A stretch of 64,000 bases of DNA from Planctomycetota bacterium (GCA_016930595.1 JAFGGJ010000002.1:50325-114324); one strand, 5' to 3'. Positions 1 to 64,000 are shown, counted from the stretch's first letter. Notes: generated by a model not told the origin, from the sequence alone. A program made the numbers and translations.

Positions 1-2
1 GC

Positions 3-554
3 GTGGTCGGCGAAGGCGGCGGCGGGGGCGGCGGAGGCTTATCCGAAGAAGCCCTGCAGCACGAGGTGCGCGGGGCCATGGTGGAACTCATGGAGAGCGA
101 CCTGTTCATGGAGAAGATCAACATGGCCCTGATGCAGCAAGGCGCCGGCGGCGGGGAAGGCGGTGCCGGCGGGGCGGGCGTGGAGCAGGTTGCTTCCATG
201 ATAAAAGAGACCGCGGACCAGATACGTTCCGACCTTGCCGAGCGCATGGAAAAGGTGGAGAAAGTACTGCCGGACATCGTCGGAAAGATTGTCGCGGAAA
301 AAGGCGGCGGCGCAGATCCGAAACTTATCGAAGAACAGGTGACCGCGATCGTTGCCGACAAGGTTCTGGGGGACAAGCTGGATCCGGAAGTGATTCAGGC
401 CGAAATAAAGAACCAGACGCCCGAAGTGGTCAGGGAAATAGCCAACTCGGACGAATTCAAGGTCCTGCTGGACGACAAGTTCAAGGTCATACTGAACTAC
501 CTGAAACAGGATGTCATCCCCAAGCAGGTCAAGAAACTCATGAAGAACCAGTGA
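3..554 (+). CDS. C-terminal part of a Gly-rich, charged alpha-helical protein; probably truncated by the window edge
   Basis: ORF runs to the window start; Gly-rich linkers flank helical regions; followed by a terminator hairpin. Confidence 0.5.
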   Translation: MVGEGGGGGGGGLSEEALQHEVRGAMVELMESDLFMEKINMALMQQGAGGGEGGAGGAGVEQVASMIKETADQIRSDLAERMEKVEKVLPDIVGKIVAEKGGGADPKLIEEQVTAIVADKVLGDKLDPEVIQAEIKNQTPEVVREIANSDEFKVLLDDKFKVILNYLKQDVIPKQVKKLMKNQ

Positions 555-590
555 CGGCCGGGCCCGGCTGTACGTCCGGAAGGGTTTTTG

Positions 591-626
591 ACGGAGCGCG
601 CCGCATGGTGCGCTCCGTTTCATTTT
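591..626 (+). terminator. Intrinsic terminator
   Basis: ACGGAGCGC...GCGCTCCGT stem followed by TTTCATTTT, just downstream of the stop at 554. Confidence 0.7.
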
Positions 627-700
627 GCCGCGATAATTGCCGGAAACGTTGAGCGGTCTTCTGCGTCTAATAGCACGTAAGTGCGAAAGGAGGCGCTTCG

Positions 701-2938
701 ATGGCTGCGAACAGGCTGGGCGTGCCCGCCCGCTTCATGGTGGTTGTGGCTCTTGTTGCGGGGTTTTCCGTTCAATCGTATGCGGACGGTTTTGTGATCA
801 TTGTTCCTCCGCATCCGCCGGTGCCGATGCCGGTGCCTCGAATCGTCCAGCTCGCCGTGCGCAAGCACAACGTCACGGTGGACATCAAGGGCCCGGTGGT
901 GACTACGGAGATCGACCAGGTCTTCTACAACCCGAACAATATCCAGCTGGAAGGCGAATACCTGTTCCCCATACCGGAAGGAGCGTCGATAAAGGACTTC
1001 ACTCTTTATATTAACGGCCAGCCCGTGAAAGCCGAACTGCTGGATGCCGACAAGGCCCGCAAGACCTACGAGGACATAGTCCGGCGCATGCGCGACCCGG
1101 CGCTACTGGAATATTCGGGGCGGGGCCTGTTCAAAGCCAGGATATTTCCCATACCGGCCAGGGGCGAACGCAGGGTAGTGCTGCGCTATTCCGAAATACT
1201 CACGCCGGACGCCCAGGTGTGGAGCTACCGCTATCCCCTGAACACGGAGAAATTCTCCTCGGCGCCGCTTGAGGAGGTGTCCGTGGAAGTCAAGTGCCAG
1301 TCGAAGCGCCGGATCCAGGGCGTGTATTCCACCAGTCATCCGGGCGGTAGCCTCGAAAAGCAGAAAGACGGAATGGGCTTCACGTACAGCTGGTCGGACC
1401 GGAACGTGACCCCGGACAGGGATTTCCTGCTGCATTTCATAACCGCCACGGGGGAAGTCGGTGCCGCGCCCGTCGTTTACCGTGAAGCCGGCGAAGACGG
1501 TTATTTCATGCTGCTTGTCGGCGTCGATGCGCCTCCCGCCGGGCGCCGGGCGATACCCAAGGACATAGTCTTCGTCATGGACACGTCCGGTTCGATGAGG
1601 GGCAAGAAGATCCGGCAGGCGAAGGATGCCCTGCGCTTCTGCCTCCAGGGACTTTCGGCGAACGATTCCTTCAATGTCATTTCGTTCAGCACCGGGGTGC
1701 ACGCCTTTTTCGAGAACATGGTGCAGGTTGCCGATACCCGCGTGAAGGAAGCCCTGCAGAAGGCCGACGAACTCGATGCTTCGGGCGGGACGAACATTGA
1801 CGAGGCCCTTGCCGAAGCGCTGAAAATGGTCGGAGGCCAGGACGACCGCCCGGCCTACATAGTTTTCCTTACCGACGGCCAGCCCACCGTCGGCGAGACT
1901 TCTGTGGACGGGATAGCCGGGGCTGCCAGGAAAGGCAACCGGCGCAACGCGCGGATCTTCTCCTTTGGCGTGGGAGACAGGCTGAATGCCAAGCTGCTCG
2001 ACGTGCTGACGAGAGACAGCCGCGGCGCAAAAGTGTACGTGGGCGAAGAGGAGGATCTTGAAGTAAAGCTGTCGTCGTTCTATTCCAAGATAGCGAACCC
2101 GGCGCTTTCGGACGTCAAGATGGAAGTCCGCGGCGTGGAAGTGTACGATGTGTTCCCGAGAGAGCTGCCGGATCTCTTCTACGGCCAGGAACTTACTGTG
2201 TACGGCCGGTTCAAGGGCGAAGGCAAGGCGACCGTTGTACTGAAAGGCAAGCGCGGCGGCGAGGCTGCGGCCATGGAATATGAAGCGGACTTCGCAAGCG
2301 AAAAGAACGCTGAGCCGGTACCTCGTCTCTGGGCCGCACAGAAAGTCGCCTTCCTGCTGGAAGACATCCGCCTGGAAGGCGAAACCGCGGCGCTGAAAGA
2401 CGAAGTCGTGCGCCTGGCCCGCAAGTACGGCATAATCACGCCGTATACCAGCATGCTGGTGCTTGAAGACGAGGAAGTCCAGGGCCGCCCGCCCATCCTG
2501 CGCGAGGCGGTCAAGTCCGCGGCCGACGCCGCCCCCGCCAGCGCGCCCGCCGTCGAAAGGGAATTCAGGCAGAGGGCGGAAGAAGCCCGCAGGAATTTCG
2601 GCCATGAACTGGGTGCCGGCGCCGTGAGGGCCAGCAAGGATATCAATGACCTGAAAAAGGCCGAGGCGCTGAGCGGCGATATCGCCGGCATGAGCACGGG
2701 TGGGCGGTACATCGAGCAGGCGATCAGGCGTTTTGCCGGCAAGACGTTCTACAAGGTCGGCGATTACTGGCAGGATGCGGATTACAATTCGGCCGACATG
2801 AAGACCATAGACCTGAAGTTCCTCAGCGACGAGTACTTTGCCCTGGCGGCAAAATATTCCGAACTGGGCAAGTATCTCGCTCTCGGCGACCAGGTTATCG
2901 TGGTTCTCGGCGGGAAGGCCTACAAGGTATCCCCGTAG
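701..2938 (+). CDS. Secreted VIT (inter-alpha-trypsin) + von Willebrand factor A domain protein
   Basis: Signal peptide; VIT-like N-terminus (VDIKGPVVTTEIDQVFYNPN, EGEYLFPIPEGA); VWA MIDAS DTSGSM. Confidence 0.85.
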   Translation: MAANRLGVPARFMVVVALVAGFSVQSYADGFVIIVPPHPPVPMPVPRIVQLAVRKHNVTVDIKGPVVTTEIDQVFYNPNNIQLEGEYLFPIPEGASIKDFTLYINGQPVKAELLDADKARKTYEDIVRRMRDPALLEYSGRGLFKARIFPIPARGERRVVLRYSEILTPDAQVWSYRYPLNTEKFSSAPLEEVSVEVKCQSKRRIQGVYSTSHPGGSLEKQKDGMGFTYSWSDRNVTPDRDFLLHFITATGEVGAAPVVYREAGEDGYFMLLVGVDAPPAGRRAIPKDIVFVMDTSGSMRGKKIRQAKDALRFCLQGLSANDSFNVISFSTGVHAFFENMVQVADTRVKEALQKADELDASGGTNIDEALAEALKMVGGQDDRPAYIVFLTDGQPTVGETSVDGIAGAARKGNRRNARIFSFGVGDRLNAKLLDVLTRDSRGAKVYVGEEEDLEVKLSSFYSKIANPALSDVKMEVRGVEVYDVFPRELPDLFYGQELTVYGRFKGEGKATVVLKGKRGGEAAAMEYEADFASEKNAEPVPRLWAAQKVAFLLEDIRLEGETAALKDEVVRLARKYGIITPYTSMLVLEDEEVQGRPPILREAVKSAADAAPASAPAVEREFRQRAEEARRNFGHELGAGAVRASKDINDLKKAEALSGDIAGMSTGGRYIEQAIRRFAGKTFYKVGDYWQDADYNSADMKTIDLKFLSDEYFALAAKYSELGKYLALGDQVIVVLGGKAYKVSP

Positions 2939-3153
2939 CAGGTTTCGAGGCGTGCGGGGCCGGCCGTACAGGAGCCGGTCCCGCTGCCGTTTTCAGGCGG
3001 CGCATCGTATGCCGGTGTTGCCGTGACAGCCCCCCCCGTTTCTTTCCGCAAGGCGCAGGTTTGAAGTGCGCCTTTTCCTCCCCGGCGTCGATTGACCGCA
3101 CGGCGGACCCGGTTACCATATCACGTTGACACAGCGTCGAAAGGAGGCTGTCC

Positions 3154-4359
3154 GTGCCAGTCATAAACTTCAGCAGCGTCAGGAAGTACGTGGATGTCCC
3201 CGATGATGCCGAAAGGATACTGTCCCGTCCCGAAAAGCAGCAGATATACAATCTTAACGTGCATCATGACCAGGGGCTGCTGGTGCAGACGGATGCCTAC
3301 GTCGTCTACTACAGCACCGTGCGCGGCCCCGCCAAGGGCGGCATACGTTTCTGGCATGATGTCAACCTGGAAGAAACCACTACTCTCGCAGAACTCATGG
3401 TCTGGAAGACGGCCCTTACCGGTATTCCTTTCGGCGGGGGCAAGTCCGGCATAAGGGCCGACCACCACAAGCTGACTCGCTTCCAGAAGACCGTCATCAT
3501 GAAGGAATTCATCCACCTGTTGCGCAACGACGTTGTGGAAGGCACCTACATACCGGCTCCCGACATGGGCACCAACCCCATAGACATGGCTGTCATTTTC
3601 GGTGAAACGCATATCACGGAATGCGTTACGGGCAAGCCGGTCGGAGTAGGGGGATTGCCGGGCAGGCTTCAGGCGACGGGCCGCGGCGTGTCCACCATCG
3701 CCGACATGACCGCCGCCCACCTGCTCAACAAGCCGGTTGAGGATATCTCCGTCGCCATACAGGGCTTCGGCAACGTCGGTTCATGGACCGCCCATTTTCT
3801 TTACGGGAAAGGCGCCAGGGTGGTCGCCGTCAGCGACATCGACGGCGGCATTGCCGATTCCAAGGGCCTGAACGTCCCCGAACTGATGGCGCACAAGACC
3901 GAAGGCAATCCCGTGGTGGACCTGCCCGGCTCGGCGCGCATATCCAATGAAGAACTCCTGGCCATGGATGTCGATATACTTATTCCGGCGGCCGCCGGTG
4001 AAGTGATAGTCCCCGCCAACGCCGCCGATATCCGGGCCAAGGCCGTCGTCGAAGGCGCCAATCATCCCGTTGTTGCCGAGGCGGATCCCATCCTGCGCGA
4101 GAATAACATTCTGGTCGTGCCGGATATTCTCACCAATGCCGGCGGCGTTGTCGCCAGCTACGTCGAATGGCACAAGGGCAAGAGCGGGGCACTTTCCGGC
4201 GAGCAGGAGACTTTCGAGGTCGTCGATAAACTGCTGGGCGACGCTTTTCTCCACATGAAAGACCTCGCCGGCGACAGCACCGACGACCTCCGCAACGCCG
4301 CCATGGCGCTTGCGGCGGGCAAGGTGGTCCAGTCCATGAAGGAAAGAGGGTGGATATAG
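3154..4359 (+). CDS. gdhA: Glu/Leu/Phe/Val dehydrogenase (NAD(P)+ glutamate dehydrogenase-like)
   Basis: GPAKGGIRFW, GIPFGGGKSGI, GFGNVGSW motifs; GTG start after AGGAGG. Confidence 0.92.
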   Translation: MPVINFSSVRKYVDVPDDAERILSRPEKQQIYNLNVHHDQGLLVQTDAYVVYYSTVRGPAKGGIRFWHDVNLEETTTLAELMVWKTALTGIPFGGGKSGIRADHHKLTRFQKTVIMKEFIHLLRNDVVEGTYIPAPDMGTNPIDMAVIFGETHITECVTGKPVGVGGLPGRLQATGRGVSTIADMTAAHLLNKPVEDISVAIQGFGNVGSWTAHFLYGKGARVVAVSDIDGGIADSKGLNVPELMAHKTEGNPVVDLPGSARISNEELLAMDVDILIPAAAGEVIVPANAADIRAKAVVEGANHPVVAEADPILRENNILVVPDILTNAGGVVASYVEWHKGKSGALSGEQETFEVVDKLLGDAFLHMKDLAGDSTDDLRNAAMALAAGKVVQSMKERGWI

Positions 4360-4360
4360 C

Positions 4361-5248
4361 GTGGCTCGAGACAACTTCGCAACACGTCTGAACGCGGCCG
4401 TCCGGGATTACGGTCCGCTCTGCGTCGGCATCGATCCCTTCTTCCCCAGCCTGCCTCCGGAACTGCGTGAACGCGTGGTTACCAGGACCGAAGAGGCCGC
4501 CGCCGTCGGCATCTTCGCCGACTCGATTATCGACGCTGTCGAGGGTATCGTCGGCGTGCTCAAGTTCCAGGTCGGCTATTTCGAAAAATACGGGGCGGCC
4601 GGTTACGTTGAGCTCGAAAGCGCCGTCAGGCGGGCCAGGAACGCCGGTTTTGTGGTTATAGCCGACGCAAAAAGAGGCGATATCGGTTCCACCATGAAGG
4701 CTTATGCCGACTTCTACATGGAAGTCCTCGACGTCGATGCCGTTACACTCAACCCGTACATGGGCAGCGACGTCGTCAAGCCGTTCCTGCCCTATGCCGA
4801 AAGAGGCAAGGGCGCTTTCCTGCTGAGCCGTACGTCCAACGCCGCCGCAGCGGAACTGCAGGAAGTCTCGGCGCGCGAAGGCCACCCCTACTACCTGTAC
4901 CTTACCGAGCGCGTCCTGAGCTGGCAGCAGGACCTGGAACCGGACAACGACGGCTACCTGCCTTTCGGCATCGTGGCGGGTGCCACCGCCCCTGAAGAAA
5001 TGGCCCTGCTCAGAAGCAGGTTCCCCCAGCTCCCCATGCTGGTCCCAGGGTTTGGTTTTCAGGGCGGTTCCGCCGAAGATACCGCCCCCGCTTTTGACGG
5101 CAACGGCACCGGGGCCGTCGTCAATTCCAGCCGGGGCATTATCTACGCTTTTGCCGGAGATTCCGTGCCCCGTGATTGGCGCGAAGCGATAAGCGACGCC
5201 GCTCGTTCGGCCCAGGTGGCGCTGAAGAACGCAGCCAATGCTTCCTGA
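4361..5248 (+). CDS. pyrF: Orotidine 5'-phosphate decarboxylase (type 2)
   Basis: CVGIDPFFPSLP, VIADAKRGDIGSTMKAYA, NPYMGSDVVKPF motifs. Confidence 0.93.
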   Translation: MARDNFATRLNAAVRDYGPLCVGIDPFFPSLPPELRERVVTRTEEAAAVGIFADSIIDAVEGIVGVLKFQVGYFEKYGAAGYVELESAVRRARNAGFVVIADAKRGDIGSTMKAYADFYMEVLDVDAVTLNPYMGSDVVKPFLPYAERGKGAFLLSRTSNAAAAELQEVSAREGHPYYLYLTERVLSWQQDLEPDNDGYLPFGIVAGATAPEEMALLRSRFPQLPMLVPGFGFQGGSAEDTAPAFDGNGTGAVVNSSRGIIYAFAGDSVPRDWREAISDAARSAQVALKNAANAS

Positions 5249-6497
5249 ATGTCCGCGGCAGGCCGGCCCGGCCGACATGGCGCGGCTTACCGACGGCATC
5301 CCGGGTACCGGGGGCGGGATGAAATTCCGGCCTGAGGATTTCATGGTGACCGAAATCCCCCTGTATGAAGCCTCGGGGCAGGGCACCCATCTCTACCTCA
5401 CCGTCCGCAAGACCGGCCTGACCACGCATGCCGCGATCGACAGGATTGCCAGGAGCCTCGGCAGGAAGAGTCGCGACGTGGGTTATGCCGGACTCAAGGA
5501 CGCCGCGGCCGTCGCCGTTCAGCGGCTGTCCATTGAGCATGTCGATGAAAAAGCGGTGGAACGCCTGTCGGTGCCCGGCGTCGAAATCATCGATGTCCAG
5601 CGCCACCATAACAAGCTAAAGCCGGGCCACCTGGCGGGCAACCGTTTTCGTATCGTTATCAGGGGCGCGCGGCATGGTTCCGCCGCTGACGCGCAGAAAT
5701 CGATGGACGTGCTTGCCGTCCGGGGCGTTCCCAACCACTTTGGTGAACAGCGGTTCGGCGGGTACCAGTCCGGCCATCTTGCCGGGAGAGCATTGGTCAA
5801 CGACGATGCGGACGCGTTTCTCCGGGTTCTCATGCTGCCTGCCGGCTGGCGGGATTTCGAACCGGACGCCGGTGCCGCCAGAACGGCGTTTTCCGAAGGA
5901 CGCTTTGACGACGCTCTTAGGACCCTGCCTGTCTTCCTCCATGACGAACGCCTGCTTCTTGCCGAATTCGTCAGGTCCGGCAACGCCCGCAGCGCGATGC
6001 TTTCCGTCCGGCAGCGCATGCGCCGTTTCTACATGAACGCGTGGCAGTCGCACCTTTTCAATGAAGTCCTGCGCAGGCGGGGCGTTGACGGTATCGATAC
6101 CATTGCCGAAGGAGACCTGGCCTATATTCATTCCAAGGGAGCCGTATTCCTTGTCGATGATCCCGCTGCTGAAGCGGAGCGCGTGCGGACGGCTGAGATT
6201 TCCCCTTCAGGTCCCATGTTCGGCCGCAAGACGATACTGGCCCGGGGCGCTCCCGGCGACGTGGAACGCGCCGTCATGCGGGACGAAGGCATTTCTGCGG
6301 ATACCTTCCGCTCCAGGCACCTCAAGGCGCTTGTCGGAGAAAGGCGGCCTCTCAGGGTTCCCATGCGCGACGTGCAGCCGGTGTCGGAACCGGAAGCCGG
6401 CGTTATCCTGCTTGAATTCTCCCTCCCTCCCGGCTCCTACGCCACGAACGTGGTGAGAGAAGTCACTAAGACTTCCGTTTCTTCGGACTGCTGCTAG
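5238..6497 (+). CDS. truD: tRNA pseudouridine(13) synthase TruD
   Basis: DVGYAGLKDAAAVAVQRLSI, HHNKLKPGHLAGNRFRIVIRG, NHFGEQRFGGYQSGHLAGRAL motifs; start overlaps the pyrF 3' end. Confidence 0.92.
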   Translation: MLPECPRQAGPADMARLTDGIPGTGGGMKFRPEDFMVTEIPLYEASGQGTHLYLTVRKTGLTTHAAIDRIARSLGRKSRDVGYAGLKDAAAVAVQRLSIEHVDEKAVERLSVPGVEIIDVQRHHNKLKPGHLAGNRFRIVIRGARHGSAADAQKSMDVLAVRGVPNHFGEQRFGGYQSGHLAGRALVNDDADAFLRVLMLPAGWRDFEPDAGAARTAFSEGRFDDALRTLPVFLHDERLLLAEFVRSGNARSAMLSVRQRMRRFYMNAWQSHLFNEVLRRRGVDGIDTIAEGDLAYIHSKGAVFLVDDPAAEAERVRTAEISPSGPMFGRKTILARGAPGDVERAVMRDEGISADTFRSRHLKALVGERRPLRVPMRDVQPVSEPEAGVILLEFSLPPGSYATNVVREVTKTSVSSDCC

Positions 6498-6523
6498 AAT
6501 ACCCGTACAGGGAGGTGACGCAC

Positions 6524-7069
6524 ATGATTACCAGGCAGGAGTATGACGATGCCAGGGACCTGGCGCTGGAATACCTCGACGCGGTTGGTATCGCCGTGGC
6601 CGACGAAGAGCGCGAGCGGATAGAAGTGGCCGACTTCGGCCTATCAGACCTGTTGCACACCGGCCTCGAGCTCCTCGTGTACGTCAACACCGACCGGGTC
6701 TGCGCAAAGGAACTGGTCCTCTTCCCGGGCCAGACCTGCCCCGAACACATGCATCCTCCCGTGCAGGGCGAACCGGGCAAGGAAGAGACCTTCCGTTGCA
6801 GGTCCGGCGAAGTCTACCTGTACGTCCCGGGCGAGCCGGCTGTCGCCCCCAGGGCATCGGCGCCCCCGGGCAGCAAAGACAGCTACACCGTCTGGCATGA
6901 AGTCATCCTTCGCCCCGGCGACCAGTACACGCTCCGCCCGCAAACGCTTCACTGGTTCCAGGCCGGGCCGGAAGGCGCCGTTGTGTCGGAGTTTTCCACG
7001 AAAAGCCGGGACGATTCCGATATCTTCACCGACCACGATGTCCAAAGAACGACTGAAATCAAAGACTGA
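6524..7069 (+). CDS. D-lyxose ketol-isomerase-like cupin protein
   Basis: Cupin metal motif CPEHMHP...GKEETFRCRSGEVYLYVPGE; RBS GGGAGGTG before ATG at 6524. Confidence 0.75.
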   Translation: MITRQEYDDARDLALEYLDAVGIAVADEERERIEVADFGLSDLLHTGLELLVYVNTDRVCAKELVLFPGQTCPEHMHPPVQGEPGKEETFRCRSGEVYLYVPGEPAVAPRASAPPGSKDSYTVWHEVILRPGDQYTLRPQTLHWFQAGPEGAVVSEFSTKSRDDSDIFTDHDVQRTTEIKD

Positions 7070-7972
7070 CTAGCCGCTCCCGGCGTCCTTCAGAAAGAAC
7101 CGGAACTTGTTCCCCGTCCATATCCGCTTCAGGATCCGCTGGTACAGTTTCTTCAGCGGCCCCGGCGGCTGCCGGTACCTGGAATACGTGAAGCACGCTG
7201 CCGCATGAAGACCCGCTTGCCCGGCGAGGTTCATGAACGCCCTGTGCGTGAATTCGAAGTAGTGATGAGGCGAATGTACCCGCGTCTTCTTGATGCCGGC
7301 CTGCTCCATCCACCTCTTGAATCGCAGGTCCGCGCCCATTATGTTCGGGATTTCCACCACCAGCAGGCCGCCGGGAGCCATCCGTTTCCGCAATGCCTTC
7401 ATGAACAGTGCCGGGTCCGGCGTGTGCTCCAGCACGTGGCACGCCGCAACGACATCATATCTTCCCCGCACCGGTGCCGTGGTAATGTCTTCGCAATGTA
7501 CGTTCAAGCCATGGCCCCGGCATGCCGTCACGCAGACGGTCGAAATGTCTATCCCGCAGGTATCCCACCCGGTCTCGCGCGCCGCGAGCAGCAGCCTGCC
7601 GGTATTGCAGCCGACGTCCAGGACCGAACCCTTCCTGCCCAGCAGGCGTTCGGCCTGCTCAAGCAGGTCGATATTATGGAAGTACGTGGGGGCGTGCCCA
7701 CGGAAATCACCTTCGTTCCCCGGTGCCGCGTCCGTGCGCCCATCCGTCTGCTCGTACATTTCTTCATGGAATTTTTCGTCGTACAGCGGCCTTGGCGACA
7801 GGTACAGCACGTCGCAGTTCTTGCACTGAACGAACCCGTGATCCAGGTCCACAACGTACTTGTGGAACGTCCTGCGGTACGGACTGCCGCATATTGGACA
7901 CGCGGGAATCTCCTGCCACTCCCATCTCGTGTCGGCGGTGGTGCTTTCCCCTGTGGCGGGAGCTTTTCCCAT
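7070..7972 (-). CDS. Class I SAM-dependent methyltransferase with N-terminal zinc-ribbon-like motif
   Basis: CPICG...CKNCD; VLDVGCNTGRLL; HVLEHTPDPALFMKALRKRMAPGGLLVVEIPN. Confidence 0.85.
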   Translation of the reverse strand: MGKAPATGESTTADTRWEWQEIPACPICGSPYRRTFHKYVVDLDHGFVQCKNCDVLYLSPRPLYDEKFHEEMYEQTDGRTDAAPGNEGDFRGHAPTYFHNIDLLEQAERLLGRKGSVLDVGCNTGRLLLAARETGWDTCGIDISTVCVTACRGHGLNVHCEDITTAPVRGRYDVVAACHVLEHTPDPALFMKALRKRMAPGGLLVVEIPNIMGADLRFKRWMEQAGIKKTRVHSPHHYFEFTHRAFMNLAGQAGLHAAACFTYSRYRQPPGPLKKLYQRILKRIWTGNKFRFFLKDAGSG

Positions 7973-8130
7973 CCGAGTCTCCTGTCGCCGTTGATTCTAC
8001 TTGCCGGACCGGTGTTCCGCAACGTTTCGGCGTCGCTTTCGACACATGCGGCAGCCGTTTGTGCTTTACATCGGAATCCGTTCGCCGAAAATCACCTCTT
8101 ACCGGATGAACGCATGTATTCGGAGGAACC

Positions 8131-10566
8131 ATGATTACGCGTACGTCTCTCTGTGGGCGCTGGGCGCTGGGCGGGACTGACCCGGGAGCCGGGGAAAGAA
8201 GGGGCTACCAGTCCGCTCCCGCCTGGGAAGCCTTCGATGCCCTTGTCCCCGGGGCCGTTCCCAACGACCTCGTAAAGGCGGGGCTTATTCCAGATCCGCG
8301 CTGGTGCAGGAATCCCGACGACGTTTCCTGGGTGGGACGGCGTGACTGGTGGCTTTTCAGGCGGTTTATCGCTCCGCCGGGCAGGCGCCACGCGCTTGTT
8401 TTTCACGGCGTTGACACTTTTGCGGAAGTCTTTATCGATGGCGAGCACGTTGCTTCGCTCGACAACCAGTTCGTTCCTCACGAAATTGACGTGACCGACC
8501 GCGTGAAGCCGGGCGTTGAGCATTCCATAAGCGTCAAGCTGGAAGCCCCCGAGCACGCCACGGCGAGGATTGCCGGCCGCCCGCTCAGTTTCTGCAACGG
8601 CTGGTACCACAGGCTTTACGCGCGCAAGGCACAGATGTCTTACGGCTGGGACTGGGCGCGCTACGTTCCCACGCTCGGGATACTGCGCCCCGTCGAAATC
8701 ATCGGCGTTGACGGCCCCTCCGTTAAAGACGTCTGGATCAGGACGGTTTCCATCGACGGCGGTTCTGCTGTCATCGAAATAGCCGCTGCCATAGACAACC
8801 CCGGCGATGAGCACCGCGTGGAAATCGAATTCTCAGCGGCCTCCGATACCGGCTCCCGGATTGCTTTCTCCGACCTCGTCGTCCTTCAGTCGGGCATGAC
8901 GGAATATTCAACGAGGATCGAAGTGAGAACCCCCGCCCTCTGGTGGCCTCTGGGATACGGTCGCCCTGCTTTGTACCGGGGTAATTTCTCCCTGCGCCGG
9001 CAGGATTCCCCCGTCGCCTCCATGCCGGTTTCGTTCGGCATCAGGCAGGTTGAACTCGTGCTCGAAAAGGACGGGTGCCGCACCTTCTTCTTCCGCATCA
9101 ACGGCAGGGACGTGTTCTGCCAGGGCGCCAATTGGGTTCCCCTCGATGTCGAATTCACCTCTTCCGCCGAAAAATACCGCGCCGCTTTCGAAATGCTCAA
9201 ACATGCCAACCTGAACATGCTCCGTGTATGGGGCGGCGGTATCATCGAAGATCCTCTCTTCTACGACCTTGCCGATTCCAACGGCGTCATGCTCTGGCAC
9301 GACATGATGTTCGCGTGCGGCGAATATCCCAGGGATGACGAGTTCAGGGACAAGGTCAAGGCCGAAGTCGCCCGCATAACGGCGAACCTCAGAAACCATC
9401 CATCTGTCGTGCTCTGGTGCGGCAACAATGAGAACGCGTGGCTCGAATCCGATCATCCCCTGTATACCGTCGACCTCCCCGACGCCGTGCGCGGCTCCGA
9501 CCCGGACAGGCCTTATTGGCCTTCCAGTCCCTATTCGCCGGACGGGATGCCGCCCAACTCACAGGATGCCGGCGATTGCCACGACTGGGCCTGCTGGCAT
9601 GGGGCCAGGGGCCTGCCGGCGGTGGAAGAGAATCACTGCCTGTTCCTCAGCGAATACGGGTGTCAGGCCCCGCCGGACCTTGCCACGGTCAGACGTATCA
9701 TCCCGGAACAGGACATCGGCCGCCTGGGTCCTTCATGGTCGCTCCGCATGGGCGTCGTTGAACTGCTCGCCTGCGTCGGTGCCCCCTGGATCGGCCACGC
9801 CCCCCGCGATATGCACCGGATGCTGAAAGCCATGTGGTGCGCCCAGCGTGAAATCGACTGCCGCGCCTACTACCTGCATCGTTCCCGGATGCTTCGTGCC
9901 GACGGCGGTTCCGGCGGCGTCCTTGTCTGGGCGTTCGGCGAAGCCTGGCCCGCAGTCAACTGGTCCATCCTGGACTATCTCATGCACCCCAAGGCCGCGT
10001 ATTATGGTATCCGGCGCGCCTGCCGTTCCGTTTCCATGACCCACGTCGTCGACGGCGGCTCCGTAAGGACCACCCTCAGCAACCAGTCTTCTGAAACCGT
10101 CCGGGGAGTCATGACTGTAAGGCTGTGCGATCTGAGCGGTGCCGCCCTTGCCGAAGCTTCCGCGGAAGTCGCGGCTTCACCGATGAGCGTCGCCGGAGGG
10201 CCCCGGCTGGATAACCCGGCCGGCGCGGTTGTCAGCGTTTTCTCTTTTGCTGTCGATGGAGCGGCCGTTAGCGATCTTCAGTGGCTCGTGCCCGTGGCGA
10301 CACAGGATCTCCCCGACGCTTCCCTCGCCGCAGAATGGCTGGACGACTTCACTCTCTCGGTTCGGAATGACGGCGGCTGCATCGCGAGAATGGTCCAGGT
10401 CCGGGACGAAGTCGGGTGCGGCGTGCTCTGGAACGACGATTCTTTCGATCTGCTGCCGGGTGAAGGTCGCTTTCTCGCGGGCCGTCTAATACCGGGGATG
10501 GCGCCTTATCGCCGTTCCCCGGTCCTGGTGTCAGCCGAGAACTGCGGGATGCGGAGGGTGACTTGA
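8131..10566 (+). CDS. Glycoside hydrolase family 2 protein, beta-mannosidase-like
   Basis: FHGVDTFAEVFIDGEHV, FCQGANWVPLDV, MLRVWGGGIIEDPLFYDLAD, CGNNENAW, FLSEYGCQAPP. Confidence 0.88.
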   Translation: MITRTSLCGRWALGGTDPGAGERRGYQSAPAWEAFDALVPGAVPNDLVKAGLIPDPRWCRNPDDVSWVGRRDWWLFRRFIAPPGRRHALVFHGVDTFAEVFIDGEHVASLDNQFVPHEIDVTDRVKPGVEHSISVKLEAPEHATARIAGRPLSFCNGWYHRLYARKAQMSYGWDWARYVPTLGILRPVEIIGVDGPSVKDVWIRTVSIDGGSAVIEIAAAIDNPGDEHRVEIEFSAASDTGSRIAFSDLVVLQSGMTEYSTRIEVRTPALWWPLGYGRPALYRGNFSLRRQDSPVASMPVSFGIRQVELVLEKDGCRTFFFRINGRDVFCQGANWVPLDVEFTSSAEKYRAAFEMLKHANLNMLRVWGGGIIEDPLFYDLADSNGVMLWHDMMFACGEYPRDDEFRDKVKAEVARITANLRNHPSVVLWCGNNENAWLESDHPLYTVDLPDAVRGSDPDRPYWPSSPYSPDGMPPNSQDAGDCHDWACWHGARGLPAVEENHCLFLSEYGCQAPPDLATVRRIIPEQDIGRLGPSWSLRMGVVELLACVGAPWIGHAPRDMHRMLKAMWCAQREIDCRAYYLHRSRMLRADGGSGGVLVWAFGEAWPAVNWSILDYLMHPKAAYYGIRRACRSVSMTHVVDGGSVRTTLSNQSSETVRGVMTVRLCDLSGAALAEASAEVAASPMSVAGGPRLDNPAGAVVSVFSFAVDGAAVSDLQWLVPVATQDLPDASLAAEWLDDFTLSVRNDGGCIARMVQVRDEVGCGVLWNDDSFDLLPGEGRFLAGRLIPGMAPYRRSPVLVSAENCGMRRVT

Positions 10567-12548
10567 CTGTTGCACGCGGCAGGTTGTGCATGGCAGGGTT
10601 TTTCCCCCTGGTAGTCTCTGCCTTCTTCCTGTTCCCGCAGGGTTGCGGCGGGCCACGAACGCGCCCCGCCGGGCCCGATACCGCCGAACTCGTACGGCTA
10701 AAAATGGCCGTCATCGGTAAGACCCTGGACGGCAATACCCTTGCCGAAAATGATCCCGCCTATATCAGCCCGCAGGACGCCCGCAGAAAGCTCGCGGAAC
10801 TCCTGGGCGCACAGTCTCCTCCCGCGGGAGAACGGGAGGATCCCTCCCAACGGCAGCCCCTTCCCGAACCCTATACGCCTCCTCCTGTTATCGATCTTGC
10901 CAGGTCCGCGCCCGTAAGGATCTCGGTCGCGGATGCTTCCGGCAGGTCGTGCCCCTTTCTTCTCAATGTCCAGGCTGCAGGTATGAATATCCTGCCGGGC
11001 CCTTCCGGTCATGGCGAGTACCACCGGGGGGCACACAGCTTCAGAGTGCCCGTGGGGCCCGTCCGTATCGAAGTCCGCGGGGGGCATTTCCGCCGGACTT
11101 TCGTATCCGAAGCGGTCGTCAAGCCGGGCGGCAGTCTCAAGTTGCGCGCTCGTCTTGAAAGCGGTCTCCTCACGACCATCACCCGGCAGGGGTTTTCTCC
11201 CGCAAGGCTTCTTTTCCTTGGCGACGCTTCGGAGCGCTCCACCGATCTAGGGTCCATCGAACGGGTGTGGCAGACGGCGATCCTGGCCGCGGAGCCGGGG
11301 GCGGGCGGCGACACGCTCACCGGTGCGGTCGCACCCTCCTGGCCGGGCTACGGTCGCCACCTTCTGCTCGGTGGCGACGGCCTTGCGGATATCTCCCGCA
11401 CCTGGCGCAGTTCTGCCGGCAGCATGCCCGGCGGTCCTTTCCTGTCGGACAGCTCCGTTGCCTGGTCCGCCGTCATACTGCCCGGCTCCGGATCCCGCAT
11501 GTTCAGTCCCAAGCGGGCCTACCTGCTCTGGCACGGCCTGAAAGAACGCTTCCCCACCGCCGGCCTTTTCGAAGAACTCCTCCCCGCGGAACTCCCGGTT
11601 CTCTACTCGGCCGGCCTTTCCAGGGCAGTGTGCGTCCCTCCCACGCCCGAAGGGCTCGGTCTTTTCGCACGCCTGTCTTCCGTCTACCCGGAATTGCTCC
11701 CCGCTCCGCCCGCTCCGTTGCCGGGCGAAGCTTTCCCCAATGTCCTTGTCTGGGGCCGGCCCGAATCCCCGGCCGACGCGCTCGATATCCTGAACAAGGG
11801 CGCATATTCCGTCTGCCACGGCATTTTCATCACCGCCTTGCTGGGCGGTCAGCCCCCTGGACCCGTGGAACCCCCCGCCGCGGGTACGCCTCTCTGGTTC
11901 GATATCAACGTCCTTACCGCAGCCCTGTCCGGTGCAGCCATCGATGAAGTCCTCGTGTACCGCAATTCCGAAGTCATCCATCGTGAACGGGGCCATCCCA
12001 ACCAGACCAGCATGCGCATTACGGTTCCGGTTGCGGACCCAGGGCCCGCAAGGTATTGGGTGGCCGCCATGGGTCATGCCGCGGAATCCCCCCGCCTTCC
12101 CGTGCCGGGCGCAGCCCCCCGGGCTTTCCGGGATAACCTGCTCCTCGGCCTCACGGCCCCTTTTTCCCTCGGGCGCCCCGGCAGCCTCCTTCCACAGCCC
12201 CTGCAGGTCGTTGTCACGGTAAAGGACCTTGCTGGAAATCCGGTCAGGGATGCCGAGATCGTTGGTGGGGCGCAATCCGTCCGGACGGCCGCTGACGGCA
12301 GGGCTTCCGTCTTGTGGGCGCCGGGAAACAGGCTGCAGGTCCGTTGCGGTGATACCCTTACTCCCGTGGAGCCCTTTTTTGCGCCCGAGCTCTTCGAGCT
12401 TTACCAGGCCGCACACAGCGGCTCGATCGACTGGTCCGGCCCGGAATATGCCAACCGCGTCCGGACCGTGCTTGCTTCCAGGGCGTTCTCTGTAAGGCTT
12501 CCGCTTCGTCTCGAACAGGCTCAGAACCGCCCCTCAAAAACCCCTTGA
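10563..12548 (+). CDS. Large lipoprotein; possible degenerate CehA/McbA-type PHP-like region plus Ig-like C-terminus
   Basis: Lipobox-like FPQGC after a hydrophobic N-terminus; TTG start overlaps the GH2 stop; region DILNKGAYSVCHGIFITALLGGQPPG resembles CehA C-terminal segments. Confidence 0.5.
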   Translation: MTVARGRLCMAGFFPLVVSAFFLFPQGCGGPRTRPAGPDTAELVRLKMAVIGKTLDGNTLAENDPAYISPQDARRKLAELLGAQSPPAGEREDPSQRQPLPEPYTPPPVIDLARSAPVRISVADASGRSCPFLLNVQAAGMNILPGPSGHGEYHRGAHSFRVPVGPVRIEVRGGHFRRTFVSEAVVKPGGSLKLRARLESGLLTTITRQGFSPARLLFLGDASERSTDLGSIERVWQTAILAAEPGAGGDTLTGAVAPSWPGYGRHLLLGGDGLADISRTWRSSAGSMPGGPFLSDSSVAWSAVILPGSGSRMFSPKRAYLLWHGLKERFPTAGLFEELLPAELPVLYSAGLSRAVCVPPTPEGLGLFARLSSVYPELLPAPPAPLPGEAFPNVLVWGRPESPADALDILNKGAYSVCHGIFITALLGGQPPGPVEPPAAGTPLWFDINVLTAALSGAAIDEVLVYRNSEVIHRERGHPNQTSMRITVPVADPGPARYWVAAMGHAAESPRLPVPGAAPRAFRDNLLLGLTAPFSLGRPGSLLPQPLQVVVTVKDLAGNPVRDAEIVGGAQSVRTAADGRASVLWAPGNRLQVRCGDTLTPVEPFFAPELFELYQAAHSGSIDWSGPEYANRVRTVLASRAFSVRLPLRLEQAQNRPSKTP

Positions 12549-12573
12549 CACGTTTCTCAGGCTCCCCTATAAT
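12545..12573 (+). promoter_or_regulatory. Perfect sigma70 consensus promoter (TTGACA-17-TATAAT)
   Basis: TTGACA 12545-12550, 17-bp spacer, TATAAT 12568-12573; about 48 nt upstream of the ATG at 12621. Confidence 0.85.
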
Positions 12574-12620
12574 CTCAAAACCTGTGCTGGTGGTATTTTG
12601 GGCTTTCGGAAGGAGTGTTC

Positions 12621-13280
12621 ATGGGTGAGCCTGAGGATAGAAGCCTCGGCAGACTCCTCGTTGACGCCGGCCTCATTACGCCCAAACAGCTCGAAGAAGC
12701 TCTGGCCTACCAGAAATCCATAGGCGGCAGGCTGGGGCGTATCCTCGTCAAGCTCGGCGCACTTATGGAAGACAAACTCCTCCAGTTCGTCGCTGACCAG
12801 CAGGGCCTCGAAGTCATCAGCCTCAAGGGCTGGGAGCCCGATACCAAGCTTCTCAGCCTTGCTCCGCGGGATTTCTGGGAAAACCACGGCATTCTCCCCT
12901 ATGCCGTTGAACATTCCACCCTCAAGGTCGCCATGAGCGACGCCAGCGATATCCCTGCCATCGATGACCTCCGCTTCACGACTTCCCTGGAAGTCGTCCC
13001 TGTCCTCGCCAGCGAACGCGAGCTTCAGACCCTCATCAACAAGCATTTCTATAAGGACGGCGAAGCCGCGTCCAGAAAACGCGCCCCCAGAGTCGATGTG
13101 CGCGATATCGCCAGGGAAGTCGAAGCAAGAGGCGCTGTTCGTGGTGAACGTGAACACATGCTTGCCGATTTGCTCAACACCAACCCGGCTCGTCTGGTCA
13201 AGGCCATGGCCTCCCTCCTTGTCAAGAAGGGCGTCCTGGACCCCGAAGACCTCTCAAGCGAGCTTGAAGAGACTACTTGA
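12621..13280 (+). CDS. Standalone MshEN (GspE/PilB N-terminal) domain protein without ATPase
   Basis: Two tandem motif units: RSLGRLLVDAGLITPKQLEEALAYQ and GRLGRILVKLGALMEDKLLQFVADQQGL; no Walker motifs. Confidence 0.8.
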   Translation: MGEPEDRSLGRLLVDAGLITPKQLEEALAYQKSIGGRLGRILVKLGALMEDKLLQFVADQQGLEVISLKGWEPDTKLLSLAPRDFWENHGILPYAVEHSTLKVAMSDASDIPAIDDLRFTTSLEVVPVLASERELQTLINKHFYKDGEAASRKRAPRVDVRDIAREVEARGAVRGEREHMLADLLNTNPARLVKAMASLLVKKGVLDPEDLSSELEETT

Positions 13281-13300
13281 ACCGCTGATGGAGTGCTCGG

Positions 13301-14320
13301 ATGAAAACCGTCTCCTTTGAGCAGCTCTTGCAGGAAATAAACCAGGCGGTAGGGCCTTCCCCGCCGGGCGCCAGGCCCGTGCTTGAAGCCGCCGTCGAGC
13401 AGATTCGTGGCCACCTTGCCGCAGGTGAACCCGTCGAGCTTGCTTCCGATATCACGGTTCAGCCTTCCGCCGGCGTCGCCGTCGCAGAAGCGGCCGAAGG
13501 CAAGGTCTATAAGATCCTGCTCGTTGTCGGCGCCGTCGATTTCTTCACCAATACCATGGTCCAGCGCCTTACCGGCCCCCTTACCACCGTTGCCGTTGCT
13601 GAAGGTCCGGATGCCGCATGGAAAAAAGTTGAGTCCGACGATCCGGACCTCGTTATCATCGACAGTACCGTTGAACAGCCCCGCTCCCTGGTCTCCAGGA
13701 TCAAGGAAACTCTCGGCACCAGCCTTATCGCCGTTCTCCTCATCTACCCCGAAGGCGCCGATCCGAACGCCGTGGCCGGCCTCAAGGCCTGTGAAGACGA
13801 AAGCCTCGTCGAGCCCTTTGAACTCGATGAGCTCGTTGGTCTTGTCGAAGATGAGCTTACGCGCAAGGAAGAAGAAGAAGCCTTCTTCGACCATGAAATA
13901 CATTTCCAGCTCCAGACCGCCGAACAGCACGTTGAACAGGCCAACGACCTTATCGCACGCCTCGTCGACCAGGTGAAGATGTCTGACGAGAGCAAGGCCG
14001 CCGTCAGCGTCGCTTTTCGCGAAGCTATCGATAATGCCGCCAGGCACGGTAATAAAAATCAGGAAAACCGTATCATTGACGTCATTTACCTGCTGGACAA
14101 GGAAAAGGCCACCATTACCGTTGAAGATGAGGGCGACGGTTTCGATACCGAAATGTTCATCACTCGCGGCCGCGAAGGTAACGCCGTCGCAGCCGCACGC
14201 GAAAGAAATCAGGCTGGCCGCGTCGGTGGTCTCGGTATCATGCTGATGCTCAAGTGTCTCGATGATCTTGAGTATAACGCCGTGGGCAACCTCATAAAGC
14301 TTACGAAGTTTGTGGCGTGA
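13301..14320 (+). CDS. RsbW-type HATPase (serine kinase/anti-sigma-like) with pseudo-receiver and HU-like N-terminal region
   Basis: N box FREAIDNAARHGN; G1 EDEGDGFD; G2 GRVGGLGIMLM; receiver-like fold KILLVVGAVDFF...DLVIIDST...LVEPF. Confidence 0.75.
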   Translation: MKTVSFEQLLQEINQAVGPSPPGARPVLEAAVEQIRGHLAAGEPVELASDITVQPSAGVAVAEAAEGKVYKILLVVGAVDFFTNTMVQRLTGPLTTVAVAEGPDAAWKKVESDDPDLVIIDSTVEQPRSLVSRIKETLGTSLIAVLLIYPEGADPNAVAGLKACEDESLVEPFELDELVGLVEDELTRKEEEEAFFDHEIHFQLQTAEQHVEQANDLIARLVDQVKMSDESKAAVSVAFREAIDNAARHGNKNQENRIIDVIYLLDKEKATITVEDEGDGFDTEMFITRGREGNAVAAARERNQAGRVGGLGIMLMLKCLDDLEYNAVGNLIKLTKFVA

Positions 14321-14342
14321 CCCCTCAGGAAGGACTTGCACA

Positions 14343-15347
14343 ATGGCTGCCATAGATTTCAAGGTCCGGAATGTCAAGAGCCCTGAGGGCGCTGCTGCCG
14401 CCGTTGCAGAAGTTACCGGCTCCATCGACGCTACTACCATCAACCAGTTCCAGACTATCATGGATAAGCTGGTGCAGAAGGGCGTCAAGAACCTCATGCT
14501 CGATTGCACCAATATCAAGTATATCAACTCCACGGGCCTTGGCACCCTCCTCAAGTACGTCGATACCTTCTCCGGTGTCGGCGGCAACCTGGTCTTCATT
14601 CGCGTGCCCAGCAAAGTCATGCTTGTCATGGAAATGCTCGGCTTCAACGCTCTCTTCAATATCTATGAAGAAGAAGACGATGCCCTCCAGTTCCTCGGTG
14701 CGAGCGGCGCCGTAGAGGAAGCCCCCGCCGAAGCCGTTGCCCCCGAAATGCCTTCCCTCCAGACCCCCGTCCCGGGGCCCGCTCCCGTTTCTCCCATCGC
14801 ACCCGCACCCGCCCCGGTGGCCGCCGCTCCTCCGGCCGCCGTCCCCGCCAGGAAAGTTTCTTTTCCCCTCGAAGCCGAATGCTCGCGGTGCGGCCAGAAA
14901 CTTGAAATACCCGGCGAAGGCACTTTCCGTTGCCCGCGCTGCGCCCAGATGTGCGCCGTCAACGGCTCCGGCTCCGTTGAATTCCCTGCCACAAGGCTTC
15001 CTGCGCCCGTAGAAGTCTCCGTCCCGGCCACCGCCGGCTTCGCAGGCGTAGTCGCCGCACTGGCGGAAGGGCTCGCCATTACCATCGGTCTCAACTCCGA
15101 CAAGTCCCAGCAGATTCGTGAAGATATCGGCGGCATCATCTCCGCCATGGTTGAAAACTCCTACAGCGGCGACGCCACCAGTGCCATCAATATCCTTCTC
15201 ATGCCCAGCGAAACCGGCCTCCGTTCCGAAATCGTCGATAACGGCTCCGGCACGGATCTCAGCTCCATGCAGACCGGCGCCGATGATGTCAGGGTTACGC
15301 CGCATCCTGTCAAGGGCAGTGTTTACGCCTTGCTCTACAACAAGTAG
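14343..15347 (+). CDS. STAS (anti-sigma antagonist) + Pro/Ala linker + zinc ribbon + degenerate HATPase-like domain
   Basis: STAS NLMLDCTNIKYINSTGLGTLLKYV; zinc ribbon CSRCGQ...CPRCAQ; RsbW-like segment ISAMVENSYSGD...EIVDNGSGTD. Confidence 0.75.
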   Translation: MAAIDFKVRNVKSPEGAAAAVAEVTGSIDATTINQFQTIMDKLVQKGVKNLMLDCTNIKYINSTGLGTLLKYVDTFSGVGGNLVFIRVPSKVMLVMEMLGFNALFNIYEEEDDALQFLGASGAVEEAPAEAVAPEMPSLQTPVPGPAPVSPIAPAPAPVAAAPPAAVPARKVSFPLEAECSRCGQKLEIPGEGTFRCPRCAQMCAVNGSGSVEFPATRLPAPVEVSVPATAGFAGVVAALAEGLAITIGLNSDKSQQIREDIGGIISAMVENSYSGDATSAINILLMPSETGLRSEIVDNGSGTDLSSMQTGADDVRVTPHPVKGSVYALLYNK

Positions 15348-15365
15348 GCTTTCGGGAGATTGTGA

Positions 15366-16832
15366 ATGACACCTGCACCAAGTTCCCGCAGCGGTCGCGG
15401 AAAGCCCATCGGTGAAATCCTTCTCGAAAACGGCGCCATTCAGCCCGAACAGCTCGCCCGCGCCATCGCCGAACAGAACGGTTCCTACGACCTCATCGGC
15501 CGTATCCTGATTAAGCAGGGCGCCTGCGGCCAAGCGGCTATCCTGGCGGCCCTTCAGGCCCAGTATCGTGTTACCAACGTCGAGATCACCCGCGTCCCGC
15601 TCGATTCGGAAGCCATCTCCAAGGTCACTAAGGATATCTGTGAAAAAGGCCGCCTTATCCCCTTTGACCTCATCGGAAGCACTATTTGTGTCGCCATGAC
15701 GAACGTGCTGAACCGTAAGGGCATTAGCGCCGTCGAAGAAGCCAGTGATTGCAAGGTCAAGGCTTTCTCAGCCTCGTGGGTCGACATCAAGAAAGTTATC
15801 AAGGCTTACTTTGACGAAAGCGGCAAGGGTGTTCAGATATCTCAGCACGCCGACGGCGATGCCTTCGACCTCGTGGACGCGCCCGTCGCCGATTCGGAAC
15901 CTTCCGTTGCTGCCGCCCCCGCTCCGCCGCCGCCCGCTGCTCCGCCTCCAGCGGCCAAGCCTGCCCCGGTTTCCGCTGCCCCGCCCCCCCCTCCGCCTCC
16001 AGTTGCTCCGCCCGCCCCTGCTCCGTCACCGGAAGCCGATGTTGCCGTCGTTCCTTTTGGCGGAAGCGGTGCCGGCAAGAAAAAGAAAAAACGCTCCGGC
16101 AAGCGCGATACCATGCGCATGCTCAAGGCCCAATTGATGAAGGACAAGGGCGAAGCCCCCAAGGCCGAAAAGCCCCAGCCGCCGTCCGCTCCTCCCAAGG
16201 AAGATATTGTCGTTCCCGCTGCTCCTCCCCCGCCTCCGCCGGTCTCCGCTCCCGCTCCTGTTGCCGAAGAGCCCGCTGCCGATGTGCCCGCTGGCGCCAA
16301 GCTCTCCGGTAGCGTCGTCTACCAGCCCGTTCCCGAATGGAGCGCCTACGGGGCGCCGCCCGCCGAAGGACTCGTGCCTTCCAGGCCTGCCTCGGATGAC
16401 GCTGAGCCCGCTATAGTAAAGAAGCTTCGCGAAACCGGCCACAAGGGTTCCGCCGACCATGAAGTTCTTGATGCTCTGCCCGTCGGCGAGCTCTTTGCCC
16501 CGTCCCTGGACGACTACAAAGTCACGGTTTCCGCCCTCGCCGCCCTTGAAGATGTCGTCATCGAAGAAGAACCTCTGGCGCCGCCTGAGCCCGAACCAGC
16601 CCCCGAACCCGAACCGCTGGAACTCAAACCTGCTCCCACTCCCCAGCCGGCCGCCCCCATGCCCACCATTGAAGCTCCGGTGGTTTCCGCAAGCCCCAAG
16701 ATCCGGGCCGCCATCGCCGTTTCGCAGCAGGAATCCGTCGCGCTGGCGCCGCGTGAAGGCGAAGACCGCGAAGCCTCTTTCCGCTCCAGGTTCCTCTCTT
16801 CCAGGGTCGTCAAGGCCGTGGCGGTCGAATAA
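15366..16832 (+). CDS. MshEN domain protein with long Pro/Ala-rich C-terminal region
   Basis: KPIGEILLENGAIQPEQLARAIAEQ and IGRILIKQGACGQAAILAALQAQ, then low-complexity P/A tail with KKKKKRSGKR patch. Confidence 0.75.
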   Translation: MTPAPSSRSGRGKPIGEILLENGAIQPEQLARAIAEQNGSYDLIGRILIKQGACGQAAILAALQAQYRVTNVEITRVPLDSEAISKVTKDICEKGRLIPFDLIGSTICVAMTNVLNRKGISAVEEASDCKVKAFSASWVDIKKVIKAYFDESGKGVQISQHADGDAFDLVDAPVADSEPSVAAAPAPPPPAAPPPAAKPAPVSAAPPPPPPPVAPPAPAPSPEADVAVVPFGGSGAGKKKKKRSGKRDTMRMLKAQLMKDKGEAPKAEKPQPPSAPPKEDIVVPAAPPPPPPVSAPAPVAEEPAADVPAGAKLSGSVVYQPVPEWSAYGAPPAEGLVPSRPASDDAEPAIVKKLRETGHKGSADHEVLDALPVGELFAPSLDDYKVTVSALAALEDVVIEEEPLAPPEPEPAPEPEPLELKPAPTPQPAAPMPTIEAPVVSASPKIRAAIAVSQQESVALAPREGEDREASFRSRFLSSRVVKAVAVE

Positions 16833-16848
16833 CCTTTCCCCGTTCCGC

Positions 16849-16877
16849 TTGACCACTCACGCCTTTTGTGTTATATT
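16849..16877 (+). promoter_or_regulatory. Sigma70-like promoter for the tRNA pair
   Basis: TTGACC, 17-bp spacer, TATATT; tRNA begins about 28 nt downstream. Confidence 0.75.
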
Positions 16878-16904
16878 CTTTCTGCTTTCCATTAGATGCA
16901 AGGC

Positions 16905-16978
16905 TGCCCTGTCGTCTAATGGTAGGACGCCTGACTCTGGATCAGGTAGTCTACGTTCGAATCGTAGCAGGGCAGCCA
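16905..16978 (+). tRNA. tRNA-Gln (CTG), CCA encoded
   Basis: Acceptor TGCCCTG/CAGGGCA, anticodon arm CCTGA-CTCTGGA-TCAGG, T arm CTACG-TTCGAAT-CGTAG, G-CCA. Confidence 0.93.
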
Positions 16979-16991
16979 GTAATGCCCGGGT

Positions 16992-17069
16992 GTCCCCATC
17001 GTCTAGCCCGGCCCAGGACGGTAGGTTCTCAGCCTACAAACCGGGGTTCGAATCCCCGTGGGGATACCA
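16992..17069 (+). tRNA. tRNA-Glu (CTC), CCA encoded
   Basis: Acceptor GTCCCCA/TGGGGAT, anticodon arm GTAGG-TTCTCAG-CCTAC, T arm CGGGG-TTCGAAT-CCCCG, A-CCA. Confidence 0.93.
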
Positions 17070-17193
17070 TTCCTTTCAGCAGCTCCTGCCTTTTTGGGAA
17101 TTTTCCACGGTTAGCCGTTGTGAATGATCTCCAAGACCCTATCATGCCGCGCGAGGCCGCGGCATGTTCGGCCTTACGGCAGGAGACCTGGAC

Positions 17194-19512
17194 ATGAAGA
17201 TTTCTTCCCATGCTGAACCTGATTTTGAAACGGCCTGTTCCTGGTGGAACGATCTTCCCGCCGTCTGGACCCCCGTCGGCTGGCCCGACCATCTCTTTCG
17301 CTTCAACGTGTTCTGGAACGGCATGATCCTCGCTCAGCCTGACGTCAACCGCCGTACCCAGGCATGGAACGGCCTCGGCGTGCAGGTTGCTTTCATCCCC
17401 CACTTCACACCCGATGTCGCAGCCAATCTCTACGCCTATCTCCGCCAGGATGACGGCATGGTGACCCAGGGCTGGCTGGATCACGACGCTCCCGTCCTCT
17501 GGTCCGAATGGCCCAAGGACGGTGTCCTTTACAGGCACCAGGTCTTCGCCCACGTCCCCGGCGGCGGCGCCATCGCTTCGGGCGATGAACCCCTTTTCGC
17601 CTGGGTCAGGCTCATTCTCGAAGACACCTGTTCCGCACTTCCACTCGAAGACGTTTCCGGGTTCAACGTCATTATCCAGGCGCCCCACGTCTCCACGCGC
17701 ATGTCCATGCGCGATAACGTGATCTTTATGTACGGACAGATGGACTATCCCCGTGCCCTTGCCCCGGATTCCGACGCTTATGACGGCTCCTCAGCCTTCC
17801 GCCTTCTTGAAGACGGCGGCAAAGTCAGGATGGGCCTTCCCCGGGGACAGAACTGCCGCGTCGTTTTCAATCCCCCGGAATCCGATGAGTCCAAACCTTA
17901 CCGGCAGAGGCAGCCTTGGTACCGCCTGCATGTCGGCCTTGACACCCTGAAAGGTGCCCACGCGGACCTCCTTATCCCCATGCTTCCCTGCGACAGGGAC
18001 GTTTTCGACCGTGAACTTGCACTCGGCTTCGACGCCGCGCTCGCTGAAGCCGACGCTTTCTGGGGCCGTACGCCCCATACCGCCGCTTCCGTCTCCGTTC
18101 CGGAGACTTTCATCGCAGGGGCTTTCAGGCACAGCGTCCGTCTCAGTCGCGTCATCTCGGAAACGGATCCAGCCACCGGCTACCGCTGCAAGCTCAGCGG
18201 CTCCTTCACCTACGCCGATCTCTGGACCACGCCGATGGCCATGGACCTCACCATGATGATGGACGTCCTCGGCTGGCACGATACCGTTGCGGGTTACCTG
18301 GATGTCTTCAAGCGGGAACAGGGTACCGTAAAACCCCCCGGTTCCGCATATCCCATGCACCCGGGGTATCTCAGCACTCCGGCGGCCTACAAGTCCGTTG
18401 ACTGGTTATCCGACAACGGCGCCGTCCTCTACACCATCTGCGAACATGCCCTGTTGTCCGGCGACGAAGCCTTCGCATCGCGCTTCCTCGATACCGTCAT
18501 CCACTCGTGCGAGTGGATAAGAGACGCCCGTTCCATCACCGGCCACGGCGGCTTCGAAAAGATTCTGCCTCCCGCCGTCGCCACTGACAGGGGCACCGAG
18601 ATCCAGTCCGTCTGGGCCGCCGGCTGGAACTTCAAGGGCCTTGCCGCCGCCGTCAGGCTCCTCAGGCGCCTTGATCACCCGCGCGCGGATGAATTCAGCG
18701 CCGAAGCCGCCTCGTACAAGGCCGACTTTGTCAAGGCGCTGCGTCTCAAGTGCGCGCACATGCCTTCCTGGACCGACGAAGCCGGCGTCTCCCATGTGTT
18801 TGTCCCGACGGCCCTTCACGGCGACGCAAAGGACGAAAGCCGCCACGCCTTCTACCTCGACGCGGGCCCTCTCTTCCTCGTCTTCTCCGGCCTCATGGAC
18901 GCGTCCGACGTTCTTGTCCAGGACGCCCTGGCGTGGTTCCGTCACGGTCCCCAGAGGAAATTCTGCAGGCATGATTCCAATTGCTGGCAGGTCCCCGTCC
19001 TCGATCACGAAATTTCCTCCTGCGAGCCGTGCTATTCCTGGAACGTCTTCATCAGTCACCAGGCGGCCGACCGCTGCAATTTCCTCGAAGGCATGTACAG
19101 CCTCTTTGCAGGCTCCCTTTCCCGTAAGACCTTCGTTTCCTGCGAGACTCGCGGCGGGGTCACGGGCAATGTCTTTTCGGCGCCGCTCGCCGTTTTCCTG
19201 GCTCGCCTCGCCGTCATCGATGACCAGGTCGAAGAGAATGCTCTGCATCTCCTCCGTCTTATGCCCTCTGCATGGCTCCGCCCCGGCGCGAATTCCTCTT
19301 TCGATAATATGCCCACGGAATTCGGCCCCGTCACCCTTTCGACCGCCGTGTCCTCCGACGGCTCCCGCCTCGACGTCTCCTTCGACACGGCCTTCAGGCA
19401 TGCTCCCGCGGGCGTCTTCCTCCACGTGCCTCCTCCCGCCTCCGGAGCGGACGTCTTCGTCAACGGCGCTCCGGCGCGGCCGGCCGGCGGTTCCGGACTC
19501 GTCCGGTTGTGA
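17194..19512 (+). CDS. Putative six-hairpin ((alpha/alpha)6) glycosidase-like protein
   Basis: N-terminal beta-rich region, then helical repeats with conserved aromatics (SGSFTYADLWTTPMAMDLTMMMDVLGWHDTVAGYLDVFKREQG); no signal peptide apparent. Confidence 0.5.
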   Translation: MKISSHAEPDFETACSWWNDLPAVWTPVGWPDHLFRFNVFWNGMILAQPDVNRRTQAWNGLGVQVAFIPHFTPDVAANLYAYLRQDDGMVTQGWLDHDAPVLWSEWPKDGVLYRHQVFAHVPGGGAIASGDEPLFAWVRLILEDTCSALPLEDVSGFNVIIQAPHVSTRMSMRDNVIFMYGQMDYPRALAPDSDAYDGSSAFRLLEDGGKVRMGLPRGQNCRVVFNPPESDESKPYRQRQPWYRLHVGLDTLKGAHADLLIPMLPCDRDVFDRELALGFDAALAEADAFWGRTPHTAASVSVPETFIAGAFRHSVRLSRVISETDPATGYRCKLSGSFTYADLWTTPMAMDLTMMMDVLGWHDTVAGYLDVFKREQGTVKPPGSAYPMHPGYLSTPAAYKSVDWLSDNGAVLYTICEHALLSGDEAFASRFLDTVIHSCEWIRDARSITGHGGFEKILPPAVATDRGTEIQSVWAAGWNFKGLAAAVRLLRRLDHPRADEFSAEAASYKADFVKALRLKCAHMPSWTDEAGVSHVFVPTALHGDAKDESRHAFYLDAGPLFLVFSGLMDASDVLVQDALAWFRHGPQRKFCRHDSNCWQVPVLDHEISSCEPCYSWNVFISHQAADRCNFLEGMYSLFAGSLSRKTFVSCETRGGVTGNVFSAPLAVFLARLAVIDDQVEENALHLLRLMPSAWLRPGANSSFDNMPTEFGPVTLSTAVSSDGSRLDVSFDTAFRHAPAGVFLHVPPPASGADVFVNGAPARPAGGSGLVRL

Positions 19513-19596
19513 TGCCAGCTCCACCGGCCGCTCCTTCCTGTATCTCTTGACACTGTTCCACTCCGCCAATACCATGTTTTTCGGGAGGTGCTTGCT

Positions 19597-22500
19597 TTGG
19601 CGCGGGATTGCCCTCATTGCGGCGGGGAACTTCCGGGCCCTCCGGCTTCTCTTCCCGAATGCTGCCCTTTCTGCGGCGTTCCCCTCGCTTCACGCCCTTC
19701 TGATGAAACGATGTCCCTCGACCGCGCTGCTTCCGCGGCTTCCACGCTCGATGCCCCGGCCCGTTCCCGCCAGGCCCAAGAATTCCTCCGGACTTCCGTC
19801 GCGGGCCACAGGATTCTCGGTGAACTTGGACGCGGCGGCATGGGCCTTGTCTTCCTCGCGCACGAACCCGGTCTCGAACGGCCCGTGGCGCTCAAACTCG
19901 TTGATCCGGACCTCGCCGGTCCCCCCTCCCCGGGCGATTCCTCCGCTTACCTCTTCCGCTTCACCGAAGAAGCCCGCATCACCGGCCGGCTCCAGCATCC
20001 CGGCATCGTCCCAGTCTACCGCATGGGTTCCGACGAGGACGGCCGCTGTTTCTACACGATGCGCCCCGTTACCGAAGGCAGAACCCTCAAGCAGATACTC
20101 CGCGAACTTGCCGATGGAGGGCCCGCCGCAGCGGAACGCTGGTCCGTCCGCCGCCTCGTTGAAATACTCCGCTCCGTCTGCCTTACCGTCGCCTACGCGC
20201 ATCACTGCGGTGTCATTCACCGCGACCTCAAGCCCGCCAATATCGTCGTCGGCGATTATGGCGAAGTCCTCGTCATCGACTGGGGGCTCGCCAGGCCGTG
20301 CAATGCTCCTTCCACGGCGGAAGCCGACACTCTTTCTGCATCCGCAGCCGGCGTCCCATCTTCCGATCGCATCGGCGTCGTCTCGAAACGCGGCGATTTC
20401 CAGCTCACGCTCGACGGCGAGATCGTCGGCACCCCCGCCTACATGTCTCCCGAACAGTCCCGCGGCGACCTCGGCGCCGTCTCCACGGCTTCTGACGTCT
20501 ATGCCCTCGGCGCCATCCTCTATGAAATGCTTGCCCTCTCTCCGCCTTTCATCGCCGACAATCTCGCGGATCTCCTTGCCGCCGTCGCCTCCGGCGACAT
20601 TCAGCCGCCTTCCGAGCGTTCCCCATGGCGTGATATACCTGAAGACCTCGCAGCCGTTGCTCTCAAAGCCATGGCGAACGCACCCTCCGACCGTTTCGCG
20701 TCTGCGCGCCTCATGGCCGATACCCTGGGCAATTGGCTCGACGGCGTCAGCCGCTGGAGAATCGCCGAAAGAATCGACCTCTCCTCCCCTGCCGCCGCTT
20801 CCTGCTTCATCAGCCTCGGCAGCTCCCGCCGCCGCTTCGCCGTCAGGGACGGCGTCGTCTGCCTGAACAGCGGCGAAATCACCCTCATCTATGACAGGCG
20901 TTTCTCCGGCTGGATGCGCATGTCCTGCACCGCCTGGTGTGAAGGCAGGCGGGCCACGGAATTGTCCCTTGTCCTCTGTGCCGCCTCTCCGGACCGCATC
21001 CGCCACGCGGGGGAAGACGGTTACTGTCTCCAGTTCGGCGGCAAGGATCTCACCTGCCTCAACTTCGCACGCCATCAGCAGGATGTGCTCCATATCCCGG
21101 ACGTCTGCCCCAGGCCCGGCAGGAAATACTCCCTAATGGCGCAGGTCCTTGACGGCGAAGTTTCTTTCCATGTCAACGGCGAAGAAATTGCCTGCTGGCG
21201 CGACCCTTCCCCCCTCTTTGGCGGCTACGTGGGCTTCTACGGTTTCGGCAGCGGCGCCCGTTTCAGCGACGTTGTCGTCCAGACGCTCGGCAAACCCACC
21301 CTCGTTTCCGTCCTCGAAACACCCGATGCCTATTTCAGCGACGGCCTCTTTTCCAGGGCGCTCGACATGTATTCCGAAATCAGCCGCTCTCATCCCCGCA
21401 GGATCGAAGGCCTGCGCGCCGCCTACAAGGCCGCTCTCTGCATGATGATGCTCGACGACGTCTCCGGTGCCGTCGCCGCCTTCCGCAGGATGCAGCAGAA
21501 ACCCGCTTCCGTTCCCCTTGGCGTGCTCGGCCACGTCCAGCTCCTTGAACGCGTCCATGACGAAGCCGCGGCCTGCGACTTCCTCCTCTCGTGGGCGCGC
21601 GGCGTTGAAAATCCTTCGCCGGCCTGGGCCGAAGTCGCCGTTTTTGCCTTCGACCGGGCCAGGGCGCATGTCTCGCGCCCCGATGAATCCTCCTCGTCTC
21701 CTTTCTTCGACACTTGGTTCGAATCCGCCCTCAGGCTCGTACGTGATCGCGATGAACTTGCCGTACGCGCAAGTCCGCGGTATTTCAACCGCCTCCTTTC
21801 CCGTTGGATCCGGCACCGCGTCGTCGCCTTCGACCCCTCCCGGGCCGAATCTACCGGCGGCGCGCCGTCCATTGCCGAGCTCAAGGCGCTTTTCTTCTGG
21901 CCGTCTTTCGACGTCCGCCCCGGTATGTTTCTGGAATCGGCCGACGCCTTCCTCCGTCTCGGTCGCCCGGATGCCGCACGTCTCATTTTCAACGCCGTTT
22001 TCTCCTGGTACCCGGACAGGGCGGATCTGCGTTTTTCTGCCCTGAGCGGCATAGGCCGCTCCTTCGTCGGCACCCTGCACCTTGACACTGGAATAAGCTT
22101 CTTCGAAAAAGCCGCTGAAGTCGACTCAGCTCCTCCCGGCAACGTCTTGACCGCTCTGGATTACTGTGCCGCCGCCTGCTCTTGTGCCGGCCGGTATGAT
22201 AAAGCCCTCTCCTGTTACCGCAGGATCGTCGCAAAACGGCCCTGGGCCAGGGCGGCTTCCCGCAAAGCACTTCTCTCGATCGGTGACGTCCTCATGGCCG
22301 ACGGCGATTACTCCGCCGCCTTCGAGTGGTTCGTGTCCGTTCCGGAACTTGCCAGGCACCACAAGACCGCTTCTGCCGCCGCGCATTCCGGAGCCGGGCT
22401 GGCCCTCATCATGATGGGTCGCCTTGATGATGCCAGGGACTGGTTCGAACGGCGCCTGTTCGACCGTTCGAGCCGAGGCGTCACGGAAACCGGCTGTGTC

Positions 22501-23208
22501 CGGGCCGCCGGGCTGCTTCGTTCCATCGGCCGCCACGCCGAAGCCCTCGAATACCTTGATGCCGTCCGCTCTGCAAAGTCGGCGCGTGGCGAATTGCGCA
22601 CTCTCCTGCTCGCCGAAACCGCCGAAACTCTCAGCCGCATGGGCCGTCATGAAGATGCTGCCTCCGCCCTCGAAGACTGCCGGCACGGCGCCGCTTCCGT
22701 CCGCATTTCTTTTTCCCTTCACATCGCTTCCGCCCACCTGCTGCGCCGCAGCGGACGCCTTGCCGAAGCCCTCGATGGTTATGCCTCACTTGCCTCTTCG
22801 GCGCACGTCTCCGCGGCGCGGGAAGCCGCCGCCTGGGTCGGACTCATCGAACTGAAAAACGATCCGGCCTGCCTCCCGGTGCTTTCAGACCGCTTTCTCG
22901 GCGTGGCCCTGGCTGAACTGGATGATCTGGAAAACAACGCCTGGGCCGCGAACTGGTGGGCGCTCGCCATGATGGGCTTCCCCGGCGGCGCGGCGATGGA
23001 CTTCCCAGCGGAAGCGTTCCACGGGCGTGCCGTGTCGGGCTGGGTCTCCGGCGGCGAAGGTTCGTGGGCGGCCGACGAAAGCGGCGTTCCCATTACGCCG
23101 GCGGAAGCGCTCCGCAGGACTCCACTGCTGCATCGGGACCGCTTCCGCGAAATGCTCCGCTTCCGCGCCTCTTTCGACCCTGCTTGGACGAAATTCGCCT
23201 CGCCATAA
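19597..23208 (+). CDS. Ser/Thr protein kinase with N-terminal double zinc ribbon, LamG-like domain and TPR repeats
   Basis: LGRGGMGLVFLAHE, VALKLV, VIHRDLKPANIVV, DWGLA, GTPAYMSPEQ; CPHCGG...CPFCG; TPR-like C-terminus; TTG start with GGGAGG RBS. Confidence 0.85.
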   Translation: MARDCPHCGGELPGPPASLPECCPFCGVPLASRPSDETMSLDRAASAASTLDAPARSRQAQEFLRTSVAGHRILGELGRGGMGLVFLAHEPGLERPVALKLVDPDLAGPPSPGDSSAYLFRFTEEARITGRLQHPGIVPVYRMGSDEDGRCFYTMRPVTEGRTLKQILRELADGGPAAAERWSVRRLVEILRSVCLTVAYAHHCGVIHRDLKPANIVVGDYGEVLVIDWGLARPCNAPSTAEADTLSASAAGVPSSDRIGVVSKRGDFQLTLDGEIVGTPAYMSPEQSRGDLGAVSTASDVYALGAILYEMLALSPPFIADNLADLLAAVASGDIQPPSERSPWRDIPEDLAAVALKAMANAPSDRFASARLMADTLGNWLDGVSRWRIAERIDLSSPAAASCFISLGSSRRRFAVRDGVVCLNSGEITLIYDRRFSGWMRMSCTAWCEGRRATELSLVLCAASPDRIRHAGEDGYCLQFGGKDLTCLNFARHQQDVLHIPDVCPRPGRKYSLMAQVLDGEVSFHVNGEEIACWRDPSPLFGGYVGFYGFGSGARFSDVVVQTLGKPTLVSVLETPDAYFSDGLFSRALDMYSEISRSHPRRIEGLRAAYKAALCMMMLDDVSGAVAAFRRMQQKPASVPLGVLGHVQLLERVHDEAAACDFLLSWARGVENPSPAWAEVAVFAFDRARAHVSRPDESSSSPFFDTWFESALRLVRDRDELAVRASPRYFNRLLSRWIRHRVVAFDPSRAESTGGAPSIAELKALFFWPSFDVRPGMFLESADAFLRLGRPDAARLIFNAVFSWYPDRADLRFSALSGIGRSFVGTLHLDTGISFFEKAAEVDSAPPGNVLTALDYCAAACSCAGRYDKALSCYRRIVAKRPWARAASRKALLSIGDVLMADGDYSAAFEWFVSVPELARHHKTASAAAHSGAGLALIMMGRLDDARDWFERRLFDRSSRGVTETGCVRAAGLLRSIGRHAEALEYLDAVRSAKSARGELRTLLLAETAETLSRMGRHEDAASALEDCRHGAASVRISFSLHIASAHLLRRSGRLAEALDGYASLASSAHVSAAREAAAWVGLIELKNDPACLPVLSDRFLGVALAELDDLENNAWAANWWALAMMGFPGGAAMDFPAEAFHGRAVSGWVSGGEGSWAADESGVPITPAEALRRTPLLHRDRFREMLRFRASFDPAWTKFASP

Positions 23209-23648
23209 CCTTCCTGCTTCCCGCCTCCACCCACCCCAATCGCCTGTGGCGCGCGTGCCTCCGGCAAGGAAGCGCATTCTTCGCGCAGGCACGGGGTGAG
23301 TGGGCGTTGGGAGCGGAGCGACCAAGCCCGAGCCGTGGGCTCTTGCATGGGTACAGTGCGTCTTACATACAGGCCGCAGGCGCAGGGGTGGGTGGGGCCC
23401 CCGCCCCCGGGGATCCCGGACCGCCATGGCGTACTGTGCCATGCGCGGCCGGCGATTAATGGAGTCTTGAGGGAATCGGAGGCGCAAACGGTGCTTTTCC
23501 TCTTGCGCCGTTATCGCGCCGAATGACCGGTGTTTTTTTGTGTTTTGCCTGGACTTGGCGTCCGCGTGGATTAATATATGTAAATCGGGGTAAAATATGA
23601 GAACCGGGGGAAGCGGAAAGCGTCTAATAGGAAAGACGGGAGGATGCT

Positions 23649-25130
23649 ATGGCGAACGTGAAGGCTTTTGCGATGCTGGCTGCGGCGCTTGTTCTGGCCG
23701 GCTGTCTCGAAACAGACGACCTTAACCGGCGCGTGGGCCAGCTCGATCAGAAAGTCAGCGACCTGACGGTCAAGCTCGACAAGGCGCTCCAGGAACTGGA
23801 AGCTGCCAGGGTGCAGTTGAAAGTCGCGGAAGCGGGCCAGGCGGCGCGGGAATCGCAGATCGAAGAACTTGTCGCGGCAAACCGGAAACTGAAAGAAAGG
23901 ACCGACGAACTCGAAGCCAAGGTCAACGCCGTCAAGGCGGGGGAATTCGTCCCACAGTACAGCTCCAAGCCCCTGGTGAAACTCCTCGGCCATTCCGACT
24001 CCCAGGTAAGCAGCCAGGCTATGCAGATACTCAAGAAGCTCGCCGACCCCGAATCCATAGACGACATAATCGCCATTGCGGAAAGCCGCGCCACCGCAAC
24101 GACGCGCGCCAACGCGGTTCTGTCCCTGGCGGGCTTCAAGGATAAGCGGGTGGAAGCGCTCCTCGTCAAAATGATGCAGGATCCCGACAGTAACGTCAGG
24201 CGTGCGGTGTACCAGGCGTGCGGCGAAGTGGGCATGGAAGGATTGCTGGACCCGCTCCTGAAAGCGCTGGACGCGGAACTCGCGGCACCCGTCACACACG
24301 GGTCTTACAACTACGAACTGCGCTATCTCGTGGAAGCCGTCGGCAAGTTCAGCGATATCAAGGCCGGGAAAAAACTCCTCGCTCTGGCGGCAAGCCCTGA
24401 CAGGCACCTCCGCCAGTACGTTTCGCAGGCATTATACCGTTACAGCAACCCCGAACTGGTGCCCGACGTGGTCGAATTCCTCAAGAAAACCGCAGTGGAT
24501 ACAACGGACAGCGAAGCGTATTCGCTCGTCCAGATGATTGTGCAGATGCTGCAGAGGATGAGGGATCCGCGGGGTACGGAAGCCATAATGTTCCTCCTGG
24601 GCAGCAAGGATTCCAGGATTCGCCAGACGGCCGCTTCCGCTCTCAGGGGAATGGCGGCCGCTGAACACGTGCCCGCCCTGGCCGGAATGCTCGAATCCCG
24701 CCAGGCGCCGAATGGACAGCCCCTGGCGTCGGCTGAGCTCCGGTCCGTGGTTGGCGTCGTGAGTTCGCTGGGCGACGGCAGGGCCGCCAAGGCCCTTCTC
24801 TCCCTGGTCGGCGACAATGACATGTCGCTGGCGTATTCCGCAGCGACTGCCATGATGCAGTGCCGTGATCCCAGGCTCACCGAAGAAATGGTCAAAGCCT
24901 GGGAAAAGTGCCGCGAAGGCTCCCCCAAGCAGTACCTGAAAAGAGTGCTCATGTCGGGCAACTTCCCCGTCGAATGGGTGGAGCATGACAATGCATTCGT
25001 TATAGACACCGAAAGGCTCAAGCTGATAAAGGAAGGAAAGGATCCCGGCACGCCGGTGCCGCCGGTCAGGCTGCCCGGCGTCAGCCCCGGCATCAGGAAC
25101 GGGTTCACGCCCACGGAAAACCAGTTCTAG
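23649..25130 (+). CDS. Lipoprotein with coiled coil and HEAT-type repeats
   Basis: Lipobox LVLAGC; Lpp-like coiled coil LNRRVGQLDQKVSDLTVKLDKALQELEA; HEAT-like repeats. Confidence 0.75.
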   Translation: MANVKAFAMLAAALVLAGCLETDDLNRRVGQLDQKVSDLTVKLDKALQELEAARVQLKVAEAGQAARESQIEELVAANRKLKERTDELEAKVNAVKAGEFVPQYSSKPLVKLLGHSDSQVSSQAMQILKKLADPESIDDIIAIAESRATATTRANAVLSLAGFKDKRVEALLVKMMQDPDSNVRRAVYQACGEVGMEGLLDPLLKALDAELAAPVTHGSYNYELRYLVEAVGKFSDIKAGKKLLALAASPDRHLRQYVSQALYRYSNPELVPDVVEFLKKTAVDTTDSEAYSLVQMIVQMLQRMRDPRGTEAIMFLLGSKDSRIRQTAASALRGMAAAEHVPALAGMLESRQAPNGQPLASAELRSVVGVVSSLGDGRAAKALLSLVGDNDMSLAYSAATAMMQCRDPRLTEEMVKAWEKCREGSPKQYLKRVLMSGNFPVEWVEHDNAFVIDTERLKLIKEGKDPGTPVPPVRLPGVSPGIRNGFTPTENQF

Positions 25131-25169
25131 GACCGGGCCCGCAGGCGGCTGCTCCAGAGTGCGGCCGGG

Positions 25170-26435
25170 TCAGGTCCTGAGCTGGCCGGAGCCGCGCGCT
25201 ATCCACTTGTAGATGGTGAGTTCCTCCAGGCCCATCGGGCCACGGGCGTGTATGCGGTCAGTCGAAATGCCGATTTCCGCCCCCAGCCCGAATTCGAACC
25301 CGTCGCTGAAACGCGTCGACGCGTTGTGGAAGACGCAGGCCGAATCTACGCCGGCGATGAAGCGCTCCGCCGCGGCTTTGTCGCTTGTCACGATCGCATC
25401 GGTGTGGCCGGAACCGTGGGTGTTGATGAAGCGCACGGCGTCGTCAAGACTGTCAACGACGCCGACGGCGAGGATGAGGTCCAGGTATTCGGTCGCCCAG
25501 TCTTCGTCGGCGGCCGGGGAGGCGGGGATCTTGGCGCGTGAGAGGATATCAAGGGCGCGGGCGTCGGCGCGGATCTCGACGCCCGCGGCGGCCAGACGCT
25601 TTCCCGCACGCGGCAGGAAGGAACCGGCGGCGTCCGCGTGCACGAGCAGGTTTTCCATGGCGTTGCAGACGGCGGGCCGCTGGACCTTCGCGTTGAAGAC
25701 GATCTCGTCGGCCATGTCCGGGTCGGCGTCGGAATGGACGTAGACGTGGCAGACGCCTTCATAGTGCTTGATGACGGGGATGGTGCTTTCTTCGACGACG
25801 CGCCTGATGAGCCCCTTGCCGCCGCGCGGCACGACGAGGTCAACGAAGCGGTTGAGCGTGAGGAGGCGGCCGACGACGGCGCGGTCGGAAACGGGGACCA
25901 CGGTGACGGCGCCGGCCGGGAGGCCGGCGGACGCGAGGGCGGTGGACATGATTTCGCCGAGAGCGACGTTGGAATGAATCGCTTCGCTGCCGCCGCGCAG
26001 GATGGACGCGTTGCCGCTCTTGAGGCACAGGGAAGCGGCGTCAACGGTGACGTTGGGACGGCTTTCGAAGATGATGGCGATGACGCCGATGGGGACGCGC
26101 ACCCGAGTGACGACCAGGCCGTTGGGCCGGACGCTTTCGGAGAGCACGTCGCCGACGGGGTCGGGGAGCGACGCGACCTGTTCGACGCCCGCAGCCATTT
26201 TTTCAATGCGGGTTTCGTCGAGAGCGAGGCGGTCGAGCACGGCGGACGAGAGGCCCGCGGAACGGCCGGCGTCGAGGTCGACGGAATTGGCTTCGATGAT
26301 GCGGGAAGCGCCGGCGCGGAGGCCGTGAGCGACGGCGTCGAGGGCGGAGTTCTTCTGCGCGGTGGACGCCGTGGCGAGAACGCGGGAAGCTTCCCTTGCT
26401 GCCGCGGCGGCGGCGGAAACGTCGAAACCGGTCAT
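25170..26435 (-). CDS. proA: Glutamate-5-semialdehyde dehydrogenase
   Basis: VIAIIFESRPNVTVDAASLCLKSGNASILRGGSEA, VPRGGKGLIRRVVEESTIPVIKHYEGVCHVYV, LGAEIGISTDRIHARGPMGLEELT. Confidence 0.95.
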   Translation of the reverse strand: MTGFDVSAAAAAAREASRVLATASTAQKNSALDAVAHGLRAGASRIIEANSVDLDAGRSAGLSSAVLDRLALDETRIEKMAAGVEQVASLPDPVGDVLSESVRPNGLVVTRVRVPIGVIAIIFESRPNVTVDAASLCLKSGNASILRGGSEAIHSNVALGEIMSTALASAGLPAGAVTVVPVSDRAVVGRLLTLNRFVDLVVPRGGKGLIRRVVEESTIPVIKHYEGVCHVYVHSDADPDMADEIVFNAKVQRPAVCNAMENLLVHADAAGSFLPRAGKRLAAAGVEIRADARALDILSRAKIPASPAADEDWATEYLDLILAVGVVDSLDDAVRFINTHGSGHTDAIVTSDKAAAERFIAGVDSACVFHNASTRFSDGFEFGLGAEIGISTDRIHARGPMGLEELTIYKWIARGSGQLRT

Positions 26436-26581
26436 GGCGTATCTCCAGTAACGGAAACCGAGCATCTGCATTATACTGGAACGCCGCGGGGAAACACGCG
26501 AAGAGAAGCGGGGCCGCCGGGCGAATTGCGTTCGCGCGGCAATCGTGAATAATGTAGGGAAACCGAGACGGGAGGACCGAG

Positions 26582-27643
26582 TTGCTTAAGACGATCGAGT
26601 ACGCGGGAAATGTGCCGGCGGTGCGGATAATAGACCAGAGGAGACTGCCGGACGAACTGGTCTACCTGGATCTGAGGACGAAGGAGGAACTCTACGACGC
26701 GATCAAGACGCTCGCTGTCCGGGGCGCTCCGGCAATAGGGATAGCCGCGGGATACGGGCTGGCGCGTGAGGCGGCGGAAAGCGCCCGTTCCGGCGCCGGG
26801 GCGGACGAGGTGCGGAGGATACTGCGCGAGACGGGTGAATACCTGGCCCGCAGCAGGCCGACGGCGGTGAACCTCTTCCACGCGATAGACAGGATAACGG
26901 CGGCGGCCGAAAGGAGCACGGCGGGGAGCGGAGAGGAGCTTGCGGCGGAGGTTGCCACGGAAGCCGCAGCGATACATGAAGAGGACCTGGAGGCGTCACG
27001 GCGGATGGGGGAATACGGGGCGAATCTTATTGCGGACGGCGCTTCCTGCCTGACTCACTGCAACGCCGGCGGCCTTGCGACGGGAGGCCTCGGCACGGCG
27101 CTGGCAGTCTTCTACGCCGCCGCGGAACAGGGGAAGAAGGTGCGCGTGTACGCAGACGAGACAAGACCGCTGCTGCAGGGGGCCCGCCTGACGGCGTTCG
27201 AGCTGAAAGAAAACGGGATACCCGTCACGGTGATAACCGACAACATGGCGGGGTTCTTGATGAAGCAGGGGAAGGTGGACGCCGTGTTCGTCGGGGCGGA
27301 CCGGATAGCGGCGAACGGGGATGCCGCGAACAAGATCGGGACGTACGGCGTGGCAGTGCTGGCAAAACAGCACGGGGTGCCGTTCTACGTGGTGGCACCC
27401 ATCAGCACGTTCGACACGAAGCTGGGCAGCGGGGAGGAGATACCGATAGAAGAGCGGGCCGCCGACGAGGTAAAGGGATTCCGGGAAATGCGGTGGGCGC
27501 CGGAAGGGGTGGAAACCTGGAACCCCGCGTTCGACGTGACTCCGGCCCGCTTCATAACCGCCATAGTGACGGAAAAGGGTGTTCTGAAAGCTCCGTATGA
27601 AGCGGCGATAAGAAACGCCTGCGGTGACAGCGGCGGGAAGTGA
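26582..27643 (+). CDS. mtnA: S-methyl-5-thioribose-1-phosphate isomerase
   Basis: AVRGAPAIGIAAGYGLA, LTHCNAGGLATGGLGTAL, VYADETRPLLQGARLTAFEL, VGADRIAANGDAANKIGTY; TTG start after GGAGG. Confidence 0.95.
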   Translation: MLKTIEYAGNVPAVRIIDQRRLPDELVYLDLRTKEELYDAIKTLAVRGAPAIGIAAGYGLAREAAESARSGAGADEVRRILRETGEYLARSRPTAVNLFHAIDRITAAAERSTAGSGEELAAEVATEAAAIHEEDLEASRRMGEYGANLIADGASCLTHCNAGGLATGGLGTALAVFYAAAEQGKKVRVYADETRPLLQGARLTAFELKENGIPVTVITDNMAGFLMKQGKVDAVFVGADRIAANGDAANKIGTYGVAVLAKQHGVPFYVVAPISTFDTKLGSGEEIPIEERAADEVKGFREMRWAPEGVETWNPAFDVTPARFITAIVTEKGVLKAPYEAAIRNACGDSGGK

Positions 27644-27665
27644 ACTGGCGCTGATGTAATAAAAC

Positions 27666-27712
27666 GGGATAGGCCCCGGTTCTTTGGAACCGGGGGCCTG
27701 TCCCTATGTTTT
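27666..27712 (+). terminator. Intrinsic terminator (mtnA; possibly bidirectional between convergent genes)
   Basis: GGGATAGGCCCCGGTTC-TTTG-GAACCGGGGGCCTGTCCC followed by TATGTTTT. Confidence 0.8.
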
Positions 27713-27726
27713 CGAAGAGGTGAAAA

Positions 27727-28038
27727 TCAGGCAAAAAGCCGGTCGAGCATCATGCCGACGGGTTCGACGACCGGCATCTGCTCAATGGCACTCGACGCCC
27801 CCGACAGGGTGATTGCGAAGCCGATGATGTAGACGACGAAGCCGACTACCCAGATGAGGAAGGCTTTCTTGCAATCCTGCCAGTTCATGATGGCGAAAAC
27901 GAGGGCCACGATACCGACGAGAAGCGAGGCGATGCCCCAGCCTACGCTGGCCTTAAAGGCCTTGATGAGAATCATGATCCAGCCGACCAGCATGACGATG
28001 GCGCCGGCTATGATCAACAAACCGCCAACTGCTGTCAT
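27727..28038 (-). CDS. Small membrane protein with about 3 TM helices
   Basis: Hydrophobic segments MTAVGGLLIIAGAIVMLVGWIMIL, WGIASLLVGIVALVFAIM, FLIWVVGFVVYIIGFAI; RBS AGGAGAAG. Confidence 0.75.
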   Translation of the reverse strand: MTAVGGLLIIAGAIVMLVGWIMILIKAFKASVGWGIASLLVGIVALVFAIMNWQDCKKAFLIWVVGFVVYIIGFAITLSGASSAIEQMPVVEPVGMMLDRLFA

Positions 28039-28097
28039 AGGTCTTCTCCTTTCCCCAACGGGGGCAAAACATAAAGCAACACAACATGTAAGAAGCC

Positions 28098-28125
28098 ATT
28101 CTAACAGCGGCGGTTGTCCAGTCAA
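28098..28125 (-). promoter_or_regulatory. Sigma70-like promoter
   Basis: Minus strand TTGACT, 16-bp spacer, TAGAAT. Confidence 0.65.
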
Positions 28126-28221
28126 TGAATATGTCCGAAAAATGACAACCCTGATAAATGCCTAAATTTCGGCGGATAAAAGGACATGGCTCAAGGTGCA
28201 GCCCATGTGGAGGGGAACAGG

Positions 28222-29241
28222 CTAGCCAAAGGGGCGGGGAGGGGCGATTGCGAGGCGGGTGGTTTCTATTTCGTCCGCGGGGGAAACTTCGATAAAGCGC
28301 CAGACCTCTTCCGACGGAGGGCGGAAGGCGACCATGGGGACAAGGTCGTCCCTGCGGTGGCGGGAGTAGCGGGCGGTGATTTCAGCGGCCTTGTAGACGT
28401 GTTCTTCGCGGACGTCGCCGCGTATAAGGGTGTCCGGGCCGGTGTCTTCGGCGGTGCGGACGATGACGTCGCCGTCGCGGGCCAGGGCCATGATGCGCGA
28501 GTTGTCCTTTTCGTTGCGGCCGATGACGGCCTTGGTGTCATGGCCGAGCCTGAAGTGACGACCGCACTTGAGCAGTTCGATGTCGCTGGCGGCAGGGGAA
28601 TCGGAGTACTGGAGGAGTTCCTTGAAGCGGAGGGAGAAGCCAGGGTCGGTGAGGAGGCAGCCGCCGGCGGGACTGGTGAAGCCCGAAATACCGAATTCGG
28701 CGGCGAGGTCGAGCTGCGGCCTGCGCGTGCGCCCGCGGAAAGCCATGAGGAGAGAGCGGTCGACGAGCCCGGATTTTTCGGGCACGGTTTCGGGGAGGTG
28801 GGCGGCGGAGAGCGGGCGGAGGACGAGGCCTTCGACACCGGCATCGCGGTCGATGATGCTCACGGCGTCGGCCCGCTGGCTCATGGGCCGCTGGCCGATG
28901 ACTTCGCCGGTGACAATGAAGTCGCAGCGGTGTTCTTTCATGAGCCGGTGCGCGATACGGAGCTGGCAGATGCGGCAGTCGATGCATGGATTGAGATTCT
29001 TGCCGAAACCGTGGCGCGGGCTCCGGACGGATGCGAGGATGGAGGGTGTGAGGTCGTGGAAATGGAGTTCAACGCCGGCACAGCGGGCGACGTCGCAGGC
29101 CGGGTTGCCGCCGGTATAGGGCTGGAAGATGTGAGAAAAGTGGACGGCGAAGATATCGACGTTCTGGCGCTTCATGAGCGCCAGGGCAAGGGCGCTGTCG
29201 AGGCCGCCGGAAACAAGCGTAACAGCTCGGGACAAGGGCAC
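28222..29241 (-). CDS. PP-loop ATP pyrophosphatase, ThiI/MnmA-like tRNA thiolation family with NFACT-R-like C-terminus
   Basis: PP-loop VSGGLDSALAL; CIDCRICQ; GEVIGQRPMSQ; C-terminal GRNEKDNSRI...DTLIRGD. True start may be TTG at 29235. Confidence 0.75.
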   Translation of the reverse strand: MPLSRAVTLVSGGLDSALALALMKRQNVDIFAVHFSHIFQPYTGGNPACDVARCAGVELHFHDLTPSILASVRSPRHGFGKNLNPCIDCRICQLRIAHRLMKEHRCDFIVTGEVIGQRPMSQRADAVSIIDRDAGVEGLVLRPLSAAHLPETVPEKSGLVDRSLLMAFRGRTRRPQLDLAAEFGISGFTSPAGGCLLTDPGFSLRFKELLQYSDSPAASDIELLKCGRHFRLGHDTKAVIGRNEKDNSRIMALARDGDVIVRTAEDTGPDTLIRGDVREEHVYKAAEITARYSRHRRDDLVPMVAFRPPSEEVWRFIEVSPADEIETTRLAIAPPRPFG

Positions 29242-29253
29242 TCCTTTCGAACT

Positions 29254-30081
29254 TCAGAGGTCCATGGAACCTGAGCGGAGGCCTTCGAGGTCGACGGTGA
29301 CATGGGCGTAGCCTGCACCGTGGAGGATGTCCGTAATGCGGCGGCGGAGGGAGACGTTGAGGGGGACGTCGAAGTAGGAGTCATGGAGTTCGAGGCGCGC
29401 GAGCGGCATGGGGCCGGAGAGACTCTGTACCATGTAGTCGCGCACGCGCACACCTTTCGGAAAAAGGGGCCTGAGGGCGGTTTCCGCGGCTTCGACACGG
29501 TCGAGGCGGACGGGCTCGAGCTGTTTGCCGTAGGGGATCCTGGTGGCGAGGCAGGAGAAAGAGGGTTTTTCGGCGGTGGGAAGGCCGAGATCCCTGGAGA
29601 GGCGGCGGACGTCATCGCGCGAGAGGCGCGCGTCGGCGAGAGGAGATACGATGCCGAGTTCATGGGCGGCCTTGAGCCCCGGGCGCGGAGCGGAGACGTC
29701 GTCGGCGTTGGAGCCGTCGGCGACGGTCTTGAAGCCTGCCAGGCGCGCTTCGGCTATGATGGCCGACAGAACGGCCTTCTTGCAGTAATAGCAGCGGTCA
29801 GGGGGGTTGCAGGAAATTTCGGTGATATCGTTGACGGCGACGTTGACGACGGCCTGGGAGACGTGGAGGGATTCGGCGATTTCGACGGCTTCTTCGATTT
29901 CGACCTGCGGGACGAAGGCGGTCTTGACGGTGACGAGGAGCACGTTGTCCTTGCCGAGGACGTTAACGGCGACGGCGGCCAGGAGGGTGCTGTCCACGCC
30001 GCCGGAGAAGGCGACGGCCAGTTTGTCGAAGGAAGAGAGGGAATGTTTCAGCGAGGAGTACTTGCGGGAAAGATCATCCAT
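29254..30081 (-). CDS. larE: ATP-dependent sacrificial sulfur transferase LarE-like
   Basis: VAFSGGVDSTLLAAVA, CYYCKKAV, ADGSNADD, SPLADARLSRDDVRRLSRDLGLPTAEKPSFSCLATRIPYG. Confidence 0.88.
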   Translation of the reverse strand: MDDLSRKYSSLKHSLSSFDKLAVAFSGGVDSTLLAAVAVNVLGKDNVLLVTVKTAFVPQVEIEEAVEIAESLHVSQAVVNVAVNDITEISCNPPDRCYYCKKAVLSAIIAEARLAGFKTVADGSNADDVSAPRPGLKAAHELGIVSPLADARLSRDDVRRLSRDLGLPTAEKPSFSCLATRIPYGKQLEPVRLDRVEAAETALRPLFPKGVRVRDYMVQSLSGPMPLARLELHDSYFDVPLNVSLRRRITDILHGAGYAHVTVDLEGLRSGSMDL

Positions 30082-30091
30082 GGCGGGTTCC

Positions 30092-30547
30092 TTAGATATG
30101 GAAAGGAAAACGATGCTCAGGCGTGGGACCCGTACGGCGGCCCTTGTGCGTGAGATCGAGCAGGGTAACGGAAGAGAGGTGCTGTCGGAGGGCCTGTTCA
30201 AGGCCGTCCCAGAGGAAGCGTGCGGAACATTCGGACGCCCTGGGGCAGGGAGGCGACGAGGACACGGAAGGAGAACAGGGGGCGAGAGCGAAGTCCTCGA
30301 CTTCGCGCACGATGTCCCAGGCGGAGACGAGGGCCGGATCCCTGGCGAGACGGCAGCCGCCGCCGGCGCCCCTGCGCAGTTCGACGAAACCTGCGGAACG
30401 GAGTCTGCGGAGAATATTGTCGACGTATTGGGGGCTGAGTCCCTGGCCGCCGGCGATATCGGCCAGGGGCGTCATGCCCATGCCGTAACGCCTTGCGAGT
30501 TCGACAAGGACGCGCACCGCGTAGCGGCTCCTGGTGGAGAGTTTCAC
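30092..30547 (-). CDS. Rrf2-family transcriptional regulator
   Basis: VKLSTRSRYAVRVLVELAR, QGLSPQYVDNILRRLRSAGFVELRRGAGGGCRLAR; GTGA overlap with upstream gene; Cys residues in C-terminal half. Confidence 0.85.
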   Translation of the reverse strand: MKLSTRSRYAVRVLVELARRYGMGMTPLADIAGGQGLSPQYVDNILRRLRSAGFVELRRGAGGGCRLARDPALVSAWDIVREVEDFALAPCSPSVSSSPPCPRASECSARFLWDGLEQALRQHLSSVTLLDLTHKGRRTGPTPEHRFPFHI

Positions 30548-30948
30548 GCCGAATGCTCCATGGCGTCGAACGAGCAGGCAAGGATGCACGCCTGGCAGAG
30601 GACGCACTGTTCGCGGTTGAAAACGATTTGAAAGTCCTGGTCGACGGCGAGTGCCCCGGAAGGACATACCCCGACGCAGGCGCCGCAATGGACGCAGCGG
30701 TCTTCGTTCTTGCGGATTTCGTGGGAGAGGGCGTCGATTTCGATGTGCTGGCCCTTGAGGTACTGGAGGCCTTTCTGGATATCGTTGCGCGTGCCGGTGA
30801 GTTCGATGAGGGCCCTGCCGTGCTCGTTGGGTTCGATGCGGGCCTGGAGGATGTTGACGACGAGATCGAATTCCTTGACCAGGCGGTAGATGATGGCGTC
30901 CCTGGCCTGTTCCGGGGGGAAGTGGAGGTGGACTGTTTTCTTGATCAC
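30544..30948 (-). CDS. NIL domain + 4Fe-4S ferredoxin protein (homocysteine biosynthesis-associated, MA1822-like)
   Basis: NIL-like N-terminus; CVHCGACVGVCPSGAL and CVLCQACILAC clusters; adjacent to DUF39 gene. Confidence 0.85.
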   Translation of the reverse strand: MIKKTVHLHFPPEQARDAIIYRLVKEFDLVVNILQARIEPNEHGRALIELTGTRNDIQKGLQYLKGQHIEIDALSHEIRKNEDRCVHCGACVGVCPSGALAVDQDFQIVFNREQCVLCQACILACSFDAMEHSA

Positions 30949-30962
30949 GGGAAACCTCCGTC

Positions 30963-32189
30963 CTAATGCGCCTTGAGTTTGAGCGGGGAGAATTCCGGGG
31001 CGTCGGGGTCGTCCGGACCCGGGATCGGCGCGACGGGTTCCGACAGGAGGAATCGGCCGGAGGAGATCCAGTCCTTGAGGATGAGAGCTATATCGCGTGC
31101 CTTCCGGTAACTCGACAGCGAAGCGGTGACGACCTTCTTGCCTTCAACGGTTATGGAGCCCGAGCGGAGCGAGGCGTAGTCAACGGAGCCGAGAGTGCGC
31201 GCCACGGCGTTGGGATAGTCCCGGGAATAATCGACGATGGGCGCGGTGATATCGGAATCGCGGACGGCGGTGAAGGCGGCAATTTCCGGGGAGAGCACAG
31301 GTATGGGCAGTCCGAAGCCGACGGCGAGACTGGTGCCGTAGCCCGTGACGCTGGCGCCGCGCAGGAATTCCGGGGACATGTGCTTGAGATCGCCGATGAG
31401 CGCAAGGGTGCCGGCGCCGCCCAGGGGAATACCCTTGGCGCTGCGCGGAGTTCTGGGGGCGTGCTGGGTGCCGTGCCAGATGACGTAACCCTGCGCTCCC
31501 CCGAGAAAGACCCTCGTGCCGATGCCCACCGTCCTGTAGTAAGGGTCGTTGAGCAGTGGGGAAAGCTGGCCGGCGGAGGAGTAATTGGCGTTGGCGATCC
31601 TGGGCAGAAGCATGCCCATGTAGGTGTAAATGGTGCGGTCGCCGACGTTAACGGCGACGTTGTAGTTCTGGTAGCTGTTCCTGGGGTTGAGGAGGAGGGC
31701 CTGGTTGAGATCGGAGAGCTTGATATAGCCGTGGGCTTCTTTGGCGGGATAACAGTCGGTGCCGTAGCCTGAGGCGCGGAATTCGACGCGCCGGCCCGCG
31801 ACGAGGTCTTCGATAACGTGGCCTCCACCGTAGCGGAATTCGCCCGGGTAGATCCTGTTGGCGGGGTCGTCTTCCTGGAGTTCGGCTGCGCCGATGTACA
31901 GGTCCACGGCGGCGAGGCCGCAGTAGGCTGGTACGCCGTTGAGGGAGGCTTTGTTCATCTTGATCTTGGGCTTGGTGTGGCCGGTGTTGAGCATGGCGCC
32001 GGACGAGCACATGATGCCAAAGGTTCCGGTGGTGACGACGTCGACGGAACGGGCGGCTTTTTCCGGGCCGTCTTCCTGTACGATGTCGATGATTTCTTCG
32101 GCGGTGACGACAACGGCTTTGCCGGAGGCGATGCGTTCGTTGATTTCCTTGAACGACTTGACCGGTCCGCAGTCTTTCTTGACCGTCAT
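30963..32189 (-). CDS. DUF39 homocysteine biosynthesis protein (MA1821/COG1900-like)
   Basis: KSFKEINERIASGKAVVVTAEEI, FGIMCSSGAMLNTGHTKPKIKM, FLGGAQGYVIWHGTQH; followed by NIL-ferredoxin. Confidence 0.85.
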   Translation of the reverse strand: MTVKKDCGPVKSFKEINERIASGKAVVVTAEEIIDIVQEDGPEKAARSVDVVTTGTFGIMCSSGAMLNTGHTKPKIKMNKASLNGVPAYCGLAAVDLYIGAAELQEDDPANRIYPGEFRYGGGHVIEDLVAGRRVEFRASGYGTDCYPAKEAHGYIKLSDLNQALLLNPRNSYQNYNVAVNVGDRTIYTYMGMLLPRIANANYSSAGQLSPLLNDPYYRTVGIGTRVFLGGAQGYVIWHGTQHAPRTPRSAKGIPLGGAGTLALIGDLKHMSPEFLRGASVTGYGTSLAVGFGLPIPVLSPEIAAFTAVRDSDITAPIVDYSRDYPNAVARTLGSVDYASLRSGSITVEGKKVVTASLSSYRKARDIALILKDWISSGRFLLSEPVAPIPGPDDPDAPEFSPLKLKAH

Positions 32190-32264
32190 GGCAGATCCTT
32201 TCGAGTTGCGGCAACGTCGCGGCATGAAGATATCCAGGGGAACGTGAGGAAGGCGATCATGGGA

Positions 32265-33200
32265 TCAGTGCTCCGGGGAGGGGAAAAGGTCCGTGGAAAG
32301 GTAGCGTTCGCCCCAGTCGCAGGCGACGGTGACGACATTGCGGCCGGGCTTGAGCGAAGAGGCGACCTTGAGAGCGGCCCAGACGTTCGCACCGGAAGAA
32401 AAGCCGCAGAACACGGCTTCTTCGCGGGCCAGCAGCCGGGCGGTGTGGACGGCGTCGGCCTGCGTAACCGGCATGACGTCGTCCACCAGGGACATGTCGA
32501 GGACGTCAGGGACGAAACCGGCGCCGATGCCCTGGAGACCGTGGGGACCGGGCTCTCCCCCGGAAAGGACCGGGCTGTCGGCCGGCTCGACGGCGATGAT
32601 TTTTGCGGAGGAGCGCTTTTCCCTGAGAAACCTGGCGACGCCGGCAAGCGTGCCGCCGGTGCCCACGCCCGCCACGAAAGCATCCACTTGCCCGTCCGTA
32701 TCGTGCCAGATTTCGCGCGCGGTGGTGCGGTAATGAATGTCGGGATTGGCTGGATTGCTGAACTGCTGGGGGAGGAAAGCAGCGGTTTCGCCGGCGATCC
32801 TGGAGGCGAGAGCAATGGCTCCGGCCATGCCTTCTTCGCCGGCGGAGAGGGCAATTTCGGCGCCGAGTGCGGAGAGTATTCTGCGGCGTTCAAGGGACAT
32901 GGTGGACGGCATGGTGAGTATGAGCTTGTAGCCGCGCACGGCGGCGACCATGGCCAGGCCGATGCCCGTGTTGCCGGAGGTGGGTTCGACAATGGTGCCG
33001 CCCGGCTTGAGCGCACCGGATTTTTCAGCGGCGTCTATCATGGCGAGGGCAATGCGGTCCTTGATGCTGGCCATGGGGTTCATGTATTCGAGCTTGACAA
33101 GGACGTCTGCAGAGGAGGGGCTATTGAGCCTGTTGAGGCGGACGATGGGGGTGGCGCCGATAAGGTCGAGCACGGAGGGATTGATTTTATGCGATGGCAT
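32265..33200 (-). CDS. cysK: Cysteine synthase A
   Basis: IGATPIVRLNRL, KLEYMNPMASIKDRIAL, EPTSGNTGIGLAMVAA, GVGTGGTLAGVARFL. Confidence 0.93.
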   Translation of the reverse strand: MPSHKINPSVLDLIGATPIVRLNRLNSPSSADVLVKLEYMNPMASIKDRIALAMIDAAEKSGALKPGGTIVEPTSGNTGIGLAMVAAVRGYKLILTMPSTMSLERRRILSALGAEIALSAGEEGMAGAIALASRIAGETAAFLPQQFSNPANPDIHYRTTAREIWHDTDGQVDAFVAGVGTGGTLAGVARFLREKRSSAKIIAVEPADSPVLSGGEPGPHGLQGIGAGFVPDVLDMSLVDDVMPVTQADAVHTARLLAREEAVFCGFSSGANVWAALKVASSLKPGRNVVTVACDWGERYLSTDLFPSPEH

Positions 33201-33238
33201 TGAAAACTCCCGCGCTTGGCTATTTGTTCACGCAAAAC

Positions 33239-33266
33239 AGTATAACACAATCACGGAAGTTGTCAA
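33239..33266 (-). promoter_or_regulatory. Sigma70-like promoter for the cysK sulfur operon
   Basis: Minus strand TTGACA, 16-bp spacer, TATACT, 39 bp upstream of cysK start. Confidence 0.8.
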
Positions 33267-33278
33267 TGCCCGCACAAG

Positions 33279-33308
33279 GAAAAATCCCCGGCACGGAAAA
33301 ACCGGGGA
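33279..33308 (-). terminator. Intrinsic terminator downstream of iolB
   Basis: Minus strand TCCCCGG...CCGGGGA followed by TTTTTCC. Confidence 0.65.
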
Positions 33309-33330
33309 CGGAAAAGCGATTCAAGCGGGA

Positions 33331-34143
33331 TCAGAGGCACTTGATGATGTTTTCGGCGCCTTTTATCCACGCGTGCTCGGGGTCGTCGAACGGCTGGAGG
33401 ACGCGGCCCGTGCCGGCGAGTATCCAGAGGTAGTAGAGTTGGTAGCCGGGGGCGGCGGCGACGGGGTGGTAGCCGCGCGGCATGATGGTGGTGTCGCAGT
33501 CCTGGAGGACGAAGACTTCGTCCATGCTGCGGTCGTCAGTGTAGATGCGCTGAAAGCCGAAGCCCTGGGAGGGCTTGAGGCGGAAGTGGTAGACTTCTTC
33601 CATGTTCACTTCGAGCGGGAGCCTGTCTTCGTCATGGCGGTGCGGGGGGAAGCTGGACCAGTTGCCGGGGGGGTTGAAAGTCTCGCCCAGGACTATCCGG
33701 CTGGCCGGGGTGCGGAGGTCGATGATATCGTGGACCTGGCGCCGCCAGTTATGAGCGCCCACGGTCTTGACTTTGACGTCGTCAGGAAGGATGAGGCGGA
33801 CGTCGCCGTCGCCGGCCGCGGCGACACGGCACACGGCAGTTTCCGCTGGCAGCCCGGTGCCTTTTATTTCGAAGGAGCTGTTCCTGGGCACGAAGACGGC
33901 GCTGGCCTTGCCGCTGAAGACGTCGGGGCGTGAGCCGATGTTCTTCATTTCTATGTCGTCGGCCTTGATATCAACGGTGCCGGAGAGTACGACAAGGGCG
34001 ACTTCATTTTCGCCGGTCTTTTCGGCGAGGCTGCCGGAGCCGTCCGTCCTGAAGACGGCGAGGGAGATGTATTCGAGGTCGCCGTCGCCCGGGGCGCATA
34101 TTTCGGTAAGGCCGTCGGGGAGGTCTTTGCGGACAAGGTACAT
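33331..34143 (-). CDS. iolB: 5-deoxy-glucuronate isomerase
   Basis: FNPPGNWSSFPPHRHDEDRLPLEVNMEEVYHFRLKPSQGFGFQRIYTDD, DCDTTIMPRGYHPVAAAPGYQLYYLWILAG. Confidence 0.9.
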   Translation of the reverse strand: MYLVRKDLPDGLTEICAPGDGDLEYISLAVFRTDGSGSLAEKTGENEVALVVLSGTVDIKADDIEMKNIGSRPDVFSGKASAVFVPRNSSFEIKGTGLPAETAVCRVAAAGDGDVRLILPDDVKVKTVGAHNWRRQVHDIIDLRTPASRIVLGETFNPPGNWSSFPPHRHDEDRLPLEVNMEEVYHFRLKPSQGFGFQRIYTDDRSMDEVFVLQDCDTTIMPRGYHPVAAAPGYQLYYLWILAGTGRVLQPFDDPEHAWIKGAENIIKCL

Positions 34144-34179
34144 GGGGCGGCTCCTTTCGTTCAGCGGCCGGGAAGGTGC

Positions 34180-34207
34180 ATTATAACAGGGGCGTCCCGG
34201 TCGGCAA
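34180..34207 (-). promoter_or_regulatory. Sigma70-like promoter for iolB
   Basis: Minus strand TTGCCG, 16-bp spacer, TATAAT. Confidence 0.65.
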
Positions 34208-34239
34208 AGGCACGGCGAAGAAGTGAGGAATCCGGGGGC

Positions 34240-34268
34240 TTGACATCTCCGAAGGCATGTTACACTAT
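34240..34268 (+). promoter_or_regulatory. Sigma70-like promoter for the EIIA-antiporter operon
   Basis: TTGACA, 17-bp spacer, CACTAT within an AT-rich -10 region. Confidence 0.6.
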
Positions 34269-34341
34269 ATAGATGATAGCGCCGGGCAACGCAATAAACA
34301 GCCACGGTCAGGCGGCGTCCCGCTGTTCGAGAGGTGCAACC

Positions 34342-34797
34342 ATGAAATTGAGCGATCATCTGTCTGAGAGTCTTGTCATCGCGGAGATGCAGAGCAGCAC
34401 AAAGGACGAGGCGATCCGGGAACTTGCACGGCTGCTGGACGGGAACGACAGGGTGCTGGATTTCGATCGGTACGTGAAGGACGTTTTCGACCGGGAGAAG
34501 GAGGGTTCGACGGGAATCGGGCGGGGAGCGGCCATACCGCACGCACGCACGGACGCACTGAGGAATTTCGTGGTGGCCGTGGGGAGGTCGAAGAAGGGCG
34601 TAGACTTCGACGCAATAGACGGAAAGCCTGTGAAGGTGGTTATCCTGATGGGTACGCCCAAGGAAAAGGTGCGTTCGTACCTGGTGTTTCTTGCACACGT
34701 GAGCCACCTGATCAAAAAGCAGGGATTTCTGGAATCCATCCTGGCCGCTGCGGATGCGAAGACGATCGTGGAGCTCTTCCGGGAGCAGGAAAACTGA
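34342..34797 (+). CDS. PTS EIIA domain protein (fructose/Ntr type), standalone
   Basis: GRGAAIPHARTDALRNFVVAVGRSKKGVDFDAIDGKPVKVVILMGTP; active-site His in IPHA. Confidence 0.88.
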   Translation: MKLSDHLSESLVIAEMQSSTKDEAIRELARLLDGNDRVLDFDRYVKDVFDREKEGSTGIGRGAAIPHARTDALRNFVVAVGRSKKGVDFDAIDGKPVKVVILMGTPKEKVRSYLVFLAHVSHLIKKQGFLESILAAADAKTIVELFREQEN

Positions 34798-34830
34798 CCG
34801 GGGGCAGCCCCGGACACCATTGAGGCGGAC

Positions 34831-36096
34831 ATGTGGCACGAGATTCTGAATTTCTTTCATGAAACGCAGAACTGGCTTCTCGTAGGCCTGGTTCTGCTCG
34901 TCGGGTACGGAGCGGGCAAACTCGCCAAGCTGGCCAGGCTGCCTTCGGTGATAGGGTACCTGGTGACCGGGGTGGTGCTGGGCGGATCGCTGATGGACGT
35001 CATAGACCTGCACACGAGCGAGCAGCTCGGGCTGATAACGGATTTCGGGCTTGCGATTGTGGCGTTCATGATAGGCACGGAACTTTCCCGCAAGATACTG
35101 CAGCGGATAGGGAAGGAACTGGTATCGACCCTGCTGTTCGAGGCGTTCGGGGCGGTGATATTGACGTTCGCGGCATGCGTGCTGCTGGCCGGAATGATAC
35201 TGCCGGATGGGATGAAGGTAATGCCCGTGGCGCTGATATTCGGGGCGCTTGCCGCCGCCACAGCGCCAGCGGGAACGGTGGCAGTGATACAGGAGTACCG
35301 GGCGCGCGGGCCCATAACGAAAATGCTGCTGGCGATAGTGGGGCTGGATGACGGTCTTGCGATCATGACTTATGCGTTCACCGTTGCGGCGGCCAAGATG
35401 CTGCTGGGCGGCAAGCTGTCGTTCGGAGGCGTGGTTACGGGGCCCATAGTGGAGATAGTGGGGGCATTGGTCCTGGGGACGGTGGGGGGGATGTTCCTGA
35501 CAGCGATAATAAGTCGGGTGAAGTCGAGAGGAGAATTGCTGGTCATTACGCTGGGGACGGTATTCCTTGTGACGGGCCTTGCGAACATAATGCACCTGTC
35601 GCTGATACTGGCGAACCTGGCGGTGGGGACGACGTTGACGAACATATCATCGAGGGAGACGGAACGTTCGTACGGGGTGGTGGAGCAGATATCGCTGCCC
35701 GTGTATATATTGTTCTTCGTGGTTGCGGGAGCTCACCTGGACCTGCGGGTGCTGGCGGCGACGGGGCTGATGGTTCCGGTCTACATAGTGGGCAGAAGCG
35801 CCGGGAAGATATCCGGGGCCTACGCCGGAACGACCATCGGGGGGTCGAACGCCACGATGCGCAAAAACCTGGGTCTTGGGCTGCTGTCGCAGGCGGGGGT
35901 GGCGGTCGGGCTGTCGCTGATGGTGTCGCGGGACCTGGCTGAATTCGGAGAGGCCGGGCGCGCTATAGGGCTGGTCGTGATAAACACGATTGCGGCGACG
36001 ACGATATTTTTCGAAATAGTGGGACCGATATTCACGAAGATAGCGCTTGACAAGGGCGGGGAGATAAACGCCGCGAACCCGACGGGAGAGACATGA
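34831..36096 (+). CDS. CPA-type cation:proton antiporter, copy 1
   Basis: About 12 TM; LPSVIGYLVTGVVLG, APAGTVAVIQEYRARG, IVGLDDGLAI motifs. Confidence 0.88.
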   Translation: MWHEILNFFHETQNWLLVGLVLLVGYGAGKLAKLARLPSVIGYLVTGVVLGGSLMDVIDLHTSEQLGLITDFGLAIVAFMIGTELSRKILQRIGKELVSTLLFEAFGAVILTFAACVLLAGMILPDGMKVMPVALIFGALAAATAPAGTVAVIQEYRARGPITKMLLAIVGLDDGLAIMTYAFTVAAAKMLLGGKLSFGGVVTGPIVEIVGALVLGTVGGMFLTAIISRVKSRGELLVITLGTVFLVTGLANIMHLSLILANLAVGTTLTNISSRETERSYGVVEQISLPVYILFFVVAGAHLDLRVLAATGLMVPVYIVGRSAGKISGAYAGTTIGGSNATMRKNLGLGLLSQAGVAVGLSLMVSRDLAEFGEAGRAIGLVVINTIAATTIFFEIVGPIFTKIALDKGGEINAANPTGET

Positions 36097-36434
36097 TGAA
36101 ACTCCTTGTTGTTGTCCTGAACGAACGTGAAAACCTGGACGACCTTATGGAAGCGCTGCTGGCGCTGGAGGTCAACGGGCTGACGTCGGTGGAGTCGGAG
36201 GAAGTGGTGTCGCTGCTGGCCCAGGAAGTGCCGATATTCGCAGGCCTGCGGCACATGCTGACCGGTCCCCGCGAGCACAATATGACGGTGTTCGGCCTGT
36301 CGGACAAGGACGACGTCCTTGTGCGGCTGGCGGAGTCGCTGAAAGAGGTGGGGGTGGACATGAACGCGTCCGGGTTCGGTTACGCCTTCTGCGTGCCGGT
36401 GGAAGGTGCAGCAGGAGGCGCCCTGGAGGACTAG
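36093..36434 (+). CDS. Small PII-like (ferredoxin-fold) regulatory protein, copy 1
   Basis: KLLVVVLNERENLDDLMEALLALEVNGLTSVES pattern like PII beta-alpha-beta; 4-nt overlap with antiporter gene. Confidence 0.6.
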   Translation: MMKLLVVVLNERENLDDLMEALLALEVNGLTSVESEEVVSLLAQEVPIFAGLRHMLTGPREHNMTVFGLSDKDDVLVRLAESLKEVGVDMNASGFGYAFCVPVEGAAGGALED

Positions 36435-36483
36435 GGGCGTTCCGCAAGCGCCTCGCCGGAACGATGGCGCAACGTAAGTGCTG

Positions 36484-36511
36484 TTGAATAAACGGGTTTC
36501 CCACGTAGAAT
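36484..36511 (+). promoter_or_regulatory. Sigma70-like promoter for the second antiporter cassette
   Basis: TTGAAT, 16-bp spacer, TAGAAT. Confidence 0.55.
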
Positions 36512-36589
36512 AGCAGGTGCGTCGGACGTGAACGTCCGGCCGGGACTCCGGGCGAGCGGCCCGGACAGGGAGAAGCCACCGGCACCGCC

Positions 36590-37879
36590 ATGTGGGAAAC
36601 TTTCCTGACGGTTCTGCACGAAACGCACAACTGGCTGCTCATAGGGGCGGCCATTCTGCTGGGGTTTCTGAGCGGCAAGGCCGCCAGACTGGTCAGGCTT
36701 CCTTCGATAATAGGCTACCTGCTTGCCGGCGTGGCGCTGGGCGTGTCGGTAACGGATATCATCGACCTGCACACGGGTGAGGAACTGGGGCTCATTACGG
36801 ACCTCGGCCTGTCGATAGTGGCGTTCATGATAGGCACGGAGCTGTCGCGCAGGATACTGAAGCGCATGGGCCGGGAACTGACGATGATACTGTTCTCGCA
36901 GTTCCTGGGGGCGGTGGCCGCGGTGACGGTGGCTGTGTGGCTGCTGGCGGAATGGATACTGCCGGCGGACATACCGGCGGGTGCGGCAGCTCTGGTTTTT
37001 GGAGCGATTGCGGCCGCTACGGCTCCGGCGGGCACGGTGGCGGTGATACAGGAATACCGTTCCAAGGGGGACGTCACGAGGATGTTGCTGGCGGTGGTGG
37101 GACTCGATGACGGGCTTGCGATAGTAGCGTATGCGTTTGCGGTGGCGATAGCCCGGATGTTTCTGGGAGGAGGCTTTTCGGCCGGGGCGGTGCTTGCCGG
37201 GCCGGGGCTGGAGGTGTTCGGGGCGCTGATCGTCGGGTCGATAGGAGGCGCGGTGCTCGCAGCGGCGTCCAGCAGGCTGAAGGGCCGGGGGGAAGTGCTG
37301 ACGGTGACGCTCGGGACGATATTCCTGGTGACGGGGCTTGCGAACGTGTTTCATTTTTCGCTGATACTGGCCAACCTCGCCGTGGGCACGGCGGTGGCGA
37401 ATATATCGTCCAGGGAGACGGAACGCACGTATGCGGCGGTGGAACAGGTGTCGCTCCCGGTGTACATACTGTTTTTCGTGGTGGCCGGGGCGCACCTTGA
37501 CCTGAGGGTGCTTATGACGATGGGGCTGCTGGTGCCGGTATACATTATCGCCAGGAGCCTGGGCAAGGTTACGGGGAGCTGGCTGGGGGCGACTATCGCA
37601 AATGCCGGTACCGTGATGCGGAAGTACCTGGGGTTCGGGTTGTTGTCGCAGGCGGGAGTGGCCGTGGGGTTGTCGCTTCTGGTGTCGCGGGAACTCGCAG
37701 GGTACGAGGAGGAAGGCGGCCGGATGCTGGGGATAATAGCGATAAACGCGGTGGCGGCTTCGACGATATTTTTTGAAATAGTGGGGCCCATAGCGACAAA
37801 GATGGCGCTGGTGAAGGCCGGCGAAGTGGACATGGGAGGGAAGGAAGAGGAGGACGGGAAGGAAGAGGAGGATAGATGA
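36590..37879 (+). CDS. CPA-type cation:proton antiporter, copy 2
   Basis: Full-length paralogue of 34831-36096 with the same motifs (APAGTVAVIQEYRSKG, VVGLDDGLAI). Confidence 0.88.
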   Translation: MWETFLTVLHETHNWLLIGAAILLGFLSGKAARLVRLPSIIGYLLAGVALGVSVTDIIDLHTGEELGLITDLGLSIVAFMIGTELSRRILKRMGRELTMILFSQFLGAVAAVTVAVWLLAEWILPADIPAGAAALVFGAIAAATAPAGTVAVIQEYRSKGDVTRMLLAVVGLDDGLAIVAYAFAVAIARMFLGGGFSAGAVLAGPGLEVFGALIVGSIGGAVLAAASSRLKGRGEVLTVTLGTIFLVTGLANVFHFSLILANLAVGTAVANISSRETERTYAAVEQVSLPVYILFFVVAGAHLDLRVLMTMGLLVPVYIIARSLGKVTGSWLGATIANAGTVMRKYLGFGLLSQAGVAVGLSLLVSRELAGYEEEGGRMLGIIAINAVAASTIFFEIVGPIATKMALVKAGEVDMGGKEEEDGKEEEDR

Positions 37880-38214
37880 GACTGCTGGTGGTGGTTCTGA
37901 ATGAACGCGAGCATCTTGACGACGTGCTGGAAGCGTTGCTGACGCTGGACGTCCAGGGCGTTACTTCGGTTGAAAGCGAGGAGGTGATAAGCCTGCTCGC
38001 TCAGGAAGTGCCCATTTTCGCGGGGCTCAGGCACATGCTGACGGGCCCCAGGGAGCACAACATGACGATATTCAGCGTGTCGCAGAACGACGACGTGCTG
38101 GAGAAGTTCCGGGCGATGTTGAACGAGGTCGGGGTGGACATGAATAAAGAGGGATTCGGTTACGCGTTCACCGTGCCGGTTGAAGGCATGGCGGGGACGT
38201 TCCCCGAGGATTGA
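37876..38214 (+). CDS. Small PII-like regulatory protein, copy 2
   Basis: Paralogue of 36093-36434; 4-nt overlap with antiporter copy 2. Confidence 0.6.
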   Translation: MRLLVVVLNEREHLDDVLEALLTLDVQGVTSVESEEVISLLAQEVPIFAGLRHMLTGPREHNMTIFSVSQNDDVLEKFRAMLNEVGVDMNKEGFGYAFTVPVEGMAGTFPED

Positions 38215-38313
38215 CGCATGGCGCGGGTCTGCCGGCTCGCACGTTGCAGGCGGACACGCCCTGCGGTAAACTGGTGGCTGCCCGGGCGCTAAGCGCCGAG
38301 GGCGGGAGAGCGG

Positions 38314-40014
38314 ATGCAGATCAGGAAAATATCCCGGACCTACAAGACGGTGAGGCGCCTGTCGGAGATAGTGGGCGTGCTCGTCAAGTTCGGCTTCACC
38401 GACATAGTGGACCGGATAGGTCTCGGCGGCCTGCTGCCTGCCTCAAAGCGGCTCGTGGGGACGACGGAACTCTCGTCGAAGGAACGCGCTGCACTCCGGA
38501 TGCGCCGCGTTCTCGAAGAACTCGGGCCGACGTTCGTCAAGCTGGGCCAGATGCTTTCCACCCGCCCGGATATTCTGCCGCCGGAAATGATAGACGAACT
38601 CCGCAACCTCCAGGAAAGTGTGAACCCCCTGACCTACGAGACCGTCAGGAAAGAGCTGGTGGAAGGCATCGGGGGGAAGCTCGAAGACATTTTCGAAAGC
38701 GTGGACAGCGAGCCCATGGCGTCGGGATCCCTGGCTCAGGTGCACAGGGCCAGGCTGAAGGACGGCAGGAAGGTCGTCGTCAAGGTTCGCAGGCCGGGCT
38801 GCATGGAGTTTTTCGAAGGCGATATCGAGGTGTTGTCGTTCGTGGCCAAGCTGCTCGAGGACCATATCGAGGAAGCCAAGCTGTACAGGCCGTCGGGACT
38901 CGTCGAGGAATTCGCCGCGGCGGTCACCAGGGAGATGGATTTTCTGCACGAGGCCACGGTGATAGAGAATTTCCACAAGCACCTCGACGGAAACTACGAT
39001 GTGGTGCTGCCGGAGGTCGTCTGGGAGGCGACGTCGAGTTCGGTTATAACCATGAGCGAAGTGGAAGGCGAAAGCCTCGGCAGGGCTCTCAAGTCGAACA
39101 GGCCGCCGGACCGCCGTCTTATGAGGTTGATAATAAGAGTCTTCCTGACGCAGTACTTCGAGATGGGGCTGTTCCATGCCGATCCCCATCCGGGCAACCT
39201 GCGGCTCTGCGCCGATGGGCGCAAACTGGGACTGATAGACTTCGGCGCGGTCGGAATGCTTTCCGGGAGGGCGCTTACCGACATAGCTCTCCTGTACGTC
39301 GCTGTCAGCGATAACGAGCCCGAGCTTGCCGTCGCCGTGCTGGAGGAAGTGCTGACGGACAGCCTTCAGCCGCTGCCGGAGGGCGTCGAGAGAGAATTGC
39401 GCTGGCTTCTTGGCTACTACAGCGGCCTGCCGGCGCGCGAGGTGGAAGTCGAAAAGATCTTCGCGGAAATCGTCGATATCGCACGCAAATACCACCTGAC
39501 GCTTCCTTCGGAGTGGGTGCTGCTGGCGAGGTCGATGTCGATTCTTTTCAGCCTGGTGCGCGAGATCGACCCCGACATAAACGTGCTGGAAGAGGTAAAG
39601 CCGTATACGGGCAAGGTTGTCGGCAGGATCCTGTCGCCGAAAAAGGCCGGGAAAGCTATGGAGGTGTCGGCCTACAGGACGATGCGGCTCCTGGGGGACC
39701 TGCCCCGGGTGGGCCGTTTTGCATTGAGGCGCGTGCTGGGGGGCAAGTTCTCGCTGGACCTGCGTCATGAAGGAATTCAGGGGCTGGTAAGCGAGCTGGA
39801 AAGCGCCAGCAACAGGCTTTCCTTCAGCATTGTCATTGCGGCGGTGATAATGGGCTCGGCCACGATCATGTCGAGCGGAGTGGGCCCGAAGTGGGAATTC
39901 CTGGGTCAGATAGGGCTCGAAAACGTCTCTCTCCTCGGCATGGGGGGGTTCCTGGTTGCCGGATTGATGGGCATGGCACTGGCCCTGGCTATATATCGGT
40001 CGGGCAAATTATAG
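38314..40014 (+). CDS. ABC1/UbiB-family atypical kinase
   Basis: LGPTFVKLGQMLSTRPDILPPEMIDELRNLQ, GSLAQVHRARLKDGRKVVVKV, FHADPHPGNLRL, LIDFGAVG; C-terminal TM pair. Confidence 0.92.
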   Translation: MQIRKISRTYKTVRRLSEIVGVLVKFGFTDIVDRIGLGGLLPASKRLVGTTELSSKERAALRMRRVLEELGPTFVKLGQMLSTRPDILPPEMIDELRNLQESVNPLTYETVRKELVEGIGGKLEDIFESVDSEPMASGSLAQVHRARLKDGRKVVVKVRRPGCMEFFEGDIEVLSFVAKLLEDHIEEAKLYRPSGLVEEFAAAVTREMDFLHEATVIENFHKHLDGNYDVVLPEVVWEATSSSVITMSEVEGESLGRALKSNRPPDRRLMRLIIRVFLTQYFEMGLFHADPHPGNLRLCADGRKLGLIDFGAVGMLSGRALTDIALLYVAVSDNEPELAVAVLEEVLTDSLQPLPEGVERELRWLLGYYSGLPAREVEVEKIFAEIVDIARKYHLTLPSEWVLLARSMSILFSLVREIDPDINVLEEVKPYTGKVVGRILSPKKAGKAMEVSAYRTMRLLGDLPRVGRFALRRVLGGKFSLDLRHEGIQGLVSELESASNRLSFSIVIAAVIMGSATIMSSGVGPKWEFLGQIGLENVSLLGMGGFLVAGLMGMALALAIYRSGKL

Positions 40015-40034
40015 GGTAATTGTTGGGTTATCGC

Positions 40035-40063
40035 TTGATAATCAGGTCTGAACGTCCGATAAT
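40035..40063 (+). promoter_or_regulatory. Sigma70-like promoter
   Basis: TTGATA, 17-bp spacer, GATAAT, upstream of gene at 40105. Confidence 0.5.
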
Positions 40064-40104
40064 AAGAGTGTGGTTGTGGGTGAATTCCTCGGTGGAGGCG
40101 TAGC

Positions 40105-40905
40105 ATGAGCATACGCAGGGTTTCAGGCTGCCTGCTCTTTGCGCTGCCGGTTCTGCTGGCGGCGGGATGCAGCAGGTACAACAGGAATGCGGAGAGTTTC
40201 GAGGTGCTGGGCGGGTACTGGGCCATCAGCATCGAGACTGCGGAGAGCGCGTTCGCCGGAGGCGACAACTGGAACCTCCTGTCCGACGCCGGACTGGACG
40301 ACGAATGCGACACGTATTACGGCGAGTTCTTCTACCATAAGGGGCAGGATTCCTATGGGCTGGGTTTCGGTACGTGGTCCAGTTCGGGGCAGGCGACGCT
40401 GGGCAGCGACCTGGTGTATGGCGGCACGACGTTCACGAACGGCAGCACGGTCCACTCGTCGGTGGACATGAACCAGTACCGCCTTATCGTGTCCTCACGC
40501 GAACAGCAGCAGACTCAGCAGGCGTTGTCGGCCATCTCGTTCGTGATCGAATACCTCGACTTCAGCATAGACATGTATGACGTGGGCGCTCCAGCCACCA
40601 GGGCCACGTTCGACGACAGCGCGATGATGTTTCTTTTCGGCTACGCCTACGAATGGGGGACGGGGACGGGACAGGTTTATTTCGTAGACGCCAAGTACAT
40701 GAACCTGGACTGGGTGCGCATCGGCCACACCGGCGGGGAATACCTGGACGTTACAGGCGGGGTGAAATGGACGATGGGCAGCACGACGTCGAATTCGACC
40801 ATCATGGTGGGCTACCGGTACCTGGACATGGACCTGGATAATTCCGGCGACACACTGAAATTTTCGATGGAAGGCCCGGTGCTGGGCTTTACCGCCAAGT
40901 TCTGA
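40105..40905 (+). CDS. Lipoprotein, possible beta-barrel
   Basis: Lipobox LLAAGC; alternating beta-strand-like pattern ending in aromatic residue (GFTAKF). Confidence 0.6.
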   Translation: MSIRRVSGCLLFALPVLLAAGCSRYNRNAESFEVLGGYWAISIETAESAFAGGDNWNLLSDAGLDDECDTYYGEFFYHKGQDSYGLGFGTWSSSGQATLGSDLVYGGTTFTNGSTVHSSVDMNQYRLIVSSREQQQTQQALSAISFVIEYLDFSIDMYDVGAPATRATFDDSAMMFLFGYAYEWGTGTGQVYFVDAKYMNLDWVRIGHTGGEYLDVTGGVKWTMGSTTSNSTIMVGYRYLDMDLDNSGDTLKFSMEGPVLGFTAKF

Positions 40906-40933
40906 CGGCGGCAGGAGTTACCGGGGGCGCGGC

Positions 40934-41593
40934 CTAAAGCGCCCCCGCGACGGCTTCTTCCAGGGACAGGGTGCTCCTGCAGCCCCAGCGGACGAGCAGC
41001 GCCATTAGTGCCGGCGTCTTGAAGTGGCCGTGAGCGAAAGCGCTGTAGTAAAGGCGGGCTTCCCTGTAACATGCGACCCCCGTGAGCGCCTTGATGCCGT
41101 CCCTCTCCACAATGGGGCCGAGCGCGGAACCACCGCCCACGATGTAGATGTGCTCTTCGCCGTAACCCTTTGCCATGGCCGCGTCTATGATTCCGGCGGC
41201 GGCGCACCTGCCGCAGCGGGCGCAGCGGTCATGGATGCCTTTGTTCTCCCGGATGCAGCCGTCAACCGCGGTGATGCAGTGCGGCAGGAAAATGCCGCGG
41301 CGCCGGTGCGGAACGGCGTCGAAAAGAGGCCGGGAAACACGGTTCCAGATCCCGGCCCAGACGAAGTCACGGAGCATCCAGCCTTTGTCGTTATAGGCAA
41401 TTTCGACCGGGTCTTCGACCACGGTGATGCCGCGCCGGGCGAGAGCGCCGGCGATCAGGGCTTCCCGTTCTTCAACGGCGGCGATTACGCCGTCCAGCGG
41501 GACGTCTCCCGCCGGCGAACCCGCCATTATTTCATCTGCGATCGCCGCGGCTTTACGATACACGCCGGGGGCATCGAGAACGACATCGGGCAT
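40934..41593 (-). CDS. DUF116-like Cys-rich protein
   Basis: LPHCITAVDGCIRENKGIHDRCARCGRCAAAGI; Rossmann-like GGGSALGPIVER; GVACYREARL. Confidence 0.6.
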   Translation of the reverse strand: MPDVVLDAPGVYRKAAAIADEIMAGSPAGDVPLDGVIAAVEEREALIAGALARRGITVVEDPVEIAYNDKGWMLRDFVWAGIWNRVSRPLFDAVPHRRRGIFLPHCITAVDGCIRENKGIHDRCARCGRCAAAGIIDAAMAKGYGEEHIYIVGGGSALGPIVERDGIKALTGVACYREARLYYSAFAHGHFKTPALMALLVRWGCRSTLSLEEAVAGAL

Positions 41594-41680
41594 TCGTGTA
41601 TGCTCCGCAAGGCTGACGGGACTATCTTAGGCTTCCTGCGGCAACGGGTCAAGGCCATGGGAAGGTCACCGCTGGTGAAA

Positions 41681-41713
41681 AGAAACCGGAGCGTCCCCCG
41701 CGGGAACGCTCCG
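41681..41713 (-). terminator. Intrinsic terminator downstream of the PKD lipoprotein gene
   Basis: CCGGAGCGTCCC-CCGC-GGGAACGCTCCGG; minus strand followed by TTTCTTTT. Confidence 0.8.
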
Positions 41714-41734
41714 GCCTGTAATACACAATCGTTC

Positions 41735-43900
41735 TTACTGCAGTATGCCTACCACGATCGGGTTTCGAGTGTTGCCCTGGTAACCGTCGCTGCAGAAGGA
41801 AAGGTCGACTCTGTCATTGGCTACGACCGCTGCGCCGTAATTGTTCGCGGGCGTGGCGACCCAGTCGGCAATGAGCGTCGTGCACGGCCAGAAGAACGGG
41901 TGAGGCGGGTTTTCGTCATTGGACATGGCGATGTCGGGCGCCAGCCACGGTCCGCCCTGCATGTAGTCGGTGCCGGTGTCCCACGTGGGCGCGCCGGTAT
42001 TCCACGTGACGACGGCTTCATCCCAGGCGGACGTACACCTGTACATGCTCAGCGTGTCGGAAGCGCCGCCGGCGCCGTTTTCACGGTAGCAGAAGATAAT
42101 AAGGCCGGCGCTGAGGATCGTGTCGGAACCGACTTCGGCGGTGACGTCGCACTGCCAGAGGAGGTGCTGGGTCTCGCCGGTATACCCGTCGCAGTGTATG
42201 TGGTTGTCTCCGTAATTGGTGTCCGGAGAACCTTCATGGATACTGGCGTCCTGGTCGCCGGCGGTGGTGCCGTGGTCCAGGAAGTGGCTGAGGTACGAGT
42301 GGCCGGAGCCGGTGTCTACGACGGTTATAATCATGGAGGCGAGGTCCGTGGACGCTCCGTCATCAACCTTTATCGTAACCATGTAGATGCCTTCGGCGGT
42401 GAAGTCATGCGTGATGGTCGGATCGGTGGCGACAGCGGGATATTGCGGGCCGGTCCCGTCGCCGAAGTTCCATTCGTGGCCGATGATGGCTCCGGTGGAA
42501 TCGGAAGCGTCGGCCGTAATGGTGGCAGGGAAGGATCCGGCGTTTATATAGTAGACGTAGGGGAGGGCCGGCGTTTCGCCGCCGATGTGGTTCTGGGCGT
42601 TTGGATCTATAATGGCGCCAGCGGTTGTCTTGCAGTTCGCCAGGAGCGGCGGGGCATTCGCCGTGATCGTCACGACGTCATACGCGTAAGTGGTGCCGTC
42701 GAAGATGCGCAGCCACAGGTAATACGTGCCAGGTGTGCTGTAGGTGTGCGTCAGCGGGACGGCGTCGGTGGTGGCTGAAGCGGATATGTTTTCCCACGTC
42801 GCTCCGGTGGGATCGGTCGGGCTCGTGTGTTCAAAGGCCCATGCGTATTCGGTGATGGTGCCCACGGAATGCTCGTTGCTCATCTGCACCAGCACCGGCG
42901 CATTGGCCGTCAGGGTCAGGTAGTCGGCGACGCCGCCCGGCGGCGCCGTGTTCGAATAAATGACCGCTGCAAGGTCTGCGACGACGAAGCTCTGCGAGAC
43001 GGTATCCGTAAAGCCGTTCTCGTCCGTGATGGTGAGCGACACGGAATACGTGTTTTCCGCACTGTAGGTGTGCTGGATGGTGGGGCTGGCGGTGTCGGCG
43101 GTGCCGTCGCCGAAGTCCCAGTGGTAGTTGGTGATGGTCGTGTTGTTGGCGGTGCAGCCGGAAGCGTCGAAGTCCACGGGAATGCCGGGTGCGCCGCTGC
43201 CGGGCATGGTGAAGGAAGCGGTGAGTTCCACGACCTTGACCGCTATGGTGTCGGTGCCCGAGCCGGGGGCGTCGGTGGTTATCCGGACGGCGGCGATGTA
43301 GTCGTTGGCGGCCGCGTAGGTGTAGTTGTACGTGGCCGTGGGCGGCGTGGTGCTGGCGTCGGCGGAGAAGGGGCCGGCGCCGTAGTTGAAGTCCCATTCG
43401 TAAAGCGTTATGTTCGCCCCGGGTCCGGGGTTGCTTCCGGAGGCGTCGAACGTTACCTGGTCGTCCGCCGCGCTTACCCGGCCGATGCACACGATGTTGG
43501 GAGTCGAGGTGACGCTCGCAGCCGGAAAGACCTGGATCGTCCGGGTGGTCGTCGCGGTTGCGCCTTCGTCATCGGTTACGCGCAGCCAAACGACGTAAGT
43601 CCCGGGCGAGTTATACGTGTTATTGGTGGTGGGGCTGCCTCCGCTTGCCGTGATGTTGGGCGTCATGCCGTCAAAGTCGAAGTCCCATTCGTACAGCGAA
43701 ATGGCGCCGCCGTCGGGATCGCTCGAAGCCGAAGCGTCCATGTTGACCAGAATCGGATAAGTGGTGCTGGTCTGAGGACTTGCCGTAAATGAAGCGTTGG
43801 GCGGAGCTTCGTTCTTCCCGAGGCCGACCAGTTGGCCTCCACAGCCCGCAAGAATCACCAGGGCGATTGCAATGGCCGTTATTGATAGAAACGCACGCAT
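41735..43900 (-). CDS. Lipoprotein with multiple PKD domains and a C-terminal DNRLRE-like domain
   Basis: Lipobox LVILAGC; repeated YEWDFDFDG / YHWDFGDGT / HEWNFGDGT and TYSVSLTITDE; DASIHEGSPDTNYGDNHIHCDGYTGETQHLLWQCDV. Confidence 0.85.
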   Translation of the reverse strand: MRAFLSITAIAIALVILAGCGGQLVGLGKNEAPPNASFTASPQTSTTYPILVNMDASASSDPDGGAISLYEWDFDFDGMTPNITASGGSPTTNNTYNSPGTYVVWLRVTDDEGATATTTRTIQVFPAASVTSTPNIVCIGRVSAADDQVTFDASGSNPGPGANITLYEWDFNYGAGPFSADASTTPPTATYNYTYAAANDYIAAVRITTDAPGSGTDTIAVKVVELTASFTMPGSGAPGIPVDFDASGCTANNTTITNYHWDFGDGTADTASPTIQHTYSAENTYSVSLTITDENGFTDTVSQSFVVADLAAVIYSNTAPPGGVADYLTLTANAPVLVQMSNEHSVGTITEYAWAFEHTSPTDPTGATWENISASATTDAVPLTHTYSTPGTYYLWLRIFDGTTYAYDVVTITANAPPLLANCKTTAGAIIDPNAQNHIGGETPALPYVYYINAGSFPATITADASDSTGAIIGHEWNFGDGTGPQYPAVATDPTITHDFTAEGIYMVTIKVDDGASTDLASMIITVVDTGSGHSYLSHFLDHGTTAGDQDASIHEGSPDTNYGDNHIHCDGYTGETQHLLWQCDVTAEVGSDTILSAGLIIFCYRENGAGGASDTLSMYRCTSAWDEAVVTWNTGAPTWDTGTDYMQGGPWLAPDIAMSNDENPPHPFFWPCTTLIADWVATPANNYGAAVVANDRVDLSFCSDGYQGNTRNPIVVGILQ

Positions 43901-43950
43901 CTGGTATCCTCCCTAACTGCAGATTCCCAAAGAAACTTACCCACGGAAAT

Positions 43951-43979
43951 ATTATATCGCGCGGGTAAAGCAATTGCAA
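43951..43979 (-). promoter_or_regulatory. Sigma70-like promoter for the PKD lipoprotein
   Basis: Minus strand TTGCAA, 17-bp spacer, TATAAT. Confidence 0.7.
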
Positions 43980-44192
43980 TATTGTAGTGGGTTTAAAGGA
44001 CTAATGCGCGGACAAATAAAATAATGGGGCGAAAAAGATATTCGTGGTATAGACGTTCAACAATGGCTTGTATCCCGTTGCGGTGAAGCGTTCCCGCCGG
44101 CCATACCGGCTTTATTCTTGCCCGGCGGAGAACCTGCGTTACAATCCCCGGTTGCGCAAACGACGCTCTTTTCATTGCACGGGGAACGATCC

Positions 44193-45089
44193 ATGCTCCT
44201 TTCGGGCTTTTCATTCGTCAGAAACGCGAACAGGCTCTACTACCCCGTGGCCGAGTCGGTAAGGTCCATTCTGCCGGCCGTGGATGAATTCGTGCTCGTA
44301 TACTGTGCCGGCGACGAAGACGACAACACGCTGGAAGTCATATCCGCCATAGGGGATAAAAAACTGCGTATACTCGAACGACCGTGGCCCGGCAGGGAGG
44401 AAGCCGGCGATCACGTGTATTCATACCTGACGAACCAGGCCCTCGACGAGTGTTCGGGCGAGTGGTGCTTCTACCTGCAGGCGGACGAAGTGGCGCATGA
44501 GGACGACCTGCCTGCCTTGCGCAAACGTTGCGAATCCCTGGCGCAAGACGGGCGCGTCCAGGCCATGCTTTTCGACTATCTCCACTTCTGGGGAGATTAC
44601 CGCCACTACCACAGGAGCCACGGCTGGTACAGGAAAGAGATAAGGATAGTGAGGAACGGCATAGGGTTGCGGTCGAAGGGAGACGCTCAGTCGTTCAGGT
44701 TCAGGGACGGCGGGAAGGCGGTTGCGGCCGAATCCGGCGCCCGGATTTTTCACTACGGATACACGAGGCCGCCGGACGTGATGAAGAACAAGGTGAACCG
44801 GGCGAGCGCGGTCTATCACGGGGAAGGGGGACCTGAGATGGGAGAGGCGGAATTCGACTACGGGCCGCTGGAGCGCCTGGCGGTGTTCGAGGGGACGCAT
44901 CCTGCGGTTATGAAGGATCGCATAGCCGCTCTGAGCTGGCAGGGCAGCTTGAGGGAAACCGACCCGCCCGGCATGAAACGTTCTTGCCACAAGCACGAAC
45001 GCCTCAAGTACAGGATGCTCACGGCACTGGAAAACGCGACCGGCTGGGACCTGGGACACAAAAACTACCGGAAGATTATCAGGGGGTAA
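44193..45089 (+). CDS. Glycosyltransferase family 2-like protein
   Basis: SFVRNANRLYYPVAESVRSILPAVDEFVLVYCAGDEDDNTLE; QADEVAHEDDLPAL. Confidence 0.75.
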   Translation: MLLSGFSFVRNANRLYYPVAESVRSILPAVDEFVLVYCAGDEDDNTLEVISAIGDKKLRILERPWPGREEAGDHVYSYLTNQALDECSGEWCFYLQADEVAHEDDLPALRKRCESLAQDGRVQAMLFDYLHFWGDYRHYHRSHGWYRKEIRIVRNGIGLRSKGDAQSFRFRDGGKAVAAESGARIFHYGYTRPPDVMKNKVNRASAVYHGEGGPEMGEAEFDYGPLERLAVFEGTHPAVMKDRIAALSWQGSLRETDPPGMKRSCHKHERLKYRMLTALENATGWDLGHKNYRKIIRG

Positions 45090-45874
45090 TGGGAATGCCG
45101 GACGAGCGGGAGAAAATTTCGGTGACCGTCGTTACCCTGAACGAAGAGAAGAACATCGGACCGTGCCTGGAGAGCGTCGCGTGGGCGGATGAAGTGATAG
45201 TCCTCGACAGCGGCAGCACGGATCGCACGGTTGCAATCGCCAGGGAGCACACCGACAAGGTTCACGTGGAAGAATGGCGCGGGTACGGCGGACAGAAGAA
45301 CCGCGCCGTGGAACTCGCCTCTGGACCGTGGGTGTTGTCACTGGACGCGGATGAGCGCGTTTCGCCGGATCTGGCGGAAGAAATCCGCCGGGCGGCGGAA
45401 AACAAATCAGCGGTCGCATACCAGATCCGCAGAAAAAACTACTACCGCGGGCAGTGGATAAGACACGGCGGCTGGTGGCCCGACTGGACCACGCGCCTGT
45501 TCCGCAAGGGTAAGGCGGCCTTCAGCGAGCCGCGCGTGCACGAGTCGCTGCAGGTCCGGGGGGAGACCGGGCGGTTGAGCGGTGTCATCGAGCACCATTC
45601 GTTCCGGTCCGCGGCGGATTTCCTGGAACGCGCGCGCAGCTACGCAGTGCTTGGCGCGCAGGATCGCTTCGAGCGGCGGAAGAAGGCCGGCCTGTTCAGC
45701 GCCGTGGGCCGCGCGAAGTTCATGTTCTTCAAGACCTATCTCCTGCGGGCGGGCTTCCTGGACGGCGCAGCGGGAATGCTGATAGCCGTTTCGAACGCAA
45801 TTGGGGTCTTCTACAGGTACATGCTGCTGCGCGAAATGTGGCGGGATGCAGAACGCAATGGACGCGGGGATTGA
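45089..45874 (+). CDS. Glycosyltransferase family 2 (LPS core/KdtX-like)
   Basis: ISVTVVTLNEEKNIGPCLESVAWADEVIVLDSGSTDRT, WVLSLDADERVSPDLAEEI. Confidence 0.88.
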   Translation: MGMPDEREKISVTVVTLNEEKNIGPCLESVAWADEVIVLDSGSTDRTVAIAREHTDKVHVEEWRGYGGQKNRAVELASGPWVLSLDADERVSPDLAEEIRRAAENKSAVAYQIRRKNYYRGQWIRHGGWWPDWTTRLFRKGKAAFSEPRVHESLQVRGETGRLSGVIEHHSFRSAADFLERARSYAVLGAQDRFERRKKAGLFSAVGRAKFMFFKTYLLRAGFLDGAAGMLIAVSNAIGVFYRYMLLREMWRDAERNGRGD

Positions 45875-45881
45875 GGCCCGG

Positions 45882-46685
45882 ATGAAAACCAGCATCATCG
45901 TCGCAACGTACAACGCCCCGGAATATCTCCGGAAGGTCCTGGCCGGTTTCCTGGTGCAGACCGTCCGGCCGCATGAATTGGTGATTGCCGACGACGGTTC
46001 CGGACCGGAGACCGCCGGCGTGGTGAAGGAGTATTCCGAAAAGGTGGATTTCCCGGTGATGCACACCTGGCAGGAAGACCGCGGCTTCCGCGTCGCCGCC
46101 GCCAGGAACAACGCCACCAGGAAGGCTACCGGCGACTACCTCATATACGTGGACGGCGATTGCATACCGGGGCCGCGTTTCGTAGAGGATCACATGAGAG
46201 TCGCAGCGCGGGACCGTTTCATCCAGGGCAAGAGGATAATGGTTACGCAGGCGGGAAAAGACGATGTGGACGGCAGCGAAAGCCTCGGTGAACTGATCAG
46301 GCTGCTGTTGTCGAGGAAGATAAAAAAGGCGCATCACCTGCTGCGGATTCCGGGGCTTGCTGTGAAGAAGAGGGGCATGAGGGGAATCCGCAGTTGCAAC
46401 TTCGCCCTTCACCGGGATAACCTCGAGAAGGTCAATGGCTGGAACGAGGAGTTCGAAGGCTGGGGCAGGGAGGACAGCGAACTGGCCGTGCGGTTGGTGC
46501 GCGTCGGCGTGGAACGGCGGGACCTGCTCTTTTCCGGCATCGTGTTCCACCTGCCTCACGAAGAACACGACCAGGACGGCCTGGCGAACAACAACCGGTT
46601 GCTGAAAGAAGCCTGGGAAGGCCCCACTTTCGTCAAGCGGGGACTCGAACGGAACGAAACCGGGCCGGACGGCGCTCAGACCTGA
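45882..46685 (+). CDS. Glycosyltransferase family 2
   Basis: TSIIVATYNAPEYLRKVLAGFLVQTVRPHELVIADDGS, YVDGDCIPGPRFVEDH, GWGREDSELAVRLVR. Confidence 0.88.
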   Translation: MKTSIIVATYNAPEYLRKVLAGFLVQTVRPHELVIADDGSGPETAGVVKEYSEKVDFPVMHTWQEDRGFRVAAARNNATRKATGDYLIYVDGDCIPGPRFVEDHMRVAARDRFIQGKRIMVTQAGKDDVDGSESLGELIRLLLSRKIKKAHHLLRIPGLAVKKRGMRGIRSCNFALHRDNLEKVNGWNEEFEGWGREDSELAVRLVRVGVERRDLLFSGIVFHLPHEEHDQDGLANNNRLLKEAWEGPTFVKRGLERNETGPDGAQT

Positions 46686-47797
46686 GGGGCCACCGCCGTA
46701 GTGTCGCCTTCCACAAAGCTGACGGGGATTATCTCGGTGCGGAATGCGTCGTAGCCCCGCTGGACGCGTTCCAGGATGAGTTCTCCGGCGGCAACGCCCA
46801 TGTCCCTGGCGTTGAAATCTACTCCCGTCAGCACCTTGCCGGCGGTTTTCTCGCCCGCGGCAAACCCGACCACGCTCACGTCCTCAGGGACGTTCACGCC
46901 GTTTTCGTTAAGATAGGTGATCGCTCCTTCGGCGTCCCCTCCGCCGAAGCACACGATGGCCGTGGCCCTGCGCCCGTTTTCCCAGAATTCCCGGATGCTT
47001 GCATGGGCGTCTTCGATGGTCCTTTCCACCACCCGCAGGGCGTGGCTTTCGTCCCGGACGTCGATGCCCGCCATTTCCATGCCTATCCTGAAGCCGGCGA
47101 ACCGTTCACGCGCCGCCGTGTCGATGTAATGCTTGTCTTCGGGGTCGGGCTCCGACCTCAAAAGGCCCCCCAGGAATACGATCTGCCTGTGGCCGAAGTC
47201 GAGCAGATGCTTGGTCATCAGCAGGCTTCCCTTTAAATTGTCCGCCACGACGGAATCGTAGCCCAGGCCGCTTGCGTCGTGGTCGACGAAGATCATGGGC
47301 TTCCCGACCTTCCGCAGCAGCGATATGAACTGCTTGCCCACGGGGCCTATGACGACGTAGCCGTCGACAAGGTCTTCGTGCAGGTTGGCTGATTCATCCG
47401 CGTGGCCCAGCCCGCTTTCGTTTATCACCAGGAGGCTGCGGTCAGCGCCAGCGAGCGCTTCCTGTATCCCCGCCAGGACGTTGGCATAGAAGCCCTTCCC
47501 CATGTATGTGCCGGCATGCATGGGCGCCAGGAACCCCACGACGTGCGTCATGCCGTCGGCATGGCGGGCCGGTTTGTCCACCACGAATATCCCGCGCCCC
47601 TGCTCGGATCGGAGCACGCCGCGGTCCACCAGCCGGTAAAGAGCCCTTTCCACCGTGGATTTGGCCACGTTGAAATTCTGCGACAATTCCCGGATCGACG
47701 GTATGCGCCCGCCTCGGGGGATTTCGCCCAGGGCTATTTTTTTCACGATCGATTCGGCGACGTGCATGTAATACGGCGTGCGTTTGCTGTCGGGCAC
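46676..47797 (-). CDS. GntR-HTH / LacI-type ligand-binding hybrid transcriptional regulator
   Basis: GRIPSIRELSQNFNVAKSTVERALYRLVDRGVLRSEQGRGIFV; DNLKGSLLMTKHLLDFGHRQIVFLGG; GTG start after AAAGGAA. Confidence 0.85.
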   Translation of the reverse strand: MPDSKRTPYYMHVAESIVKKIALGEIPRGGRIPSIRELSQNFNVAKSTVERALYRLVDRGVLRSEQGRGIFVVDKPARHADGMTHVVGFLAPMHAGTYMGKGFYANVLAGIQEALAGADRSLLVINESGLGHADESANLHEDLVDGYVVIGPVGKQFISLLRKVGKPMIFVDHDASGLGYDSVVADNLKGSLLMTKHLLDFGHRQIVFLGGLLRSEPDPEDKHYIDTAARERFAGFRIGMEMAGIDVRDESHALRVVERTIEDAHASIREFWENGRRATAIVCFGGGDAEGAITYLNENGVNVPEDVSVVGFAAGEKTAGKVLTGVDFNARDMGVAAGELILERVQRGYDAFRTEIIPVSFVEGDTTAVAPQV

Positions 47798-47923
47798 GTG
47801 GTATTCCTTTCCCGGACACCATGACGGTCCCCGGTGTTTCATTATAGGCGGCTTCGGTATTCTGCAACCGTCTGTACGCCTGCCGGCCGCCGGATCGTCG
47901 CCCCGCCGCCCCTTTCGGTAACT

Positions 47924-48298
47924 CTACTTGCCGTCAGATGTTCCGGATATCGCTATGGATACGATACCCTTGCGGATGAGCGTCCGCAGGAACATCAGGA
48001 CCGCTTTTTCAGCTTCCGGCCGGGATACCTTGTGTTTCGACGCGAATTTCTTTATGATGTCCCGGACAGTTCTGCGCCCGTCGCAGAGTTCCACTATTTC
48101 GACTCCGAACGAATCCAGCTCGAAATCCCGCGTGACGAACTGCGGCAGCCGGAGCATCCAGCGCTGCCACCGGGATGTCTCGAACATCACCGTCAGCCGC
48201 TGGCCGCCGTCGTCCAGCGGCTTGCGATCCTGTATTTCGGCCACCACGGGACGGGCGTCGAGCGCCTGGCCCCTGGAAAGTTTCTCCTGTTTCGCCAT
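47924..48298 (-). CDS. PqqD-family small protein
   Basis: DSFGVEIVELCDGRRTVRDIIKKFASKHKVSRPEAEKAVLMFLRTLIRKGIV. Confidence 0.75.
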   Translation of the reverse strand: MAKQEKLSRGQALDARPVVAEIQDRKPLDDGGQRLTVMFETSRWQRWMLRLPQFVTRDFELDSFGVEIVELCDGRRTVRDIIKKFASKHKVSRPEAEKAVLMFLRTLIRKGIVSIAISGTSDGK

Positions 48299-48379
48299 GT
48301 CCGGTCGTGTCCCCGTCCGCAAATGAACCGCGCGCAGTTGTTATTATTGTACCTGTACGCCGTGGCATACCACGAAACT

Positions 48380-49369
48380 TCACCCCTCGCCGACGGCGGA
48401 ATCCTCCGCCCAGTGCAGGCCGTTCATGATTTCTTCGATCAGCGGCTCGAATTCTTTTCCCCCGCACGCCACGCCTATATAGACGAGCCGGTTCAGCGCC
48501 GCGTCATGATACAGCCTCACCCGCTGTCCAGGCGGCGTTCTCCACAGGAACAGCCTGAGCGGCAGGCGGAGACGGGTCTCCGTCGTATATCCCTTCGCCG
48601 TTCCCTCCTCCAGCGGTTCGAAAACCGGGCCGCCCCTGCTGAACCGCTTCCTGTATCCGGGGCGGTAGAGCGAGCGGCCTTCTTCCAGCAGCCGGACCAT
48701 CCACGCTTCCAGGTCCATTCTGGCCAGGGCGAGTTCCGCGGGATAGATCTCGCGCAGGACCATGCCGGGCCGCGTCGTCCACGACCGTTCGTCCGCCAGC
48801 CGGACCGTCATGTCTCCCAGGTTCAGGGTCCAGTGTTTCAGCGTGTAGCCTGCCGGCGACACGAAGCTCATTCCGAAAAACGCCCATTTCCAGGGAGTGT
48901 CCCGTTCCTGGTCGCTGAAGCGGGCGAGCGTTATCTTGCGGAAAGTTTCGTCGTCGCCGGGGCTTTCATGGTGGTAGGCGATTTCAAAAACCCTGTCCGT
49001 CGCGGGACAGTAACCCACGCAGTGATCCCGCCCCGTTTCCCTGTTCCTGTACAGCAGCAATCCCTCCAGGGATGAATTTTCAATTTCCTTCGCCGACTTC
49101 GTCACGTCGGCGCCGGCTATCCTGGAAAGCTGCCTTATGGCGAAATCACGCGCGCGGAACCTGCGGCGCGTAACGGAATTCCACAGGATTTCCAGCCGGG
49201 GCCGGGCGGCGTCCGAAAGACAGATCACGCCCTTCCTGTAGTGGCCGTCTATTTTGTAGGGACGCAGGTCCGGGCGGACTTCGGTCAGCATCCCCATCCA
49301 GCCCAGCGGGATCGTCGCCGCCGTCGGCGCGGCGGATTTCTTCCTGTTTCTGCTTTTTCGAGCCGACAC
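48380..49369 (-). CDS. Hypothetical protein, 329 aa
   Basis: Intact ORF in line with flanking minus-strand genes; no family recognised. Confidence 0.65.
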   Translation of the reverse strand: MSARKSRNRKKSAAPTAATIPLGWMGMLTEVRPDLRPYKIDGHYRKGVICLSDAARPRLEILWNSVTRRRFRARDFAIRQLSRIAGADVTKSAKEIENSSLEGLLLYRNRETGRDHCVGYCPATDRVFEIAYHHESPGDDETFRKITLARFSDQERDTPWKWAFFGMSFVSPAGYTLKHWTLNLGDMTVRLADERSWTTRPGMVLREIYPAELALARMDLEAWMVRLLEEGRSLYRPGYRKRFSRGGPVFEPLEEGTAKGYTTETRLRLPLRLFLWRTPPGQRVRLYHDAALNRLVYIGVACGGKEFEPLIEEIMNGLHWAEDSAVGEG

Positions 49370-49406
49370 GGCGCCCCCCGGTTCCCTGGGTCGCGTTCCC
49401 CGGCGT

Positions 49407-51635
49407 TCACGAACTGTAACGGTTCAGGTCGATTCCGCTTACCTGGAAGTGCAGTATGAGCGAAAGGACGTTCCACAGGAACACTGCCAGCAACTCTCCC
49501 ATTATCAGGCCTATGAATACCAGGCGCACCCTGTCGTACGTGGATTTGCCGCCGTACCTGACCACTACCTTCTTCGCGGCCCACCCGATGAAGAAACTGA
49601 ACCACAGGCGCGACATTAACGGGTTCACCAGCATTATGTAGCCTATCGGATGCGGGAACCAGAACAGCGTCTGCCGCAGCAGCATGGAAATCGCCGTCCA
49701 TGCCGCTCCTATCGCGTACCATATCAGCGTCGTGGCACGGAAGCTCGGCGGCGAAGTGGCCGCATTGTACGCCTGGCGCACGATCCCGGAAGGCCCCTGC
49801 GAATAGAACCAGTTGTCCATCTGCTGGCCGCCTTCCATGTAGGCAAGGAATATCGTGAACGCCAGCGACACGAGCACCGTTACGGCCAGGCTCACCACCA
49901 TGTTCAGGTGATACTTCCCGCGCCCGGCACGCGTATCCTCGCGCATCTTGCCGGCGTTCAGCAGGCTTGGCGCAAGGAACGTCTTTATGTCAAGGAACAG
50001 CACCTGGTATATGGGGATCAGCGGCCCTATGAAAGTCGCCGAACTCGGGAAATACTTCCCCATGCCCAGCATCTTGTACGAATGGAAAAAGCTCGCGTGC
50101 GACTGGAACCAGTAAATGCCGCCTTCGGCCACTATCCGCATCAGCCCCAGCGTGATCAGCGTCAGGAAGCCCACTATGAGCATCGAGAAAATCATGGTCG
50201 AGAAATATCCAGGAGCGTCTCCGGGCGCCGCGGCGCGGGCGTCGTAATTGCGCCAGTTCCAGTTCAGCCACAGGGTCACCACCGCCAGCGATACCGCCAG
50301 CCCTATGACCGGCAGCATCAGCTTGATCCGCTCGCCTCCCCTCTTGCCCTTTGCATAGATGAAATACTGCCGGATGCTCCTGTACAGGCTCACCGCGCTG
50401 AAGAGCAGGATGCCTCCCGCCCCCTGTGCCGATATCGGGTTGTCCATCCACAGCCAGTCCGTGGGGAAATCGTTCATGTTGCGGCCGTACCCCAGCCACA
50501 CCGCCACCAGCAGCATGAACTTGGCGAACAGAAAATAAAACCACGCCGAAAAACTGATCTCTGTGGGCAGCAGGAACGCTATGCCTATCGCTGTGAATAT
50601 GATCAGGAATGTCAGCGGATGGCTGTATCCCCCCGTCAGCCCTTCCACGAAACTGCCTTGCAGTATCTGCTCGGTGCGCCATGACGACATCCCCAGGGTT
50701 ATCTTGCTGAGCCCCGTGATCCATTCCGCGGCGACCATCGCGTTCCAGCTTATTACGAGGAAACTCAAGGCGAACCCCGCCCAGAAGCCCGGCGCCTTGA
50801 ACACCTTCGGCACCCAGCTCCTTTCCTCCCCAGGTTCCGGTATCACCGCCTCCGGCAGCTTTGCAAGCGGGAATATCAGTTTCTCTCGCCCTGACCAGTA
50901 CCCCAGCACGATCTGTGTCAGGCTGTAAAACATGCCGTAGGCTCCCGCTATGAAGATCATCCAGTAGCCCAGCGGCTTCAGCCATACCCCCCAAGGCACT
51001 TCCTTGAACACCTCCCACCGGAAAGCCCATTTCTCCGCCGACGGCGCCGATTCCGCCGGCCGCGGCACCGGCAGCCCTTCGCGGAACACCCGCACCGCAG
51101 CGGGATCCGATATGTAGAGGTCCTTGTTCATGTACGGCAGCAGTTGCTCGTCCCAGCCCGCCTGGGGCGTGTTCCACTCGGGGTTCCACGGCGCGGTCAT
51201 CATGGGGACGAGCTGGTCCACCAGGCCGTACGTCGAAATGCCCGCAGTAACGAGCAGCGTCGCAAACACGCACACCAGCTCCGCTCGGCTCAACTTGACG
51301 AACAGGTTGTCCATCGGCACTGATAACCATTTCATCGCCATCTGCAGCCCGCGCAGCGCGGGGTTGACGGCTATCACCAGCAGTATCAGCATGCCGAAAG
51401 CCAGCACCGGGATCATCGTCGAACTCGGGTACACGTGCCGGTACGTTTCTGCGAGTATCGTCACCACGGCCTGTCCCACGCACAGCAGCAGCGACAGCGG
51501 CAGCACCAGCCACAGCCGCACTCTCGTCGGGCTTTCGCTCGGCAGCAGCGCCGAGATGTCCGGGCTTTCGGCCGCAGGCTGGTTTTCCCAGTCCACGCGT
51601 TCCAGGTCGACACGCTTGTACGCTGTTTCGCTCAT
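49407..51635 (-). CDS. Large polytopic membrane protein (DUF6785/DUF6784-like)
   Basis: Many TM segments; LSRAELVCVFATLLVTAGISTYGLVDQLVPMMTAPW; VPWGVWLKPLGYW. Confidence 0.7.
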   Translation of the reverse strand: MSETAYKRVDLERVDWENQPAAESPDISALLPSESPTRVRLWLVLPLSLLLCVGQAVVTILAETYRHVYPSSTMIPVLAFGMLILLVIAVNPALRGLQMAMKWLSVPMDNLFVKLSRAELVCVFATLLVTAGISTYGLVDQLVPMMTAPWNPEWNTPQAGWDEQLLPYMNKDLYISDPAAVRVFREGLPVPRPAESAPSAEKWAFRWEVFKEVPWGVWLKPLGYWMIFIAGAYGMFYSLTQIVLGYWSGREKLIFPLAKLPEAVIPEPGEERSWVPKVFKAPGFWAGFALSFLVISWNAMVAAEWITGLSKITLGMSSWRTEQILQGSFVEGLTGGYSHPLTFLIIFTAIGIAFLLPTEISFSAWFYFLFAKFMLLVAVWLGYGRNMNDFPTDWLWMDNPISAQGAGGILLFSAVSLYRSIRQYFIYAKGKRGGERIKLMLPVIGLAVSLAVVTLWLNWNWRNYDARAAAPGDAPGYFSTMIFSMLIVGFLTLITLGLMRIVAEGGIYWFQSHASFFHSYKMLGMGKYFPSSATFIGPLIPIYQVLFLDIKTFLAPSLLNAGKMREDTRAGRGKYHLNMVVSLAVTVLVSLAFTIFLAYMEGGQQMDNWFYSQGPSGIVRQAYNAATSPPSFRATTLIWYAIGAAWTAISMLLRQTLFWFPHPIGYIMLVNPLMSRLWFSFFIGWAAKKVVVRYGGKSTYDRVRLVFIGLIMGELLAVFLWNVLSLILHFQVSGIDLNRYSS

Positions 51636-51636
51636 T

Positions 51637-53661
51637 CTAGTACCCCAGTGTGGTCGTGCTCTTCACTATAAGCGCTATCGCCACCGAAGCCATGCCTACC
51701 AGTCCCACGCCCGCCATGAAGCCCGCGACCACTATCGCTATGTATCGCTTGAACGTCTGGTGCCCGAACTTCCGCTGCAGGTAGAACCTCCCGATAAGCG
51801 CCCCGATGAATTCCGGCAGTATCTGCCCGGGCGTGGTCTGTCCCAGTCCGCGCACCGCCCCGTAGACCAGGAACGTGGGCAGGTTCAGAAAACTCAACAG
51901 TATGAACGACAGCAGCCCCGATCCCAGCCCCCACCCGATTATGTCCCATTTTATCGCTTCCAGGAACTGGCTCGACCCTTCCATTGTCGATGTCACCGTC
52001 AGGCTGAAATTCAGCGCGTTCAGGTGCCACACTTCCTGCGTGAACGGGTACGTCTCGCTCGGGATCGGCGCTATGCGCCATATCAGCTCGCTGAACAGCA
52101 GCGTGGTCAGCGCCACTATGGGATACGCCAGGAGCTCGACCTTTATGACCCCCGTCAGCTTGGTCCCCGTCAGCTCCAGTATCCGGAAGCCTCTCACCGC
52201 CCCGGCGTAGTCCGTCATCGGGATCGGCGCGAACCATATCGCCGCCCCCTTGTAGCCGGAAAGAATGAACGCCGCCTCCCGCACCAGCGGTATCGCCACC
52301 GTCTGCCCCACCATGCCTTCGAGCTTGGCGTTCGTGTAGCTTATGATCGGCTGGTACAGGAACGCAAACCCCAGGAAGAACAGCCACGGGAACCGCCCCT
52401 TCCCCGTCACCGGGTCGCCCGGCATCAGGTACGTGCAGATCCCTATGTACGTGATCGTGCTCAGGAGGTATATCCCCAGCGACATCAGTATGGATATGTC
52501 CCCGCGCTCCCTGTCGCGGCTCAGCAGTTCCCTCCATATCTGCCCGAAGCCCTTCCTTTCCGCCGCCCCTTCCTCGCCCCCAGCACCTATCCACCTCATG
52601 AACATGGGCTTCAGTATCCGCGAAGATATGCTCACCAGGAATATCGCGAACATCAGCCCTATGCTGAACGACAGGTAGAAATCGATGTGGTTGCTGAAAA
52701 GCGTGTCCACCACCCCCATGCCCGGCTGCCACGTCGTCAGCATGCCGTTGTGATACAGGATGGGATTCAGTATCCATGTCACTATCAGCCCTATGAATCC
52801 CCCGACCACCGCCCAGAACGGCAGCACCATCCCCACGATCACGAGCGTCAGGTCGAACACCAGGTTCAGCGGCACCGCCGGCATGAAATCCCTGGTGCTT
52901 ACCGCCGCCGTCAGGTCCAGCCACGGGATCGGGATTATCTTCACCGGGTGGTTGAACAGCACCGATGTCACCGCCGGAACGCCCGCGTATATGGCGCCGA
53001 AGGCCAGCCCCATCACGCCCCCGAGGGAAAAACACCGCCACCGCCACCTCTGCGTTTCGTCTCCCGAATCCGCCAGCGCCGTCACCCCCAGCGCTCCCAC
53101 CGGCGCCATCGGGAAGGGCAGTTTCTCGACGTGCGACGTCAGCCGGTACAGCGCATATCCCAGCCCGAAGTGGTCTATCCGCCCCAGCAGCAGGGTCCCG
53201 AATATGAACGCCATCGGCGGCAGCCAGTGGCGCGTGAAGAACGTCCTCCCAGTCTGCTCGATCACTTCCTTCGACGGCGCTATCCACGCCGGAATCTCCG
53301 ACGCCACCCCCATCCCCACCGTCGCCGGCGACTGCACCAGGTACTGGTACCACAGGAAGTTCTGGAAAGGCATCCCCAGCGCAATGCCCGTCATGTAGAA
53401 CAGCAGGAATATCTCCTGCTTCCGCAGCGACTTCATGGAACGCTTCGCCGCTTCCGCAAACAGGATTACCGTCACCCACCTTGCCGCAGGCCCCAGCCCC
53501 GCTCCCATGAAGAGACCCAGGTATATCGAGCCCGGTATCATCAGGAAACCGAGAAACAGCGCCGCCACGATCATCTTCGGACCGAAGCCGTCCTCGAACT
53601 TGTCCGGTACCTCCATCAGGTCCCGGTACTGTTGTATCTCCTTGTCCTGGATGTTTGCCAT
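51637..53661 (-). CDS. Large polytopic membrane protein (OPT/peptide-transporter-like)
   Basis: Many TM segments; VEKLPFPMAPVGALGVTALAD; 1-nt spacing to next gene. Confidence 0.7.
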   Translation of the reverse strand: MANIQDKEIQQYRDLMEVPDKFEDGFGPKMIVAALFLGFLMIPGSIYLGLFMGAGLGPAARWVTVILFAEAAKRSMKSLRKQEIFLLFYMTGIALGMPFQNFLWYQYLVQSPATVGMGVASEIPAWIAPSKEVIEQTGRTFFTRHWLPPMAFIFGTLLLGRIDHFGLGYALYRLTSHVEKLPFPMAPVGALGVTALADSGDETQRWRWRCFSLGGVMGLAFGAIYAGVPAVTSVLFNHPVKIIPIPWLDLTAAVSTRDFMPAVPLNLVFDLTLVIVGMVLPFWAVVGGFIGLIVTWILNPILYHNGMLTTWQPGMGVVDTLFSNHIDFYLSFSIGLMFAIFLVSISSRILKPMFMRWIGAGGEEGAAERKGFGQIWRELLSRDRERGDISILMSLGIYLLSTITYIGICTYLMPGDPVTGKGRFPWLFFLGFAFLYQPIISYTNAKLEGMVGQTVAIPLVREAAFILSGYKGAAIWFAPIPMTDYAGAVRGFRILELTGTKLTGVIKVELLAYPIVALTTLLFSELIWRIAPIPSETYPFTQEVWHLNALNFSLTVTSTMEGSSQFLEAIKWDIIGWGLGSGLLSFILLSFLNLPTFLVYGAVRGLGQTTPGQILPEFIGALIGRFYLQRKFGHQTFKRYIAIVVAGFMAGVGLVGMASVAIALIVKSTTTLGY

Positions 53662-53669
53662 CGCGGGCC

Positions 53670-56600
53670 CTAGACTCCGTCCTTCACCGGCAGGTCGATC
53701 GCATGCCTGAACAGCTCTTCTCCCTGCTTGCGGTACGCCTCCTGCGTCTCGAGCTTCTGTGACCGCCATGACAGCAGCCGCTTCCTCAGCGTCTCCAGGA
53801 ACGGCTGGTTCACCGTCACCCAGTTGCTCTTCTGCCCGCTCATCCTCGTCAGGTGCACCGTAAGCATGTGGGCGTGCACGCGCTCGTCAAAACACGCGTA
53901 TACTTCCATCTTCTGGTTGACGCCGAGGTCGAAAGGCGCCGGGGCCACGTCGAACAGCATCGCGTACGCCGTGTCCGACTGTTCTTCCGCCCCGGGCACC
54001 GCCTCCGCCGGCACGCGGCCCACCGGCCCTATCGCCGCCAGGAATTTCCCCACCGACGCCTCGGAATTCTGCTTCATGAAATCGTACAGGTACGCACACG
54101 CGCCCACCACCCGGCTCGCATCGTATACGAACGGGAAATTCACGCGGATCTGGTCGCCCTCCGGTTGCGGCAGGCTCCACCGCCTCTGCCCGCTCGGGAC
54201 CGCCGCCCTCGCCGCCATCATCGCAGGGTATATCGTCGAAAGCAGTACCGTCGTTATCGTCAGGAATATAACGAGCATCACCGACAGCGACGAGTAGTTC
54301 AGGTTGAGATCCACCACCCGGCTTACCACAAGGCTCAGCATCTGCCCTATCAGGTACCCCGCCACCGATCCCACCAGTCCGAACACCAGCGATTCCGCCA
54401 GGAAGAACACCATGACGTGCGTCGGGTTCAGCCCGATCGCGTTGTATATGCCTATCTCCCGCTTCCTCTCCATCACCGATCCCAGCATGGTGTTCAGTAT
54501 TATCGTCGCCCCAAGGATTATCGGGATCGCCACCTTCAGCACGCCCCCGACCTCCGCCGAACTGCTCGATGCCAGGGCATACTGGCCGGCGTCCAGCCTG
54601 GTTTCGGTTTTCCCCGCCGTCACCGCCGTCTTCAGTCCGACCGAAAGCCGCACGTCCTGGAATCGTATCAGCTTGTTGGCGTCGTCCCATACCTTCTGCG
54701 AAATCTCTTCCGGCGTTGCGCCCTCCTCCCGGTCGTATTTCACGCTCAGCGTCCGGAACTGCGCGTTGCCCAGCATCCTCGCGTACCCCAGCGGCACTAT
54801 CGCTATGTCTTCCGGCCTCGCCACGCGCGTCCCGGGTATGTTCGCAAAGTCCCCGGCCTGCAGCAGCCCGGACTTCGCCGCTTCCGACCGCATCGCCATG
54901 CCCTGCAGGTGCTTTTCACGGCCCGCTTCCACAAGGAGCGGCAGTACCGGCACTCCGGCTATGTCTTTCATGTCCTCCAGCGACTTGTCGTCTATCAGCC
55001 CCACCACCTCCAGCTGCACCCCGTTTAACCACACCTTCTTCTCGGAAAGGTTTCCCGGCGTTATGCCCAGCAGCCCTGCAGCCTTCTCCGAAAGTACCAT
55101 CTCCGGCACGTCGTTCGCGCTGAACCACCGGCCCTTCACCGCCATGGGCCCCAGGAAGCCGTTCTCGGCCACCTCGAGCCCCAGCAGCACCTTCGCACTC
55201 AGCGACTTCACCGACGCTCCCCTGATCGGAATGACCGGTGTCACGGCGTACGGCAGGTACACCCCGTGCGTGTCCTTCCTTTCCACCCACGCCCGGCTCG
55301 CCTTGGCTGCCCTTCCTTCGAAATGCGCCCTTATCCTGTGCATCTGTACCGGGTCTATCGGGCCCAGCCCAGGATTGGCGTACACGAACCCGTCGTAAGG
55401 CGTTTCTCCCCCGAGCTTCAACTGCACCGGCTCCACGTCCTGCCCCACGCTTATCACCGACAGCATCGTGAACGTCACCAGTATTATCGTCGCCGTCGTC
55501 AGCGTCGTCCTTATCCGCCGCCTCTTCATGTTGTTCACGCCCACCATGAACGCCACGCCCGCCAGGCGGCTCTGCGGCGCGTCTATCGAATCCGCCATCA
55601 GAACCTCCTCCACCGCCTGGTTCATCGACGAATTGAAACGCCCCACCAGTATCCCCGATACGAATATCGCAAGCCCCAGTATGATGAACGCCAGTATCAC
55701 CACCTGCGGCATCTGCGCCACCTCGAACGCCGGATGCACGAACTGCAGCAGTATCACCATCACCAGGAATATCCCCCCGAACAGCACCATCTGCCGGTTC
55801 AGGTCCGTGTACGGCGTCACCAGTTTCATCACGAAGAAACAGAAAGGTATCACCAGCGCCAGGAAGATCACAACCGCCTTTATCAGATCGCTTATCGTGC
55901 CCCGGCCGCGCACGTACGCCCTGTACGCCAGGCCGCGCGCCTCCTCCGCCGCCATCAGTATCTCGTCCGTCCTCGACGCCGCACGCGCCTCTTCCAGGCT
56001 CTTCATCTGGTCCATCGCCGCTTCGTTGAACGCTTCCGCCGTGTCGTTCACCACCCCTTTCTGGTTCAGTAGCGTCAGGCGGGCGTCCGTCAGCCTCCAC
56101 ATGTCCGTGGCGCTCGTCAGCACAAGGTTCTTCAACGCTCCGACGTCCATCGAAAACCCGCTCCCCTGTGGGTCTTCTTCCGTCGAATTCACCGCCAGCC
56201 CGGTGCCGATCTTCAGCTTGAACGTCGCACCGGATTCCATGAATACGCACCCCGTCCCGTCACGCGACGTGGGTACGTATTTCGATATGCTCACGGCCGC
56301 CAGCCCCGCCGTCGAAAAGTGCTGCGGCAGGCTGTCCTGCCGGGCGTCTATGACGTCTATGTCGCTTGCCGGCCTCAGCGACAGCGGGTCCGACAGCCCC
56401 ACAAGGTCCACCTTGCGCGCCCAGAAAGCCACCACGTTCCGGCTCTCGAATTGCGTCCCGTGCGCTATGTTCATCGTCGATGCAAAACGCTTCTCTCCCA
56501 TCCCGAAGTCCAGGGCCCCCTGCACCCTGCGGAACTCCGGGTCGTATTCGAACGCCAGCAGGCTGGTCCGGTTCATGAAGTCGCCGCGCAGCCGCACCGT

Positions 56601-59333
56601 CCCGCGCACGTCCGTCGGCAGCACCACCCACGGCCGGGCGTCCGACGTCAGCGATGAATTCGTCGACGGCTGCGCACCGGGAACCGGCGCCACCACCAGC
56701 GCCCCGGCAACCTTGTTCTTCGGCACCTTTACCGAGAACTTGTCCTGCTTGCGCACCGTGACCTCTATCGTCAGCGTGCGCGCCTCGCCACGGTCGCTCA
56801 GCGTGTTCCCGAGGTCCTGCGAATTGACCAGCATCGGCAGGTAGCCCAGCACGAAGTCCGCCACCTCCCCGAAATGCTTCCTGTCTATCCTTTCCGCCGT
56901 GTCGAACGGTGTGAATGCGGCGGGCCTCATGTCGTGTATCGTCGTCAGCGTCAGCCCGGCTATCTTGTACTGGTGTGGTATTATCCCCCCGAACGGAAGC
57001 TGCCCCCCCACGTATCCGTCCCACGGCACGCCGCCGGAATTCCTTATCGTGTCTTTCAGCAGGTTCGCCTTCCCCGTTGTCCGGGCGTATTGGTTGCCCA
57101 CCAGCAGCGTGTGCCTCGCCAGCCGCGATACCCTCTGCCTCGCCTGCTCGCGGAACCTCCCCCACATCGGCAGGTGCCCCATGTAGAAAAATCCGGTCTC
57201 GTTGTTGCCGTACGTGAGGTCCATGGCGATCAGCGTGACCGCCGGAAGCGGCATCAGGCGCCGTCTCAACACCTCCTCGACCTCGGCGTCTTTCCCGGGC
57301 CTCTCCATGCTCCCCGTCAGGAACATCAGTCTCCTGCGTATCGACGCGTTCCCGCATATCTCGCGCCGCGTCCGTTCCAGGTGTTCCGCCTCCGTCCTCG
57401 CACTCGCCTCGAGATGCAGGAACAGCTCCCGCAGAATTCCTTCCTGCCTCTCCGTCAGGGCGCTCTTCTTCTCTTCAGCCGTTAGCGTCCCGTCGTCCAG
57501 GTATGTCTTCCGCCCGATCTTGTTCAGCAGGCACATCACCGCTATCAGGTCTTCCGCACGCTCTTCCACCGAGCGCATCTCGGCCTGCAGCTTTTCCATC
57601 TCGGCGCTCGCCTCCTCCGTCGCCCCGTTCTCCTTCCCGGATTTCCTGATCTCCTCCAGCCTGAAGTTGATGTCGTTCCTCTCCTCCAGGCAGATGTTCT
57701 TCAGGTGCTTCAGGCGGTCCTGCGCGGGCTCCTTCACCGTGAACGACCTGCCGCCCACGGTTTCCATCTGCGTGCGGAGCTTCTGCAGCAGGGCGTGGCT
57801 CGGTTTCTGCGAATACACGCTCGCCGTGTACCGGTGCTGCGCAAGTTCCTTGTCGAGTTGGTCGATCTCCTCCAGTATCGCCGTCGGGTCCCCGAACACG
57901 TTGTGCGCGTACACCTGTTCCCCGTACAGGCCGTTCGTGTGATCGTTCACCACGCTCAGCAGCACCGGCCTTTCCGGCGGTTCTTTCCCGAACTGCTCCG
58001 CCAGCCTGAGCAGCATCAGCACGTTCGACGCACCGTTCGCTCCCGGCGAAAGCTCCGGGACCGCCGACAGGCTGTCCTTGTACGCCTGGATGTGCACCAC
58101 CTGCCGCCCGGCGTCCTCCGACAGCGGCTTGTCGGCACCTTCCACATCTGCCTTGCCGGGTATGTAGAGCCAGTCGTTCGCAGCCTCCACCGCCTTCCAG
58201 ACGCCCGGCTCCTGCGTTATCTCGGCCTTCGGCGACCCCTCCAGGACCTTCTCCCAGTCCTTCCCCAGCGCCTGCCGCATCGCATCGCGCGTCGCGTAGA
58301 AGCGCGGTACCGACAGCGGCGTCGCCGTCACCTTTTCCGCCGCCTGTCCGTACGTGCCGTGCCCGCTCCTTTTCGGCTCAAGCACTATGATCGCTTCCGC
58401 TCCCAGCTGCACGGCGTCCAGCCACCGGTTGCTGCAGTCGAACTCCACCACCGCCGCCGCTCCGGTCAGCTTTTTCCCCGCCAGGTCCGACGGCAGCGCC
58501 GTTCCGACGTACACCAGGTTGCCGCTGTATCCTTCGGCCGGCAGGTTCGCCGGTTCCACCATGTTCGGGGCCATCTGGTAGAGCCTCGCCGTCCTGCCGC
58601 TTTCGGCCTTCAGCGTGCACTGCCCCGGCACAAATGCCGCCGTCGTGAACTTCATCCTCCCCGCAAGCCACAGCCCCTTCAGCGACTCCGATGCCGCAAG
58701 GTCCGCTTCCAGCGCCTTGCGCGCGGCGTTCGCTTCCGCCGCTTCTGCAAGACCGCCCTTCCCGGCCCCCGCCGCCTTGCGGGCGGCTTCCGTCTTCGTC
58801 TCGACAAGAACGTCCGCCACCGGCAGCAGCGCCATTATTCCCAGCAGCACTCCGCCCGCCGCCAGCAGTGACCTGCGTTTCTGCATTATCCACGCCATCC
58901 CCAGCATCAGCAGCACCAGTACCAGCCCCAGCATCGGCAGTCCCGGCGATTCGACGGTATACTTCACGTACCAGGCGGTTTTCAGGTCCGTCTGCAGCGC
59001 TTCGGCCAGTTGCTTTTCCTGCTGGACGCGCGCCAGTTCCGCCTGCGCCGCCTCCGCTTCGGCCAGCTTCTTCTGCGCTTCCGCCCACCGGTTCGCAGGG
59101 TTGTTTTTCAGCGCCGCTTCCTCGAAGCGGCTGCGGACCATGTCGTCGATCACTCTGTTCCCGGCCTGCCCCACCTGTCTGCCGGGCGCCTTCTCGGCCA
59201 GTGCTTTCAGCTCCCGGTAGACCCTGTCGCCTTCGCTCTGCCCTGCTCCGGCCGCGCGGCACACGGCAAGACATAATACCGGCAGCAGCAGCCGCGCCAT
59301 CCGTCTCGTCCCGCTTTGTTTTTCCGTTTTCAC
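53670..59333 (-). CDS. Giant FtsX-type ABC permease with PA-like and degenerate M28 peptidase-like ectodomain (1887 aa)
   Basis: FtsX core VAIPIILGATIILNTMLGSVMERKREIGIYNAIGL; PA-like and M28-like segments; GTGA overlap with upstream ATPase gene. Confidence 0.85.
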   Translation of the reverse strand: MKTEKQSGTRRMARLLLPVLCLAVCRAAGAGQSEGDRVYRELKALAEKAPGRQVGQAGNRVIDDMVRSRFEEAALKNNPANRWAEAQKKLAEAEAAQAELARVQQEKQLAEALQTDLKTAWYVKYTVESPGLPMLGLVLVLLMLGMAWIMQKRRSLLAAGGVLLGIMALLPVADVLVETKTEAARKAAGAGKGGLAEAAEANAARKALEADLAASESLKGLWLAGRMKFTTAAFVPGQCTLKAESGRTARLYQMAPNMVEPANLPAEGYSGNLVYVGTALPSDLAGKKLTGAAAVVEFDCSNRWLDAVQLGAEAIIVLEPKRSGHGTYGQAAEKVTATPLSVPRFYATRDAMRQALGKDWEKVLEGSPKAEITQEPGVWKAVEAANDWLYIPGKADVEGADKPLSEDAGRQVVHIQAYKDSLSAVPELSPGANGASNVLMLLRLAEQFGKEPPERPVLLSVVNDHTNGLYGEQVYAHNVFGDPTAILEEIDQLDKELAQHRYTASVYSQKPSHALLQKLRTQMETVGGRSFTVKEPAQDRLKHLKNICLEERNDINFRLEEIRKSGKENGATEEASAEMEKLQAEMRSVEERAEDLIAVMCLLNKIGRKTYLDDGTLTAEEKKSALTERQEGILRELFLHLEASARTEAEHLERTRREICGNASIRRRLMFLTGSMERPGKDAEVEEVLRRRLMPLPAVTLIAMDLTYGNNETGFFYMGHLPMWGRFREQARQRVSRLARHTLLVGNQYARTTGKANLLKDTIRNSGGVPWDGYVGGQLPFGGIIPHQYKIAGLTLTTIHDMRPAAFTPFDTAERIDRKHFGEVADFVLGYLPMLVNSQDLGNTLSDRGEARTLTIEVTVRKQDKFSVKVPKNKVAGALVVAPVPGAQPSTNSSLTSDARPWVVLPTDVRGTVRLRGDFMNRTSLLAFEYDPEFRRVQGALDFGMGEKRFASTMNIAHGTQFESRNVVAFWARKVDLVGLSDPLSLRPASDIDVIDARQDSLPQHFSTAGLAAVSISKYVPTSRDGTGCVFMESGATFKLKIGTGLAVNSTEEDPQGSGFSMDVGALKNLVLTSATDMWRLTDARLTLLNQKGVVNDTAEAFNEAAMDQMKSLEEARAASRTDEILMAAEEARGLAYRAYVRGRGTISDLIKAVVIFLALVIPFCFFVMKLVTPYTDLNRQMVLFGGIFLVMVILLQFVHPAFEVAQMPQVVILAFIILGLAIFVSGILVGRFNSSMNQAVEEVLMADSIDAPQSRLAGVAFMVGVNNMKRRRIRTTLTTATIILVTFTMLSVISVGQDVEPVQLKLGGETPYDGFVYANPGLGPIDPVQMHRIRAHFEGRAAKASRAWVERKDTHGVYLPYAVTPVIPIRGASVKSLSAKVLLGLEVAENGFLGPMAVKGRWFSANDVPEMVLSEKAAGLLGITPGNLSEKKVWLNGVQLEVVGLIDDKSLEDMKDIAGVPVLPLLVEAGREKHLQGMAMRSEAAKSGLLQAGDFANIPGTRVARPEDIAIVPLGYARMLGNAQFRTLSVKYDREEGATPEEISQKVWDDANKLIRFQDVRLSVGLKTAVTAGKTETRLDAGQYALASSSSAEVGGVLKVAIPIILGATIILNTMLGSVMERKREIGIYNAIGLNPTHVMVFFLAESLVFGLVGSVAGYLIGQMLSLVVSRVVDLNLNYSSLSVMLVIFLTITTVLLSTIYPAMMAARAAVPSGQRRWSLPQPEGDQIRVNFPFVYDASRVVGACAYLYDFMKQNSEASVGKFLAAIGPVGRVPAEAVPGAEEQSDTAYAMLFDVAPAPFDLGVNQKMEVYACFDERVHAHMLTVHLTRMSGQKSNWVTVNQPFLETLRKRLLSWRSQKLETQEAYRKQGEELFRHAIDLPVKDGV

Positions 59334-60106
59334 TGTGTCTGCTCTTCTTCTATCACGCCCACCTGGATGTCCAGGTCTTCACGTTTTTCTATCCGTTCTA
59401 TCATCCCGTCGCGTATCCACGTCACCCTGTCGCAGATGTCCAGCATCTTGTGGTCGTGCGTCGCGCTGATTACCGTCACCCCCATCTGCCGGCACAGTTC
59501 TTTCAGCATCGCGATGATTTCCGCCCCCGTCCTCAGGTCCAGGTTCGCAGTCGGCTCGTCCGCAAGCACTATCGCGGGGTTGTTCGCCAGCGAGCGCGCT
59601 ATCGCCACCCGCTGGTGCTGCCCTCCCGACATCCTCCCGGGACGGTGGTTCCATCTTTCCCCCAGGCCCACTTTTTTCAGCAGGTCGTACGACCTGTCGC
59701 GCGCCTCGTCGGGGTCGACGTTCGCGAACGTCATCGGCATCATGACGTTTTCCAGCGCCGTCAGCATCGGCAGCAGGTTGAACGACTGGAATATGTACCC
59801 TATCTTCCTGCATCTCAGCCACGCCAGTTCGTAGCTGTCCAGCGCCGCTATGTCCACCTCGTCTATGAAAACCATCCCTTCCGTCGGCTTGTCCAGGCCG
59901 CCTATCATGTTGAACAGCGTGCTCTTCCCCGACCCCGACGGCCCCATTATCGCCATGTATTCACCGCGCATTATGTCCAGGTCCACGCCTCTCAGGGCAT
60001 GCGTCTGCACGCTTCCCATCTCGTAGACCTTCGTCACTCCCAGCGTCCGGACCACTATGTCCGGCTCCAGCAGCGTCCCCGTCCCGTTCTTGGCCGTTTC
60101 GTTCAT
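59330..60106 (-). CDS. ABC transporter ATP-binding protein (LolD/MacB type)
   Basis: MGPSGSGKSTLFNMIGGLDKPTEG, MSGGQHQRVAIARSLANNPAIVLADEPTANLD. Confidence 0.93.
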   Translation of the reverse strand: MNETAKNGTGTLLEPDIVVRTLGVTKVYEMGSVQTHALRGVDLDIMRGEYMAIMGPSGSGKSTLFNMIGGLDKPTEGMVFIDEVDIAALDSYELAWLRCRKIGYIFQSFNLLPMLTALENVMMPMTFANVDPDEARDRSYDLLKKVGLGERWNHRPGRMSGGQHQRVAIARSLANNPAIVLADEPTANLDLRTGAEIIAMLKELCRQMGVTVISATHDHKMLDICDRVTWIRDGMIERIEKREDLDIQVGVIEEEQTQ

Positions 60107-61398
60107 TCGTCCACCCTCAGGGCGTCCACGGGCTTCATGCTGCCCGCCAGCAGCGCGGGGAACACCGCTCCTATCACCGCAAGCAGCAGCCCGGACAGCA
60201 TCGACAGTCCCACCACTTTCAGCCCCTCTCCCAGCGGAAAGCACCTCATCCCGAACACCCCGAACTGTATCGCCGCCGCCGCCACCGCCACCGCGGTCCC
60301 CAGCACTATGCCTATTCCCGCCCCCACCAGCCCCAGCATCCCGGACTCCAGCAGGAACAGCTTCACCACCAGCGAATCCAGCGCCCCAAGGCACTTCATC
60401 GTCCCGATCTCACGGAACCTCTCCGCCACGCTCATCAGCATCGCGTTCGCTATCCCCACCGCGCATGTCAGCAGCGCCATCACTATCAGCCACGTGTCCA
60501 GCGGGTTCCCCTTCAGCGTCGCCTGCACGTTTATTCCCGCTCGCCTGAGCCTGGTGGCGAGGTCCGATGCCTCCCTCTTTGTCTTCTCCTGCGCCACCAC
60601 CTCTCTCAGCACCTTTATCGCCTCCTCCAGTCCCCCGCGGCGCTCCGCAAGGTCCAGGAACAGCGCCAGCTGCTCCAGCCCGTCGTCGTTCAGGCGCGAC
60701 GGCGTCCCCGCCATGCCCACCAGCGTCTCTTTCCGCAGCCTCAACGCCCCTTCCAGTTCCTCCTCCATGCCGGCCGGACCTGCCCCGGTTTCGAGCCATA
60801 CTCCCAGCCGGATCTGCTCCTCCAGCAGCTTCTTCCGCTCCCCCAGGCTTTCGACCGCGAGACGCGCATCCTCGACGTCCGCACGCGCCTTCGTCAGGTC
60901 TTCCGGCACCGCCTCCGGGTCCGCCTCGATGTCCCCCAGCTCCTTCTCCCTTTCCACCAGGTTGTGCTTCCCGTTCCTGAGCGGCGCGGCGATCTTCTTC
61001 ATCTCGGCCTGCTGGCTCTCGATTTCGCCCATCCCCAGTTTCACGGCGAGGTCCTTCCGCTCTCCCGCTCCCAGGCTTTCCACCAGCGCCGCCGCCCCGA
61101 TCTTCTCCGATGCCTCCGCCACCGTTTCCAGCTTCGTCTGCTCCGCCTCCGACAGCTTCTGCGACAGCTTGGCCAGGTTGTATCCCCCCTGGTTCGCAAG
61201 CCCGGTGTACGCCAGGAACGCTATCGCGAGTATTATCGAAACCATTGTCACCATCGACCGCATCATCCGTATCTTCAGGCCCCCCAGCACCAGGGCGAAC
61301 AGCGTCTTGTTCGGCAACGGCGCCCAGCCGTACTTCAGCTTCTCCAGCAGCTCGTCGCCGTAGAGATGTTCCGCTTCCGCGTGCTCCGGATCGCCCAT
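60103..61398 (-). CDS. FtsX-type ABC permease (MacB-like) with coiled-coil periplasmic region
   Basis: C-terminal MALLTCAVGIANAMLMSVAERFREIGTMKCLGALDS; ATGA overlaps at both ends. Confidence 0.9.
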   Translation of the reverse strand: MGDPEHAEAEHLYGDELLEKLKYGWAPLPNKTLFALVLGGLKIRMMRSMVTMVSIILAIAFLAYTGLANQGGYNLAKLSQKLSEAEQTKLETVAEASEKIGAAALVESLGAGERKDLAVKLGMGEIESQQAEMKKIAAPLRNGKHNLVEREKELGDIEADPEAVPEDLTKARADVEDARLAVESLGERKKLLEEQIRLGVWLETGAGPAGMEEELEGALRLRKETLVGMAGTPSRLNDDGLEQLALFLDLAERRGGLEEAIKVLREVVAQEKTKREASDLATRLRRAGINVQATLKGNPLDTWLIVMALLTCAVGIANAMLMSVAERFREIGTMKCLGALDSLVVKLFLLESGMLGLVGAGIGIVLGTAVAVAAAAIQFGVFGMRCFPLGEGLKVVGLSMLSGLLLAVIGAVFPALLAGSMKPVDALRVDE

Positions 61399-62258
61399 CA
61401 GGACCCCTCGTCCCTCTCCCCCTTGCCCTCTATGCTCCCCACCTGGATGTTCAACTGGCTCCTGAGCTCCATCTTCTCCACCTTCCCGTCGCGGATGCTC
61501 ACCACCCTGTCCGATACCGACAGCATCTTGTGATCGTGCGTCGCCGTGATTATCGTCACACCGCGGTCCTTGCTCAGCTTGCTCAGGCGCGTGATGATTT
61601 CCTCGCCGGTGTGCGTGTCCAGGTTACCCGTCGGCTCGTCCGCCAGTATGATGCTCGGGTCGTTCGCAAACGACCTCGCTATCGCAACGCGCTGCTGCTG
61701 CCCTCCGGACAGCTCGTCCGGCCGGTGGTGCAGCCGGTCCCCCAGCCCCACGGCGTCCAGCAGTTCCGACGCCCGCCGGTTGGCGTGCTCAACTTCGATG
61801 CCCCCCAGGAGCAGCGGCAGCGCCACGTTCTGCAGCGCCGTCATCACCGGAATTATGTTGTACGTCTGGAAGATGTACCCTATGCACCGGTTCCTGAACC
61901 GCGCCTGCTGTACCCTCGACAGCGCCCCGAGGTCCACACCCTGCACCTTCACGTCTCCCGCCGTCGGCTTGTCCAGGCCCCCTATCATGTTGAACAGCGT
62001 GCTCTTCCCCGACCCCGACGGCCCCATTATCGACAGGTACTCGCCCGCATATACGTCCAGCGATACCCCCTGAAGCGCCCATACCGTCTCCCCCTCCATC
62101 GCGTACGAACGCTTCACCCCGCGCACCGATACCACCACTCTCCTGTCGCGGGCGTAGTCCGGCAGCAGAGCATTACCCGCGTAGATGTCTTCCGTGTCCG
62201 GAGCGTTCTCTGCCGGGGCCGGCTCCTGGCCGGCCTGCTGCCGGGGATCTTCTGCCAA
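61398..62258 (-). CDS. ABC transporter ATP-binding protein (LolD/MacB type)
   Basis: MGPSGSGKSTLFNMIGGLDKPTAG, LSGGQQQRVAIARSFANDPSIILADEPTGNLD; TTG start with GGAGG RBS. Confidence 0.93.
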   Translation of the reverse strand: MAEDPRQQAGQEPAPAENAPDTEDIYAGNALLPDYARDRRVVVSVRGVKRSYAMEGETVWALQGVSLDVYAGEYLSIMGPSGSGKSTLFNMIGGLDKPTAGDVKVQGVDLGALSRVQQARFRNRCIGYIFQTYNIIPVMTALQNVALPLLLGGIEVEHANRRASELLDAVGLGDRLHHRPDELSGGQQQRVAIARSFANDPSIILADEPTGNLDTHTGEEIITRLSKLSKDRGVTIITATHDHKMLSVSDRVVSIRDGKVEKMELRSQLNIQVGSIEGKGERDEGS

Positions 62259-62385
62259 TGTCGCCTCCGCTGGTCGAAGCCGCCTGCCGCGTACGAAAAA
62301 TCAATGTTACTCCACCCTCCCCCTCCGTCAAGCCCCGCAGCTCTCCGCGTTTCGCCTCTCCACCCAGGGCACGCGCCGGACGGCC

Positions 62386-63546
62386 TCAGCGGGTCCTCAG
62401 CGCCCGGATGAGACGCTTTACCGCAAATGAACACCTCTGGCTCAGCCCCACCGCGTTCCCGGGCCCGGTCCGGTTCAACAGTATCCGCCCGGGATGCGGC
62501 CACAGGTACTTGCGTATCAGGCCCACCCTTCTGCCTAACGGCATGCGCATCCGGTGCACCATCTGGACAAGCCCGTCCGGCAGGTTTTCAGGGCCGCCCA
62601 TTGCTATCCTGTCGCAAACCGCGCGCTCCCCTTCGGCGAGTTCCTCGTCGAGATATCTCAACCCGGGGCTGGCCGGTATCACCCCGAACGTGTGCTGCAC
62701 CGCCCGCATCGTCGCCATGATGTAGAACCCGAAGCCCCAGCGCCTCACAAGTTCCACCCATCTGTGCCGGAATACCGACTCCTTCCTGAACAGCGCCGCA
62801 CAGTCCACCAGCCATCTCAGGCTCTGGGCCCGGGGCACCGTCCAGTAGTGGCAGCTCAGAAGCATCAGGGCGTCGATGTCGGACAACCTCTGGCAGCCGC
62901 CTTCCCCGCACGGCACCTCTTCCGCACGCGTCCCTATTTCAAGGAACGCTCCTTCCGGCAGGTCGTCGTATTGCCCGTGGTGTATGTCCACGACGGGCTT
63001 GCCTTCCGTCGCCAGCGGCAGCTCGTTCCCCTCGGTTTCAAAGTATTCCAGCAGCTTCCCGTGCACCGCCGGATGCCGGTAGCCGAGTTTTCCCAGGGCC
63101 GCTTTCGCCGCTTCCAGGTGGTACCGCCCTCTCGGCAGAATTATGTCTATGTCCCCGGATCTCCGCAGCGTCGCATCGCCGTAGAGCTGCTCCGACAGAA
63201 ACGGACCCTTGTACATGACGTAAGGTACCTGCGCCGCCGTCAGCGCAAGGGCCGCCGCTTCCGCCGCACGGGTCGCCTCCAGCATCGCCGCCGTGTGTTT
63301 CATGAAAACCGGTCGCAGCAGACCCTTGACCGTCTCCAGGTATTGGTCGCAGGGCTGCGCCTGCTTCACGGCGCGGTTGAGGTGCCCGGCGAGTCCCAGT
63401 TCATCCGCCGCAGCCACGAGCTTTTCCGCAGGGACGCGCGGCGGCGGCTCTTCACCGGCGCCGGTGTCGAAAAGGTGCCGGATCTCCGCCCCAAGGGCCG
63501 CGCGCGCCTCCGCGCTGACAACGCGGTCTCGCTCCAGTCGCGGCAC
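62386..63546 (-). CDS. Nucleotidyltransferase family protein (uncharacterised NTase type)
   Basis: QVPYVMYKGPFLSEQLYGDATLRRSGDIDIILPRGR, VVDIHHGQYDD; GTG start at 63546 with GGAGG RBS. Confidence 0.8.
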   Translation of the reverse strand: MPRLERDRVVSAEARAALGAEIRHLFDTGAGEEPPPRVPAEKLVAAADELGLAGHLNRAVKQAQPCDQYLETVKGLLRPVFMKHTAAMLEATRAAEAAALALTAAQVPYVMYKGPFLSEQLYGDATLRRSGDIDIILPRGRYHLEAAKAALGKLGYRHPAVHGKLLEYFETEGNELPLATEGKPVVDIHHGQYDDLPEGAFLEIGTRAEEVPCGEGGCQRLSDIDALMLLSCHYWTVPRAQSLRWLVDCAALFRKESVFRHRWVELVRRWGFGFYIMATMRAVQHTFGVIPASPGLRYLDEELAEGERAVCDRIAMGGPENLPDGLVQMVHRMRMPLGRRVGLIRKYLWPHPGRILLNRTGPGNAVGLSQRCSFAVKRLIRALRTR

Positions 63547-63711
63547 CTTGGCCCTCCACGCACCGGTTCCCCCCGGCGCGTACAGAATATAGTCGCACGC
63601 GTCTCCCGTGTCAAACCTTGCCGCCGCCGCGGGTGTTTGACGAAAACTCCCCAGGCGGTACCCTTTCCCTCTCCGGGCGGCGCGTCGCCGTCCGAACAGG
63701 ACGGGCCCGCA

Positions 63712-64000
63712 ATGCTGCGATACGTTCCCATTCTGGTGACGGTGGTGATCTGGTCGTGGTCGGACGTGTTTATCAAGCATCTCCAGACGGCCGGGTTCGA
63801 CTCTTTCAGCCAGAACTTCTACCGGTATGCGGTGAGTGCCGTCGTGATGCTCGTCATCGCCGCTCTGACCGACCGCCAGGGTCTCAGGAAGACCTTCTCT
63901 TCCCCGGCGTTCATCGTCGCCGGCCTCTTCTGCGCGGCCTACCAGACTTCCGCCGTCCTCGGTCTCTACTACGTCTTCCCGGCGTTCAGCGCGCTCATCA
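63712..64000 (+). CDS. EamA/DMT-family transporter, truncated at window end
   Basis: Manual translation from ATG 63712: MLRYVPILVTVVIWSWSDVFIKHLQTAGFDSFSQNFYRYAVSAVVMLVIAALTD..., open to the window edge. Confidence 0.8.
   Translation, partial: MLRYVPILVTVVIWSWSDVFIKHLQTAGFDSFSQNFYRYAVSAVVMLVIAALTDRQGLRKTFSSPAFIVAGLFCAAYQTSAVLGLYYVFPAFSALI

Follow-up and report, generated by a model that had tools for sequence, protein, structure and literature searches.

PII-fold proteins that are encoded with a transporter and dock on it have a familiar example in GlnK and AmtB. That docking is mentioned in PMC8352866, which also describes how the T-loop of the cyanobacterial PII-like protein SbtB docks in the cytoplasmic cleft of the trimeric Na+/HCO3- symporter SbtA. 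A different kind of control is known from E. coli, where unphosphorylated PtsN (EIIA-Ntr) inhibits the CPA1 K+/H+ antiporter YcgO (CvrA); its target there is a CorC domain of the antiporter's tail, and no PII-like protein takes part (PMC11808508). Here we describe a locus in which genes for an EIIA protein, PII-like proteins and cation/proton antiporters lie together. There are precedents for each half of it, PtsN-YcgO and SbtA-SbtB, and, as far as we have seen, none for the combination, for the fusions described below or for an adaptor role of the PII-like protein. No description of an EIIA/PII-like/cation antiporter module was found in the open-access full-text literature (subscription journals lie outside that scope).

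The locus lies in a stretch of DNA of 64,000 nucleotides, which we call the window. Its features are as follows:

34342..34797, + strand: standalone PTS EIIA (PTS_EIIA_2, fructose/Ntr type), 151 aa, phospho-acceptor His67 (PF00359, E = 6e-33)
34831..36096, + strand: antiporter 1, predicted CPA2, NapA-like, 421 aa (PF00999, E = 1.2e-27; NapA profile match; motif alignment)
36093..36434, + strand: PII-like protein 1, 113 aa (identity to PII-like 2; ortholog profile; fold)
36435..36589, + strand: gap between the cassettes, 155 nt, with a sigma-70-like site, TTGAAT-16-TAGAAT, at 36484-36511 (promoter scan)
36590..37879, + strand: antiporter 2, predicted CPA2, NapA-like, 429 aa (PF00999, E = 3.4e-32; motif)
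37876..38214, + strand: PII-like protein 2, 112 aa (AF2 fold; Foldseek)

All five genes are on the + strand, and the two tandem antiporter/PII-like pairs span 34831-38214. The layout given in the first-pass annotation, an EIIA gene and two antiporter/PII-like cassettes, was recovered in full: 33 nt separate the EIIA stop from the start of antiporter 1, and in both pairs the antiporter stop and the PII-like start overlap by 4 nt (ATGA). A ribosome-binding site, GAGAGGTG, lies just upstream of the EIIA start at 34342, and this start is supported over an upstream ATG at 34273 because the PF00359 match begins at residue 6 of the 34342 reading. The two antiporters are 64% identical and the two PII-like proteins 75-77% identical, and each copy has the other as its nearest relative among the proteins compared. 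Judged by these sequences, the repeated pair is a true tandem duplication. Promoter and terminator scans of the region gave little beyond chance; the sigma-70-like site between the cassettes is a possible internal promoter, although the number of such sites in the region (two, versus 1.2 ± 1.1 in shuffled sequence) is not above chance. The locus is flanked upstream of the EIIA gene by a divergent KduI/IolB gene and, 99 nt downstream of PII-like 2, by a gene for an ABC1/UbiB-type kinase.

The EIIA protein belongs to the PF00359 family (114.3 bits, cut-off 27). Its active histidine is residue 67, within TGIGRGAAIPHART (IPHART), and is conserved in homologues from other modules of this kind. No EIIB or EIIC gene adjoins it in the locus, so that its earlier description as an EIIA with the active His in IPHA and no adjoining partners holds. 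Its score against TIGR00848 is slightly under the cut-off (99.2 versus 103.5 bits), and against the PtsN/EIIA-Ntr equivalog TIGR01419 it reaches 70.6 bits where 138.7 are required; the protein may work in a PtsN-like manner, though it is not classed as PtsN. The genome, which is 82% complete, contains a single EI and a single HPr, encoded on one contig near another EIIA, and seven EIIA_2 proteins, only one of them at this locus. No EIIB of the PF02302 type was found in this 82%-complete genome. The PTS may therefore be regulatory, as far as EIIB can be judged by PF02302, and the EIIA protein has phosphoryl donors and no obvious sugar permease.

PF00999 covers residues 22-405 of antiporter 1 and 26-406 of antiporter 2, which places both in the CPA superfamily. 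The best match of the antiporter family profile was T. thermophilus NapA (TtNapA, 5bz2; E = 3.6e-16), the best solved relative (PDB 5bz2, 4bwz), with the D-D of its TM5 and the Lys of its TM10 aligned to those of the window antiporters, although the similarity is distant only. We know of no PII or EIIA partner of TtNapA. Antiporter 1 carries D173-D174 on TM5, K326 on TM10, ATAP in TM4 and I169 at motif position 5; antiporter 2 has the same D-D...K and ATAP motif, and D-D...K was invariant among 16 relatives in the motif alignment. Published rules assign to electrogenic CPA2 proteins an Asp at each of motif positions 6 and 7, a Lys at 8 and no Glu at 5, and to Na+-selective ones a non-polar residue at position 4 (PMC6181914). 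The window antiporters carry the electrogenic signature, to which exceptions such as NHA2 exist, and both have the Na+-type position 4 (A-T-A-P). These motifs predict electrogenic CPA2 antiporters that exchange Na+ rather than K+ for H+, and K+ antiport by analogy with YcgO is disfavoured. The parallel with enterobacterial EIIA-Ntr and K+ transport that had been drawn for this locus therefore holds for the regulator and not for the ion. Both antiporters end at 421-429 aa, with no C-terminal regulatory domain; they stop shortly past the membrane domain and are thus without the tail domain that PtsN needs for its action on YcgO.

The small proteins fall below the PII threshold when taken singly. 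PII-like 2 scores 14.5 bits (E = 0.045) against PF00543, for which the gathering cut-off is 25, PII-like 1 has no match, and a phmmer search of the PDB with a single window PII-like protein returned only noise. The assignment needed relatives: of 26 collected, 17 match PF00543 on their own (best E = 2e-11), the relative L019 passes it with 29.1 bits, and in the PDB a profile built from the 26 picks out Neisseria PII (2gw8, E = 1.3e-6) along with further PII chains. An AF2 model of PII-like 2 built with four sequences (pLDDT 79.7) has the ferredoxin-like beta-alpha-beta-beta-alpha-beta fold, and the structures that Foldseek ranks highest for it are without exception PII or PII-like (best E-value 3.4e-5). 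At TM-scores of 0.5-0.6, which are moderate, these matches support the fold class well, but not the geometry of the T-loop. The highest query TM-score among the matches listed (0.59) is to the PotN PII-like subfamily (PDB 7o4x, Lentilactobacillus), a fold match that does not establish membership of the same subfamily, as there is no sequence-profile match at E ≤ 1. On the evidence of their relatives and the predicted fold, the window proteins are members of the PII superfamily, and the label PII-like used in the first-pass annotation is correct.

Within this superfamily they are neither canonical nitrogen PII proteins nor SbtB. The GRQKG motif with the 2-oxoglutarate Gln, EIYRGAEY with the uridylylated Tyr and GDGKIF with the ATP-phosphate Lys, all criteria of GlnB/GlnK, are replaced across the family by sequences without the canonical residues, such as PIFAGLR and PGTGIIF (alignments and column counts). 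The 2-oxoglutarate and ATP sites and the uridylylation of GlnK, whose partner AmtB is an ammonium channel, are missing here. As in SbtA-SbtB, a PII-like gene lies beside the gene for a 10-TM crossover-fold transporter, but the neighbour is a PF00999 protein and not SbtA. SbtB is also a sensor of cAMP/AMP, its redox C-terminal loop is not seen in the window proteins, and the SbtA-SbtB system has no EIIA (PMC8352866). In the window PII-like proteins, ESxGM of the T-loop has become ESEEV, with loss of the conserved glycine, and the PG of the B-loop is also gone, so that any bound ligand may differ or be absent. This glycine is kept in most of the family and lost in the window's clade, and its loss associates with EIIA linkage (Fisher p = 0.001), though mostly from one clade; in the window's clade EIIA might have replaced a ligand as input, which we offer only as a lead.

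Among the genomes sampled, relatives of the PII-like proteins occur in 20 out of 296 in the window's phylum, 5 out of 40 in Candidatus Sumerlaeota, 33 out of 100 in the phylum of locus L012 and 43 out of 199 in the phylum that contains the Clostridia. The loci fetched from these genomes were the better-scoring PII-like matches and not a random sample, and among them an antiporter gene lies beside the PII-like gene in 19 of 21 from the Clostridia-containing phylum (the two exceptions are near contig ends), with EIIA in 0 of 21. In the phylum of L012, EIIA is adjacent in 19/21 and an antiporter in 12/21; in Candidatus Sumerlaeota the counts are 5/6 and 0/6. For the window's own phylum, EIIA is adjacent or fused in 12 of 17 loci and an antiporter adjacent in 13 of 17, with two weak profile matches (L058, L059) set aside and L049 counted as fused on Pfam evidence. 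The order EIIA-antiporter-PII is not unique to this genome: linkage recurs in several phyla, and the exact order was found again in L055 and L097. An independent tandem array, PII-antiporter-PII-antiporter, is present in the Clostridia phylum (L154). As a point against the linkage, neither EIIA nor an antiporter neighbours the PII-like genes L019, L045 and L046, which belong to one family. The fetched loci total 613 kb, and most ORFs of both partners sit close to a PII-like gene: 53 of 55 for antiporters and 32 of 34 for EIIA are no more than 1.5 kb from it, a zone that makes up only 35% of the sequence. Given this clustering and the recurrence of linkage by phylum we reject a chance neighbourhood. 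L013 (Clostridia) is a false match within an unrelated reading frame and served only as the way into its phylum, and L017, L018, L022 and L023 are chance frames.

In one family of the window's phylum (f15), EIIA and PII-like parts are joined in a single chain, EIIA N-terminal and PII-like C-terminal, with the phospho-His kept (L049, L051, L053 and L057). The EIIA part matches PF00359 above cut-off in L051 (5.5e-7) and more weakly in L049 and L057, and the PII-like part matches P-II with E-values of 0.024-0.036 in L049, L051 and L057. In each case at least one antiporter gene comes next. No other evidence speaks as strongly for joint action of EIIA and PII-like proteins as these fusions, which support a functional coupling of the two. 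PII-like and antiporter sequences also co-vary: across 43 adjacent pairs their distances correlate with r = 0.63, and within the Clostridia phylum with r = 0.68, in both cases with 0 of 2000 permutations as high. This Mantel test leaves shared species history in, and as that history contributes to the correlation, the result supports co-inheritance and does not prove contact.

We propose that the locus is an energy-status-gated Na+/H+ antiport module with the chain EIIA to PII-like to antiporter, a reading that we judge to be about evenly poised between right and wrong. The PII-like protein is the only component common to all groups and so the likely link; it occurs with the antiporter and no EIIA in the Clostridia phylum, and with EIIA in Sumerlaeota and in the fusions; this chain is the simplest one. 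The antiporters would exchange Na+ for protons electrogenically, and the PII-like protein, probably trimeric, would be their dedicated soluble regulator. Its T-loop, with the conserved PIFAG motif, would dock on the antiporter from its cytoplasmic side, in the manner of SbtB and SbtA. Against such docking stands a mismatch of symmetry between a trimeric PII protein and a CPA antiporter that is a dimer. The T-loop is about as conserved (2.0 bits) as the core strands (1.9-2.2; helix 2, 1.2), which is supportive of docking and not decisive. In this genome and many relatives, the standalone EIIA would control the PII-like protein, with His67 phosphorylated from PEP via the single EI and HPr and PEP supply as the input wherever EIIA is present. 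At low PEP or low phosphorelay flux, unphosphorylated EIIA would act with the PII-like protein to shut the antiporter, like PtsN on YcgO, so that the proton motive force would not be spent on Na+ export. The tandem duplicate would place two antiporter/PII-like pairs under one EIIA.

The genes, their folds, the catalytic motifs, the phosphorelay genes, the conserved linkage, the fusions and the co-variation come from sequence or prediction. The physical contacts, the ion, the order of this chain and the sign of its regulation are what we infer here, the sign by analogy with PtsN-YcgO and the docking mode by analogy with SbtA-SbtB (PMC8352866). As in E. coli, the phosphorylation state of a standalone EIIA would control a cation/proton antiporter, and EI and HPr-like donors are present. 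The system would differ in that its genes are linked, its antiporter is CPA2/NapA-like, tail-less and predicted to be Na+-selective, and a PII-like protein is interposed. The occurrence of EIIA and PII-like genes with no nearby antiporter in Sumerlaeota indicates that the PII-like protein may have other targets. We put forward tentatively a broader version, a regulatory module of several bacterial phyla, not described before, in which a PII-fold adaptor would integrate two inputs, the PTS phosphorelay (EIIA~P, fused to it in some lineages) and its own ligand state, to switch Na+/H+ antiporters, some lineages pairing an active with a degenerate antiporter subunit.

It is also conceivable, though somewhat unlikely, that the antiporter receives two independent inputs, with EIIA binding it directly, the PII-like protein regulating it separately by nucleotide, and no contact between the two regulators. 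The binding and inhibition of a CPA1 antiporter by PtsN would be its model (PMC11808508), and the PII-antiporter pairs of the Clostridia phylum do without EIIA; however, the window antiporters have no C-terminal CorC/RCK region, which PtsN needs in YcgO, and the Sumerlaeota loci and the single-chain fusions join EIIA to the PII-like protein. That same absence of EIIA from all 21 Clostridia-phylum cases, and the presence of seven EIIA_2 proteins in the genome with one here, would fit an EIIA that is merely co-transcribed with an antiporter/PII-like unit and has another regulatory target or serves as a general phospho-sink. Such a bystander role is improbable against linkage that recurs in three phyla and, again, the fusions.

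The duplicated antiporters could instead form a heterodimer with one regulatory subunit, rather than two parallel systems. Relatives in which two antiporter genes follow the PII-like gene, one of them without the D-D motif (for example L020, L047, L050, L054, L056 and L057), speak for this, but both window antiporters keep all motif residues and each has its own PII-like partner, and we give this possibility only a slim chance. Gating by nitrogen, as proposed in the first-pass annotation, is very improbable: membership of the PII superfamily would allow 2-oxoglutarate sensing like that of GlnB/GlnK, but the canonical residues that bind 2-oxoglutarate and ATP phosphate or take up the uridylyl group are replaced, and no ammonium transporter or nitrogen gene adjoins the locus. 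The interpretation in that annotation is, overall, partly supported, with the joint gating of the antiporters by EIIA and the PII-like proteins a putative part of it.

Overall, our analysis suggests that this module lets cells adjust the export of sodium to their energy state. If the proposed chain from EIIA through the PII-like protein to the antiporter holds, PEP/pyruvate status would act directly on sodium and pH homeostasis outside Proteobacteria, and a PII-fold protein would couple the two. Such a chain would also provide a role for standalone EIIA proteins in genomes seemingly without sugar PTS permeases, and it would be the first function assigned to a PII-like branch that is present in about one fifth of the Clostridia-phylum genomes sampled and about one third of those of another phylum.

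In loci fetched from other genomes, EIIA and the PII-like protein were found fused, one polypeptide each, and all of these fusions fall in family f15, within the window's own phylum:

L049:5964-6797, EIIA::PII-like fusion
L051:1055-1924 (-), EIIA::PII-like fusion
L053:6430-7254 (-), EIIA::PII-like fusion
L057:5609-6418, EIIA::PII-like fusion

An antiporter gene, or a pair of them, lies downstream of each f15 fusion gene. Near the PII-like genes of L020, L044, L047, L048, L050, L054, L056 and L057, antiporter-like reading frames were observed in twos, adjacent or overlapping, with the TM5 D-D motif missing from one frame of each pair. These eight loci are candidates for encoding heteromeric antiporters in which one subunit is degenerate. 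In family f38 (L019, L045, L046) the PII-like genes had neither an antiporter nor EIIA nearby; at L045 the adjoining ORF matched DUF748/AsmA.

Other genes of the window were as follows:

16905-17066 (+), two tRNA genes side by side
30547-33200 (-), genes for HcyBio (DUF39), NIL-ferredoxin and a PLP enzyme resembling cysteine synthase (PALP), forming a cluster of homocysteine-biosynthesis type
33334-34147 (-), KduI/IolB family gene, divergent, directly upstream of the EIIA operon

Past the homocysteine-biosynthesis-type cluster lies a LarE-like Asn_synthase/NAD_synthase-type ATPase.

The PTS of the window's genome assembly (82% complete) looks to be of a regulatory type with seven EIIA_2 outputs, given that no PF02302 EIIB was found in that assembly. 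HPr, an EIIA and EI share a single contig there (C14:5543-16761). The glycine at the base of the PII-like T-loop (ESxGM) is absent from L101, L114, the clade of L012's phylum and the window's PII-like proteins, and the clade lacking it is mostly EIIA-linked. Loss of this glycine possibly reflects the substitution of a phosphorelay input for a ligand input.
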